This document shows, piece after piece, positions 1 to 64,000 of a DNA stretch of 64,000 nt; within the stretch, counting starts at the first letter, position 1; each line of letters starts with the position of its first letter. Under the pieces are notes generated by a model, which ran no database searches, had not been told where the DNA came from, and was given only the letters and a program-made list of their open reading frames with translations. The stretch is from Dendrophyllia cribrosa (Eukaryota > Cnidaria > Anthozoa > Scleractinia > Dendrophylliidae). Location of the stretch: contig JAJLRJ010000001.1 in the NCBI GenBank assembly GCA_024195265.1, positions 60,630,289 through 60,694,288 on the forward strand, given 5' to 3'. Both the position numbers and the translations under genes were made by a program.

Positions 1-3000
1 TCGACTTCTTTTTGACGAGCTCTAGCTTAAGTACAGCAATTACAAAAGCAGATATTTTAACTGGATTCAAAACTGACCATTCTCTAATAACTATCCACCT
101 TGCAAACAATGCAAATCCCAGGGGCCCAGGTTTTTGGAAGCTGAACACTTCCTTTTTGTTGGACAATGATTATGTCAACTTGATTAAGAACACAATTGCT
201 GAAGTAGAAAATGAATATGTAAACAATAAAGAGGTTGACGCCGTTCTCTTGTGGGACACCATGAAAATGCAAATAAGAGCAAGCTCACTAAATTACGCAA
301 GGAGAAAGAAAGCTAAAATGAAATCACAAGAGACGATCCTAGAATCTGACATATTATCTCTCCAAAAAAGACTTGAAGAAAACTCCCTATCTGAAAACGA
401 AAAAGCCCACATCTACAATGAACTAAATATTAAGATCCTACAAAGAGAAGAAATATCAAAGCATAAAACCCGAGGAGCAATAATTAGATCTAAGTCTCGA
501 TGGTACAATGAAGGAGAAAAGAATACAAAATACTTTTTTAGCTTAGAAAAACGGCATTTTAATAAAAAAACTATCAAACACCTTACCCTGGCGGATAATA
601 GCGTAATTAACATGGATAGTGAGATCTTACAAGAAGCAAAAACTTTCTACCAGAACTTATATTCTTCAACTGATACACAATTTAATGCTGCATACGAAAC
701 AATTTTCTTCCCAGAAGGAAATGCTTTGACACTAGATGAGATAGAGCAAAAACAGTGTGAAGGCCCTTTGACTGAAATTGAATGTTTTGAAAGCTTAAAA
801 TCAATGGAATCAAATAAAAGTCCGGGAAGTGACGGCCTCCCGGCAGAATTCTATAAAGTATTCTGGAATGATATCCATCATTACCTACTAAACGCCTTAA
901 ACTGTGCACATGCAAAGGGCCTTCTATCAATTACACAAAGGAGAGGATTGATTACCCTCATACCAAAGAAGAACAAACCTACTAATCTTTTAAAAAACTG
1001 GAGGCCTATTACTCTTCTTAACTGTGATTACAAAATAGCAACTAAATCCATCGCTAGTCGATTACGAAAAGTCCTGCCAAAGATTATCAACAATGACCAA
1101 ACGGGTTTTCTAAAAAGTCGCTTTATTGGGGAAAACATCAGACTTATAGAGAGCATAATAAATTACACAGATAATGAGCAAATACCGGGTCTTTTACTGT
1201 TCATTGACTTCGAAAAAGCTTTCGATAGTATAGAATGGTCCTTTATAGAGAAAACCCTTAAATATTATAACTTCGGAGCTTCTCTGGTATCTTGGATAAA
1301 AATATTCTATACGGATATCAGCAGTTGTATCCAGAACAACGGTTGGTCCTCAGATTTCTTTAGCTTAGGTCGCGGAGTGAGACAGGGATGCCCGCTCTCC
1401 CCATATTTGTTTATCTTATGTGCCGAAATACTAGGTAACGCGATAAGGAATGACAAAGAGATCCGTGGAATCAAGGTCCTTGGCACTGAGTGCAAACTAT
1501 CTCAATACGCTGATGACACGACTATGATTTTAGATGGTTCAGAATCTTCCTTTTCAAGATCCCTATACTTACTAGATGCCTTTGCTTCCATATCTGGTCT
1601 TAAAGTTAATTATGACAAAACTGAAGCCCTCTGGATCGGATCATCTAAAAGTTCGGACATCACTTTCCCTTCAATAAAACCTATAACATGGGCTGAAACA
1701 AAGGTCTACGCCTTGGGAGTTTGGTTTTCCACGTTGGAAGATAAGTCTCTTGATGTTAACTTAAGCGAGAAAATCGAAAAAATTCGCAGCATTTTGAATA
1801 ATTGGTCAGCAAGAAGACTAACCCTCTTGGGTAAAATTACAATCATAAAAACCATGGCCGTGTCACAATTGGTTTATGTTTTGTCTTCTCTTCCAACGCC
1901 CTCGGGTGCACTTAAAGAAGTCAATTCCTTATTGTATGATTTCTTATGGGATGGAAAAGGCGACAAAGTTAAAAGGACAGAAATGATAAACAATTACGAG
2001 AAAGGAGGACTAAAGATGATTGATGTTCAAAGTTTCAATGAATCTCTTAAAATGAAATGGATACAAGGGTATTTAAATGAAGATAATAAAGGGAAATGGA
2101 AACTTTTTTTTGATCACTACTTATTGAAGCACGGAGGCAGGCTTTTGTTTCAAAGTAATCTAAAACAACAGGATACTTCACAGCTTAATCTAAAGGACCC
2201 TTTTTTAAATGAGATTGTGGAATATTGGACCAATTTCAACTTCAGTGCTGAGAACCTTCAGTTTGCTTCCACGTGTATTTGGCATAATTCGCTCATTAAA
2301 ATAGAGAACCAACCTTTTTTTTACAAATCATGGTTTTATGCGGGGGTAAAGGAGATTAGAGATTTGCTAGATAATGATCAGAATTTTTTAAGTTATAATG
2401 CATTTATAGACAAATACAACATTAAAACCAACTATTTGGAGTATTACAAAGTAGTATCAGCTATAAAGTACTACAGGAAAAAATACTCCCCAGTTCACAA
2501 TAGCCCTGCCCAAAAAGACTCCGCTGAGAACTTTCTGTCTAACTCAAAAGTGTGCAAAAAATTCTATCAACATCTTGTAAATAAAAGGGCTTCCATACCT
2601 TCAAAGAGTCAGGGAAAATGGTTGGCGGAAGAGGAAATATTTGGTAATTCTACTGTAGCGGTTAATTGGAAAAACACCTATTACTTACCATTTTTATGTA
2701 CAATAGAAACAAAACTTAGAGTGTTCCAATTTAAACTGCTTCATAGAAGAATAGCTATGAATGATTTTCTTTGCAAGATAGGTATAAAACAAGTGGATTC
2801 CTGCTCATTCTGCAAAGAAACACCAGAAACCCTTGTTCATCTGTTTTGGAATTGTAAACATACCCAAACCTTTTGGAAAAATATGTCAAAGTGGATAACT
2901 CAAAACTTTACTGGAATGGAGGACTCTTCATTCTCCCCATCTTTTTGTCTTGGTTTAATTGACGACATAAAAGATTTGCTCTTCCACCACTTACTTCTTA

Positions 3001-3188
3001 TAGCTAGACATTATATATACACATGCAAACTTGGGAATACCTTACCTGAGCTGCAGGTATATATACAATTACTTAAGAACTCTATGGAACTTGAAAAACA
3101 AATTGCGTTTGACAACAACACCATAAACTCCTTTCAAAAGAAGTGGTCTCGCTTTAAGAAAAACCCCTCACAAAATGAGACGACATAA
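1..3188 (+). CDS. LINE (L1/Tx1-type) ORF2, 5' end cut by window edge
   Basis: Open frame of more than 1050 codons entering from the left edge and ending in a stop at 3186-3188. The first 30 residues hold the tail of an AP-type endonuclease domain (TDHSLITIHL, the catalytic D-H pair region). A complete reverse transcriptase follows: KSPGSDGLPAEFY near residue 269, FIDFEKAFDSIEW near 398, GVRQGCPLSPYLF near 460 and the catalytic YADD near 499. A cysteine-rich knuckle (CSFCKETPETLVHLFWNC) lies near residue 935, as in the zf-RVT domain of L1/Tx1 ORF2 proteins. No internal stop or frameshift is seen, so the visible part could be a young, possibly active copy. ORF1 and the 5' UTR lie outside the window. 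Clade assignment (L1/Tx1) is from motif style, not a tree. Confidence 0.93.
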   Translation, partial: DFFLTSSSLSTAITKADILTGFKTDHSLITIHLANNANPRGPGFWKLNTSFLLDNDYVNLIKNTIAEVENEYVNNKEVDAVLLWDTMKMQIRASSLNYARRKKAKMKSQETILESDILSLQKRLEENSLSENEKAHIYNELNIKILQREEISKHKTRGAIIRSKSRWYNEGEKNTKYFFSLEKRHFNKKTIKHLTLADNSVINMDSEILQEAKTFYQNLYSSTDTQFNAAYETIFFPEGNALTLDEIEQKQCEGPLTEIECFESLKSMESNKSPGSDGLPAEFYKVFWNDIHHYLLNALNCAHAKGLLSITQRRGLITLIPKKNKPTNLLKNWRPITLLNCDYKIATKSIASRLRKVLPKIINNDQTGFLKSRFIGENIRLIESIINYTDNEQIPGLLLFIDFEKAFDSIEWSFIEKTLKYYNFGASLVSWIKIFYTDISSCIQNNGWSSDFFSLGRGVRQGCPLSPYLFILCAEILGNAIRNDKEIRGIKVLGTECKLSQYADDTTMILDGSESSFSRSLYLLDAFASISGLKVNYDKTEALWIGSSKSSDITFPSIKPITWAETKVYALGVWFSTLEDKSLDVNLSEKIEKIRSILNNWSARRLTLLGKITIIKTMAVSQLVYVLSSLPTPSGALKEVNSLLYDFLWDGKGDKVKRTEMINNYEKGGLKMIDVQSFNESLKMKWIQGYLNEDNKGKWKLFFDHYLLKHGGRLLFQSNLKQQDTSQLNLKDPFLNEIVEYWTNFNFSAENLQFASTCIWHNSLIKIENQPFFYKSWFYAGVKEIRDLLDNDQNFLSYNAFIDKYNIKTNYLEYYKVVSAIKYYRKKYSPVHNSPAQKDSAENFLSNSKVCKKFYQHLVNKRASIPSKSQGKWLAEEEIFGNSTVAVNWKNTYYLPFLCTIETKLRVFQFKLLHRRIAMNDFLCKIGIKQVDSCSFCKETPETLVHLFWNCKHTQTFWKNMSKWITQNFTGMEDSSFSPSFCLGLIDDIKDLLFHHLLLIARHYIYTCKLGNTLPELQVYIQLLKNSMELEKQIAFDNNTINSFQKKWSRFKKNPSQNETT

Positions 3189-4191
3189 TTACCATTGTAG
3201 TATTGTGGCAAAGCAATGTATAACGTACTTGAAGTGGATAGCTTTTAGTTCTCTGTATGTGCTCTTTCTATATATATATATATATATTTACTATTTCACT
3301 TATAACTGAGTGTTCATTAAATTATGTCATGTTAATTATAAGTATTGCATTAAATGTATGTAACACTACGCATGTATGTGGAAATATTAATAAAAAAGAC
3401 GTTGCATTAAAAAAAAGTATCGTATTGTAAGTAGCGCAAGTATCGTATTGTAAGTAGTGTAAATATCGTATTGTAAGTAGTGTAAGTATCATATTGTAAG
3501 TAGTGTAAGTATCGTATTGTAAGTAGTGTAAGTATCATATTGTAAGTAGTGTAAGTATCATATTGTAAGTAGTGTAAGTATCGTATTGTAAGTAGTGTAA
3601 GTATCGTATTGTAAGTAGTGTAAGTATCATATTGTAAGTAGTGTAAATATCATATTGTAAGTAGTGTAAGTATCATATTGTAAGTAGTGTAAATATCGTA
3701 TTGTAAGTAGTGTAAGTATCGTATTGTAAGTAGTGTAAGTATCATATTGTAAGTAGTGTAAGTATCGTATTGTAAGTAGTGTAAGTATCATATTGTAAGT
3801 AGTGTAAATATCATATTGTAAGTAGTGTAAATATCGTATTGTAAGTAGTGTAAGTATCATATTGTAAGTAGTGTAAGTATCGTATTGTAAGTAGTGTAAG
3901 TATCATATTGTAAGTAGTGTAAGTATCATATTGTAAGTAGTGTAAGTATCGTATTGTAAGTAGTGTAAGTATCATATTGTAAGTAGTGTAAATATCGTAT
4001 TGTAAGTAGTGTAAGTATCGTATTGTAAGTAGTGTAAGTATCATATTGTAAGTAGTGTAAATATCGTATTGTAAGTAGTGTAAGTATCGTATTGTAAGTA
4101 GTGTAAGTATCATATTGTAAGTAGTGTAAGTATCATATTGTAAGTAGTTTAAGTATCGTATTGTAAGTAGTATATGTAGTAATAAAACCTT

Positions 4192-4228
<37 letters not shown>
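3189..4228 (+). repeat. LINE 3' tail with 23-bp tandem array and poly(A)
   Basis: After the ORF2 stop there is an AT-rich 3' region with a TA microsatellite near 3272-3290 and an A-rich run at 3406-3415. From about 3416 to 4173 a 23-bp unit is repeated roughly 33 times. Most units differ only at one C/T-A/G position (atcgtatt versus atcatatt). A polyadenylation-like AATAAA at 4181 and an uninterrupted A run of about 35 at 4194-4228 follow. The array therefore sits between the LINE coding region and a terminal poly(A) tail and was probably part of the retrotransposed RNA. The long minus-strand open frames here are artefacts of the 23-bp periodicity. Confidence 0.85.
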
Positions 4229-4233
<5 letters not shown>

Positions 4234-5160
4234 TACATACTCATTGCAAGAGTACCTTTCGAAATTGAACAACAGTTCCTATCATAAGGTACAGTTTTCA
4301 TTTGCACTTTTGTTTCACCGAAGTATTCCTCGAAAATGCATTGATAGATCTACATGATAGGTTATTAGAATAAGGACAATAAGAATGATTTTTGTTAGCG
4401 CTATGAGTGGAACGTGACTATGAAGTAAGCGGTGTTGTGTGGCAATGTCGGCCGTTTATGAGCGCTCTAAAAAGAAGGCATTGTAATGTATGATGTTCAA
4501 AACAGCGTTATTTTTGTGGTAATTTCAATAAAATTTAGTAAATGAACTCACCTTAACTGTTCTCTGTATTGCTTTTGGTCTGTTTTGTCGTTTTGAGGGA
4601 ATTTTACCATCACATAAAGACGAAGTCAAGGCTGCTCTGACAGTCCGGGGCGCCAGGATTTCAACCATCCACTCAAAGGCCGGTATTCTCCAGAAGATCG
4701 ATCCACTTAACATATTTTCTTGCCACACTTAGGCGTAGATGAATTCTCTTCCTTCTAAAATTGTTAAGTGTCGAGAAACCCCTAAATTTCACTTCGAAAT
4801 AAGTTGATTTTGGCGGCAGATCCAGTACAGATCCCACGCTTTCTCTTCTCTGCAAACATGTGCAAACAGTGAGTTTCATCCACGAACGCGCGAAAGACCT
4901 GGGTCGGAGGTCAAATATATTGCTCCTCAACTAGCGGGGGGGGGGGGGGGGGGGAGGGGTAGAGGCGATTGGGGATGGAGGAAATAACATACATGGGACC
5001 ACAGCCGTGACCATAGCCGCTATGTATCAAACTACCGTACGGTACCACTGGATATCATAATTACACGTACATTCTGTATGTTATAACTACAATATTCACT
5101 GTTTTTTAACCATAATATATCGATTAACATTGACTTGACACTGGGGAAAACAGTATTTCA
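4229..5160. other. Gene-free stretch, no feature recognised
   Basis: No coding exon or RNA gene could be supported. There is a G homopolymer-rich tract at 4936-4960, which is a likely assembly or replication weak spot. The short minus-strand frames at 4525-4930 have no recognisable domain. Confidence 0.5.
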
Positions 5161-5275
5161 TGACTAAACGATTTGACAAAAAAAGCAAGGCTGATTAACC
5201 GTACGGAAAAGACTATATTTGTAAAATATCCAATATTTCGAAAGGCACCGCCTTTCTTCTTTACGGTCTTACAGA
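5160..5275 (-). repeat. Penelope-type terminal fragment with decayed hammerhead motif
   Basis: Shares its whole length with two other copies at 32075-32175 and 32363-32468, including the block tttcgaaaggcac. On the minus strand, 5272-5221 folds as a hammerhead-like element: stem II is GAAAGGC/GCCTTTC followed by GAAA. The CUGANGA core box is mutated to GTAAAGA in this copy, so it should be inactive. Assignment to Penelope-like element ends rests on resemblance to the ends of the two full elements in this window. Confidence 0.6.
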
Positions 5276-5633
5276 TAATTATCTGTAATTATAGATAATT
5301 ATCAATAATTTTTTCAGAAAAAGTGTCCCTTCAATAGAGGTAATGGATACAAAGATTATGAAACATTTTTCCCGGACCAAATTTTGTGTCCCCTGGATAG
5401 AGGTGTCCCAAAGGAGAGGGTCCACTGTACTTGTTTACAATTTCATGACTGTTACGGCACATGTTTCAGTAAAAAGTAGATTTTTCTTTTATTGGAAAAT
5501 ATCTTGATCTTTGTGATTTTACGTAAAACGAGTCTTACACGTGTTTTTCACCTGCTATTCGAACAAAGCCTTAAGAATATAAAATGAGCTTTAGGTTATA
5601 AAGGTGCGGAAAGTAATATCTTTAGACTTTCCT

Positions 5634-5774
5634 ATAGATGGTTTTCACTCACGTGACCTTCAGTCCTGTGGGACTCAAATGACAAAGGCCATGGCGGCCA
5701 TGTTGGTGCACATAAAAGAAGTTCATTAATGTGCACCAACATGGCCGCCGTGACTTAACGTGAAAACCACCTAT
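5634..5774. mobile_element. MITE with imperfect terminal inverted repeats
   Basis: Left end TAGATGGTTTTCAC and right end GTGAAAACCACCTA are inverted copies. An inner palindrome pairs catggcggccatgttggtgc with gcaccaacatggccgccgtg. A TA duplication flanks it. No coding capacity; a short non-autonomous DNA transposon. Confidence 0.7.
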
Positions 5775-6380
5775 ATTTGGGGTGTTTCTTGGTGTTGAGG
5801 AAGCCATTGTTGGTTAGCTTTTGTGTTGTGGTGTGGGTATTGTTCAGTGTCTTTTGAATCTTTTGTTTTACGACATTTGGTGATCACACCATCCGCAACA
5901 CCGAGAAACTACCTATATTTGGTAAGATTTCGTAGCTTGTATCTTACAGTAAGTATTAAGAGCTTTGACTTCTGCTTGTAACCGAATTGAGCCAAGATCA
6001 ACAATTAAACAAAATGTTCCTGAATGAAGTTCTGAGCCACAGTTATGTAAAAGATCTCGCGGTTAGTAGCAGGGCTCCTCTCGCTTAGCCATGGAGCCAG
6101 TGAACTCTTATTTAGCAATCCCTTTTACAATACCTTCATCCCAGAATCTAAGTGCAGTGTAATGACAAATATGGGGAAAGCACCACATTGACATTAAGAT
6201 CATTAAAACAAGTATAATGTTACAAACTTCAAGCGGCTTGGACCAGGAGCCGCTTGGACGGACTCCAACAAAATAACACCTGCCAGAAAAGATTAACCCG
6301 TGCACCGTGGTACAAAGATGGCAAGAAAACTGGGGAGAAGTTATGACTGAGCTAACAATCATAAATAATGCGAAAAACAC
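5775..6380. other. Gene-free stretch
   Basis: No exon, RNA gene or clear transposon end was recognised. The 90-codon minus-strand frame at 6108-6380 has no family resemblance. Confidence 0.4.
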
Positions 6381-6383
6381 TTT

Positions 6384-6547
6384 GGGCCGGTTATTTAAAC
6401 GGAGTTTAGACGGTGTTTAATAAAACCGCGGTCTAAACCAATTTCAAGGTCGCCAACCCTAATACTTAAACATTGTTTTCAATAAACAGTGTGAAGAGAG
6501 CATGCATATAGCACAGACCACCAAGACATGTTTAAATAACCGGCCCT
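6384..6547. mobile_element. MITE, GGGCCGGTTATTTAAAC termini
   Basis: The left end gggccggttatttaaac at 6384 is matched in inverted orientation by gtttaaataaccggccc ending at 6547. The interior is short and non-coding. It is a non-autonomous DNA transposon; the flanking TTT on both sides may be a target duplication. Confidence 0.7.
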
Positions 6548-6654
6548 TTAAGTTTCAAAGAAACGCAGCCGGTTGGTTCCGGTTTTTTCAACATCTTCCT
6601 TAATACATTTTTCTTCATTTACCTCGACATTAATTCTAACATGTTTTGAAGTCG

Positions 6655-6669
6655 TTCCTCTTAAGTATC
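6655..6669. repeat. Target site duplication of Penelope-like element 1 (left)
   Basis: The 15-base sequence ttcctcttaagtatc at 6655-6669 recurs exactly at 8854-8868, directly after the right end of the element. This defines element 1 as 6670-8853. Confidence 0.9.
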
Positions 6670-6724
6670 ACGAGAATTTAGTTTTATCGACTGAGTCGAT
6701 AAGGTAAATTGACCACCGTAAAAA

Positions 6725-6773
6725 GATTCAAATAGCTGACGTTTCGAGCGCTAGCCCTTCGTCGGAGCGAATC
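6725..6773 (-). ncRNA. Hammerhead-type ribozyme motif, Penelope copy 1, 3' end
   Basis: Read on the minus strand: outer stem GATTC/GAATC and inner GCT/AGC form stem I. Core box CCGACGA follows (consensus CUGANGA, so U4 is C), then stem II GGGC/GCTC with a four-base loop. GAAA and a two-pair palindromic stem III (ACGT) complete it before C17. Penelope-like elements are known to carry hammerheads with minimal stem III that act as dimers. The U4 to C change may weaken activity. Confidence 0.65.
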
Positions 6774-6863
6774 AAGGAATTGTGGGTAGTGTGTGGTTTT
6801 ATATAGTAAGCGGTGGAGCTACGCTATTGGTGGAAGTTTGGTGACGTGAAAAACAAATGTAGA

Positions 6864-8373
6864 TTAGTTGAATGAAAAGCGTTCGTTGATTCCGTGGGGT
6901 TTGAGAGTGCCGATTTGAAAGATGATTTTTTGTTCTAGGTTTTTACGGCTTTCTGTGTTACCCTGGTGTAGGGAAAGGCCGCAGATTGTCATGTGTTGTT
7001 TAGAATGGTTAGTAAGATTAAAATGGCGCGCGACTGGTTTGGATGCGTCTTTGTCATTTTTTTCAACGTCTCGGAGATGTTCACGAAAACGGTCGCCCAG
7101 TCTCCTCCCTGTTTCGCCAATGTATATCTTTTTGCAAAAAGTACATGTTATGCAGTAGATAACATTTACGGAGGTGCATGTAAAACGATCAGTGATTTTA
7201 ATAGATCGTTTGGGTCCTGTTATTTTGTCCGCGTTGTGAATGAAAGGACAAGTGTTACATCGTGTGCGTGTGCATTTGAAAGTTCCCGGTACATCGTCAG
7301 ATTTCAGTGCGCTCGTAACTAGAAAGTTGCCTATGTTTTTGTCACGTTTGAATGAAATTAGTGGGGGTTGTGAAAAAATTCTGCCAGTTTCGGGGTCGTT
7401 TTGGAGTAATTTGAAATTTTTTAAAATGATGCTTTTGACTGTGTTGTTGTGTGGGTGGAAAGTGAGGGTGAATGGAATTCTCTCGTTCTCTTCCATCTGT
7501 GGCATTTGTAGTGCTGATTGTCTGTCGATCTGTTGTGCACGTTGTTGGCCCGTATTAACAACAGAGTCAGGGTACCCACGTTTCTTGAAAAACTGGCACA
7601 TTTCTTCTGATTTGTTGGAAAAATCAGAGTCATCACTACATAGACGTCGAAGTCTGAGAAATTGAGAATACGGAATGGCGTTTTTAACGTGCGATGGATG
7701 TGAGGATGAATGTAACAGATAACTGTGGGAATCTGTAGGTTTGTAGTGCACACTTGTGGATAAACTGTTACCGTTGATTGAAATATTAATGTCAAGAAAA
7801 GCGACTGAGGTTTCGGAAATTTCCCAGGTATATTTTAGAGCTGGATGAAAAGTATTGACAGAAGTTATGAATTGATTAAGTTCCTCTTTACTGGAAGAGG
7901 TAGCGCCAATGCAATCATCGATGTAGCGGCCGTAGAGTTCGGGTTTGGTTCCGTGGTACTGATTAAAAAATTTGTCTTCGATGTGGCCTACAAAAAGGTT
8001 AGCGTAGCTTGGTCCCATTTTGGTGCCCATGGCGACTCCATTTACTTGTTTGTAGTAGTTTTGGGAAAATGAAAAACAGTTAAGTGTCAAAACTAATTCG
8101 GCCAAGCGGAGCAGTGTTTCTGAGCTTGGGTTTTGAATGGAGCGCTGGTCGAAAAAATATTTTAGTGCTTGAAGTCCTTCGTCATTGGGGATGACGGTAT
8201 ATAAAGAGGTAATGTCCATAGTGAAAATTAATTTGTTTTCGCTGGGAAAACTGAAATCCCGGAAAATTTCGAGTGCGTGATTGGTGTCCTTAATGTACGA
8301 GGGTAGTGATTTGACAATGGGGGCCATGATTTTGTCTAAATAGCTAGAAATTAGTTCGGTAGGACAGCTACAA
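6864..8373 (-). pseudogene. Penelope-like RT / GIY-YIG protein, N-terminally truncated
   Basis: About 500 codons of a Penelope-like polyprotein: reverse transcriptase motifs (FTMDITSLYTVIP, GVAMGTKMGPSYANLF, catalytic YIDD at about 7926-7915), then a cysteine cluster (CTRTRCNTCPF) and a GIY-YIG endonuclease (VIYCITC ... IYIGETGRR). The N-terminal region seen in copy 2 is missing because the insertion is truncated at the inverted junction. The frame continues to 8423, but its first 16 residues (8423-8376) are antisense read-through of the inverted arm and not element protein. The catalytic Asp pair and the YIG residues are intact here, unlike copy 2. Confidence 0.9.
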
Positions 8374-8692
8374 GCGTTTTCGTGAACATCTCCGAGACGT
8401 TGAAAAAAATGACAAAGACGCATCCAAACCAGTCGCGCGCCATTTTAATCTTACTAACCATTCTAAACAACACATGACAATCTGCGGCCTTTCCCTACAC
8501 CAGGGTAACACAGAAAGCCGTAAAAACCTAGAACAAAAAATCATCTTTCAAATCGGCACTCTCAAACCCCACGGAATCAACGAACGCTTTTCATTCAACT
8601 AATCTACATTTGTTTTTCACGTCACCAAACTTCCACCAATAGCGTAGCTCCACCGCTTACTATATAAAACCACACACTACCCACAATTCCTT

Positions 8693-8741
8693 GATTCGCT
8701 CCGACGAAGGGCTAGCGCTCGAAACGTCAGCTATTTGAATC
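8693..8741 (+). ncRNA. Hammerhead-type ribozyme motif, Penelope copy 1, inverted 5' arm
   Basis: Inverted duplicate of the motif at 6725-6773, read on the plus strand, with the same CCGACGA core, GGGC/GCTC stem II and ACGT stem III. It lies in the inverted arm at the right end. Confidence 0.62.
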
Positions 8742-8853
8742 TTTTTACGGTGGTCAATTTACCTTATCGACTCAGTCGATAAAACTAAATTCTCGTGTTT
8801 CATCCCCCCACCGACGCAGCACCACAGTTTCTCTAGAAACTAACCCCATTCAT

Positions 8854-8868
8854 TTCCTCTTAAGTATC
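8854..8868. repeat. Target site duplication of Penelope-like element 1 (right)
   Basis: Exact 15-base copy of 6655-6669. Confidence 0.9.
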
Positions 8869-8931
8869 GATGAGGTACATTTATACACCCCTACCCCATC
8901 GATCGATGGCCATCGATCGATGGCCAGTGGT

Positions 8932-10112
8932 TTCTTAAATAATCTGTTCCGGTACACCGCCATCATACAATCGCGTAGCACAACTACGCCGAAGGGAATG
9001 ATTAGTATTGTGTCCATCGAACCCCGCTTTTTTCATAATTTCCTTTACCACATCCCCCAAAGTTTCCCTCCCCGTTCCTTTTTTGTAATACCAGATGTCC
9101 CCTTTTGACTTAGGCAAAGCTCGCAAATAAAACGCGTTATCGCTGACTTTCATTGGGACATGAGATATGTATTTCTCATACAGTTCAGCCTGGTAACGCC
9201 CTACATTAGTCAAATTCTTATATGCCCGAACAGCTTTCTTTTTGATACACAAATGGCCCAATCCCCCGGCATTATTAGTCTTACTTATATCCTCGGTGTA
9301 CTGCAAAAATTCACTCCCCAATTCGTCATACTGTAAAGATAGCTGTTAGTTTTATACCCTCAAATTTTTGTGCTCTTGCCCAGCCCTCAGAGCAAACTGA
9401 ATACCAAAAACCCAAACCAATGTATCGCGAAGCAATTTCGCGTTTTCGTCGCCTAGAAAACCATGTTCCCACAAATAGTTTTCCTGTTCTTCCGATATCA
9501 AATTGGCCTGGTTAACGTCTACACCTATTCCCTTTCTTTCATTACAAAGTTTAAAGCAGAATTAACGTTTCTAAATGTCTACCTTTCTTGTCAATCAAAG
9601 TTAAATCTCGCTTACATTGCACACGTAAATACATTTGGATGCTACCTAACATTTCATATAAAGTCTTTCCTGGATATTCCTGGCCATCTTCTTTCCTTAC
9701 TTCTGCTAACAAAACGCGCCAAGGCAAAGTTAAGCTGCTCGTCAGACATTTCATCTAGATCCTCGTTGATCACTGGCTCGCTACTGTAACTTTCTTTTAA
9801 AACTGCATTATTTCTCTCATTCTTCCATTGATCAAAGACTTTCAACACCCACGCCCATTTTCTACGGCTGGCATCTGACACCCAATTTTTTTCAAACTTC
9901 TCTAAAGATATAATTGGTCTTTTAAATCTGTGCTCTACTTAAAAATGAAAAATGAAAAACAGTTTGTCAGGAAATAAAAAAGTGACCGAAATAACTAAAG
10001 TTACCAGCCTTACCTTTGAGCGCTGCCGAAACATAATTTTTCGAACTCTACGTTAGAAAAATCACTGATTCGTCTTCCGATGAATCCTCCATGCTTCCAA
10101 CAAGTGAGCTAG
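8932..10112 (-). pseudogene. Crypton-type tyrosine recombinase, broken
   Basis: Minus-strand pieces from 9890 to 8935 read as one decayed protein: an N-terminal helical DNA-binding part (NWVSDASRRKWAWVLKVF), a middle part (GKTLYEMLGSIQMYLRVQCK) and a C-terminal catalytic part containing TNHSLRRSCATRLYDGG. The last carries the H-x-x-R box of Crypton/DUF3504 tyrosine recombinases. At least one frameshift (around 9705) and several stops (around 9550 and 9350) interrupt it. The sequence ends at EQII, just before the expected catalytic tyrosine. A possible first exon lies at 10112-10018, with a donor GTAAGG and an acceptor near 9940, but its frame is disturbed. Family identification is from motif recognition. 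Confidence 0.65.
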
Positions 10113-10264
10113 GCACTGAATAAAATGACTGAATACTCTGAGTTATAAAATATGCAATTTTTTGTGAACATTCTTGTCAACAATAAATAAATTCAATAAT
10201 AATGTTCACACATGATCATAGTTACATAATCCTCACAACAACTCAAGAATTGAGGTTATGTAAT

Positions 10265-10429
10265 CGCCACCGCAATGTATAGTGTACGTAGTCACAATAA
10301 GTGCTAATTTCATTTTTATAGCTGTATTCAAAATCAATGATGTAACAGCCAGATGAGCGGCTAAAATCGAAGATATTAGGTATAGAGAGAACAATAGGAT
10401 TTTATGAGGATCAATTGTTATGAGTTAAA
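10265..10429. repeat. Duplicated segment, copy 1
   Basis: The stretch with tatagctgtattcaaaat followed by ggctaaaatcgaagata recurs at 11395-11655, where it is interrupted by a hairpin element (11477-11582). The two copies flank the MITE cluster between them. Confidence 0.6.
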
Positions 10430-10950
10430 TACCTTATTGGTACTAATTTTCGCGGGCACTTAATTTCGCGAAAAAAAGGTCGGCATATTTCGCGGGTCTT
10501 TATTTTCGCGATTTGGGTGCAAAATTATTTTCTTAGGGAATTAATTTTCGCGAAAATGAAAAAAAAAACACATTTTATTTCGAGAATTTTTAATTATTAT
10601 TTTACACTTCTTATTGCTGAAAATCATCAACTCATAACAAAACCAAACTATATGACGATAGCGATACAGATGAAGAGGTTCAAAGTAACACAGATAGTGA
10701 AATTTGACTGTTAAACTGTTGTTTATCATCTGTAGGCATGCCATAGAGCTTTTACACGTTATACACAATACATGTACGTAGACATGTGTTTCTTCATTAA
10801 TTGAGAAAACAAGAAATATAGGAGGGTATTAAATTTCGCGACATTAAAGTTCGCGGGAATTTTTTTTCGCGTCGCTTTAAGTTCGCGATTTTTTTTAAAT
10901 CGCGAAAATCGCGAAATTAAAGCGACGCGAAAATTAGTACCAATAAGGTA
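10430..10950. mobile_element. MITE rich in TTCGCG motifs
   Basis: Terminal inverted repeats of about 25 bp: TACCTTATTGGTACTAAT at the left end and its complement ending at 10950. A TA dinucleotide is duplicated at both ends. The interior contains about a dozen ttcgcg or cgcgaa hexamers, clustered subterminally. Frames inside are not conserved coding. Confidence 0.8.
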
Positions 10951-10967
10951 ATCTTCACAACAAGTGA

Positions 10968-11393
10968 GGGCCCGGGGGAGGGGGGGGGGGGGGGTACTCA
11001 ACAAAGTTTTGTACGGGGATGCTCCGCCCCAAGGTCCAAACCCTTATTCTTTCATATACCGTTTTTGACAGAAAAGGTACCCCTTTCATATACCTTTCAT
11101 TGAAAATGGTACCCCTTTCATATAGCCTTTACGTGCGTCTGTTTGATATATTTTGAAAGGCGCTTTTTATAACACTTAAATGACAGTTTTCCCTACCCTT
11201 TTTTATACTTCAACTCGTGTTTTCCCTACCCTTTCCTATACTTCGTGAAATCCCTACCCTTTCATATACTTCAACTCGTGAAATCCCTACCCTTTCATAT
11301 ACCTCCAGCCTCAAAAAGGTACCCTATTCGGGCGGAGCATCCCCGTATAGCCCATTATATGGAGTACGCCCCCCCCCCCCCCCGCGGGTGGCC
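10968..11393. mobile_element. MITE with G/C homopolymer ends
   Basis: The left end (G run, then tactc...tacggggatgctccgcccc) is mirrored at the right end (gggcggagcatccccgta...gagtacgcccc, then a C run). The interior has several degenerate direct repeats of ccctaccctttcatatac. Non-coding. Confidence 0.65.
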
Positions 11394-11394
11394 A

Positions 11395-11655
11395 CCGCAC
11401 TGTATACGTAGCAACAATAAGTGCAAATTTCATTGTTATAGCTGTATTCAAAATGAATACCACAGCCCAAAAGGGGTAGCCTGCGAATACAGCCGCCTCT
11501 CATCGCTCCCGGCCGCAAGAGGCGCGCGAACGCCCCTAGCGGCCGGGAGCGATGCATGAGAGGCGGCTGTATTCGCAGGCTACCAAAGGGGTGGCTAAAA
11601 TCGAAGATACAATGCAGAGAGAAAACAATGGGTTTTGATGAGAAACAGTAATTAC
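11395..11655. repeat. Duplicated segment, copy 2, split by insertion
   Basis: Matches 10265-10429 on both sides of the hairpin element 11477-11582. The repeated aaaggggt on each flank of that element looks like its 8-bp target duplication. Confidence 0.55.
11477..11582. mobile_element. Short GC-rich hairpin MITE
   Basis: Nearly perfect inverted arms of about 43 bp beginning tagcctgcgaatacagccgc and ending with its complement, separated by about 20 bp. An 8-bp aaaggggt flanks both sides, which suggests an hAT-like target duplication. Confidence 0.7.
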
Positions 11656-11760
11656 AATAGATAATTACTTCGGCTCACAGCATTGCAGGCAGCTTCGGGC
11701 TGCGCCCTCAGCTGCCTGCAATACACCTAATAGTGCTGCGAGCCGAAGTCATTATCTATT
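11656..11760. mobile_element. Second short hairpin MITE
   Basis: The arms aatagataattacttcggct and its inverted partner (11740-11760) enclose a nested hairpin, gcattgcaggcagct with agctgcctgcaat. Non-coding. Confidence 0.65.
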
Positions 11761-12193
11761 AAATAACATACACATAAAAGAATAATAAAGTGGCTGCCAT
11801 TTTGGAATGGGGAATTTTGATTGTCGCAATAGTTAGCTTGGGCCAGTGGAACCCCTAATGAGATAATGCGCTGTTACCACACCCTCGTGTAGAAAAAGAA
11901 AATAAAAAATAAGAAATAGCAAACTTCACGCCACATTGTTCTTGTCTTTGTTTAAAATTTGTGGCTTGTATCACCTGTACTTATACTAAATAAACGCATG
12001 CTCTGCGACTGTGGAATTTATGCAAATTCATCTTACACTCACATTTATTTATTTATCAAAAAAACACATCTCGATTGAGTTTGGGTTTTTGCACATCTGA
12101 GGTGGCGACTGAAAACAAAGCAACAGCTTGAACGCGCTTGGAACTCCATGACGTATTAAATAATTACCCTGCACTTTTTGTCATTCAGCGTCC
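11761..12193. other. Upstream region of Ly6-type gene
   Basis: AT-rich, with no exon recognised. It ends at a TATA-like catataaa (12194-12201), about 60 bases before the start codon of the next gene. Confidence 0.4.
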
Positions 12194-12201
12194 GCATATA
12201 A
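12194..12201 (+). promoter_or_regulatory. TATA-like element of Ly6-type gene
   Basis: catataaa lies about 55-60 bases upstream of the ATG at 12256, a plausible core promoter position for a short 5' UTR. Inferred from position only. Confidence 0.4.
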
Positions 12202-12255
12202 AGTGACACACGACTGAACAAAACAAAGTAAGTCAGAGCTTGATCGCTGCATACA

Positions 12256-13837
12256 ATGACACTGATGCAAGTATCGTTTATTCTGGCTTTTGGATTATTC
12301 TTTGCTTCTACGGGTAAGTCATTTGCACCATAATTTTTAACGGCAAGCTTACAAAATAATCATAATACAACGAGAACTGAAATTTAGGCAACAAATGATA
12401 ACAGTCAATGAACCTATGGCGAGTGCCACGGTATTACAGTACGACTCACGTCTGGTTTAATGCTTCCTACAGCCAGGATCCGCAGCCAGGAAAACGACAA
12501 AAAGCTTTTTTGATCGAAGATTTCAACGTCGTAATGAGTCGAGGACAACAATTAGTTTTCTTCGATGGCGACGATATCCATTACGCGATCTAATTCTTTA
12601 TTCTATGTATTTTTAAATCAGCTTCTGCAGGATGATTTCATGCTGTTAGGTTAGGACAGCTGTTAATAGGACGGTTGTAGCTTACTCAGTCAACAATCGC
12701 AAACATCTTTTAAAACATCTTAAACTTGTGAAATGAACTGTTACGCCATTTTCCCAACTTTACCCGAGAATCTATACTTTTATTAATTAGTTCTCTTTTT
12801 GCTTATGTAATGTATTTTTCTTGTAGAGTTAGTTCCTCGTTATACGATAACCGCGGGTCATTATGCAAAGCAAATACTAACCGACGCTACTGCCGGAAAA
12901 CAAATTCTTCAATAAAAAGTGTAACTGAATACGGTATATAATATAATATATCATAACCAGTTATATTTGTAGAGCACTGGACATTATAAACTACTGTAAA
13001 ATGCCGATTATAAGTCAAGGCCCATCTACCCACAGGGAGCAGAGGAGCCAAATTTGACCTTTACGCGTTCGATCTTCGTTCTGTTATTTACGAGTCTGTT
13101 TTTCGCCCCAGCGGGACCCCAAGCGTAATCGGAGCTTTCCGTTGGGTAACCGCAGACTGCTGACTGTTGGCGCCACAAAATCGTTACGCAGCACTTCGTG
13201 CTTCGCTCGGAAAGCTATAATACGCTCTCCGGAAAGCGCCGATTACGCTTGGGGTCCCGCTGGGACAAAAACTCGAAAACAACAGATCGAATAACGCAAG
13301 ACACAGCGCGCGTATAAAGCTCAAAGATCGAACGCGTATTAGGTCAAATTTGGCTCCTCTGCTCCCTGTGATCTACCTTTAAACAAAAAATATATTATTG
13401 TTATTACACAACTTAGTTTGCACTGATATTTTTCGAAAACTTTATTTTAAAAAAATCGGATGTTTGGAACTAAACAAAGTGTTTTGCTTATTTTCATTTC
13501 AGGTGAAGCACTTAAATGCAACTACTGCAAAAGTTATGTTTCATTTGAAGATTGCGACAAATATATGAAACATGCGGGGTGTGATGAGCAGTTTGGCTTG
13601 GACCGCTGCATGAAAATTCATACCAGGGCATCCAGAACAACCGAAGAAAAATACGAACGAAGGTGCTCGTCCGCAGATCAATGCGAGAAGCCATCATGCA
13701 AGGCCGCTGGTGACGACAAATGTGACGTGTACTGCTGTTCAGGTGACAACTGCAACAAAACAGCGGTTACAGGTGTCAGCTGTCCGACGCTATTCGTATG
13801 CGCAGTGTTGGTGTTTTTGATAAAGCTAATGGATTGA
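12256..13837 (+). CDS. Ly6/uPAR three-finger GPI-anchored protein (2 exons)
   Basis: Coding exons 12256-12313 and 13503-13837 join in phase (ACG G|GT) to give 130 residues. The donor is GTAAGT and the acceptor TTTCAG. Exon 1 encodes a signal peptide (MTLMQVSFILAFGLFFAST) whose cleavage site would fall near the exon junction. The mature part has the cysteine spacing of a Ly6/uPAR domain, opening with CNYC and closing with the diagnostic CCSGDNCNKT. A hydrophobic C-terminal tail (LFVCAVLVFLIKLMD) fits a GPI-attachment signal. Expected to be an extracellular, lipid-anchored surface protein; ligand unknown. AATAAA signals follow at about 14183 and 14419. A MITE sits in the intron. Confidence 0.85.
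13031..13370. mobile_element. MITE in Ly6-gene intron, 7-bp target duplication
   Basis: Terminal inverted repeats of about 30 bp (cacagggagcagaggagcca at the left, its complement at the right end) plus inner inverted blocks around gggaccccaagcgtaatcgg. The flanks carry the direct duplication atctacc (13024-13030 and 13371-13377). 340 bp, non-coding. Confidence 0.85.
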
Positions 13838-15629
13838 AGATAGATTGGTATTATTAAATATGTAGCATTTTACGGTTAGTGTAGAATTTTTTTCCCTTCA
13901 AGCCAGCCCCTATTATACCAGTTCACGTTTAAATGTTTTACCAGATTGCCGTGTGGTAGTCCCACATGGACAGTAAGGAGTTCATTTCGGCTTTAAATTA
14001 CCCGATGGAAGTGATGGCGGAAGTGAAAGGGCTGTCATTTTGGTTGGAAGATAAACATACACTCTTTTCATATATAAGAATGAATATTTTTCATGCCCAG
14101 GCTGGATATTACTTTTTTTGCCGACTTTAGGCGAAAAATATTCTTGTGTATTTCTAGATTACAGAGTATAGTATTTCAGTTAAATAAAACGGATGTGACC
14201 AGGAATTGAGCTATCAGGTAGCACTGCATGGTGTCTGTTTCGTGTTACATGCGCGTATAATTGTCATTCGTGGACGTCTACAAACTTACTATACAATATT
14301 ATTAAAACGACCAACTGTCATGAATATCTTTTGTACTTTTTATCCGAATTGTGGATATGTCGATCATATGTCTAGTACCAGTTTTGATCGTTTTGTTAGC
14401 TAGTTCACCATACTTTTCAATAAAGTTCATTTAAAATATTATTTGATTCTATAATTGTATTTTACACTGTATTTTCCATCAACACGCAAAAAATGTTCTT
14501 AACAAAATCTCAGCTTTGGGTATATTATTAACATATTAAAATTTCGCCAAGTTCAGCCTCAATATTAATATAAAAAGATTCTTATAAAAAAATGTACATA
14601 CATAACGTGGCATAATTTTATTTCAACACGGTGTCCTTCATACATATCATGCCCTTCGTGATATTATGATTACTAAGTTGCTAAAGATAATAAGTTAATC
14701 GCATACCACTAGTTAAAAACTATCGAATTCTAGATTATAAAAATGCAAATTTCGTTGTGTTTGTAAAAGCTGCACTATTTGATATATTTTTTAATATTGC
14801 TAGAGAGGCCATTCAAGAGAACAAAATCCTCTATATTGAAAACTTTTTTACCAGTTTCGCTGTTTGGCCGGTCTAGTCACAAACATATTACTAGACGAAT
14901 TTCTCACTGAGTTGTTCCCAGGAGAGCCCTGCTATAACTAAAACAATGCTTTGGTGTTCAAGGTTTAGGAAGAAATACTTTCCTTCAATTCACAATTTAA
15001 ACCAATCAGCGGCACAACCGAGATCTCATGGTAACTTAACGCCATCAGTATGAACATGTATGAGTTTTTATGTATTATTCCTTATGTGTCAATACTTTGA
15101 CAGAAAAACTTGTGACGTGATGGCTCAAACCCAAAGCAAATAGCAGAACACATCTTTATTTCTCAGGACAAATATTAAGTTCTGAAGCTTCACCCAAAAG
15201 ACGTTGCGGTCGACGTTTGTTTTTGTTTTGAAATGCTCCATTGTTCAAACGCGTGATCTGATTGGATGCACGCATTTAAGCGTGAATTTTATGTTACACG
15301 AAGTTCAGCACAGAAAGTGATCACGGCACGCATAGCATATTGGGTGAAGGTGAGCCTTTTAAACACTGTTTTCCAGTCCCTAAATGTGTTAACTGTGTTT
15401 CCATTTTCAACGTCACAACGGCTAATCGTGTAAACGCACACACGCACGAGCAATGAAGCTCGTACCGGGAATCTTTGGATTTCCACTCGTTTTTTTGATG
15501 TTTGTGTCAGTTGAAATGCTTACAAGCTATGCGAGAGGTTTTTCGCTAAAGCTAGGTTATAGAAAAGTCGACCTGAAAGACTTTCCTTAGAAGGTGTGGT
15601 TGACGGAAGGAATTCCTTGCCCATGCACG
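13838..15629. other. 3' UTR and gene-free stretch
   Basis: The beginning is the likely 3' UTR of the Ly6-type gene, with AATAAA near 14183 and 14419. Beyond that no exon, RNA gene or clear mobile element was recognised. Small open frames here are not supported. Confidence 0.45.
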
Positions 15630-15739
15630 TTAACCCTAACCCTAACCCTAACCCTAACCCCTAACCCTAACCCTAACCCCTAACCCCTAACCCTAACCCT
15701 AACCCTAACCCTAACCCTAACCCTAACCCTAACCCTAAC
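15630..15739. repeat. Interstitial telomeric repeat (CCCTAA)n
   Basis: About 18 units of ccctaa, some ccccta variants, in a single block with no other telomeric or subtelomeric features. TTAGGG is the telomere repeat of cnidarians and most animals. Flanking DNA on both sides is ordinary, so it is internal to the chromosome or contig. Confidence 0.95.
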
Positions 15740-16431
15740 TTAGGCCTGTTCTTCAAAGTGCAACTAGAGCTACAAACTTAGCCTTGCTTCGCAACTGATC
15801 GAGTACAACGTTAAAAGAAGTGAAGTGAACAACAGAGTTGAATGTCCTTAATATAACAGCTAAACCTTATCTTAGGTTTATCAAACACTACTGAACTAGA
15901 CAAAGCAAATCTCGATGGTGATCTTAAAATTTTGGTTTAACAAGGAAAGTTGTCTTAAAATCTTAACTTCTATTGGCAACGTTATTAAATATGCCCACCT
16001 GTGTTGATCTCATGATCAGAAATAAGGTTACTAAATTTATAACGTGAACTAAATATGCCAATTTAGCTGTCTAAAATTACGAGACACTAAAATAACAAGA
16101 ATTTTACTTCATAACGCACGCATACCAACACACACGCACGTACACGCACAACCAAAAGAAATCGATACACTTGGACACGCGTTGACTTCACACTTTGATT
16201 TACGGATCCTTGCATACAAACCCACTCATAAAACACCTACACACTACGCAATGTACGTCCCTTGGACGTCACTTTCTTTGATTTTATAATGGAATGATGT
16301 CATTCAGGTTCTTTATAAACTGAGCCACTAAGAAGTATTACAACAAGACATGGCTTTAAATATATCCGACCAGGCACAGAATATTTCTAAATATAACTAA
16401 ATTAGAAAAACAACACGACAAGTGAAAACTC
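15740..16431. other. Gene-free stretch downstream of the DyP-GRE gene
   Basis: Holds the presumed 3' UTR of the minus-strand gene ending at 16432. A CA/CG-rich microsatellite-like patch lies at 16105-16150. No clear polyadenylation signal was identified. Confidence 0.4.
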
Positions 16432-19400
16432 CTAGTGACTCGTGGTCTGGTAGTACACTCGTCTTTCCTGGTGCTTCTGGTGCGAGGTAAAGAACGCGAC
16501 GTAAAATTCAGTCCAGCCACCAGTTCGCACCCTGATAAGATCGTACTTCTCTGGGCTTCTTTGAGCATGTGACAAAGTGTTCGGGTTGGCACAGGTTACT
16601 ATTGCAAAAAAAAAAAACAGGAAACATTATTAAAACTTAAATTCAGTCACACTAGTGATTTATATCTATTTGACATAAATACATTATCAAGCAGAAAGCT
16701 GACGAGAGTTTCCCACTCTAGAATATCTAGAATATCTGGGCACTAGCCTAAGGCGCTATGATATCTGGGATCGTTGGGGCGATAGGGGGAGGTGTATTGA
16801 AGAGGGAGACGAAACCATGCTGGGTAAATAACAAAGCAGGTTTTTTTCTACTCTTTACTGCAATTTTAGTACCCAAGATGATACCAATCTCAAACGTTTA
16901 CCCCCTGAAAGGTACGAAGATCATCCCATCATTTTTAACCCGTGAATACGCGTAGCGTAACGAACGGGTTATCAGAGACGACGGCAAATTCACTCACTCA
17001 CTCACTCACTCGCTCTATCCATCACTCAGAATCATATTTCTTATTAAAAATTGTTCGCAGTAGGGATTGTTTTCTGTCCAAAAACACTTTATTACTCCTG
17101 ATTAACTCGAATCAGCTTACTTGTCAAGACGTTTCCTCCAATTTCATTCCCCTCAGCATAACGTTTAAGGAATGCTGCTAAATCTTCTTCCTTAAAATCT
17201 TCTTCGATGTTTAGATCAACCTCGGCACCATTCGCTAGCCCAAGATTGATGCACGTGTTATCCCAACACTTCATGGCCCTGCAAAAGTAAAGTAAACGAC
17301 GTAGAAATGTTACAGGAATTAAGTAAGAGATGCTGCGTGCCATTGTAGGCCTTAGCGGACGGGGATGGGAGAAAGAAGGGGTACTCGCCGTCCCTACGAT
17401 TGGTCGCTGTTTCCTTTTCTGAACTTACTTGTATATGTCACATTTCCTTGGTGTGGCGGGTAGATCCAGTGGTGTTGGAGCAGCACTCATATCTGAAGCC
17501 ATGGGGGACCCTACCCTCCTGCCATCTGCTGACGCTGCACAGCTCAGCCCCCATCCGACATAACCCTCAAATGTGCCAGATCCCGGGGGCAATAAAATAT
17601 CCCACGGTTGAGATCCAGGAATCGAGTTCTTCTGCTTCAAGCTCTGGATGAGATCCTTCAGAGGATGACCTTCGGTTGGTGGCGTGTCACGTGATACTTC
17701 CTTTACAACGGTTGTTATCTTTTCAGCTAACCAGCTATCCGAAAGAAATAAGAGAATGGGTAAACATTTAGACTTTTCATATTGGAAAAACAAATAAAAA
17801 ATTCTTCGACTCGGTCCATTTTCATCCGCATAATTTCACGAGACTTACGGCAAATATCATCCCTTTAACACTATAAACGGTTATCTCGCTTAAAAGTGAA
17901 AAGGTTTCTTTCCATGAAGAACAGGAATGTTGGATGAGAAATTTGCACGACTTGATTTCTTTTTAAAGTTAATTTCCTACTCAGATATTCTCTTTAGAGA
18001 CGCCGTATACGCATGCGCATACAAAGTTCTCTAATTTTCTTAATCCTTTTCCCCATAACTCGGTTATTAAAGACCGTCGGGCTTCACACTTTTGTCAAGT
18101 CAAAGTATCACAAAGTTGAACATTGCAGATAGCGACAGTTGTTACGGAGACACGGTTTGAAGGTCACTTAAAAGAAAGCTTTCTATTCTGGAAATATTAC
18201 ATGTATTTCTAACATTACTGTAGTGATAATGGAAATTTAGCAACTCGCCTAGCGATGTGAATTTTTAGAACATTTTTTGGTTCGAGTAAATTAACACATT
18301 AAATTGTACTAACCTTGCAATGCTTTTAATTTCATCGTTTTCTGCTCCTGCGCTAGTTCCAAATTTGGGCAAGTCCAGTGCTTTCTGACGTAACTCTTTA
18401 TATGAGTCAGATAAACGTTGTCCTCGCGTGTGTCCCGTGAGCTCCTCGTGGAAAGGCTCTTGCATTTTGTATCCCCAGTCACACTTTAGGCAGCATACTA
18501 ACTGAGAAAGAGAAGTCACAGCTGTGTCATGGTCGAAACACAATTTCTTTATGGCGTACAAAGAATCCACTGTATTGGCGAAGCTGATGAACTGCACTCC
18601 GACAATCGTGTAGTTGGCTCCAGCGTTGTACATATCACGCTTGGTCTCCAGGCAGCCACGGATGACAGACGACAGCAAGGGACTGGGGCAGAAATTGACA
18701 ATGTTGCCATAGTTCGCTATGGTGTTGAACAGATTGTTTTCAGTTTGCACCCATAGATGCTTGACGAAAAGGACTTTTACCTGTAGAACAGGACGAAAGG
18801 AATAAAACTATAAACACAGCGTTAAGCTTATCTAGGGGGTGATTAAATTAGGAACAAGATATGAGCTTAGCAAAGAGTTGCAATCCGAAAACTTATTATG
18901 GCACTGGAATTTATCTTAACGGAATAAAATTCTAGCTAGCTTGTTTACAAAATTGGTCAAAATTCTACTTCCGGCTTTTTACTACGGCAAGCAATCCGCT
19001 AGATGTTTCGTTTTCGCGGTATAATTGAAAAGATGATTGTCGAATCAAAGTTAATGTCTCCAGTCTGAATATTTTGCTCAATTCTTTGGACTGATCTGTA
19101 AGTGTTTAACAGGACGGTTTGTTGCTTGACATGACCATGTGCTAGTGTTTACCTGAAACGAAGACATTTTACATGATACAAATTAAAACGAATTTTAGGC
19201 AAGAAAGAAATGGAGAATCGAGCTTCAGATGTCACCTATATATTAAGGAATAAATTACGCGAGTCATATTTTTAAAAATATGTTTTGTTGGATGCTCCAA
19301 AACTGACGAAGTTCCACAACGGCAAAGCGCTTTCCATTCAACCAAAAATTCCGGAAATTCCGGGTTGAGAAGCGAATGGAACATAAATTTCCCAGAATAA

Positions 19401-22400
19401 AATAACGGAATTTTAGGACAACCTCGCGCGGTTGTCCTAAAACTTCGGAAAATCGGAACAACCGGAAAAACCGTTCCATTCAACCATTCCTGCTCGGCCC
19501 AGTTTCTCCGAGCCGGAATCGAACGTGTCCGCATGGTCAAGATGGCGTCTCAATATCAGTGCGGTCGGCATTAGATAACATCGGGTGAAACCTGATTTCT
19601 GCCCAGCGGTCGCAGTGAAAACAATAGGCCATTTCCGAGTTACGTTATGCCTCGTTGTCAAAGCGAGGCTAGGTGCACAACCTTTCATATGAAAATTGTT
19701 TTTTATTCAAATGCAAATAAAACTCATCTTCATATGAAAGGATGTGCACCTAGCCTCGCTTTGACAACGAGGCATAACGTAACTCGGAAATGGCCCATTG
19801 GTTTGTGGGGTTGCTCATTCTCGCGCGGGCGCAGAAATCAGGTTTCACCCGATGTTATTTAATGCTCACCTATCAGTGCACGGCGTGTTTGTTTTTCACC
19901 GAAAGCTTACAGCTCTTTCTCGAGCATGATTGCTCACGTAACATAGCTAGTACAACAGCAGAAATGGCCACAGCTAGGACTGGTAAGTAGCACAGAAATG
20001 CTTATAAGCTTACGTATTAAACGAATGTAATAAGTCACGAGCACAAAGTAGTCGCCGACTCGATTTTTAAAAATTCCTTCGTATGTAACAGCTAGCTGCA
20101 CTGAAAAAAATAATATCATCGTTTTCGCTTAAAATATCGTACGTTTTAACTTCAGAGTCGTCGAACAACTCCAAAGCAAGTAAAAGAGGCAACGAGTCCG
20201 CCATTTGTTTTGCTTTGGTTTATTTTGTATTTTCGCGCGAAACTTGGAACATTATGGCCTGGAACAACCAACCGGAAAATACTGTTCCATTCGCCACACG
20301 GAATGCCTGGAATTTCAAACCGAAATTTTTGGACGAATGGAAAGCGCCCAAATATCTTCTCGTCGCCGACGGGACCGCGACAGCAGGAAGGCTAGCTAGA
20401 GCATGCGCAGTATCGCACAAATCATGGCACCACTTCCGGCCGAAGTCGCCTTCTGTTGCTTAAGTTTTGTATTGTTTAATAATGACTATTTTATTAAAAT
20501 AATAATACTCATAGGACACATTATCGCTCTAACCTCTTCAAAAGAAATAATGTCCTCTGGACGAGTTGTGGGCAGTGACTTGGGAGTACCGTCCAAGTAA
20601 GCAGGCCCTGCGAGCAAGTATGTGGCTCCATGGTTTATAGCCATTTCCAGCACCTGCAGCAGTGTTACGTACGCCAAAGAGAACTGTGTTTCACCGGGGA
20701 AAATGGGTTCATAGCAACCATCACAAGAGTAGTTTCGCGCTGTTTGCAAGCCCACGGGAAGATCAGTGGTTCCCGTTTGCATAAGCCCCGTTATAAGACG
20801 ATCATCGTGGAGAAATATCGGATGGGCCCCTCCACTGAGGACAGTTCTTGCTGCCTCTCGCAGAACCTGTGGTAACAAGAAATATGAAAGCCCATGGTAT
20901 GTCTTTGGTTGCCACGTTACAATTGGTTGGTGATGTAAGGTAGACTAGTCAAAAATTATCTTGAGGATGTGACACTTCTCACCTGTTCAGGCATGTTTTC
21001 GTGCACTCTAAGGGACAAACAAGGTGCGTTGAGCGGAAGCCTGCGGGAAGCTTTAAGGCACATTATGGTGATGGCATTGCACGCATCTGTCGGGACTTTC
21101 TCCTTGTTGGCTTTGTATCCACCAACAGTAATCTAAATGGTAATAAAGAAAACTCACATGAGCTACTTAACTAAAATTTACATGTAAAACATTAGCTATT
21201 ATAGGAGACATAAGTAAAAAGTTAACTTACTACCACCATTTCTTGGTGGCCGTCTATTTCAGTCAGTCTGTTAGCGCTAGCATTTGTTGATTTTTCAACT
21301 CTTGCTCTGTGTGTACTCTTGTACGCACTATGGTCCTTTTCTTTTAATTTAGGCTTTTTGCGTCCAAAGTTAGAGTAACTAAAAATATCCGAGCCTTTTT
21401 GCGTAAATATTTAATTTTAAATATCAAAATTTCCTGATACCGATTTTTTACAACTGCCTCTGTAACGTGTTGGCCAAGTTTTACGAAAATCCGTCAAACC
21501 TACATACTCTAAAAAATCGTTCAAAGTCGACATATTTTCCCAAAATTCAAGTGCGAGATTTTCACTCGTAACATTTTGTAAACGACATGCGCCACCAATG
21601 AATCAGCCTCACCCCTTCACCCCTGCGCGTAGGACAAAATACACCGATAGTTATCCGACGAGGGAATACAAGTTCGACGCAAAGTCATTTTTAAACCCAA
21701 TTTCTGACAAATTTTGGTTTGATGGCGACTTTATTCTTCGCAAGTGTTAAGCTGATAAAGCCGGATAGTTGCTTGTGGTTGAAGAAATATTTTTTGGGGG
21801 AATTTTTGTACCTCGAAGGTAGGGAGTAACCTTAAACTCGATTGTCTAAGAAGCAAAACATAATTTTTTATTTTTTTGGCATTTTACAAAACCAAGCTTA
21901 CAAACAAGAAATATTACAAGCACAAACAAAATCAACAACAACAACAAAAAAAGAGAAATACAATGTTACAAGATTTTGATTGAAGTACGCCTAGATATAG
22001 AGGGGGTAAATAAGAGATTGGATTTTTAATTAGTATACAGATCAAGATTTATTGACTTATGAATAGAGTTCAATTCTATACTTGTACATTACTTTTTTTA
22101 TAAAATCAGAGATCAGTAATGAATCATTCTGGAGTTTTCTTTTATAAATATAGTAACGCAAAAACAGTAGAGTGTAATTTAATTTTTTCTGTAATACATC
22201 AGATACAGTAGGTAGCCCAAATAAAAATTCCTCAGTGTTAAGATTGAATGCAGAATTGTGAGTTGTATTAAACCATTGTAACACCTTCTGAGCGAAAGAC
22301 ACAGTGAACTGACAACTTATAAAGCTGTGATCAATAGAATCCTCTTCTCCGCAATAAATACAATCACTATTTTCCTTAATCTTGAACCTGAAAAGTTCCT

Positions 22401-25400
22401 TCTTGGTCACAATAATTCTGATCTATGAATGAATTTAAAATGAAACTCACGTAATTTGTTTTCTACACACATTCTATGAACTGATTGAAAAATTTCTTTC
22501 CAGCATATGTTTTCAGGATTGATCGATTTAATCCACCGTTTAGGTCCGGTTTGTGGATTTGTGCGTGATTTGTTGACAAGCAGCCAGTAAAAGTCCTTTG
22601 ATTTTGTTTTTAATAAGTTTATATTATTGTTTTCATCGAGAGGAAAGCAAGTTAAGTCATCATTCATTATATTTCCATCAGAAGAAGCTATCAGTTCTTT
22701 ACCTTTTTGTAAAAGATGGTTTGGAATAGCGCTGACAACTTGATAGTACTGAAGAAAGTTGGTCTTTTCCAAAGAATACTTAGTTTTAATTTATTGAATG
22801 GAAGGATATTTCCATCACTATCCAAAAGGTCCACAATCGTCTTAAACTCCCTTACTAAACCATTCATGAAAAAAGAAAGGCTTTGCTCCAATTAATATCT
22901 CTTTATTATGATAGAGAATCGTATCACGGAAAACATATATAATCACTTAAACCTGTTTTTGAGATTTTCCAAATACAGTTGTTTGTGGAGGCGCGGTGGT
23001 ATAGGTGGCTATAATCACTTAAACCTGTTTTTGAGATTTTCCAAATACAGTACTGTTTGTGGAGGCGCGGTGGTCAGTATAGAGGCTATAATTACTTAAA
23101 CCTGTTTTTGAGATTTTCCAAATACAGTATTGTTTATGGAGGCGCGGTGGTCAGTATAGAGGCTATAATCACTTAAACCTGTTTTTGAGATTTTCCAAAT
23201 ACAGTACTGTTTGTGAAGGCGCGGTGGTCAGTATAGAGGCTATAATCACTTAAACCTGTTTTTAAGATTTTCCAAATACAGTATTGTTTATGGAGGCGCG
23301 GTGGTCAGTATAGAGGCTATAATCACTTAAACCTGTTTTTGAGATTTTCCAAATACAGTACTGTTTGTGGAGGCGCGGTGGTCAGTATAGAGGCAATAAT
23401 CACTTAAACCTGTTTTTGAGATTTTCCAAATACAGTATTGTTTATGGAGGCGCGGTGGTCAGTATAGAGGCTATAATCACTTAAACCTGTTTTTGAGATT
23501 TTCCAAATACAGTACTGTTTGTGGAGGCGCGGTGGTCAGTATAGAGGCAATAATCACTTAAACCTGTTTTTGAGATTTTCCAAATACAGTATTGTTTATG
23601 GAGGCGCGGTGTCATAGAGGCTATAATCACTTAAACCAGTTTTTGAGATTTTCCAAATACAGTACTGTTTGTGGAGGCGCGGTGGCATAGAGGCTAATAT
23701 ATATAGATGGCTGAGCCTAACAGCGTAGCACTTTGAACAAGCTTAACTAAGGTGAAACTTAACTAAGGTGAAAGGTCGGAAGCACAAGAATTAAAATTGA
23801 CGACCGGGCTATTTTTCAGTTTTAGCAATTCTCAAAAACAGTAAGCTTAAGGCTTATTACCCGACAGTCTGCACAGTACATTTAGACCGTACAAAAGTTC
23901 ACAAAAACAACTTTTCTCTGTCTAGAATAACTAGTACGACTACTTTCCGAATAAAATACAGTTGTTGTTTGCCAAAAATTGCTCGAGAAACTGATTTGGA
24001 AATCAAAATTGCAAAAATACACAAAAATATTTGCATAAGGCGACGCGAGTGAAATCTAAGTCTTGTTTTGTTTCCATAAAATCGCTTTTCAATCTATGTA
24101 ATGAATGAACAAACATATAAAAATGGACAACACAATCTTCTTTCGACAAATTTGATTCAAATCTCCATCAGTTTATGTTTAAAAGCAAAACGCGTACCAT
24201 TTTAATATAGCGCATCAAGCTGCCTTCGATGAAATTCAAGAAATCGATACAACTGAAGTTAAGCTCGTTTTAATTAAAATAATTCTCCAAAACTACACAA
24301 GAACACAAAGAAAAAGTCAATCACAGATTGATATCAACATAAATTCCCATCGAAAAATGTAATCTGTTCAGTTTACCTTTGAGTCCCTCGCTTGCTTGTT
24401 AATTCTCTAAAGCCCGGTTTCCATATGATCGCTACGATCGCTGCGATCGCTGCGATCGCTGGAAAAAAAGTTCAGCAATCGCAGCGATCATATGGAAACC
24501 ACTCTCCGGCGATCGTAGCGATCACAGCGATCGCAGCGACAACGATCGCTGCGATCGCTGTGATTCTATCTCAGCGATCGTGGTGATCGTAGCGATCATA
24601 TGGAAACCACTCTCCAGCGATCGCAACGATCGCAGCGACAGCAAAAATACCAGGATGCACTGCGTACGCTCACTCAAAGGGTGCGATTTGGCCCTTTTTA
24701 TGGAAGAAGTGCAAAGATACGACTGTCTTTATAACAAATTTTAAAAACAATTCACAGCCGCCATGTTGAATTTCAAGAATGGAAAGAAACGATATTGTCA
24801 GACCCAGGTCCCCTCGATCTTCATTCACTTTCTCAGCGATCGCAGCGATCATATGGAAACCATCAATCGCTACGATCGCTGAACTATTTTTTTCAGCGAT
24901 CGCAGCGATCGTAGCGATCGTAGCGATCATATGGAAACCGGGCTTAAATCTCCGCTCCTTTGGTTCTGAAATCCGTAATAAAAACAAACATATCTCCCCG
25001 TATTGAAATGAAGTTCCTCGAAGCAAGATTTTATACCAGAAAGCTCTTCTTTTTCTACTAAAGCGGCTTCTGAGTATCCCTTAATTAGTATCCCTGTCTT
25101 GAGTAGCAAACCGCGAAAAAATACAGGGAAATAACGACTTTATATTACTTGTCCGCTAAACACTGACCAGCGAAAAATCCAAACTTTTTAAAACATGTTT
25201 ACCGAGCTGACGGCTGTGTAGCCGCGCGAAAAACAAAGCCTCAAAGATCCCGGATGTTGATGACGTCGTACGAGCTAGCCCAAAGCGTACGGCGGGCGTT
25301 CGGCGGCGGACGTTCGGCGGCGGGCACACAACGCGCCCGCGAAACATTCCGCTAGCCATGACCATGAAAAATGACGGCATGGGTTCTATGAGTATGGGGC

Positions 25401-28400
25401 TGCGCAGCCGGGCCTTCGGCCTGGCAAGTGCTCCGCTATAAGCCCCGTCTACACGAGCAATTTTTATGTGGCAATTTTCTATGTGGCAATTTTTATTTGC
25501 CCGTGTAGATGATCGACAAATATTTGTTGTTAATTTGTTGTAAATATTAGGGACTGGGTTCTACAGATGACGTCGAAAAAATTGTCACATTTTATGTGGC
25601 GTCTCGTCTACACGGACAATTATCGGTATGTGGCAATTTTTATTTGCCACATAAAATGTGGCGTCTCGTCTACACGGACAATTATCGGTATGTGGCAATT
25701 TTTATTTGCCACATAAAAACTAACACGCCAGCTTTTCATCAAATACAGTTGTCAGTTTGACATTATCCAAATACAGTACTGTTTAAATGAAGGCGCGGTG
25801 GTATAGAAGCTATAATCACTTGAACCTGTTTTTGAGATTTTCCAAATACAGTACTGTTTATGGAGGCGCGGTGGTGTGGAGAAAGGTCGATGGTTTGAGG
25901 CCTTGTGTCGGCCGTCGTGTTCTTTGTAAGAACTTTACCCACATTGTCTCTCTCAACCCAGGTGTATAAATGGTTACCGGAGACAATGCTGGGGTTTCCC
26001 TACGATGCATTTGCATCCAATCCGGCCGTGTTGGCCACCTGTGGCTGGTGTGCGATTTAACCAAATACAGTACGACTAACCTGCTGAACCCACTGATTAA
26101 TAGCATCCCCATGAGGAAACATCCCATCGCTCGAGTAAGGGACAGCGGTGGTGCCCCATTCCTGTAGGTCCATAAGAAGTCCTCTGTTAAGTTGTACTTG
26201 GCTTCCGAGTTTGATCCACAAGCAGTCGATGACTTCCTGAGCCTCCTCAACATTAGTTCCCTTCAGGAAAGGCTCAAGTAGCTGGTCTAGTCGGCCAATG
26301 GACGTTGGCTCCCCTGTCAGATGCAGACAGGAGTGATAAGAGTACAACAGCTGGGTGGCCTCAAGGAATGTCTCTGGTGCTTTTGTAGAGAGATTGGTCA
26401 TTCTTTTTTCAATCTGTAAATAACAGAAAAATACAAAAAACTTACTTTCTTGAGCCGGGATTTAAAGTTAAAAGTCGAAGTTGGTTTACCTCTTTTAAAT
26501 TTGTCCGTTGGGAAGTGGTAAAGGCAGTGTCGCTTCTCTCGGCAAGGTGTCCTGCCAAAATTCCAAAATTCCACACGTATTCCTGAACTCCTTGCAATGC
26601 AAGGATACAAGCCTCCAAGAAGTCATTCTCCTCATGACTGCTTGTTTGGTTTTCCTTCAATTCCAGCCTTATTTTCGTGATCATCGCAGCCAACCCTTTG
26701 TTCAGCAAAGTCTCGTAATCTGGGATGACATGGCCCATTCCCGACGATTCACTTAGCCCTTTAATGAATGCTGGCATCTTTTCATCTTCTCGAAGATAAG
26801 GCATCACAACCTTTCCAAGCCCGAGCGAGAACGTTGCTGGCATATGACCAACAATCAATTCATCTGGATGGATGCTAAAGGTGTCGGCTTTCGTCCCAAA
26901 GAAAGATTCATCCTGGAGCTTTGAGACATCATGTGTTGTGAAGAACCTTCCCAGGGAGACTTTGATGGCCCAGCCTTTTCGAATCATGACGGAAGTACCC
27001 TGAACCTCGTCTTGGATATTAAAAAGATGTGGGAATGAGGGCATCTCTCGGCGCTTGTACCACTGATCATTCCAGTGAAGAAAGGAGAAGCTCAAAAGAC
27101 GGAGTGCTCGCCCACTTGGGTGGTCTCCGGGGCTGTAACCTCCCGTTGTCATACGATAAAGATACTCTTTCTGATTGTAGAACAAGTATTTGTTGGAAGG
27201 ACTTCGTATGTCCCAGTGTTTTAACAATTCAAACCTAAAAAAAACAAGGCGTCCTTAGTTGGATGTTCTATAATGGAGGTTTGGTGAGCCAGTGTTATGC
27301 AACACTCACAGGCATAATAATCACACAACCGTGATTCGTTAGCCCTTTGGCTGCGATAAAAAGTAAGTTTTTTTTCAATAAAGCTATGCATGATTCATGT
27401 ATGAATCAATTTCTAACTAGTTGTATGCCGTGTTGAAATATTACATTACAAGAATTGATGGGCGTTGCCGTAACAGAACAACATGCTCTTCTTGCGGCTC
27501 CATTTCCTTGACAACCATTTTTCAGTGTATATTTTATATTTTACAGTCTCATTATCTTTATTTGTTTCCATTCGTCCAGTCCTTGACGTGCTCTTTATGT
27601 TGTTGTATTATATACTTCCTTACCTCCTCTCCTTGTATGACGTCACCAGTCCCAGTTCCTGAGAGCTGGGCACATACCAAAAGGTTCCTTGCAGTGGCTT
27701 CACGGAGCTGATGAGCATATCAACTGTCACTTCTCCACGAGATGAATCCCTCTGATCACCAATGATGTTCTTGAGGATAGTAGCGAACTGTGCCGTTGTG
27801 TTGCAAATGCTCATGTACATCGACCCCTCTTCCTTGCCTGGCTCATTCGCCCTTGTCCCGTACGGCATCGAAAGACGAAATACAATTGGATGCCGCTTAA
27901 ACGCGTTTAGCGGCGGAGTTTGGTGAACAACGTGGGCACGTGTTATATGTGCTCGTTCGTCCGGGTCTGGGATAAACGTGTCTGCAGAGGATTTCCTGCC
28001 AATCATGTCTTCCTTTTGGATCTGGTTAAAAAAGGAAAATCGTCATGAAAGAACTTTTCTTTATAAAAAAAATAGGGCACAGTTTGCGCATAAACCGTCC
28101 GTTAGCTCCATAAGTAGAAGGAAATGAGAGTTCAGATATTGATTCTGTTCGAGAGATAGAAAACGCTTTCTGTGTTGCCATAATGTTTTCGTAACACTAG
28201 GTTGGAAGAACGAGAAACGCCGTGAAAACTTGAGCGAAGGCGAGCGTTTCCACAGCCGCTTCGAGTTTTTCCAACCTTTCACGAGGTTTACTTAACCATA
28301 ACTTGAACTTTTAATTCCGTAACAAGGGCCTTGCTGTAACTCTTTACTCTTTACGGCCTTCATTATAAGCTATAAATGGTACAGAACGTTTGGGGTCATG

Positions 28401-30311
28401 TACGTTATTATTTTATTTTATTAAAATTTAATGGAGCATAGTTAGGAAAGTTTTCTACTTTTATAACCCATAAACGCCCAAAACAACGTTTTATCAGGGC
28501 GAATGTAGTGTTACCTTATCCATACTTCCCATGATGGTCCAGTTAAACTCAAATTTTTGTGTCATAAGGTAGGTGGAACCAGGATGTCCCGCCGTTGAGT
28601 CATCTCCAGTTACTATGTAAGTTTTCAGAGTCTCCGCGTCAGACGGATTTGCTAGACCATCTTGAAATGAACTGTGGATTACACGCTAGCGGAGTAAAAC
28701 AAGCCAGGAGTAATGTTTAAATTACAATATCTATACTACAAGATCTGTAAATAGGTAAGGCATGAAATTTTATAAAAACTGGAAGACTCTTGGAAGATCT
28801 ACGTTACGTCGACTTACGTTAGTAATTAATGTTACGTTAATTTACGTTACCGTGTTTGGAGGAGACGATGAGGTTACATCAAGTGGCCGGACGAAGAAGT
28901 TCCCCATTTTCTCCTCAAGGCGAGTATAAATACCATTTACATCACTTTCCACGTCTGACTTAATTAAGAAAAACACATCTCCCCCTGTTTGAAGAAACTT
29001 CTGTGAATTTGGAACAAGCTGTGTTTGAGGCCGGCTTTCCATATTTTTCAGCTTTGGGTCATCTTTGAACCAACTGCTCCACTGATTTGGATCAAAGGCA
29101 ACAATTGTTGTTGCACGAGATTCTGAAATGAAATAAATCGTTAAAACGGGACATGATAAGGATGTTGTTAGTCGCTCATATTAAATAGTATGAAGGTGCT
29201 CAGCTTGCATGTAAATTGGTTGTCTTGGTTAGCTAAAATAAACAGATAAACATGACAGGGTGTACTGAATAGAAAACATTTCGGAGTATTAAGGCCCGTT
29301 TACACATGCTATTTTTGATGCAATTTTTGTCGCCCTCTCTAATGCTACTTTTGTCGCAAGTGTAAACTAGCGGCGATTTCTTGTGCGGTTCGGGTGCGAC
29401 ATTTGCTTTGATTTGCTATGATTTCCCAAAAATCGCCGCTATGTTGCATCAGGTTTCGAACATGTTCGAAACTTCTGCGACATACACCGAATGCAAATAT
29501 GGTCGCCAGGCAATTTTTTGTTTGGCCAAGTTTTCAGGGAAATTAATGATATCACGTAAACAAGTGCTGCTAAGTGTATCATCTTGCAAAGTTTGAGTGT
29601 TTTTTGTTTAACGGTTGCAAAGTTATGGCTCATTGAAATTTTAAGCATTTGTATGAGAAAAGACATTCTAGCCTGACTAGCCTCGCTTTCATGATTTTCC
29701 CAAAATTTGATTGCCTATAACTTCTCCTAAAATAAGAATATGGCCTTGAAAATGCACATAATGACTTATTTAAATATAAAGAGTGTAACAAACAAATCGA
29801 ATGAAAAGGTCTCACCATGTTCTCCTTTATTGCTCAGAGATAAACTGAATTTTATGACATCTCGAGCAGCTTTCAAAATGTCATCTCGAGTTTGAGCCGG
29901 ATTCAGGTTTTCTTTGTAACGAGCAACCACAACTTTTCCAAATTTTGGTTTATTGAAGAATAGTCCAGGCTGCACTTTATGAAGAACTTCGTCCTAATAT
30001 GATAGAAAACAAACAAAGTATACCCCAATTGCCTGTGAACAAGCTCTTTAATGGGGGCATAGGGTTAAAAGAAATTAGCGAGCGAAGCGAGCGTTGTGCG
30101 GCCTGGATAGTACAGAGGGGGCCTCGCCCGCTAAAATAGTTTAAAAATTATTACCAGTGAGAAGCCCATTCAAAGATAAAAGTGTCATATTTGCACTCGT
30201 TTTTTTTTTTTGCACTCTAGAATGTTATGTCAAATAATAAATGTTTTTAAAGCGTATACTTACCTCTAACTGATTCATTTTCTGTTCCTCCAGTCTTTGG
30301 AAAAGAGACAT
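16432..30311 (-). CDS. DyP-type peroxidase-glycyl radical enzyme fusion (13 exons)
   Basis: Exons, 5' to 3': 30311-30264, 29993-29816, 29122-28851, 28685-28515, 28021-27624, 27234-26490, 26413-26081, 21132-20983, 20866-20534, 18780-18314, 17734-17429, 17278-17121, 16598-16432. All introns are GT-AG and all phases agree, giving 1241 residues. Residues 17-355 match YfeX-like DyP peroxidases: FQDGLANP (distal Asp175), IGRK at 230, AHITR (proximal His248) and FRLSMPYGT (distal Arg272). Residues ~356-440 are a linker not recognised. From ~440 a glycyl radical enzyme follows: PDELIVG, LDQLLEPF, ITVGGYKANKE, CDGCYEP (Cys816, Glu818), a CPSPLLSS block and the C-terminal RVRTGGWTEF (radical Gly1214). 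Cys-x-Glu points to the dehydratase/lyase branch, not pyruvate formate-lyase itself; the substrate is unknown. The start Met is uncertain, since a splice acceptor just inside exon 1 is possible. Confidence 0.9.
19310..19490. repeat. Dispersed repeat related to 20255-20350
   Basis: Contains gcgctttccattcaacc and ggaacaaccggaaaa...ccgttccattc. The second block recurs near 20260 (ggaacaaccaaccggaaaa). Probably an old non-autonomous transposon in intron 9 of the fusion gene. Confidence 0.45.
19568..19863. mobile_element. MITE that hosts a second, nested MITE
   Basis: The outer arms ttagataacatcgggtgaaa and its near-perfect complement at 19835-19863 flank a complete inner element (19627-19795). 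It lies in intron 9 of the fusion gene. Confidence 0.65.
19627..19795. mobile_element. MITE, CCATTTCCGAGTT family, copy 1 (nested)
   Basis: Long inverted arms of about 70 bp starting ggccatttccgagttacgtt. The same family occurs at 30620-30788 with diverged arms. Centre contains catatgaaa motifs. Non-coding. Confidence 0.8.
21866..22905 (-). pseudogene. LINE ORF2 3' fragment in intron 7 of the fusion gene
   Basis: Minus-strand frames at 22891-22691, 22772-22407 and 22410-22057 form the C-terminal third of an L1/Tx1-type ORF2. They include FLQYYQVVSAIP, CVENKLREFHFKFIHR and the knuckle CIYCGEEDSIDHSFISC. These correspond to the C-terminal segment of the LINE at 1-3188 (EYYKVVSAIKYY and CSFCKETPETLVHL). 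Frameshifts separate the pieces. A T-rich run at 21866-21880 is the poly(A) tail of the minus-strand insertion. No reverse transcriptase domain remains. Confidence 0.8.
22930..23695. repeat. 77-bp tandem array with alternating unit types
   Basis: About ten units of 77 bp, each with atcacttaaacctg, gattttccaaatacagta and ggaggcgcggtgg. Two variants alternate strictly (tactgtttgtgg, then tattgtttatgg), giving a 154-bp higher-order period. Lies in intron 7 of the fusion gene. One and a half further units occur at 25747-25877. Confidence 0.9.
24411..24943. mobile_element. MITE built from GCGATC/CGATCG repeats
   Basis: The termini agcccggtttccatatgatc (24411) and its complement ending at 24943 are inverted. 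The interior carries dozens of gcgatc units in both orientations plus internal copies of the catatggaaacc end motif. This suggests a composite or rearranged element. Intron 7 of the fusion gene. Confidence 0.7.
25443..25722. repeat. Short transposon-like repeat with internal tandem duplication
   Basis: Repeated blocks gtctacacggacaattatcg and tatgtggcaatttttatttg. A segment of about 65 bp is duplicated in tandem at 25590-25716. Likely a MITE in intron 7; clean target duplications were not identified. Confidence 0.55.
25747..25877. repeat. Detached copies of the 77-bp unit
   Basis: One full and one partial unit of the array at 22930-23695, about 2 kb away from it. Confidence 0.8.
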
Positions 30312-30619
30312 GAAAGACAGAAATATAAATCCATATCAGAAATTTGGTACTGTATTCACAACCTTGTTGTAAATTAACGTTTTTCCTAATTATGCGCCTA
30401 ATTTGCTTCTGTTTAATGCCAATGGTTGGCACGCAAACATTCGGTGTAATCCTTGCTCTAAACAAATTCCAGCAGGTTACAATCTATGTCTGGGTTATGC
30501 ATCCAGCTGTAAAGGATCGCATGACACATCTCACATGCTAAACTTGCCCCCAGCGCCTTCTCCGCTTTTAAAATGGCGGGTTGAAACGGTAGAAACCGCT
30601 GGACAAGGCTGCCACAATA

Positions 30620-30788
30620 GCCCATTTCCGAGTTGCTCTTAGCCTCCTTTTCAAACCGAGGCCAAGTGCAAAACCATTCATATGAAAATGAGTTTTCTTT
30701 CACATGCAAATAAAACTTATATCCATATGAATGGTTTTGCACTTGGCCTCGGTTTGAAAAGGAGGCTAAGAGCAACTCGGAAATGGGC
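30620..30788. mobile_element. MITE, CCATTTCCGAGTT family, copy 2
   Basis: The left end gcccatttccgagttgctct and its complement at the right end form arms of about 70 bp. TA is duplicated at 30618-30619 and 30789-30790. Same family as 19627-19795. It lies just upstream of the fusion gene's first recognised exon. Confidence 0.8.
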
Positions 30789-30790
30789 TA

Positions 30791-32070
30791 TTACAAGAAT
30801 CGTGGAGTATTTTGTCACGTGACACAGGACGAAATTTCAAACGAAATGAAGCTGAGAAGGCCCTGGGGACGAGAGCGAGCACATGGCGTAATAAAGCTTA
30901 AAGGGGAAGTGTCACGGGGATTTGGTGTCATTTTAAAAAGCAAAAAATGATATTGTATGATCAGAAACCGAAAAATAAAGCTCCAGTGGTGTGATAAATG
31001 ATCACAAAATATATCAAAACTGTTGATGAGTGTCTCTAGTCATTGACGGACTGGGTCTCAATGAATTGCAACTTGAAAAAAAATTAGCCTAATTTTTTTT
31101 TAATTTCCACATTTTCGTCTCCAAAATGGGTTAGAACAGAGCATGATTTGTTCCTCTTTAAAGAATTGGTTGATTTCACTCTCTTGGTGTTTTAGTAAGT
31201 TTGTAAATAACTGAAAGGTATTGTGAAATGGCTTTGACCAAAAAAGATCAAAATTCCCGTGATACTTAGTCCCCTCTAACAAGAGGGTGTAGATAGGGTT
31301 AAGTTAACTGATAGCTGAGAATCGGCCAAAATTTTAACTGTCGGCTGATAAATGGCCAAAAATGTAACTGATAGCTGTGAAATTTATAATAACTGTTAGC
31401 TGAGATTGATAAATGTCCCCTCAATATCTTGCGGATATCACTCACAAATAGGCCAGTTTTAGCATAGTTGGTATATAACGTACTTTTGACACTTAGGATA
31501 GAAAAATGCTTCGGAACTCTTTTGAAACGACCTGTAGCATTCATAAGGTGGTCGGAATGAATTTAGTATTGTTTGACGATTCTATGCGGAAGATGTGGAA
31601 AACATTCATACGTTCTTCGAAAAGCTTCTGGAGGTCTGATATTAATTGATATTAATTAGTTTATTCTCTGACGTCTTGAAAATTACAATAATGTAAAACT
31701 AGTAAATTAAAAAATTAACTGAGATCTGTCAAAATCAACTGATACTGAGAAATGACTAAAATTTTAACTGATAGTTGAGAAATGGCCGAAAATTTAACTG
31801 ATAACCGAGATTCCAGTACCCCAATCCAGACCCTCTAATAAATATGGGACTTCATTTCCTTCTGAGAAAATTATTTTAGTATCATTTATTTTCGTGTACT
31901 GCAAGTGAAGAGGGCCGGATCTATCGTAAACCTGGATCAGTAAAAATCTTGAAGTAGTGTAGGTAAAAACGGCATCGAAGATTATAAACAAGTAACTGTA
32001 TTTGTAACGGACCACCGTAACGAAATAGAAGCACCGGATCCTGCGGTAAAGGATCTAATCAGCTATAAAA
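30791..32070. other. Intergenic region between divergent genes, old repeats
   Basis: Lies between the fusion gene (minus) and TMEM9 (plus). 30898-31285 resembles the family at 34596-35381 (cttaaagg...gtgtcac, ttgcaacttgaaaaa). 31290-31830 has degenerate direct repeats of aactgatagctgagaa. No exon recognised. Confidence 0.45.
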
Positions 32071-32074
32071 TAAT

Positions 32075-32175
32075 GAAACGATTTGATAAAAAAGCAAGGC
32101 TGATAAACGGTACGGAATATTTGTAAAATATCCAATATTTCGAAAGGCACAGCCTTTCTTCTTCGGGGTCTTACA
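32075..32175 (-). repeat. Penelope-type terminal fragment with hammerhead-like motif
   Basis: Second copy of the fragment seen at 5160-5275. On the minus strand 32174-32123 has CCGAAGA (U4 to C), stem II GAAAGGC/GCCTTTC, then GAAA and an ATAT stem III. Confidence 0.6.
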
Positions 32176-32244
32176 GATAATGACTCGTAAGGCAAAAAAC
32201 GTTACAATTTTAAATTTGAAAAGGGCGGGGGATTAAATATGATA

Positions 32245-32504
32245 CAGGGGCGTAGCCAGGACGTTTTCAGAGGTACGCACAATCACTGTTTTCAACCACT
32301 CCCCCTACCTCCTCCCCCCACCCTCATGTCCCAAATCTTTCTTTTTTTTCGACTTTTTCAGGTACGATTTGATAAAAAAGCAAGGCTGATAAACGGTACG
32401 GAAACGACTATATATGTAAAATATCCAATATTTCGAAAGGCACAGCCTTTCTTCTTCAGGGTCTTACGCACGTGCGTATGTGCGTGCAGGTAGCTACGCC
32501 CCTG
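32245..32504. mobile_element. DNA transposon derivative with a nested Penelope fragment
   Basis: Inverted ends CAGGGGCGTAGC and GCTACGCCCCTG, flanked by tgata on both sides (32240-32244 and 32505-32509). 260 bp. The interior contains a Penelope-type fragment at 32363-32468. Confidence 0.75.
32416..32467 (-). ncRNA. Hammerhead-type ribozyme motif with intact CUGAAGA core
   Basis: Read on the minus strand: GTAAGACC, then CTGAAGA, stem II GAAAGGC/GCCTTTC, GAAA, stem III ATAT and U17, closing with GGATATTTTAC. CC/GG and GTAA/TTAC form an interrupted stem I. The best preserved of three such copies in the window; the others (5221-5272 and 32123-32174) carry core changes. Confidence 0.6.
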
Positions 32505-32813
32505 TGATACTATAACAACAATCGGAGATTATGCAGAAATTAACTAGGGAGGCTGTTGAGAAGCTAAAATATTGTTTGATTATATATTTTATTACATGCA
32601 GTAACCATTATCGTTTCGTCGATTGATTGATTTCCTTGTCATGTACTGATCGCGGGGGAACTCCCATATACAAATGACGGAAGACTCAAGTGGCTAGTGG
32701 GTCGAGAATGGTGTGAAGCTTTTTGCACGCCATTGCGGGCCTCCTCCATCATGGGGCTCGAAAATTTCCCATCATGGGCTGCGCGAAAAGTTTTTAAAGT
32801 TTCATTTCAAGAT

Positions 32814-32828
32814 GGCGGACAAATGAGC
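32814..32828 (+). promoter_or_regulatory. Upstream ORF overlapping the TMEM9 start
   Basis: ATGGCGGACAAATGA is a four-codon ORF whose stop shares bases with the MSRKF start codon (ATGA). It may limit initiation at MSRKF or favour the downstream Met. Confidence 0.45.
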
Positions 32829-35800
32829 CGAAAATTTAGACAAAAGAACGAAAGCGGAAACAACATCATGATCTATTCAAGCTGGTGTTATCTCGTGCTT
32901 TTCACCTCATTAGCTTGTTTAGTGGCAATTTCTGAGGTAAGATTGCTTAACATTATTACATACATGGACTACATGAGCTCGTTTCTCTGAACCAACAGTC
33001 AAGCTTAACTTTTTGGCTTTAAAGGTTTAATATAAGCTTTAGTCTTAAGCTTACATGTATAAGAACTAAAAGCTTTACAAAGCTTTAACGTCTAACTTAA
33101 ACATCGCTTTAACTCGAATCTAATTGAACCCGCTCTCCTCCTTAGAAAACTATCTAATTTGCTTTAGCAACTACTCCGAACTTCACAAACATCAACTTTA
33201 TTACATCCTTACAATTTAACTCTTACCACATACAGAGTAATCTTGTATAACCTGACAGTCGTGTAAACAACTCATAATTTTGTGAAGTGCATAGCGAGTA
33301 TAAATGATTGTGAACATGTTATTGCAGGCTCAATATGATGATGTGAGGTGCAAGTGTGTTTGCCCCAAGGAAAGTAATAAAACAACTAAGATCCCAAATG
33401 TCTTTGTACAAACTGTTGAACCCAAGGATTGGTAAGCTGAAATTAAGACCACATATCTTAGTTGTTCTAATGTTTCTGGCTTGAGACATAAGTCAGTATA
33501 AGTTTTGGGAATTTCAACTTGCATACACACTTGAAATTTGCATGCATCCATGCAAGATGTGTGCAAGTTGCCAAAAAGCCATGATTTGAGCCTCTATTGG
33601 GGTATTGGGCGATTCCAAAAAAATCTGTACCATACCATGTGCGGCATCTTGGAATTCTGAGGGCAAGGGGGTTTCTTTGGATTAGAATGAAGACATGGCG
33701 GGAGGGTGTTTATGCCAAGTATTCCGAAGGCAATGGGGATGGGGTGGGGGGTTGATTAACTCTAAATTACCAGAGCGAATAACAGGTTGAAAGTGCTGAT
33801 CTGTTAGCTTTTCTAGTTCATAAATCAAGCACAAACTGAGGACAGCAGATAAAGATAAATCATGCGAGTGTTTATGCTTCTTTGAAACCAAAAATGTTGG
33901 TAAAAAGTCCTTTCGATGATTCACATACAGTACAGTAAAAAGTCAGCCATCTTTGTTTACCATGCTCCTGTTGGCTTACATGAAAAGGGGTAACCTATAT
34001 TCCTTGTACCACATACATTACAAGGTATGTGTAGTATAACTTAAAATTGTGTTGCTTGTTTGCTAGACTGAAAACTACGTGCTGAATTTTGAGAGGCACA
34101 AAAAGCAGAAATTCCATTTGTTGGAGTTGTTAGGGAGTGAAAAAGAATTCAAAGGAGGTTGGAGGAAAAAATGGAAATTCCGAAGGGCATGGGGGGTTAG
34201 ACATTTTGGAATTTCCGAAGGCAAGCGGAGGGGGTTGAAGTGTTGATGCCGCCCGTGGTAGGGTATGGATATTTTCTGGAATCGTCCATTTGCAATTAAA
34301 ATCAAAGTCACAATCACCTTATGATCACTACGTTTGTATTCATAAAAGAACATTTCAGGATCTGATGATCACAGAGATAGAAATTGTTATGTCGGAAAAT
34401 GTAAACAAAATTATCTGAGATTAAGGTGGCTCCATTGTAATTTCCGATGCACTCATCTATGACAAACTTTGGGTCATTAATTTTTGGCTTTAATGCGATG
34501 CATTGAAAACTTTGGGAAAATTTACAGCTTTCATCCAGCAATGATATGAAGGAATTTGATTTAACAGGGAAGAGTTCTCTTTAGTGATATTAGAGCTTAA
34601 AGGGACACTGTCACCTATATTTAGTATCACTTTGAAAAGGCGAAAAACATTTGTTTCAATGGAAACCTTAAAATAATGGGACAGTTTTGTTAACAAATAC
34701 TCTACTAGTGCACAGAAACTAGTATTCGTTATCTTTGCATGGTTGCCACAGGTCTGGAAATAGTCGGGAAAAAAATTCTTCAAGGTCAGGGAAAAGTCAG
34801 GGAATTTCACTTTGAGTCAGGGAAAATTTACATCTTTGAAAGAAGTCAGGGAAAAGTGAAATTTTAAGAGTACTAATTTATTTACTGCCGTCTCAGTGGT
34901 CTCCATGCCGTCTCCATGTTACGTTAAGGAACTATCAATTCATGTACACTGCGTGTGTCTTGCTGAAAGCATTAATAAATGGGTGGAGAGGATGGCTGTG
35001 AGGGGAGGTTGGAGGCCATTATCAGGACTAATTTGTGAAATTGTTAATTCAGTTGGTCATGTAAATTTTACATTTGTCAGGGAAAAGTCAGGGAATTTTA
35101 AACACCTATGGCTGTGGCAACCATGCTTTGGCTGTGGATGGCCAGGATGGAAATGGATTGCAACTTGAAAAAATTGGCCAATTTTTTCAAGTTCCTCCCA
35201 AGAGTCGTGGAAAAATCGCAGAAAAACGTATTATGATTTGTTCTTTCTTTTAAGAGATCACTTGATATTATCTCCTTGGTGTTCTAAAAGCAATTTTATG
35301 TTTGAGCAAAGGTACCTTGTCATATATTTAGTGTATTTTGACCAAAATGCAGCAAAATCTGTGTGACAATGCTCCTTTAAGTGGACCCCCCTTTTTGAAT
35401 TAAATTGCACCTATTGAAAAATTTTGCTGTTATATTTGTGTTAAATTAAGGGGAAGAAAATCCAACTTACCAATCAGAACTTAAAGTACATGTAGATACA
35501 TGAAGCCAGTGTCAAACATGGGTAAATGCAGAAGAGCAAGTTACTATTGCTTTTCTGTTTTTTGCACAATATTTTAGTCCTTTGAAACTCAATTTAAAAC
35601 AGCTGCTCTAATTTTAAACTAAAGTATTTTATATTGAAAAGCTCACCTGGGATCTGATGAGACAATTTCTATATCAACCAAGATTGTAGTACTTTAAATT
35701 GAAGGGCCAGGAGCAAGTTTACATGCCGGATATTTTACCCTGTTGCTAAAATTTGTTGTTGCACTGATCTCATTAATTTTTGTGTGTGTGTTTGGATCAT

Positions 35801-38800
35801 ATCCTCCTTTACTTACATGTATGCTTCCTTTAGTGTCAGAATACATGTATGCTAACATTGATCTTTGTTTCTCCAGCAACTGTGAGCATATTGTGCAGAG
35901 AGAACAACAGTTCTGTTTAAGATGCCAGTGTATGTATGAAGCCAGGAACACAACTCTTATCAAGGTCAGCTATACAAATGAATAAACCATTAAAAATTGG
36001 GGGAGAGGAGGGGGGGGGGGGGGGGGGGGGTACTGGGAGGGGAATGAAGATCTGCCCCTCGCCTGGGAGAGTGGCAAGTGCTAATGTCCATCCCTGGTAA
36101 AATAACACAACAGTAGAATAAAAATTTGCAAATACTGACTTCATGCTCTCTTAAGTGTTCCTAATTAGTAGAGGGTCTCACTCCCCCGCTATTTTATTCC
36201 CGACACGTTAATAAAATATTTATTATTAATAGTGCCTCATCCCCCACACACATTGTCCCAAGGGTCCTACATGTAAATAGCTTTTGTTGTTTGTTATCAA
36301 TTTCTAAATAATTATTGTTATCATACACAGGTAGTGATTATCTTCATCCTTGTTGTCATAGGAATTCTCTGCATCTACCTGGTATATCTGTTTATTGATT
36401 CTAAACGGAAGCCAGTTGAGTTAAGCGTGACAGCAGATGAGGTAATAAGAGTTGCATTTTTCTTTTCCCATTTGTTTTCCTTACAATTGTGTTGTTGTTG
36501 AGTTCTAGCTTCATATGCTTCTTATAGGGGTATAGAACAAAGGGCCGATAGATCTTCTGAACATGGTGCCATTACATTGTTGCTAATCAAATGTGCTACT
36601 TGTTACTACACTGTACAACTATGAAACAGATTGTATATAAATTGTGTATACAGTGTAACATGATAAATTGAACCTCTTTTCCTTAACTAATAGATAAAAT
36701 AATTTATGAGCAACAGAACTGGGGTATAATTTTATGTTTTTTTTACAATTACGAGCTGCTAATTTTTAATATTTTTTTATTTTATTATTTATTATTTTTG
36801 TTTACAGGGAGTTCACATAGAGTGAACCTGTTAATTTTCTTTTTAAGATGGCTTTTTTAACTTTCTTATGTTTTATACATGTATGTAGATATAATGTTTG
36901 CATCTTGAATAAAGTAAGTAAGTATGTATGTATGTATTGTAAATATTATACGGTTCTGCTGCAAATATTCCATCTGATAATTTTATATGTAGATATAATG
37001 TTTGCATCTTGAATAAAGTAAGTAAGTATGTATGTACGTATTGTAAATATTATACGGTTCTGCTGCAAAAATTCCATCTGATAATTTTATATGTAGATAT
37101 AATGTTTGCATCTTGAATAAAGTAAGTATGTATGTACGTATTGTAAATATTATACGGTTCTGCTGCAAATATTCCATCTGATAATTTTATATGTAGATAT
37201 AATGTTTGCATCTTGAATAAAGTAAGTATGTATGTACGTATTGTAAATATTATACGGTTCTGCTGCAAATATTCCATCTGATAATTTTATATGTAGATAT
37301 AATGTTTGCATCTTGAATAAAGTAAGTATGTATGACTGTATGTATTGTAAATATTATACGGTTCTGCTGCAAATATTCCATCTGATAATTTTATATGTAG
37401 ATATAATGTTTGCATCTTGAATAAAGTAAGTATGTATGACTGTATGTATTGTAAATATTATACGGTTCTGCTGCAAATATTCCATCTGATAATTTTATAT
37501 GTAGATATAATGTTTGCATCTTGAATAAAGTAAGTATGTATGACTGTATGTATTGTAAATATTATACGGTTCTGCTGCAAATATTCCATCTGATAATTTT
37601 ATATGTAGATATAATGTTTGCATCTTGAATAAAGTAAGTATGTATGACTGTATGTATTGTAAATATTATACGGTTCTGCTGCAAATATTCCATCTGATAA
37701 TTTTATATGTAGATATAATGTTTGCATCTTGAATAAAGTAAGTATGTATGACTGTATGTATTGTAAATATTATACGGTTCTGCTGCAAAAATTCCATCTG
37801 ATAATTTTATATGTAGATATAATGTTTGCATCTTGAATAAAGTAAGTAAGTATGTATGTACATATTGTAAATATTATACGGTTCTGCTGCAAATATTCCA
37901 TCTGATAATTTTATATGTAGATATAATGTTTGCATCTTGAATAAAGTAAGTATGTATGACTGTATGTATTGTAAATATTATACGGTTCTGCTGCAAATAT
38001 TCCATCTGATAATAGAACAATAGCACTGAAGCTTATTAGCATTCCTATTCAGTAGCTCATGTACATGTACAGATTTACAATCACAAGCCAAAGGCAAGTG
38101 ATTGTGGATGTGATTCTTGAAACACTTACACGAATGTTGTAGACTACAGTACTAATGAAATAAAAAATGAAATGCTAATTAGTTACAACCACTGTAACTT
38201 GTTGGCATTTCATAGCTGCTCTGTATTAGGATTACAAGCCTTCATTAAATTTTTGTTATATTTTCCTTTTGAATTTTATATTAGTATTTTATATATACCC
38301 TATGAATGAATTTTATAAGTAGTGTTTACAACACGAGTGGCTGTGTTGTATCAGGTTACAATCATGCAAACTACCGTCTGGTCGGTGTATGATATTTCCT
38401 TTGCAAAACAATAATATTCGAGAGTGATTGTGTTTGATCCTTAAAGTACTTTACCATTAAAACACGTTTTTTAACAGCATTTTTTAGTGCCCAAGCAGGA
38501 TAGAGGTTTATCTGATAGTGTGTATATTAGAGACACGTCTGATATTCTGGTATAAAAGGAGCCTGGCCTGGCCATTCTCACCTCCAGTCGTCAATCAACC
38601 ACTGAAGCATAAACAACTGACAAATAACATGCGTCATTACTAAGACCATTCCTAACACAATTTGGAAAAACTTTATGAAAGTCTTTATAAACTTCTATTT
38701 CTTTTTCTGCTTAGGTAAAATAAATATTGGTTTAATTAGATTTTTGAAGCAAATTATATTTAATGGACGCGCAAGTTAACCACGTTTTGTGACTGAAAGG

Positions 38801-40939
38801 TGTGAAATGGGGGAGAAGCTAAGCCTTTTATGCCGGAACTTCGTGTTTAAAGTACAGTGTATGTTACTTAATGACAGCTGTAAACTGATACGTACACGAC
38901 ATGTTATGTTCATGCTAATTGACTATGGTGGTGAGTGTATGTTACTTAATGACAGCTGTAAACTGGTACGTACACGACAAAGAAGGATAGCGCCAACGGC
39001 AATGGAATGTCAAACACGATGGAATGTCAAGAATTTTCATTGTTAAAACTAGTGATCTCATTGGCCTAGACTCAAAAACCGCTAAAAAGTTAAGGTTCAA
39101 GGTGCATTTTGTCTAATTTTTTTAACCCATTCACTCCTGAGAATTTTTACGTTTTTGAGCGATTTTCTGCATTCACACGCCCCATAGGATTTCGTGACTC
39201 CATATTTAAAGTTACCATTGAAAGTGCTGCTGTTCTAAAACACTGAAGGCTCGAGTTTACTGGAAACGTCATTGTGACGATCTCATTTTGCTTGGTTGAT
39301 TTGCAATAAAGGGTCCAATATGAATTATCTACGATTTTTGGTAAGTTCACAGCCATTTTTCATCTTTAGTAGCTGCCAGATGAGCATCATTAAGCTTGGA
39401 GGTAGTTCAGAGTCCACTTCTCAATGAAGCGAGTTAGGTGTTGTACTTCGTTTACGAATTTGGCTCGTTGCTCGTTGAACTGGAAAAATGGCCGCCTGGA
39501 AACGAAGTAGCTTTGGGACTCGACTCTGGATGAATTTCTCGACCTACCGCGGCATATTTTGGAAGTTGCGACCACAGGAGAACACAACAAGCGCGAAATT
39601 TCGGCGGTGGGTCAGAGTGGCTGTGGACTTAGTATATATATATATATGGAGGACGGAATGGACGCTGTCGATAAATCTGTTTATTTCCCAGCATGCATTG
39701 CGGTGGTGATGTTGAAAATCGAGGCAAGGTGAGTATGCACTAGTATAAGAAGCTGTAGCTAGGCCCGAGCAACGAATAAGAGCAAAAAAATTCACTGCTA
39801 AGCTAGGACTAGGACTGAATTTTGCTGTAAATGTTGACTTTTGGGTTTGCCACGATGATTTGAATAAAAAAACTAAAGGCAAAAACGTGATTTTTGTTGT
39901 TTTTCTATGACGTTAAAAACGGTAATTTTTGTTATTGTCCAAATTCAAACGCTGATATTCTGCAAAAATCGCTGACTTTTTTGTGTTTATTGGGTATCTC
40001 AATTTGAGGGACTTTCTAGTCAATGCTCACAACTGCTAGTTAAGGCAATGTTCGCACGATTGAGAAAGTTACAATTTTTTAAAGCAGTGGAGTCTTGTAC
40101 GGGCGGTTACGGGCGGTTCAGGTGTCAATGGGTTAAGGTTTCAAGTAATTTAAGACCCAATCGCACAACATACAATTTTTAAAAGAAATTGTATTTGGGG
40201 AACTTCATCAAAGAAGCAAAATTATTAGCTATTGTCTTCTGCTATTCTGATTGGTTAAGCACGAACATTTCCTAAAATTTATTTGACGCAAATGGATTTT
40301 CTTTATTTTTATAATGAAATATAATTATTAGCCATCAGGTCCTCCTCTATTCTTGAAATCAAAGATATTCTATGTGGGAAAGAGCCAATGCCGCAGAACA
40401 ATGAAGTTTGCTATCGTTCTTATGTGGAACAATACTTAATGTTCATGCTAATTGGCTATGGTGGTGATTTTATTTTTATTCCATTTTATTAGTTTCGTCA
40501 CATACAGTAATAAACTTTCATAAGGAAAATATATTAAACATAATCAGTTGATTACTGGTAAATTAAATGGAACATTTACGGTACATGTATGAAATTCAAG
40601 ACAACATTTGTATTGGATGTTCAGATGCAGGTTAAATATTCATCTCGTATTTTCATTACCAACAGTATCATGGATTTTACAATGATTTTACAATGGATTT
40701 TACATAGATTCTACAAGAAGCCAAAACCATTAAATTGGGAATAAAAAGTTAGAAAATTATGGTTTGGAATTTTTAAAGATGTTTTGTTGACATTTTGCGT
40801 TTAGGTACAAGAAAGACTGCGAGCAAACAGGCCCCGAGGGGGAAGCATAAGAAACTTTGATGAAAAGATGGCTAAATGGAAGAAAACAGTAGCAGAGCAG
40901 AGGAGAAATATTTACGATACAAGAACCATGCTGAGTTAG
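32823..40939 (+). CDS. TMEM9: TMEM9-family transmembrane protein (5 exons)
   Basis: Exons 32823-32936, 33328-33431, 35877-35964, 36331-36441 and 40805-40939 join in phase into 183 residues, the usual length of the family. A hydrophobic leader (residues 17-36) precedes a cysteine-rich lumenal part with DVRCKCVCP and CEHIVQREQQFCLRCQC. A single membrane span follows (residues 103-123, VVIIFILVVIGILCIYLVYL), then a basic cytosolic tail ending KWKKTVAEQRRNIYDTRTML, which matches the conserved C-terminus. N-glycosylation sequons NKT and NTT lie in the lumenal part. In vertebrates the family sits in late endosome/lysosome membranes; that role is carried over by homology. The start is chosen at MSRKF; an in-frame Met just before the leader (MIYSSW) is an alternative. 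Confidence 0.9.
33607..34287. mobile_element. MITE in TMEM9 intron 2
   Basis: gggcgattccaaaaaaatct at the left and agaaaatatcc/ggaatcgtcc at the right are inverted ends of about 35 bp, also sharing gtaccatacc. Interior repeats ggaatt-ccgaaggcaa. Non-coding. Confidence 0.65.
34596..35381. mobile_element. MITE (CTTAAAGGGACACTGTCAC) in TMEM9 intron 2, interrupted
   Basis: The left end cttaaagggacactgtcac at 34596 and the right end gtgtgacaatgctcctttaag at 35381 are inverted. It is split by the nested element 34738-35125. A relative lies at 30898-31285. Confidence 0.65.
34738..35125. mobile_element. Nested element with CATGGTTGCCACA ends
   Basis: Inverted ends catggttgccacag and ctgtggcaaccatg with a direct ctttg duplication (34733-34737 and 35126-35130). 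The interior repeats gtcagggaaaagtcaggga several times. Confidence 0.75.
36890..38015. repeat. 100-104-bp tandem array in TMEM9 intron 4
   Basis: About eleven units, each with atataatgtttgcatcttg, AATAAAGTAAGTATG, ttatacggttctgctgcaaa and ttccatctgataatttta. Unit length varies in steps of 4 bp through a taag/tatg microsatellite segment. The minus-strand frames here are by-products of the repeat. Confidence 0.92.
38980..40445. repeat. Repeat present inverted at 55853-56282, carrying an insertion
   Basis: Blocks ggaatgtcaa...ctagtgatctcattggcc, aacttcatcaaagaagcaaa and ttgacgcaaatggattttc recur in reverse orientation at 55853-56282. That copy lacks the element at 39126-40132. Confidence 0.75.
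39126..40132. mobile_element. Non-autonomous piggyBac-like element (TTAA duplication)
   Basis: Starts CCCATTCACTCC and ends GTCAATGGG, with TTAA on each side (39122-39125 and 40133-40136). The paralogous locus around 56145-56150, in inverse orientation, has a single TTAA and no element. CCC...GGG ends and TTAA duplication are piggyBac hallmarks. 1007 bp, without a recognisable transposase. Confidence 0.8.
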
Positions 40940-41047
40940 ATGATGTGCTGCAAACAGTCCTTTTTTTACTCTCAGATTTAGCATGAGACTATTACTTTTG
41001 GTGGATTAACTCAGCATTCTGTGGAGTGTAATGTAATACATTATCAT

Positions 41048-41338
41048 AGAGCGGTTTGCAGTTGAGTGTCGAAAGTAATTTCGCGATTGCTTTGGTTTTA
41101 CATTGCTACGCTTTGTAATTGGCTAAAAAATCTCGCGCCACTTTCTCAACCAATCAGAAGTAAAACCAAAACCAATCATGACTTACTTGCACGCGTTTTC
41201 CCGCGCTTGGCGCCGGCTGAAGGTATTTGCTTCGAGTTCTGATTGGTTCATTGGATTGTTTGCGTTTTGTTGTGATTGGCCAGAGTAATTACTGTGGTTT
41301 TGGATTTTTGGTTTTAACACTCAATTGGAAACTGCTCT
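41048..41338. mobile_element. MITE downstream of TMEM9
   Basis: The ends agagcggtttgcagttgagt and acactcaattggaaactgctct are imperfect inverted repeats. The interior holds several ATTGG/CCAAT motifs. Non-coding. Confidence 0.65.
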
Positions 41339-42480
41339 TTGACCCGTACCATTGTTAAAAGTCCCGTATGAGGGCCGTACGTGATGACGTGAACTGGTCG
41401 GAAGAGGCCATCTTTTTTGTTGGTGTAAAAATCAACAATTCAACCCATTAATTTAAAATCACAATTATTTCAAGAAAAAAATCATTGAGATATATAAACT
41501 TTTTCAATTAAAAATTTGCTTCAACATTTTACCTCGTGCCATTTCTTACACATCAATTGCCAGCAGCGAATAAAAATTTTGCCACTCAAAAATTAAATCA
41601 GTTTACGCAAATCGAGGATTTTACACGGAGAGCTTTCGTCTATCTAAAGAAAGACAGAGTACATGATATTAAACACAGGAAAATGGCAGAGTCCCTAAAT
41701 TGACAAGCGTTTCTTGTTTTAAAAAGTTCAATTCAGAATCAAACATTCCGAACAAACACACGGCTACCTGAACAGAGCAGCGAAAAGTTTTAAAGAACTG
41801 CAGCGAGGACAGCAATTTTTAGAAAAAAATCACGGTTAGTTTGGACTACATGCTGTTATTTCGCGAAACACTTGCTTTACGGCTGAGTCTGTTGAACGGC
41901 TGCGCGCTGATTGGTTAAAATTTCATTTCTATTGTTTTTCGTGAATTTTGATTGGCTGAAAGAAACTATCCAATTTCTGAGTAATTGGATAGTTTCATCT
42001 TTCTGAAGAAAAGTCCGTTCGAAAACTATGCAAAATTATCTTTAATTTGGACAGTTTGAAAAATATGAAAAAATACTGTAGGTGCTTGTATGGGATTATA
42101 GATAGATGATATAGGACACAAATAAACGCAGAACCCCATTCAAACCAGCTATGCTGAACTGGGCACCTCTGTTAAAATATTGTTAATAAATAAATTTAAT
42201 AAATAAAAGTTTAAAAAATCGTTACCTGTAGTCAATGTGGCTTTTTAGTCCAATCCATTATCAAAAACCTTTCAAAACAAGTAAGCTAAAATCGAAGTAC
42301 GAGCTGAATTGATCGCCGTTTCTTGTGTTTACAAACTTTCTCGTTTTAGCTGCGAAAGCCGTGTACTGGTGAGATCTTTCAGCTCCAATCCACTTACATC
42401 AAAGCCGGATCAGAAACATTTTTACGAAGCATCGAGTTCATTTTAGTGCAAGGAATTTTGCTCCTTCATTCACTTCGGGG
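41339..42480. other. Gene-free stretch
   Basis: AT-rich. Imperfect inverted motifs such as aatttctgagtaattggatag suggest old small transposons. No exon or RNA gene supported. Confidence 0.4.
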
Positions 42481-42503
42481 TGAGTGGCTAAAACTTCGAC
42501 TAT

Positions 42504-42548
42504 GCCATGCTGATGAGTCCTAACAAGGACGAAACAGCTGTCCATGGC
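42504..42548 (+). ncRNA. Type I hammerhead ribozyme
   Basis: Stem I is GCCATG/CATGGC (42504-42509 with 42543-42548) and the core is CTGATGA (42510-42516). Stem II is GTCC/GGAC with loop TAACAA. GAAA follows, then a loopless palindromic stem III ACAG/CTGT and the cleavage-site C at 42542. All conserved hammerhead core positions are present. Short self-complementary stem III hammerheads are known from small animal retroelements (retrozyme-like) and usually act as dimers. Confidence 0.88.
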
Positions 42549-42559
42549 TGCCACTGCCA

Positions 42560-43560
42560 GGGTGATATGGCTGTGCGCATGCGTAAGGTATTGGCCATAC
42601 CGCGGAGATGTGTCGTGTGACCCCTTGCATTCAGATGGTTTATTTGAACGACACTGAGCCAGCGTCGCCGAAAATTTTCTAAAAAAAATTTCGCGCTTTT
42701 TTTGTAAAATCGCGTGATCGATAACTTTCCCTTTTCTTTTCTGAAGGTCAACTGTTTTTCAAGGGGGATATCAACAGTCTCCACCTTGCTGGAAAACTCA
42801 TGGCTATACGCGCTGACAGGTTTTACTTCCTCGGAAATCTCGTGAGCAATCCCGCTCATCAGTGACTGCACTGACACTTTCTAGCTCGAAGGTAGCTTCC
42901 TGGGTAAATACGCTAACAGTTTTTACTTCCTCGGAAAGCTCGTGAGCAACATCGCTCATGATCTCCTCTTTGAAGGGGATCTCAGTGACTGCACTGACAC
43001 TTTCCACCTCGAAGACACTCATGTTTAAATGCATTGACAGTTGTTGCTTCTAAAGTGAGCTGTTCAGCCCGTTGATCAGCTGCTCTTCTAAGGGGATCTC
43101 GGTGACAATCTCGTCCACAGATTCGACGTCAATGGCGAACTCAGGAGTAAACGTGCTAACAGTTGTCACTTCTTCGTTGAACTCATGACTTACCCCGCTC
43201 ACAATTTCCTCTTCGAAGGGGATCTCAGTGACTGCACTGACGCTTTCAATCTGAACGGAAAACTCGGGCACAAACGCGGTGAAAGATTCCAGTTCTAAAC
43301 TCGTGAGCGATGCCGTTGACTGTAGTTGCCTCGAAGGGGATGTCATGATCAATAGCAGTGACACTCTCAAACGACTCTGCATATTCAGGTACAAACGCAC
43401 TGACAGATTCCACATCTAAAGTAAACTCGTGAGCGATGCCGTTGATTGTGGCTACCTCGATGGGGATGTCATGATCAATACCATTGACACTTTCAAACAC
43501 GTCCGAAATTTCAGGCACAAACGCGCGGACAGTTTCCATATCGACAGCTATTTCACAAGC
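42560..43560 (-). pseudogene. Decayed gene for a protein with 42-residue repeats
   Basis: On the minus strand a repeated protein motif runs through several frames. Consecutive units read ESVSAFVPE, then HDIPFE, then TVNGIAHEF, with a 42-residue (126-bp) period. The clearest units lie at 43539-43310. Then about 5 bp are lost near 43300 (HEF joined to LELES), and further shifts or stops follow near 43050 and 42880. I do not recognise the family. It is acidic, with conserved Glu-Ser-Val and Ala-His-Glu boxes. It may be an exon of a low-complexity structural or secreted protein, or part of a mobile element with the adjacent hammerhead. Not intact as it stands. Confidence 0.55.
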
Positions 43561-43970
43561 AGAAATGCGGAAGAATTAACGCCATCAAAACTTCGCCCCA
43601 AAATTCTCTTAAAATTTTAAATACTTCATGCTCTTTGACTAAACAATCTACGAACCCAAATTTCTGGGAGAAGCCTTCCCAATGCTTGCTAAATCTGAAT
43701 TATAAGCCGATTTGAAATCGTACGAACCGTTAAAAAGTATTCACTAGTTCTGTAAATATCATAAAATGCTCCAAAACCTGCCCAAATCTCCAATGCTGCG
43801 TTTTCCATCATTTTTCGAAAATTATCCCGCAGTTTGGTGTGAAACTCCTTCCACATGAATTTGAAGGTACTGCAATACTTTTACATCGATTGTTTTTTGC
43901 TTAGAGGGGCTTGCAATTGGAGAAATAGTTGTTGGGATTATAAGCTACTCCGCATCTGAGCTCAGGCGAA

Positions 43971-44293
43971 GCTGACAAGCAGTTTTCAAAGTTTTGTTTA
44001 TGAACACGAAATGAGCACGTGTGGAATTTATTCTAAGAATTCGCACCTTAGTTAGGGGGGCGTACGTGATATGCGAGCGTAGTCAGCGTAGTCAGCGTAG
44101 TCAGCGTAGTCCCCGCATTTAAAAACATTGCACCCCGTGGAAACTTCTAATGGAGCGTACATGCTCCCTCCCCTCCTGGGGTAACTAGCGCGCATATTTC
44201 GTTCGCCCCTCTTATAAAGGTGCGAATTCTTAGAATAAATTCTACACGTGCTCATTTCGTATTCATAAACAAAACTCTGAAGCTGCTTGTCAG
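43971..44293. mobile_element. MITE with ~80-bp inverted arms
   Basis: gctgacaagcagttttcaaa...gaattcgcacc at the left is mirrored at 44215-44293. The centre has a four-fold 9-bp microsatellite (cgtagtcag). Non-coding. Confidence 0.75.
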
Positions 44294-44311
44294 GCAGGCA
44301 GATGTTGTTAA

Positions 44312-46047
44312 GGTGGTTCGATACAGTTTTCTGGAGACCATACCTACATTTTTCAATCGGCTTTTAAGCGGTCTTCTCCAAGTCAGATCAACGTGAAATT
44401 TTCACCACTAACTGGTTTTGAATTGAAGTTTGGCAAGATATATTGTCTGGTAAAATCGATATCACCATGACGACGATAAAAAAGAAACTTAGAAATCAGT
44501 AAAAGTGAAATTTAGCGGGTTTAAGATTTCGCATTGAAAATCCCACATAGACATCTTAAAATATGGTATATGGCATATATATTTAATTTTGCAAGAATAA
44601 AAAAATTCTGTATGTTTGATTTCAAATAAATCGCAATAACATTTCAAACCTTACTATTTGTGTACTGGTAATAAATTGATTGAGAGATTAACACTGGTTT
44701 TGTGAAATTACTTAATGATAGTGTCAAAAAGTAGCTTGATGTTATGTTTGTAAACCTTGAAAGTTTTGTTTACTTTCTCTTTTGCGATCTTGAGAACTAC
44801 CTTTTTTCGTAACATCGCTTCATTTGCAATTTTTGGGTATTTTTCGATTTTAATCGCTTTTGCAAAAATCTGAGAAACGGCTCGATAGATTTGTTTAAAA
44901 CGTTAACCACGCATGCTTACCGATGTGCAAAATATTATCTGAAAGTTTCATTGACATTGATTCAGCCCTTAAATTTATAGATGAAGACGACGTTATGCTC
45001 AGTAATGATTTCAAATCAATGCTCGCTACATTCTTCCGTGATTGAAACATTGCAATGTACGCTCGTTGATGCAAATTTCTTTGCATCTGTTTTCTTTTGC
45101 GTTCAAAACGCCTGCTGTAAAAACATTTTTAAAACGCAAAAGGGCATTTATTGCTCAAAATAAACCTAAAATGAGACTTAAGGGAATCTGGAAAGTAGTA
45201 AGGAGAGTAATAAGGTACAATCATGCTCGAATATAGATAATAATAGACGCACAGCAGATCACAACGAAATGTATAAATCACGGAGGAATGCAGTGCGCAT
45301 TGATTTGAAATCAATATTAAGCATAACTTAAAAAAGTAAATTTGTAACGCCATTTTTTCGGCCCGTTCGTACGTCGTCTTCATCTTTACATTTAAAGGCG
45401 TTCCAGTACATCAATGTCAATGAAACTTTCAGATAATATTTTGCACATCGGTAAGCATACACAGTGAATGTTTTAAAAAAATCCATCGAGCCGTTTCTCA
45501 GATTTTTGCAAAACGATTAAACTCGAAAATTACCCAAAAATTGCACATGGAGCGATGTTAGGAAAAACGGTAGTTCTCAAGATCGCAAAAGAGAAAGTAC
45601 ACAAAACTTTGAAGGTTTTCAAACATAACATCAAGCTACTTTTTGACACTATCATTAAGAAATTTCACAAAACCAGTGTTAATCTCTCAATCAATTTATT
45701 ACCAGTACACAAATAGTAAGGTTTGAAATGTTATTGCGATTTATTTGAAATCAAACATACAGAATTTTTTTATTCTTGCAAAATATATATGCCATATACC
45801 ATATTTTAAGATGTCTATGTGGGAATGCGAAATCTTAAACGCGCTAAATTTCACTTTTACTGATTTCTAAGTTTCTTTTTTATCGTCGTCATGGTAATAT
45901 CGATTTTACCAGACAATATATCTTGCCAAACTTCAATTCAAAACCAGTTAGTGGTGAAAATTTCACGTTGATCTGACTTGGAGAAGACCGCTTAAAAGCC
46001 AATTGAAAAATGTAGGTATTGTCTCCAGAAAACTGTATCGAACCACC
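44312..46047. mobile_element. Foldback element with ~700-bp inverted arms, TTAA target
   Basis: The end GGTGGTTCGATACAG (44312) is inverted at 46047. The two arms stay aligned for about 700 bp (44312 to about 45065 against about 45275 to 46047). TTAA flanks both ends (44308-44311 and 46048-46051). The homologous site near 48293-48296 has a single TTAA and no insertion, which confirms the boundaries. No transposase seen. Confidence 0.85.
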
Positions 46048-46051
46048 TTAA

Positions 46052-48301
46052 GGTGAGAAACACAGCAAAATCTCAATGCGACTTGCAACAGAGCCTTCGC
46101 CATGCAGTCTGCTTTCTTGGTCCCTATGCAAACAAACGGATAGCAGGTGTATTTTGCGGGTGACTAGTGAAGCTTTCCGGCTTAACTTCAAAGCAACTTC
46201 ATTTAAAGGTGTAGATCTACGTTCAAGAACCTCCGGATTAAGCTGTTTTCTAGCAATGTGATGCTTATAATTATCAAGAATCAGATCTAACAAAGCTAAA
46301 ACCCAAGGAATTATTTTTGCCATGATGAAGCAGGGCCGGGCAACCAACGAGTAACGTTAGGAAAACCCTTGTAATGGCGTTGTACAATATTTCCATCTAA
46401 AATCTGATGGGATGTGCTGCCAGGATCGATAGTCACGTGTGAAAGACATTCCAATCAAATTCAAAAGAATAAAATCAACACAGGGAACAAGATGTTTTTA
46501 CAACCTTGCCCGTGTTAATTTCCAAGAATCAGAGAAATCATTAGCGTAACAAAAGTTTTTAGCAATTATCGGTCGCCATATAGTTTTCTCAGAATTCTAT
46601 CCGAGGTAGCTGTACAGAAAGCCATACCAAAAAAATGCGATCGTTGAATTTATTTCCTAGTGTCGGACAAGAAAGTGTAAAATACTAAGCTTAAAAATGT
46701 CTGCGTTTTTAAGTCTGCCCGGTCTCGATACACCTTCATTAAATAAGGCGCACGATCACTGAGAGTGAGTAGCCCAAACACGTACTGAAAACATATACAT
46801 TTTTAATAGAATATTTTACTAATTTGTTTGCCCAATGATAAGGGCAATTCTTGGAAACACATTGGAAACCAACAAATTTAATCATTTCAATTAAATTAAT
46901 AATTCAAAAGAACAAAATCAATAGATGAAATAGATGTTTTTATAACCTTGTCCATGTACATTTCCAAGAATAAAAGTAATCATTAGGTGAACAATAGTTT
47001 TCAGCAATTATATGGTCTCATTATCATTATTTAGTTTCCGCTACTTACAAGAACTTTCTTAGAATTCCATGTTTTGAAAAGCATAAAATGCAAAAAGTGG
47101 ATATACAACGAAAAAACATTCAAAGATCTTTCTTATGTTACATACCAACATTTGGATTTAAAAAAGCACCTTTGGACTGTAAGCTTTTATTCATTTTTCG
47201 CACAGGAGAGGTGTTTATTTTTCTCTTTAGCTTGATGAAGGTGTTGCATAACGTTGAGACAAATATTCCAGGATTTTCGAGAATCAAGAAAGAAGGAGAT
47301 ATACAATTCTAACCTTTCAGTGATGTCTGAGCTTTCAGGTGACATATGTCTACCCAGCTTCGTTTCACAGTTGTAAGCAGTTTAGTGGTTGATCAACAAA
47401 TGCACTGAATTTTAAAGAATTTTGCGCACAATTGGTTACGCCAACAAACTTAAACTGGGACACGGTCCCGGCTGATGTATCGTGTTTTCACGATAATGAC
47501 CAGAAGCTTGCTTTATTATTATGAATTAGGAAGAAAAAAATCGACAAAAGTGATGAAGGCAAAGCAATATTAGCTAAAGAGACAAAATAACTACTAAACA
47601 AGTCAAAATTCCACAAGAATGGCAATGTGATTTTGATTTCTTGACCGCCTGTCACGAAATCAAATTGGATGAACTACATAAAATTAACTTTTAATCCATC
47701 CTTGCAATCCTGCATCTTATCTCCAAACTATTGCTTTTGTTTCGCTCTATAGGCTTTTTATCCAAGTACTTGAAGTTGTACATTTGGTGGCATTTGGCGA
47801 TATAACATGGAAATGAAATAAGGGAAGCGAAAGTTTGTTATGTCCCTTTAAATTTATTAGCGAGAATTATATTCACATGTTTAGAACAGCATATTGGAAG
47901 AGATTTCTTGTGAATCTCCAAAAAAGCTTCCTTAATTGCTTATTTTCGGCTGGGTTTTATTCTCGCTTTTTTCGCCCATCCTTGAAAGTTCCTAAATATC
48001 AAGCCCGCAAAAGTAATGCATATTTTTTCGTCAGGAAGCTCTCCTTTTCTCAGATTTGGCACGATAAATTCATTGAATTCGATGCTAAAATGTTACCAGC
48101 GTAAATGTGACTAACTAGTTTTGCAAGATTTTTTGCGAATTCTAAGCCCCGGCGAAGAATAGGCATTAGGGTATTTAAGTTTAGCTACAACAGAAAGTAT
48201 CCATTTTACTGAAAACGCCTCTCACTAATACGTTTAGCTTCAGCTTCCAAATCACTCTGTCGAAATGAAACAAAATTAAGGCAGGCAGATGTTGTTAAGG
48301 C
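46052..48301. repeat. Tandem triplication, unit A
   Basis: Begins at gagaaacacagcaaaatctc and ends before its recurrence at 48302. Shared landmarks with units B and C: tcaagaatcagatctaacaa, cattccaatcaaattcaaaa, gatcgttgaattt and gcgaattctaagccccg. A minus-strand frame (46347-46048, MAKIIPWVLALLDLILDNY) is partly kept in B and C but in shifted frames, so coding status is unproven. Confidence 0.8.
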
Positions 48302-49397
48302 GAGAAACACAGCAAAATCTCAATGCAACTTTTGACGACCTCATTCTCGATCACAGAGCCTTCGCCACCCGGGGTTTCTTGGTCTCTATGCAAGTCAAAC
48401 GGATAGCAGGTGTCATTTTGTGGATGTCTGTTGGTGAAGCTTTCTTAACTTCAAAGTAACTTTTTCTGGCAATGTGCTGCTTATAATTATCAAGAATTAG
48501 ATCTAACAAAGCTAAACCGCAAGGAATTATTTTTGCTATGATGAAGCAGGGACACGCAACGAGGCTATTAGGAAAATGCTTGGAATAGCGTTGTACTGTT
48601 TTACCACATCATTTTAATGACTTTAAAGGAAACTGTGTAAAAGCTAATACAGTTTGAGCTTTTTGGTTCTCTAAGCTGAATTTTTCAGCGGCAGAAATTT
48701 AGGGTAAAGGAATCTCATCTCCCGAATTAACGAACTGCTTTCATCCTCCGAAAATCCTAATCCCAAAACAACATTTTCTATTCCTCCGAAAACAAAGGCG
48801 TTAAATTTTCCTGTCGGTTACAAAGGCTTGAGGCAACATTTTACTTAAGAAAACTCTAGTTTTTAATCTAAACTGATTACAAGTGTTTAAGACGACTAAA
48901 TTAATTCGTTTCTTGTAAATTCGAGTAAACGCACGCACATCTAGAGAAAAAATAACGATAGCTGAGTTCACTAGAAAATAGCTCAATATATAGGCATCAC
49001 ATTACTTGATAGTATTGATCTAATCTGATATCTAAAATATACCCTACCTGAAGAGGTGAGGTGAGATCCCAAAGAGAAAGTCGTCTTCTTTCGAAATAGC
49101 GAAATCAAGTTGGGCGTGAACTCAGAGGAAACTTTCTTTTATCGAATGCATTGAACCACCCTTAAATCTGATTGGATATTCTGCCAGGATCTAGTCACGT
49201 GTGAAAGACATTCCAATCAAATTCAAAAGGATGAAATCAACAGAGGGCAAGCGGTTGTTAAAACATCTAGTTCCCATGTTAATTTCCAAGAATCGGAGAT
49301 ATCATATGTGTAATAAAGGTTTTTAGCAATTATGTTGCCATATAGTTTTCTCGGAATTCTATCTCAGATAGCTGTACAGAAAACCATGAAAATGTTA

Positions 49398-49886
49398 GGC
49401 TGCGTTTTTTTGGGAGAATCCGAAATTGGATTTGTGATCTCGGATCATATGGATTTTTCATGACCAAAAAAACGAAAAATCCTAAAACGGATCATTTAAC
49501 GTAAAAAAAAACCGTTGGTATGCAAATGAAGCTATTTTGACTCGCTTGTGTTTATCAGCCTGCTCGACAAATAGTTTTCAAAATATAAGCAATAAAATCT
49601 TACCTGAATTGCCCATGATATGAAATCGTGAAAGAAACAAAACAGCGAACGGAACGAGTAAATTTGCACGAAAGACCGCTTGTCAGATGTACTTTTTTCG
49701 AATCCATTCCCAAAAAAACGCTCAGATCACGAATCTAAAAATCCGGATTTGGATTTGATCCGAAGAATCCACCCTGAGTGTGGATTTTATGGATTCATGA
49801 TCCGTTTTTGGATTTGCCCAAAAAAACGCAAAATCCGCTTTTGGATTCAGAAATCCGGATTTGGATTTTCCCAAAAAAACGCACCC
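49398..49886. mobile_element. MITE in unit B (GGxTGCGTTTTTTTGGGA ends)
   Basis: ggctgcgtttttttgggaga at the left and tcccaaaaaaacgcaccc at the right are inverted. Units A (about 46635) and C (about 54380) lack it, giving natural empty sites. The interior repeats aaatccggatttgga motifs. Non-coding. Confidence 0.8.
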
Positions 49887-50203
49887 ATATTAATTAACAA
49901 AAATGCGATCGTTGAATTAATTGCTTAGTGTTGGACAAGGAAGTGAAAAATCCTAAGCCTAAAAATGTCTGCGTTTTGGATCTGTCCAGTCTCGAGATAC
50001 CTTCATTTAAAAAGGCACGATCACCACTGATCATGCTGTGTTCACATCAGCACCGAAACATGTTTAGAGTAAACATGTTTCAACAAAACACGTTTCCCGT
50101 AAACATGTTTGCAATTTTCAAAACACGTTTCACGCCTGCTTTTATAATTTATGCATATTATAATAAAGGTCGCATAAAATCTTTATCATTATGTTCCAGC
50201 TAT

Positions 50204-50248
50204 GGCACACTGACGAGGGCCAATCAGCCCGAAACAGCTGTCTGTGTC
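50204..50248 (+). ncRNA. Type I hammerhead ribozyme, second copy
   Basis: Stem I GGCACA/TGTGTC with one G-U pair, core CTGACGA (50210-50216), stem II GGGC/GCCC with loop CAATCA, GAAA, stem III ACAG/CTGT and cleavage C at 50242. Stems I and II differ from the copy at 42504-42548 but stay paired; core and stem III are identical apart from the free N7 position. Confidence 0.88.
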
Positions 50249-50530
50249 TGCTTTCTAGTTTTGAGCGCTGATCATGTCAGGTTTGGCCAACCGTAGTGCC
50301 ATTTCGAGATGAATGCCTTTTCACATTGTTTGATCGATCCTTGCAGTGGTCTTTATCACTGTTTGTATTTGATCCAATGTGACGCAATAGATTGTTCACG
50401 GTATTTGCATTTTAGTTGATTTCTAAATATCAAGTCTGCAAAAGTAATGCTTATTTTTTTCGTCTGGAAGCTTTCTCGATCCGGCTTTTCTCATATAAAT
50501 TCATTCATTCACGCCAAAATGTTACCAGTG

Positions 50531-50544
50531 GTAATTTGACTAAC
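50531..50544. repeat. Target site duplication of Penelope-like element 2 (left)
   Basis: gtaatttgactaac here equals 53124-53137. The last bases overlap the element end, so the true duplication is 11-14 bp. Confidence 0.85.
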
Positions 50545-50597
50545 GAGAATTTAGTTTTATCGACTGAGTCGATAAGGTAAATTGACCACCGTAAAAA

Positions 50598-50646
50598 GAT
50601 TCAAATAGCTGACGTTTCGAGCGCTAGCCCTTCGTCGGAGCGAATC
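50598..50646 (-). ncRNA. Hammerhead-type ribozyme motif, Penelope copy 2, 3' end
   Basis: Same structure as in copy 1 (GATTC/GAATC outer stem, CCGACGA core, GGGC/GCTC, GAAA, ACGT, C17). Confidence 0.62.
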
Positions 50647-50736
50647 AAGGAATTGTGGGTAGTGTGTGGTTTTATATAGTAAGCGGTGGGGCTACGTTAT
50701 TGGTGGAAATTTGGTGACGTGAAAAACAAATGTAAA

Positions 50737-52910
50737 TTAGTTGAATGAAAAGCGTTCGTTGATTCCGTGGGGTTTGAGAGTGCCGATTTGAAAGATGATT
50801 TTTTGTTCTAGGTTTTTACGGCTTTCTGTGTTACCCTGGTGTAGGGAAAGGCCGCAGATTGTCATGTGTTGTTTAGAATGGTTAGTAAGATTAAAATGGC
50901 GCGCGACTGGTTTGGATGCGTCTTTGTCATTTTTTTCAACGTCTCGGAGATGTTCACGAAAACGGTCGCCCAGTCTCCTCCCTGTTTCGCCAGTGTATAT
51001 CTTTTTGCAAAAAGTACATGTTATGCAGTAGATAACATTTACGGAGGTGCATGTAAAACGATCAGTGATTTTAATAGATCGTTTGGGTCCTGTTATTTTG
51101 TCCGCGTTGTGAATGAAAGGACAAGTGTTACATCGTGTGCGTGTGCATTTGAAAGTTCCCGGTTTATCGTCAGCAGATTTCAGTGCGCTCGAAACTAGAA
51201 AGTTGCCTATGTTTTTGTCACGTTTGAATGAAATTAGTGGGGGTTGTGAAAAAATTCTGCCAGTTTCGGGGTCGTTTTGGAGTAATTTGAAATTTTTTAA
51301 AATGATGCTTTTGACTGTGTTGTTGTGTGGGTGGAAAGTGAGGGTGAATGGAATTCTCTCGTTCTCTTCCTTCTGTGGCGTTTGTAGTGCTGATTGTCTG
51401 TCGATCTGTTGTGCACGTTGTTGGCCCGTATTAACAACAGAGTCAGGGTACCCACGTTTCTTGAAAAACTGGCACATTTCTTCTGATTTGTTGGAAAAAT
51501 CAGAGTCATCACTACATAGCCGTCGAAGTCTGAGAAATTGAGAATACGGAATGGCGTTTTTAACGTGCGATGGATGTGAGGATGAATGTAACAGATAACT
51601 GTGGGAATCTGTAGGTTTGTAGTGCACACTTGTGGATAAACTGTTACCGTTGATTGAAATATTAATGTCAAGAAAAGCGACTGAGGTTTCGGAAATTTCC
51701 CAGGTATATTTTAGAGCTGGATGAAAAGTATTGACAGAAGTTATGAATTGATTAAGTTCCTCTTTACTGGAAGAGGTAGCGCCAATGCAATTATCGATGT
51801 AGCGGCCGTAGAGTTCGGGTTTGGTTCCGTGGTACTGATTAAAAAATTTGTCTTCGATGTGGCCTACAAAAAGGTTAGCGTAGCTTGGTCCCATTTTGGT
51901 GCCCATGGCGACTCCATTTACTTGTTTGTAGTAGTTTTGGGAAAATGAAAAACAGTTAAGTGTCAAAACTAATTCGGCTAAGCGGAGCAGTGTTTCTGAG
52001 CTTGGGTTTTGAATGGAGCGCTGGTCGAAAAAATATTTTAGTGCTTGAAGTCCTTCGTCATTGGGGATGACGGTATATAAAGAGGTAATGTCCATAGTGA
52101 AAATTAATTTGTTTTCGCTGGGAAAACTGAAATTCCGGAAAATTTCGAGTGCGTGATTGGTGTCCTTAATGTACGAGGGTAGTGATTTGACAATGGGGGC
52201 CATGATTTTGTCTAAATAGCTAGAAATTAGTTCGGTAGGACAGCTACAAGCGGAAACAATTGGTCGGCCCGGATTGTTTGGTTTATGAATTTTAGGTTTG
52301 AAATAAACGCGTGAGGTTCTAGGAGTAGTGATGATGAGATTGTTGGCGGTAACTGGTAATTGTTGTTTAGTAATGAGGTCTTGGATAGTTTCTTTGACAA
52401 TTTTTTGGTTGCTAGAAGTGAGATCTTTATCAACTTTGGCATAGAAAGCGGTGTCAGAAAGTTGCCGAAAAGCCTCTTGTCGGTAAAGGTCGGTCCGCCA
52501 AACAACTACCGCCCCGCCTTTGTCGGCCGCTTTGATAACAATATCGCGTCGTTTGCTAAGACTTTTGAGCGCTGCCCACTCTCCCGTTGAAAGGTTGGAA
52601 ATTTTGGTGTGGCGGTTAAATTTAAGTTTTTGGACATCGTGACGACATTTTTTGACGAAAAAATCTAGAGAAGAAAACTGGCCCTCTGGGGGAGTCCATT
52701 TTGATTTGCAAACGTTGAGTGTTTCAAAAACATCTTTTTCCGAGGTGTTAGAATTGTCTTCTTTGTCGTGGAAAAAAGCTCTTAATTGCACGCGGCGAAG
52801 GAATTTTTCAACATCTTGTTTGACTGAAAATTCGTCGGTTTGTTTCGCTATAGGAACAAAGTTTAAACCTTTACTAAGAACAGACCTCTCTGGGTTAGAA
52901 AGCGGCAAAA
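50737..52910 (-). CDS. Penelope-like RT / GIY-YIG endonuclease protein
   Basis: The open frame runs from 52941 to 50737 (734 codons). Its first ~10 codons are read-through of the inverted end, so element protein begins near PLSNPERSVLSKGLNF. N-terminal region typical of the family (SKGLNF, DKGGAVVVW, PKIHKPNNPGRPIVS), then reverse transcriptase and a C-terminal GIY-YIG endonuclease with a CTRTRCNTCPF cysteine cluster. Two key positions are altered compared with copy 1. The catalytic YIDD is YIDN (Asp384 to Asn; a C-to-T change on the plus strand at 51792). The endonuclease YIG is YTG (Ile650 to Thr). The frame is open, but the protein is probably catalytically dead as a reverse transcriptase. 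Confidence 0.92.
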
Positions 52911-52960
52911 CGTAGCCCCACCGCTTACTATATAAAACCACACACTACCCACAATTCCTT

Positions 52961-53009
52961 GATTCGCTCCGACGAAGGGCTAGCGCTCGAAACGTCAGCT
53001 ATTTGAATC
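52961..53009 (+). ncRNA. Hammerhead-type ribozyme motif, Penelope copy 2, inverted 5' end
   Basis: Inverted duplicate of 50598-50646, read on the plus strand. Confidence 0.6.
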
Positions 53010-53123
53010 TTTTTACGGTGGTCAATTTACCTTATCGACTCAGTCGATAAAACTAAATTCTCGTGTTTCATCCCCCCACCGACGCAGCACCACAGTTTCT
53101 CTAGAAACTAACCCCATTCATTC

Positions 53124-53137
53124 GTAATTTGACTAAC
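53124..53137. repeat. Target site duplication of Penelope-like element 2 (right)
   Basis: Copy of 50531-50544. Confidence 0.85.
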
Positions 53138-53267
53138 CAGCGTCATTGCACGGTTTTGCGAATTCTAAGCCCCGCCGTAAAATAGGCATTATATATAGGG
53201 TACTGAAGTTAGAAGTGACAACAGAAAATATCCATTTTAGTAGAAACGCCTCTCAGTAATAAGTTTA

Positions 53268-55310
53268 GCAAAATCTCAATGCAACTTGCAACATAGCCTT
53301 CGCCAGTCGGCTTTCTTGGTCCTTATGCAGATCGGATAGCAGGCGTATTTTGTGGGTGTCTGCTGGTGAAGCTTTCTTAACTTCCAAGTAACTTCATTTA
53401 CAGGTGTAGATCTACGTTCAAGAACCTCCGGATTAAGCTGTTTTCTGGCAATGTGATGCTTATAATTATCAAGAATCAGATCTAACAAAGCTAAAATCCA
53501 AGGAATTATTTTTGCTATGATGAAGCAGGGCCGCGCAACCAACGCGGAATATTAGGGAAACCTTTGTAGTGGTGTTGTACAATATTTCCATCTTATGTTA
53601 GTGCCTTGAAAAGAAACGTTATGAAAGCTGATACAGTTTGAGCTTTTTGGTTCTCTAAGCTGAATATTTTAGTCGGTGGCAGAAACTTTTAGCGAAAGAA
53701 ATCTTAATCCCCGAATTTACTGCCTCCTTTAACTTTTCCGAAAATCCAACCTGACCTTATTTCTTCCCAAAACAACACTTTTTATTCCGAAAACAAACCG
53801 CGTTAAATTTTCCGAAGTTACGAAAGTTTGAGGCGACATTTTACTTAAAAGAAAACTCTAGTTTTTAATCCAATTTATTACGAATTTTTAAGACGACTAA
53901 ATTAATATTCGTTTCTTGCAAATTCGAGTAAACGTACGCACAGTCTAGAGAAGAAAATAACGATAGCTGAGTTTACTAGAAAATAGCTCAATATTTTGAC
54001 ATCACATTACTTGATAGTATTGATCTGATCTGATATTAAAATCATCATATTAATACCCTTCCTGACGACGTGAGATCACAAAGACGGAAGGAGCGAAACC
54101 AAGCAGGGCGTGAACTCAGCGATGAAATGCATTGAACAACCCTTAAATATGATGGGATATACTGCCAGAATCTAGTCACGTGTGAAAGACATTCCAATCA
54201 AATTCAAAAGAATAAAGTCAACAGAGGGAACAAGATGTTTTTACAACCTTGCCCGTGTTAATTTCCAAGAATCAGAGATATCATTAACGTAACAAAGGTT
54301 TTTAGCAATTATCAGTCGCTATATAATTTTCTCAGAATTCTATCCTAGGTAGCTGTACAGAAAGCCATGCAAAACAAATTCGATCGTCAGTGAATTTACT
54401 GCCTAGTGTCGGACAAGAAAGTGTAAAATCCTAAGCTTAAAATTGTGTGCGTTTCTAAGTCTGCCCGGTCTCGATACACCTTCATTTAAAAAGGCACGAT
54501 CACTAAGAATGAGTAACAAACACTTTTACTTTTTGTACTAAAAACATAAACATTTTTAATAGAATGTTTTACTTATTTGTTTGCACAATGATAAGGGCCA
54601 ATTCTTGGAAACACATTGGAAACAAACAATTTTACCAGAAAATGATCTCAACACTTGACAGCATTGATCTAATACGGGTATTAATATGAAAAGGTAATAT
54701 ACCGAGGGAACAATCGTCTTCTGTCGAAGAAGCAACGACAACATGGAGTAGGGCATGAGAAAGAAAACGTCCCTTTAACGAACCTCCCTGAATGATTATG
54801 ACTTGCTGCAAAAGACATTTCAATCAAATTAATAATTCAAAAGAACAAAATCAATAGATGGAATAGATGTTTTTATAACCTTGTCAATGTACATTTCCAA
54901 GAATAAGAGTAATCATTAGGTGAACAATAGTTTTCAGCAATTATATAGTCCCATTATTTTGTTTCCGCTGCTTACAAGAACTTTCTTAGAATTCCATCCA
55001 GATAGCTGTATTGAAAAGCATAAAATACAGAAAGTGGATATGTTACAACGAAAAAACAATTAAAGATCTTTCTTATATTATATTACATACCAACATTCGG
55101 ATTTAAAAAACCACCTTTGGACTGTAAGCTTTAATTTTTCGCACAGGAGAGGTGTTTATTTCGTTCTTTAGCTTGATGGAGGTGTTGCATAACATTGAGA
55201 CAAACATTTTAGGATTGTCGAGAATCAAGATTAGTCAGTCAACTCTCACTGACACTGCATGATTCAAACGAGAAATTTGATCGAGATTTTGCTGTGTTTC
55301 TCACCTTAAC
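53268..55310. repeat. Tandem triplication, unit C
   Basis: Third copy of the unit of about 2.3 kb; it follows A along most of its length and lacks the insertions of B. It ends near 55300, where an inverted piece of the unit start occurs (gattttgctgtgtttctcac). A minus-strand frame (53542-53276) resembles that of unit A at its N-terminus only. Confidence 0.75.
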
Positions 55311-55852
55311 AATGGATATTTTCAATTTTCTTACTACCTATAATAACAATTTCTTTATTTATTCAGTATCTTTGATACTATTCCCTTGCGTACGGCAACT
55401 GCATGCGTTTAACTCAGTTTTTGATGATGAATATTTGTGTTGGGTGGTATGAATTTAAAAAAGCTCTTCATTGCAGAATATGATTGATAAGTTATGAAGT
55501 TTTTTTCCCATCAGTGAAAACCTGCACAAGTCATACTGGGCAAGATAATCAGGCGTCCATCATAAGTAGGTATCCGCAGTGACCGACAATCATCCCGTTT
55601 TATCCATCGATTGTGCGTCGTTCTATTAATGAAACCTTTCAAGGATTTTAGATTCTTATGCTTATCCATAGATTGTCTGTGCTCTTTAGTGTGCGATCTT
55701 TAAAACTGAATTGTCTCAATCCTTTGAAGAAAGCTGATGCTTATATTAAACAAATTGGTTAAGGCGAACAGTGCAAAAATAGAACCCTATAAATTGGAAT
55801 AAAGTAAAGTAAACAACTTAATAACGTTCTTGCACCTTTCCAGTTATGTAAT

Positions 55853-56282
55853 GCTCCACGTAAGAACTATAGTGAACTTCATTGTTCTACGGCATTGGCT
55901 CTTTCCCACATAGAATATCTTTGATTTCAAGAATAGGGGAAGAGCTGATGGTTCATAATTATATTTCATTATAAAAATAACGAAAATCCATTTGCGTCAA
56001 ATAAATTTTAGGAAATGTTCGTGCTTAACCAATCAGAATAGCAAAAGACAATAGCTAATAATTTTGCTTCTTTGATGAAGTTCACCAAATCACGACAATA
56101 TCTTTTAAAACTGCGATTGGGTCTCGAATTACTTGAAACCTTAAAAAAATAGATTAAATGCACCTTGAACGTTAACTTTTTAGCAGTTGTTGAATCTTGG
56201 CCAATGAGATCACTAGTTGTAAATAACAATGAAAAAAGTTGACATTCCATCGTGCATTGCCGTTCAGCACTATCCTTCTTTT
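55853..56282. repeat. Inverted copy of 38980-40445 (empty site)
   Basis: Reverse-orientation paralogue lacking the piggyBac-like insertion; the empty site is at about 56145-56150 (a single TTAA in the complement). Confidence 0.75.
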
Positions 56283-57881
56283 GCGGATCATTACTTAAAC
56301 ATATATATCGTTCCCAAAAACTTTCATAACAGATGTGAATCACCTATCGATGTTTTCCAAGAATCCGAAAACTATCTTAACAAAAGTGTTTAACAAATAT
56401 GCCGCCATTTTTTTATTTTGCTTAACATCTTTGGTGATTTTTTTAATTAACGTTGCATTCACAATCCAGTTTCTAGTAGTTTCCAGCTAGTAGTTCCACT
56501 TTGATGGATCAATACATCCCACTTTATCAGTTAATGCTACAAAAATGATATAAAGCAAATGCCCTGTTATTGTTAAAGTTGTTGAACATGTTATGGTCAT
56601 TGTCATAACGTAACAGGTTACCATAGTAACAGTAAAATATGTTAAAGACACCCTCAATTTTAGCTTTAAGTGCTTATAACTAAAAAACGAGCTCGGTGAC
56701 CCATTTTTATTATCGAATTGTAATTAGCATGTTAAGATACAACTTGTTGCAAAGTTTAAAACAATTCTTGCAAAGGTTTTCAGAGCCACCTGACTTCAGT
56801 TCAGTTCAGTTCCGTCGACCTAAGTGACGGTGACCTAAGTAACACCTTAAATTTTAGAAATCTAAACAATATTAGTACAAGTTCAATATATATATTTCTC
56901 AAACAGTGAACTGCAAAGAAGATAAAAGTATTTGGGTTCCTCAAGGTGTCTCGAGATTGGGTAGACCTAAATCACTCAGACTTTTTAAAGCTTTCGATTT
57001 TAGACTTTCTCGAGTGTTTCCCATTTGCCAAAGATCGTAACGTGAATATTTATACCTCAATGCTCAGCAACACCTCCATCACGTTGAAGCAATAAATAAG
57101 ACGACTTTTGTGGTAACATTGCTGCGAAAGGGCTCTGGGTGATAAAAAAAGAACATTCTCTTCCCCAGCGCTTTTCCCGGCGTGTGCGAGAACTCTCTCG
57201 CCAGCGCACAAAGGGGTTAGGGCGAGGAAGCGGCTGGCACTTGTAATTCTCTCCATACCTGTTCTAAGCCCGGTGACATTGGTAAATCATGCAAGTCACT
57301 GGTTAAGTTATGCATCCCCCCCCCAATCATGTCGGCTTCGTCTTTGAATTAGCAGCTGCCCCTTTCAAAGGTTTGCTCTCGCGTGGGCAATCTCGCCCGC
57401 CAGCTACACACGTTAATGAAATTGCCGGGGATTATCCTCACCGGGGCCCGCGTGAACAAAGCACCTAATTTTCCATTCCAAGGGCCCCTTTGCTTTGGGC
57501 AACGGCAAATGATACCTCTGGTCATATAGATATATATCGAGCTTTGTACTTCACGTGTATCATATATCCACTCTTTTCGTGAATCGCCGGAGGACTCGAA
57601 CATCAGTGACCCGACCCGCCCATCTCCCCACAGCGATGACCACCACACCAACTTGTAGCTCTCGCTCCCTGTCATACTGGAATATCCGCGTTCCCATAAC
57701 TTTACAATACCGGCATGACCCAGTGGCGGCAAAAATCGGCGCGACGAAAGTTTTCTAGAACTGGCGGTTTTTGCAGGGTTTTTACTTCGTTCCGCCCCGA
57801 CTAACTGCCCCTGGGTCTCCGAGGAAGGGGGTGATTGAGAGAAGGGGCTCCGGGTGAGAGTAAATTACTATGCTAATACAA
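56283..57881. other. Gene-free stretch
   Basis: No exon or RNA gene could be supported. The frames at 57050-57732 have no recognisable domain. There is a short C run at 57318-57325. Confidence 0.4.
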
Positions 57882-57890
57882 TACCAATAC

Positions 57891-57961
57891 CAACCTTGTT
57901 CCCAGGGTCCTCCTCTTCTCGCCCCACAAGAGCGAGAGAGAGGACGCTGGGAACGAGGTTG
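57891..57961. mobile_element. 71-bp MITE with 9-bp target duplication
   Basis: Ends caaccttgttcccagggtcc and ggacgctgggaacgaggttg, with taccaatac exactly duplicated at 57882-57890 and 57962-57970. A related end (gaccctgggaacgaggttgg) occurs at 58717-58736. A 9-bp duplication is typical of Mutator-like elements. Confidence 0.85.
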
Positions 57962-57970
57962 TACCAATAC

Positions 57971-59218
57971 CAAACCTTGAACGCTGTTTTCTTTGACACA
58001 TGATCAGAAAACAGTCCTGAGAAACGTAAAAACACGAGGAACATGAAACGTTAGATATATGTTTAACTGCAAATTTATCACCACAAAGTAGAGGAACAAA
58101 TGCAGAAACCAAAGCAACAAGTTTGTAGTCTTTGAAGTTTATTACATGCTACTGTTCACACTGGAATATTTGAACTATTTGACATTGAAAAACAAAAGGA
58201 ATTAAAATTGGGCTATACAGAAAGTAACCCTATAAATTACAGAAACCTCTGTAAAACAATATTCTGTACAGGTCTTAAAGAGCTAGATTTTCTTAAGCTC
58301 TTCATAAAATAAAACAAATGATTCATAAATATTTACGTACTGCAAATGTAATAAAATCGACACTATTTGAAGTTCAAACTCCCAACCTGTCATGAGATGT
58401 ATCTCAGCAATGCCTTAGCCAAACCGCAGTTGTTTTACAGCCAAACTACATGCTCCAGGTTTGCACGTCTTATGCGAAGAGTGAAGACTCGAAATGCGAG
58501 CGAAGTGGCCCGGCAAGTGATTTAGGACGAGAAAAGGGGAAAAAAGGCTAGCTCGTAAGCTGTACTCGGCATTCACTAGTTGAGTCCGATGATAAAACTG
58601 AAACTGTGAGTGTGACACAATCTGTGACAGATTGGACGTTTGAACTCGGCGCAGTGAAGCGAATCTTTCCAATAATTATGTGCTTGATATCTCAGGTGTC
58701 TTATGTCAACCTCAGAGACCCTGGGAACGAGGTTGGTTTACAAGGAAAATTATTTAAGGAAGGCTGGGAAGCTTCAATTCCCCGTTAAGTACTTATGTCT
58801 GAACCTATGTCACCCAAAGCGCCAAGCTACACTTCACGTCTAATTTATAGAGCAAAACTGCTAGTTTCTTAAGCCTATCGAGGGGCAGAAATAAAAACCT
58901 TTTATTCCCAAGAACAACTCGCTACAACGAAAGTTAACTTTCGCTTTACAAGATCATTTTAATGTCAGGTGGTCGAAAATATTATGTTGATTGATCTCGA
59001 AATTCTCATAACACTGAAATGATGAGTGGAAATCGTTAACAAGAATATTAAAGTTGAACTTGGGACTGAGAGGGTCAGTCTGTAGTTGAAAAGCACAACT
59101 GGAAGCCAAATGCTGTGGCGAATCGTCTCGACATTTACAATGAACGTGTAAATTAAGTAAAAAATTATTGTCTTAATTTAATCACAAAAAAATAGTCTCT
59201 AATAAATGGCCCCCTACA
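57971..59218. other. Region downstream of the kinase gene
   Basis: Includes the 3' UTR of the minus-strand kinase gene. A solitary MITE end lies at about 58717. No further exon recognised. Confidence 0.4.
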
Positions 59219-62200
59219 TCATCTTTTCTTGTCCGAAACTTTTTTATTTCTTGGGGTCACAGGCCCCTTGGAAGCTCCTGAACTTTTTGTAGGTTGCATG
59301 TAGCCTGGGACCGACCTGTTACCACTGGAGGGTGATGACCTGGATGGGCTGTAGGCATCACGTGTGCCGGGCGATGGAGGCGCCATTTGATTGGTTGTAT
59401 TTCCTCGGCGAGAGGGAGTCTGATTTGTCTATTGATCAAACAACGTGTTTGTTCATCAGTACTTTGTAAAAATAAGCCAAAAAAGAAAGAGTTAGGAAAT
59501 CCCGGCCTAAGAGCACCGAGAACCGGCAGTTCTGGATTTCCTGTTAAATAATTCTCATTTGTGAAGCATGACTAAAAATAAGAGCTCAACTACCAAATAT
59601 ATTATTACATTAGACGATAATTACATTGTGTATTACATCCTAACTCTAGATAGTAATAATAAATTAGAACTTACTACCTAAAGAGTCCGTGTTTGACACT
59701 AAAATAAACTGTGTCCTGATATACTATAGATAAGATACAATAGCATCCATCTTGGTGGTCTGAACTTTGGGAATAAAACCATTTTTGGACCACCACTGTT
59801 TATAACCACCAATGTTTATAACCACCAATGCTATCTATGCTTTATTCTGCAAGTTCTGTATTTACTTCTTTCTTTCTTATCTGGAACAACAAGTCTGGAG
59901 CATTTTTTTGGAAGGGGGAGGGGGTTGACTGGATACCGCTGAAGACATAGCCAAACCCGAGATAACAAATCAATGCACTGATAAATCATAAGCACATACC
60001 GGTTTCCTGTTACTTGAGGCAATGGCCTTCTTGGGAGAGGAGCTAGCTTTTGCAGAGTTACTCTGTTTTCTGTCACTGTCCTGCAAAATATTTGCAAAAC
60101 AGGGTACAATTAGCTGGAAGTTGATTACATGGTTATATGCCATTTTCGTGTTTTTCTTGATTTTTAAAACACAAAAATTTCACGATGCAAATAAAAGATG
60201 TCGCAAAACTCAGCATGCTCACAAATTATATTTCAGTTAAGCTCGAAATAGAATAAAAACTAATGCCAAGTAACATAAATGAAAATATTGGACAAGCAAG
60301 GAAGCAAACCTAAACGTTGTCCATATTTGAACGATGTACAAAACAAACCGACTTTTTTGTTTCCTTTTCTTTTCAGATGTCCTTTTTTTTACTTGGAATT
60401 TTTTTGCCCACAAAATCAAGAAAAAATGAAATCATTATGGATGAGAAAAGTCAGGGAAATTGCAAATGCTTTTCCTCACCTGCTTGGGGCTCTCAGAAGA
60501 TGCTCCTGGAGATGATTGTAGGCCATCTTCCATTTCATTTATATTATTATTGGCCTCTTGGTCATCTTGATTTTCAGAACCCTATGATGTTTAGTAAAAG
60601 ATTTGTAAGATTATTCAATAAGAGGAAATTCCATAACATCAACATGTGAAATCTGCACTTGAAAGGAGCACTACATGTACAAAAAGCATTTAAAGAGAAG
60701 TCATCCAAAGGAAGTTGTAAATGTTGTTTCTAGTGGACGGGCACTTGGCTGTCTAGCTAATTCACAGGCATGCCACTCCTATATGGAAACAAATATTGCA
60801 AATTGAACTTAACATGTTAAAAATCCCAACAAGCAAGAGGCAGATCAGCTGGCTATTTTACAAGCATGGCTGAGGAGATGAACTCGGGTTTACTGTGAAA
60901 ATAACTCCAGCTACAGTGTAGTGGTCAGAGCGGGACCTGAACCTGGAACCTCAGGTTTTCAAGTCTAGCACCCTCACCACTTGACCACGCTGCCTCCGCA
61001 GTGTAATAGTTGTGAAGCGTGCTTACTTGTCTGAGCTCCTCTCTATACATTTTCATTAGTTCAAGAACATTTGATGTTTCAGAGGCTTCAGAATCACCCT
61101 AAAAAGACAAACAAACATATTGGGCAGATTCATTAGACTGTTCAAGAAAGTTGTGGTACCATGTTGGCCAATTTTCAATAACATTTACTGGTTACAAATA
61201 AATAAACTTTGATGTTACAGGGGCAATATCGTGGTAATTTTTCTGATTTTTAGACAAAATTATAAATACGGTAAAATCCCATAATAAGAACCTACAATTT
61301 TCCAGGTCAGGCTGCAAATAAATTTAAAGTCAGTAATAACTGGTTCTTATAAAAACGGGTGTCTAAATGGCAAATTTCAGGCTGTAGGCTTTTAATCCAC
61401 TAGATTCTTATATGCAGGATTTTACTGTATTCAACTGAGTATCTTTGCTCATACAAAAAATTGTTCCTAGGACACTGATAGGAAAAAATCAAGTGATTCT
61501 TTGAAGAGAGTCCAACAAACCATAAGCAGTTTTTAAACTATTTTTCCAAAGCACAAGAAAAGAGAAGACACCTCTTTCAGTGCAATAATATAGTAATTGC
61601 TAACAAAACCGGTCCATTATTTTTAGGGTTTTCATTGATACAAATGTTTTTTTGGTTTGCCAAAGTGATGATATTATGAAATGTGATTTATTTTTTCTTT
61701 TCATTGTGAATTTTTAAAAGTACCGGTATTTGACTATGAAGTAAATGGCTGCATTTCGGTTTTATACACAACAGCTACTTACCGTAATCCAGGGGTGGTT
61801 CAAGATTTCTTTTGCTGTGCGTCTGTATGCTGGATCAACTTTAAGCATTCCAAGAAGAAGGTTCTTAGCTGTGATTTAAAAATGCAAAAACTTAATAAAC
61901 TAGCAGTAATCGGAGATTATGGAGACGCATTCGAAGGAACTTCTGGTGGAAATAAGCCCCTGAAAAAGGGGCAGTTATTTGGAAGACCGGACAGCAAAAA
62001 AACTCAAATTTTACGCATGTAAGGCACAGGGCAACCAACACGAAATTAGGATTGCGTTCTTCAAATGCAAAAGAGGTTTAACTACAAAATATTCTGTTTA
62101 TTTAAATTTATTTTTTAATGAATTCTCATCTTGTGGTATATCATACATGCAAGGCAGGGGTTTCAATAAAATTAAGAGTAAGTGGCAATATTTATAAAAT

Positions 62201-63966
62201 AGATGGCTGTGACAGTAGCATTTCCAGCATTCTGGGCATCAACTTCAGTGAAATTAATCGAAAAGTAGGCGGCGATAATTTAGGAAGTAGCCGGCGAAAT
62301 TCGCCGGTTGCCGGCTTCTAATGAAACCTCTGCAAGGTAGGTAAAGGTATGTAAAAAACTGTAACTTAAGACAATCTTACCAGATTCATGGCATGTTTCC
62401 CAACAAGGATCTGAAAAATCCACTTCACCCTTTTTAATTAATTCATAAAGCTTTTCTTCTGTTTCTGCCACAAATGGTGGTCTTCCCGTTAAACTACAGA
62501 CAAGACAAACAGAATTAACTTACAGCAGGGATTCAGTAGCAGTGATCAAACATGATGTAGGTAAACACAGGGAACCCAACATGTCACAAGGGTGCCCAGA
62601 ATCAAAATTTATGAAAAATACCAAATATTGTTTTGAAAAATACTAAAAAACAATCACTACCAGAGAAAATTACTGCTAAATGATGAGTTTTCATTTGAAT
62701 GGTTACACTGTTGCTTTGATTCTATCCAAAGACTAAAACGTTAGAATTACATGGTACATGTATGACTCAGGGTTTGTCTGTGTGAGTGAAGGGGTGAACA
62801 AATTGGGCACAAGGTATTAAAATTAATACCAACTAAATATTTTACTTTATAAGAACTTTAGACATGTACAGCTATGACTGTAAATGGACACTAAATGCCA
62901 AGGAATGTAGACTTACAGAGTAAACATAATAACACCTATACTCCAAATATCGCATTGTTGGCTGTAACCAAGGTCACCAATCACCTCTGGAGCTGAGATA
63001 CAAAACAACAAGAAAATAAGTAACAATAGCATAACCCAATAAGCAGTAAAATAAGCAATAAACAACTTCTGGTTTTCAACAAGAAATTTAAACAAGCCAT
63101 GATGGCAAAGGCAGAAGAAAAATTATCCTTGACCAAAGTTGCCATTAAGTTTTTAGTCACATTTGCTCATTCGCACTTGATCAACACAACAATGATAAAA
63201 TAGTAGCTTTGTCAGTAAACTGGACATTCAACAGTCAAAATCTCCACCACCATCAAGTTACTTTGCAACTCACCCATAACGATAATACAGATTTCACCCT
63301 CGCATAATCAAAACATAATGGTTTTACTAGAAGACTATTGCAAGCGTCAATACTTTACTTTCTTTAAATTGATTTTTTAACCAGTCTGGGCCAACCCTTT
63401 TCACAGCTTTTGTAATCTACTCAAGTTATGTTAATTCTAAAACAAAGGTTGGCACACATAGGGCAACTGGTTATGGCGACTGGTTGCAGCGACCAGTTGC
63501 CTTATTGTGAACTACTCATTTTTGACAAAAAATCTAGTCATGACGACAAAAATTTGGTTGTGGCAACAGGCTGCAGAAAGGCATTTACTGGTTTAAATTG
63601 AAGTGACTAGTCACAGCAATCTCCTTGTGTGTACTGTTCACGAAACTAGTCGCTGTGACCAAATAAAATAATAAACCAATCAAAGGCCAAATTAAACTGT
63701 TCCTGCAACTAGCTGCTCATGAAAAAATTTGCTGCAACCATGTATCAAATAAAAGAAAGAAAAAAACAACAATAAAAAAACAAATGAGTCACTGCAACCA
63801 GTCTCTTCATGTAAACTGCAGGTGACTTGTTTGCCTGCATAAGCCAACATTAATACACATTCAAACATATTTGCCTACCCATATAAATTGGAGTGCCACA
63901 AACACTTTGCATCATGGAGTCACTCCCAACACCACCTCTCACAAATGAAAGGCCAAAATCTGTGAG
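59219..63966 (-). CDS. STK33: STK33-like serine/threonine kinase, 3' part (8 exons)
   Basis: Exons: 63966-63879, 62992-62917, 62493-62381, 61868-61783, 61098-61027, 60581-60480, 60080-60000, 59428-59219. Phases agree and encode 275 residues before the stop; the 5' part lies beyond the right edge. The first exon holds the DFG motif (LTDFGLSFV) and CGTPIYM. The next completes APEVIGDLGYSQQCDIWSIG, then LLTGRPPFVAETEEKLYELI and AKNLLLGMLKVDPAYRRTAK, which end the kinase domain at HPWIT. SQQCDIWSIG, EEKLYELIKKGE and a post-domain TSNVLELMK segment match STK33 closely. The tail is Ser/Lys-rich and ends GPVTPRNKKVSDKKR. The catalytic HRD loop is outside the window. STK33 is linked to sperm flagellum assembly in mammals; function here is by homology. 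Confidence 0.88.
60838..61000 (-). mobile_element. tRNA-derived SINE in kinase intron
   Basis: On the minus strand the head reads as a tRNA-like sequence with an A box (gcgtggtcaagtggtgagg) and a B box (aggttcaggtccc), preceded by ggaggca. It continues into an unrelated body. It is not a good tRNA gene, because the acceptor stem is not closed. RNA polymerase III promoter expected. Confidence 0.65.
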
Positions 63967-64000
63967 CTGTAACAAAATGTTTAAGAGTTAATTTTATTAT

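What the first reader, a model, noticed from the sequence alone, without database searches (positions are those of the whole stretch)
16432..30311. Complete animal gene fusing a DyP peroxidase to a glycyl radical enzyme
Thirteen exons with GT-AG borders and matching phases give one 1241-residue frame: a YfeX-like DyP heme peroxidase followed by a whole glycyl radical enzyme with catalytic Cys816/Glu818 and a C-terminal glycyl-radical motif. Glycyl radical enzymes are oxygen-sensitive and mainly from anaerobic microbes, so a spliced animal copy is unusual. I know of no described fusion to a peroxidase. One inference is that the peroxidase removes peroxide near the radical centre, or feeds the same pathway. 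Introns show it is resident in the host genome; the origin may be an old transfer.
Basis: partly seen in the sequence, partly recalled or inferred. Interest (0 to 1): 0.93.

Follow-up and report, generated by a model that had tools for sequence, protein, structure and literature searches.

The report
Animal peroxidase–glycyl radical enzyme fusion
A coral-like genome carries an intact gene of bacterial type that joins a heme peroxidase to a glycyl radical enzyme; in the bacterial relatives examined the enzyme comes with a peroxidase but not with the usual activating enzyme, which suggests that the peroxidase itself may start the radical.

Summary
Thirteen minus-strand exons (30311-16432, introns GT-AG) give one 1241-residue frame: a YfeX-type DyP heme peroxidase plus a complete PFL-like glycyl radical enzyme (GRE) with Cys816, Glu818 and radical-loop Gly1214. 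It is no one-off: relatives in Acropora, Hydra, Clytia, shrimps, a mussel and amphioxus form one animal clade near a bacterial clade; a fern group is a second eukaryotic lineage. The architecture was noted before (DyP-PFL, PMC5041501) without a function.

New here is the genomic logic. Of 56 assessable bacterial loci, 43 have DyP fused upstream and 13 have a separate DyP gene directly downstream, EfeB-like where tested. Of 43 genomes with this GRE that I searched (of 57), the 39 without an ordinary PFL-like GRE have no radical-SAM GRE activase over cut-off; the 4 with ordinary GREs have it, near those genes. The host genome shows none with the one activase profile that could be run.

Best reading (about 0.5): the heme peroxidase replaces the activase and makes the protein radical from peroxide, allowing GRE chemistry in air. 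Radical formation and substrate are inferred, not shown. Thirteen relatives lack distal peroxidase residues, which counts against one uniform mechanism.

The parts
30264..30311 (-). exon 1, start codon ATG at 30311-30309 (an in-frame ATG at 30278 is an alternative)
   Evidence: sequence
29816..29993 (-). exon 2 (DyP)
28851..29122 (-). exon 3 (DyP)
28515..28685 (-). exon 4 (DyP; distal Asp175 codon 28661-28659)
27624..28021 (-). exon 5 (DyP; proximal heme His248 codon 27949-27947, distal Arg272 codon 27877-27875)
26490..27234 (-). exon 6 (connecting segment and start of GRE fold)
26081..26413 (-). exon 7 (GRE)
20983..21132 (-). exon 8 (GRE)
20534..20866 (-). exon 9 (GRE; CDGCYEP loop, Cys816 codon 20716-20714, Glu818 codon 20710-20708)
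18314..18780 (-). exon 10 (GRE)
17429..17734 (-). exon 11 (GRE)
17121..17278 (-). exon 12 (GRE)
16432..16598 (-). exon 13 (GRE; RTGGW radical loop, Gly1214 codon 16518-16516; stop codon)
21133..26080 (-). intron 7, 4948 bp, holding a 77-bp minisatellite at 22938-23685

Best explanation
This is an intact animal member of a DyP-GRE enzyme family of bacterial type. SHOWN: one open spliced frame; complete DyP and complete GRE folds in a bacterial member's model; invariant or nearly invariant GRE catalytic residues; a DyP partner at every assessable bacterial locus, fused or in a closely spaced gene pair; and no radical-SAM activase accompanying this GRE in the genomes searched. INFERRED: the heme peroxidase does the activase's job. 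Peroxide oxidises the heme to a compound I-type species, the oxidising equivalent passes through protein residues (invariant Trp and Tyr are candidates, including Trp1215 beside the glycine) to Gly1214 or straight to Cys816, and the thiyl radical then acts on a small substrate with Glu818 as base, as in glycerol/diol dehydratase or choline lyase. This would be an oxygen-compatible counterpart of radical-SAM-activated GREs, much as class I ribonucleotide reductase is of class III (analogy recalled). The substrate is unknown.
For: (1) Across 121 aligned proteins Cys816, Glu818 and Gly815 are 121 of 121; Gly1213, Gly1214 and Trp1215 are 117 of 117 with that end present. A second alignment of 114 rows gives 112, 111 and 111 of 112. 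(2) 56 of 56 assessable loci have DyP: 43 upstream in the fused arrangement, 13 downstream on the same strand; in 13 of 13 the earliest usable DyP start codon lies -11 to +39 bases from the GRE stop. (3) The fused DyP is YfeX/B-like. The separate one is EfeB-like in the one tested against solved structures (L047) and in both tested against NCBIfam (L047, L049); 12 of the 13 fall in one similarity cluster. So two DyP subfamilies appear to serve one GRE family. (4) Activase: of 43 DyP-GRE genomes searched (of 57), 39 have no ordinary PFL-like GRE and 0 of 39 an activase over cut-off; 4 have ordinary GREs and 4 of 4 an activase, on the same contig within about 3.5 kb of them. Two further genomes with ordinary GREs only: 2 of 2. 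Fisher p 1.2e-7 (genomes not independent by descent). (5) Host genome: best TIGR02494 match 21.3 bits. (6) DyP and GRE distances correlate, r 0.873, 0 of 999 permutations as high. (7) One-piece model of a relative, pLDDT 92, pTM 0.92. (8) In Chaetomium the fused gene is induced 3-fold by H2O2 and 18.5-fold by peroxyacetic acid (PMC5041501, passages).
Against: No radical, heme or activity has been measured. Thirteen of 121 proteins and five of 43 fused loci have His in place of the distal Asp/Glu and lack the distal Arg, so an ordinary peroxidase cycle cannot be universal. PMC5041501 reports a putative activase in Chaetomium; I could not test which radical-SAM family it is. Radical-SAM homologues below cut-off occur widely (TIGR02493 matches in 28 of 28 genomes of the first set, up to 62 bits where no ordinary GRE exists); only five such proteins were looked at and one identified by profile, so an unrecognised activase is not excluded. 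Anaerobic ribonucleotide reductase and its activase were not surveyed. One of the two locus-search patterns contains the catalytic Cys, so its invariance among loci is partly selection. The heme-to-glycine distance was not measurable. Some carriers are anaerobes by name (Scalindua, Desulfobacca). TIGR02493, a general radical-SAM control and a search for further DyP genes could not be run on the host genome (tool busy).
Confidence: 0.5

Rival explanations
1. The GRE half is activated by an unrecognised radical-SAM enzyme, and the DyP half merely removes peroxide that would quench the radical.
For: Characterised GREs use radical-SAM activases (recalled); PMC5041501 names a putative activase in Chaetomium. 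TIGR02493 matches occur in 28 of 28 genomes of the first set, 26 of them below cut-off only, e.g. an AmmeMemoRadiSam enzyme (TIGR04337, 654 bits) and MoaA-like proteins (by eye). Host genome tested with one activase profile only.
Against: 0 of 39 genomes without ordinary PFL-like GREs have an activase over the profile cut-off, while 6 of 6 with ordinary GREs do. No activase homologue lies in the fetched flanks of the 59 family loci except in L038, beside an ordinary PFL. The strongest subthreshold class, AmmeMemoRadiSam-sized hits near 55-62 bits, occurs in only some of the 28 genomes.
Confidence: 0.2
2. Two enzymes of one pathway: DyP oxidises a compound that the GRE then cleaves, or the reverse; radical source unspecified.
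For: Fusion and closely spaced gene pairs are typical of pathway partners. Neighbour genes include PLD-like and cytidine deaminase proteins by Pfam on one representative each, and a HAD-like protein by eye only, which might fit handling of phosphorylated or amino-alcohol substrates.
Against: Does not explain the missing activase with an invariant radical glycine. Exchange of one DyP subfamily for another fits a generic oxidant more easily than a specific substrate step.
Confidence: 0.17
3. The GRE half is no longer a radical enzyme; its fold is kept as a scaffold or for non-radical catalysis, so no activase is needed.
For: No activase over cut-off; the Gly_radical profile is below its cut-off in this protein.
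Against: Cys, Glu, Gly-Gly-Trp and many barrel residues are invariant or nearly so in fused and split forms. The Cys among loci is partly by selection, since one search pattern contained it.
Confidence: 0.1
4. Gene-model artefact: two neighbouring genes joined by the reader.
For: One GRE-only ORF close to the coral sequences, P0006 (858 aa, starts at the Met384 equivalent).
Against: Fused full-length ORFs in several animal groups and the fused arrangement in 43 bacterial loci; four uninterrupted fused ORFs on 3.8-4.8 kb contigs.
Confidence: 0.02

Closest known systems
DyP-PFL fusion of Chaetomium cochliodes and other genomes (PMC5041501, 2016; abstract and passages seen)
   Same: N-terminal B-type DyP, C-terminal PFL-like GRE domain, bacterial origin inferred, function unknown
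   Different: That paper assumes activation by a radical-SAM activase and calls the significance of the fusion elusive; the passages seen do not describe split pairs, absence of activase, or animal genes of this fusion
Glycerol/diol dehydratase and choline TMA-lyase type GREs (1r8w, 5i2a, 5fau)
   Different: About 20% identity; far below subfamily/equivalog cut-offs; RxGGW where 1r8w and 5i2a have RVAGY; DyP partner; no activase found
B-type DyP peroxidases (YfeX, DtpB; type label recalled)
   Different: Fused to a GRE; distal residues lost in one lineage of the family
EfeB/deferrochelatase-type DyPs
   Same: Nearest solved relatives of the separate DyP tested (L047)
   Different: Encoded directly downstream of the GRE; far below the deferrochelatase equivalog cut-off (135 and 159 versus 428 bits)
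Class I versus class III ribonucleotide reductases (recalled analogy)
   Same: A cysteine-radical enzyme may have oxygen-dependent and radical-SAM/glycyl ways to start
   Different: Different protein families; no sequence relation claimed

Membership tests
Glycyl radical enzyme (PFL-like) | PFL-like barrel fold | tested here: met
Glycyl radical enzyme (PFL-like) | catalytic Cys and Glu two residues on | tested here: met
   C816 and E818, 121 of 121
Glycyl radical enzyme (PFL-like) | C-terminal radical glycine motif | tested here: met
   G1214 aligns with the glycine of the RVAGY motif of 1r8w and 5i2a; variant RxGGW; Pfam Gly_radical 18.9 bits, under its 22.2 cut-off
Canonical radical-SAM-activated GRE | cognate radical-SAM activase in the genome | tested here: not met
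   0 of 39 searched genomes whose only PFL-like GREs are of this family; host genome none by TIGR02494, TIGR02493 not answered
Canonical radical-SAM-activated GRE | glycyl radical in the active enzyme | not testable with these tools
   needs EPR
Pyruvate formate-lyase proper | adjacent catalytic Cys-Cys pair (C418/C419 in E. coli, abstract of PMC10591478 seen in the listing) | tested here: not met
   C813-D-G-C816 instead; pyr_form_ly_1 not among the window protein's 11 NCBIfam hits
Glycerol/diol/choline-type GRE subfamilies | curated profile cut-off | tested here: not met
   best PFL2-3 213 bits versus 678; CutC 123 versus 1050
DyP-type peroxidase, B-type | DyP fold and superfamily profile | tested here: met
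DyP-type peroxidase, B-type | proximal His, distal Asp and Arg | tested here: met
   H248, D175, R272 in the window protein (roles recalled); absent distally in 13 of 121 relatives
DyP-type peroxidase, B-type | heme binding and peroxidase activity | not testable with these tools
   needs protein
DyP-PFL fusion family | DyP then PFL-like in one chain | tested here: met

The most novel reading that the evidence does not exclude
A glycyl-radical-type enzyme, present in corals, amphioxus, shrimps and aerobic bacteria including a cyanobacterium, that is switched on by its own heme peroxidase using peroxide or oxygen instead of by a radical-SAM activase: a further way to start cysteine-radical barrel chemistry, working in air and inside animals.
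Probability: 0.45. Interest if true: 0.95.

Novelty: new variant of a known kind. Interest (0 to 1): 0.82.

Why it matters
Glycyl radical enzymes are regarded as oxygen-sensitive anaerobic machines that need a radical-SAM activase. A family that keeps the radical residues, comes with a heme peroxidase and does not bring an activase would separate this chemistry from anoxia and from radical SAM. It would also mean that several marine animal groups carry an unrecognised radical metabolic step of bacterial type. The hypothesis is directly testable with bacterial split pairs, where the peroxidase and the GRE are separate proteins.

Tried and rejected
Anti-phage defence reading of the bacterial neighbourhoods (PLD-like, trypsin-like plus nuclease, deaminase): PADLOC gave only partial matches to the PLD-like and trypsin-like segments, so I do not file it as a defence system.

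My first motif for activases was written wrongly and would miss true ones; I replaced it by similarity to two real activases and a correct motif, which found one, L038, beside an ordinary PFL. Two other radical-SAM-like frames (L007, L050) showed and were not identified. My first DyP search missed the EfeB-like DyPs; profiles found them. In one search four loci (L017, L021, L026, L040) showed no gene because an antisense frame was chosen; one search resolved them.

In one search the six 'canonical' rows include ORFs that are not GREs (all frames over 700 aa of L060 and L061), so I draw nothing from that column. The split rows were picked by the motif DGC[FY]E; all 13 loci had such an ORF.

The locus scan used two short patterns, so members lacking both are unseen. 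Tree rows (74 and 59) were my choice from the 120 listed proteins and the loci; the two outgroup rows are very long branches. The hydrozoan rows sit with the anthozoans in the GRE tree (85) but apart on a very long branch within the animals in the DyP tree.

Not obtained: heme-to-glycine geometry (no coordinates); on the host genome the second activase profile (TIGR02493), a radical-SAM positive control and a search for other DyP genes (not completed).

Genomes left out of the activase count: 14 of 57 (L002, L003, L004, L005, L007, L008, L011, L019, L021, L025, L026, L044, L052, L059), mostly draft metagenome bins; L026 is an isolate that I omitted. The second set of 15 genomes was searched with TIGR02494 only; most are metagenome bins of unknown completeness. 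Three loci (L044, L052, L059) run off contig ends and were not counted for DyP. L062 holds only a remnant and was not counted in either tally.

Literature: ten searches. Only PMC5041501 was found to describe the fusion. Passages of PMC4420034 mention B-type DyP genes in the flatworm Schistosoma mansoni but no such fusion; passages of PMC3750612 held nothing on it. The library lacks most subscription papers and preprints.

Full report
OBSERVATION. Exons 30311-30264, 29993-29816, 29122-28851, 28685-28515, 28021-27624, 27234-26490, 26413-26081, 21132-20983, 20866-20534, 18780-18314, 17734-17429, 17278-17121 and 16598-16432 (minus strand) splice to 1241 codons plus stop, with GT-AG at all 12 introns and matching phases. 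Pfam finds PFL-like (1.6e-92) and Dyp_perox_C (3.1e-13); Gly_radical is present but below cut-off (18.9 versus 22.2 bits). NCBIfam places the N-terminal part just over the DyP superfamily cut-off. Nearest solved sequences are B12-independent glycerol dehydratase and relatives for the GRE part, and a DyP and YfeX for the peroxidase part. The host genome is 627 Mb in 22 contigs; all five PFL-like matches in it fall on exons of this gene.

RELATIVES. A protein search found 151 relatives, of which 120 were listed. Fused members, full-length or nearly so, occur in Acropora cervicornis (64%), Hydra, Clytia, two shrimps, amphioxus species, the fern Ceratopteris, and many bacteria; a Mytilus gene model carries both domains but aligns over only 52% of the query. 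Four unnamed ORFs of 1229-1231 aa close to Acropora lie on contigs of 3.8-4.8 kb, which leaves no room for introns of the size seen here, so I take them as transcripts (inference). One GRE-only ORF of that group, P0006, starts at the Met384 equivalent in exon 6; a transcript keeping intron 5 would give this (inference).

CONSERVATION. Among 121 aligned proteins C816, E818 and G815 are invariant (121 of 121), and G1213, G1214 and W1215 are 117 of 117 with that end present; a second alignment of 114 rows gives 112, 111 and 111 of 112. Profile alignment puts G1214 on the glycine of the RVAGY motif of solved dehydratases. The DyP proximal His is 119 of 119; the distal acid is Asp in 82, Glu in 21 and His in 13; the distal Arg is present in 106 of 119. 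The window protein has the full set: D175, H248, R272, S274.

PARTNERSHIP. A genome scan with two short patterns gave 62 loci: 59 belong to the family, L060 and L061 carry ordinary GREs, L062 only a remnant. Three of the 59 are cut by contig ends. Of the other 56, 43 have a B-like DyP directly upstream of the GRE in the same direction (three with interrupted frames) and 13 have a separate DyP directly downstream, whose earliest usable start codon lies -11 to +39 bases from the GRE stop. The separate DyP was typed in two loci: L047 has a deferrochelatase as best solved match at 1.2e-24, while structures matched by the fused DyP appear only near 0.002; L047 and L049 both match the deferrochelatase profile below its cut-off. 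Twelve of the 13 fall in one similarity cluster. All 13 split GREs keep DGCxE and GGW (the first motif was also used to pick the ORFs) and form one clade. Genomes of L060, L061 and L062 have no DyP match.

ACTIVASE. I searched 28 genomes, mostly named isolates, with both activase profiles and with PFL-like, and 15 more with TIGR02494 and PFL-like: 43 of 57 genomes available. Four contain ordinary GREs, and in all four the activase lies on the same contig near them: G011 and G018 with one each and G035 with one, within about 1 kb; G034 with two GREs and two activases, at 0.04 and 3.5 kb. The other 39 have no PFL-like GRE outside this family and no activase over cut-off. Homologues below cut-off do occur: matches at E 0.001 or better are in 28 of 28 genomes for TIGR02493, 23 of 28 for TIGR02494 and 13 of 15, these tallies including the genomes over cut-off; in genomes without an ordinary GRE the best is 62.1 bits against a cut-off of 231.75. 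Of five such proteins looked at, one was identified by profile as the AmmeMemoRadiSam enzyme, two more look like it and two like MoaA by eye. The genomes of L060 and L061 have activases with their ordinary GREs. Six of six versus zero of 39 gives p 1.2e-7, which ignores phylogeny. Within the fetched flanks of the 59 loci the only activase is in L038, next to an ordinary PFL. The host genome's best TIGR02494 match is 21.3 bits, although exons of the GRE itself were found by the same method. TIGR02493, a general radical-SAM control and a DyP search did not complete there. Anaerobic ribonucleotide reductases and their activases were not surveyed.

ORIGIN. In the GRE tree (74 chosen rows) the 19 animal rows are one clade (SH-aLRT 99), inside a group with ten bacterial rows (98); four rows around the fern are a second clade (100) among other bacteria. 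The DyP tree (59 rows) shows the same animal and fern clades (99, 100), though the hydrozoans sit elsewhere within the animals on a very long branch. The two distance matrices correlate at 0.873, with 0 of 999 permutations as high; 36 bacterial rows alone give 0.839. A single fusion followed by joint descent, with at least two entries into eukaryotes, is the simplest account (inference). Shared presence in cnidarians, protostomes and amphioxus suggests an early animal gene lost in many lineages (inference).

MECHANISM. Shown: constraint on radical residues, a DyP partner at all assessable loci, a second DyP subfamily in the split pairs tested, lack of activase over cut-off. Inferred: DyP supplies the oxidising equivalent that makes the radical. 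Aromatic residues conserved in at least 97% of rows (W215, Y339, Y375, Y380, W410, W414, W712, W978, W1215) could carry it, but no path was measured; in the split GREs Y375 is mostly replaced and W414 is W in 9 of 13. The induction of the Chaetomium gene by peroxide and peroxyacetic acid (PMC5041501) fits a peroxide-driven enzyme but equally a stress role. Against it: the lineage with distal His and no distal Arg (L013-L016, L031), and the reported fungal activase. Many of the 39 genomes belong to aerobes, including the cyanobacterium Anabaena (lifestyles recalled), where a standard GRE would be hard to run; a few belong to anaerobes.

VERDICT. The fusion itself is not new, and it is no oddity of one coral. 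What makes it interesting is the activase-free, peroxidase-coupled pattern, which is a sharp and testable hypothesis rather than a demonstrated mechanism.

Noticed in passing
window 6864-8444 and 50737-52944, minus strand: Two closely similar retroelement ORFs; the second carries reverse transcriptase (RVT_1) and a weak, sub-cut-off GIY-YIG match, as in Penelope-like elements (name recalled).
   Followed up: partly
window 15631-15739: Interstitial telomere-like (TAACCC)n array, 17.7 copies, just downstream of the gene.
   Followed up: no
window 22938-23685: 77-bp minisatellite, 9.8 copies, inside intron 7.
   Followed up: no
window 8938-9345, minus strand: Tyrosine-recombinase-like fragment (DUF3504, Phage_integrase).
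   Followed up: no
L014, L015, L030, L031 and the split loci among L041-L056: Recurrent neighbours of the bacterial DyP-GRE genes: PLD-like (12 loci), a HAD-like protein (12 loci; by eye, no Pfam match), cytidine deaminase (5 loci), trypsin-like and/or Endonuclease_NS proteins (5 loci, one of them L022); Pfam was run on one representative each, two of the nuclease group. The substrate or role may lie here.
   Followed up: partly
L005, L006, L008, L009, L010, L013, L039: One protein cluster, DUF2608 by its representative in L010, lies in the flanks of fused DyP-GRE genes in seven loci.
   Followed up: no
L013-L016, L031: A DyP-GRE lineage with distal Asp replaced by His and distal Arg lost, proximal His kept: a heme pocket unlike a normal peroxidase.
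   Followed up: partly
L062, Brevibacillus dissolubilis, about 10115-10873: A GRE remnant about 50% identical to the family; its genome has neither a DyP match nor an activase over cut-off.
   Followed up: no
L038, Chromobacterium alticapitis: DyP-GRE lies a few kb from an ordinary PFL and its activase on one contig, a natural side-by-side comparison.
   Followed up: no
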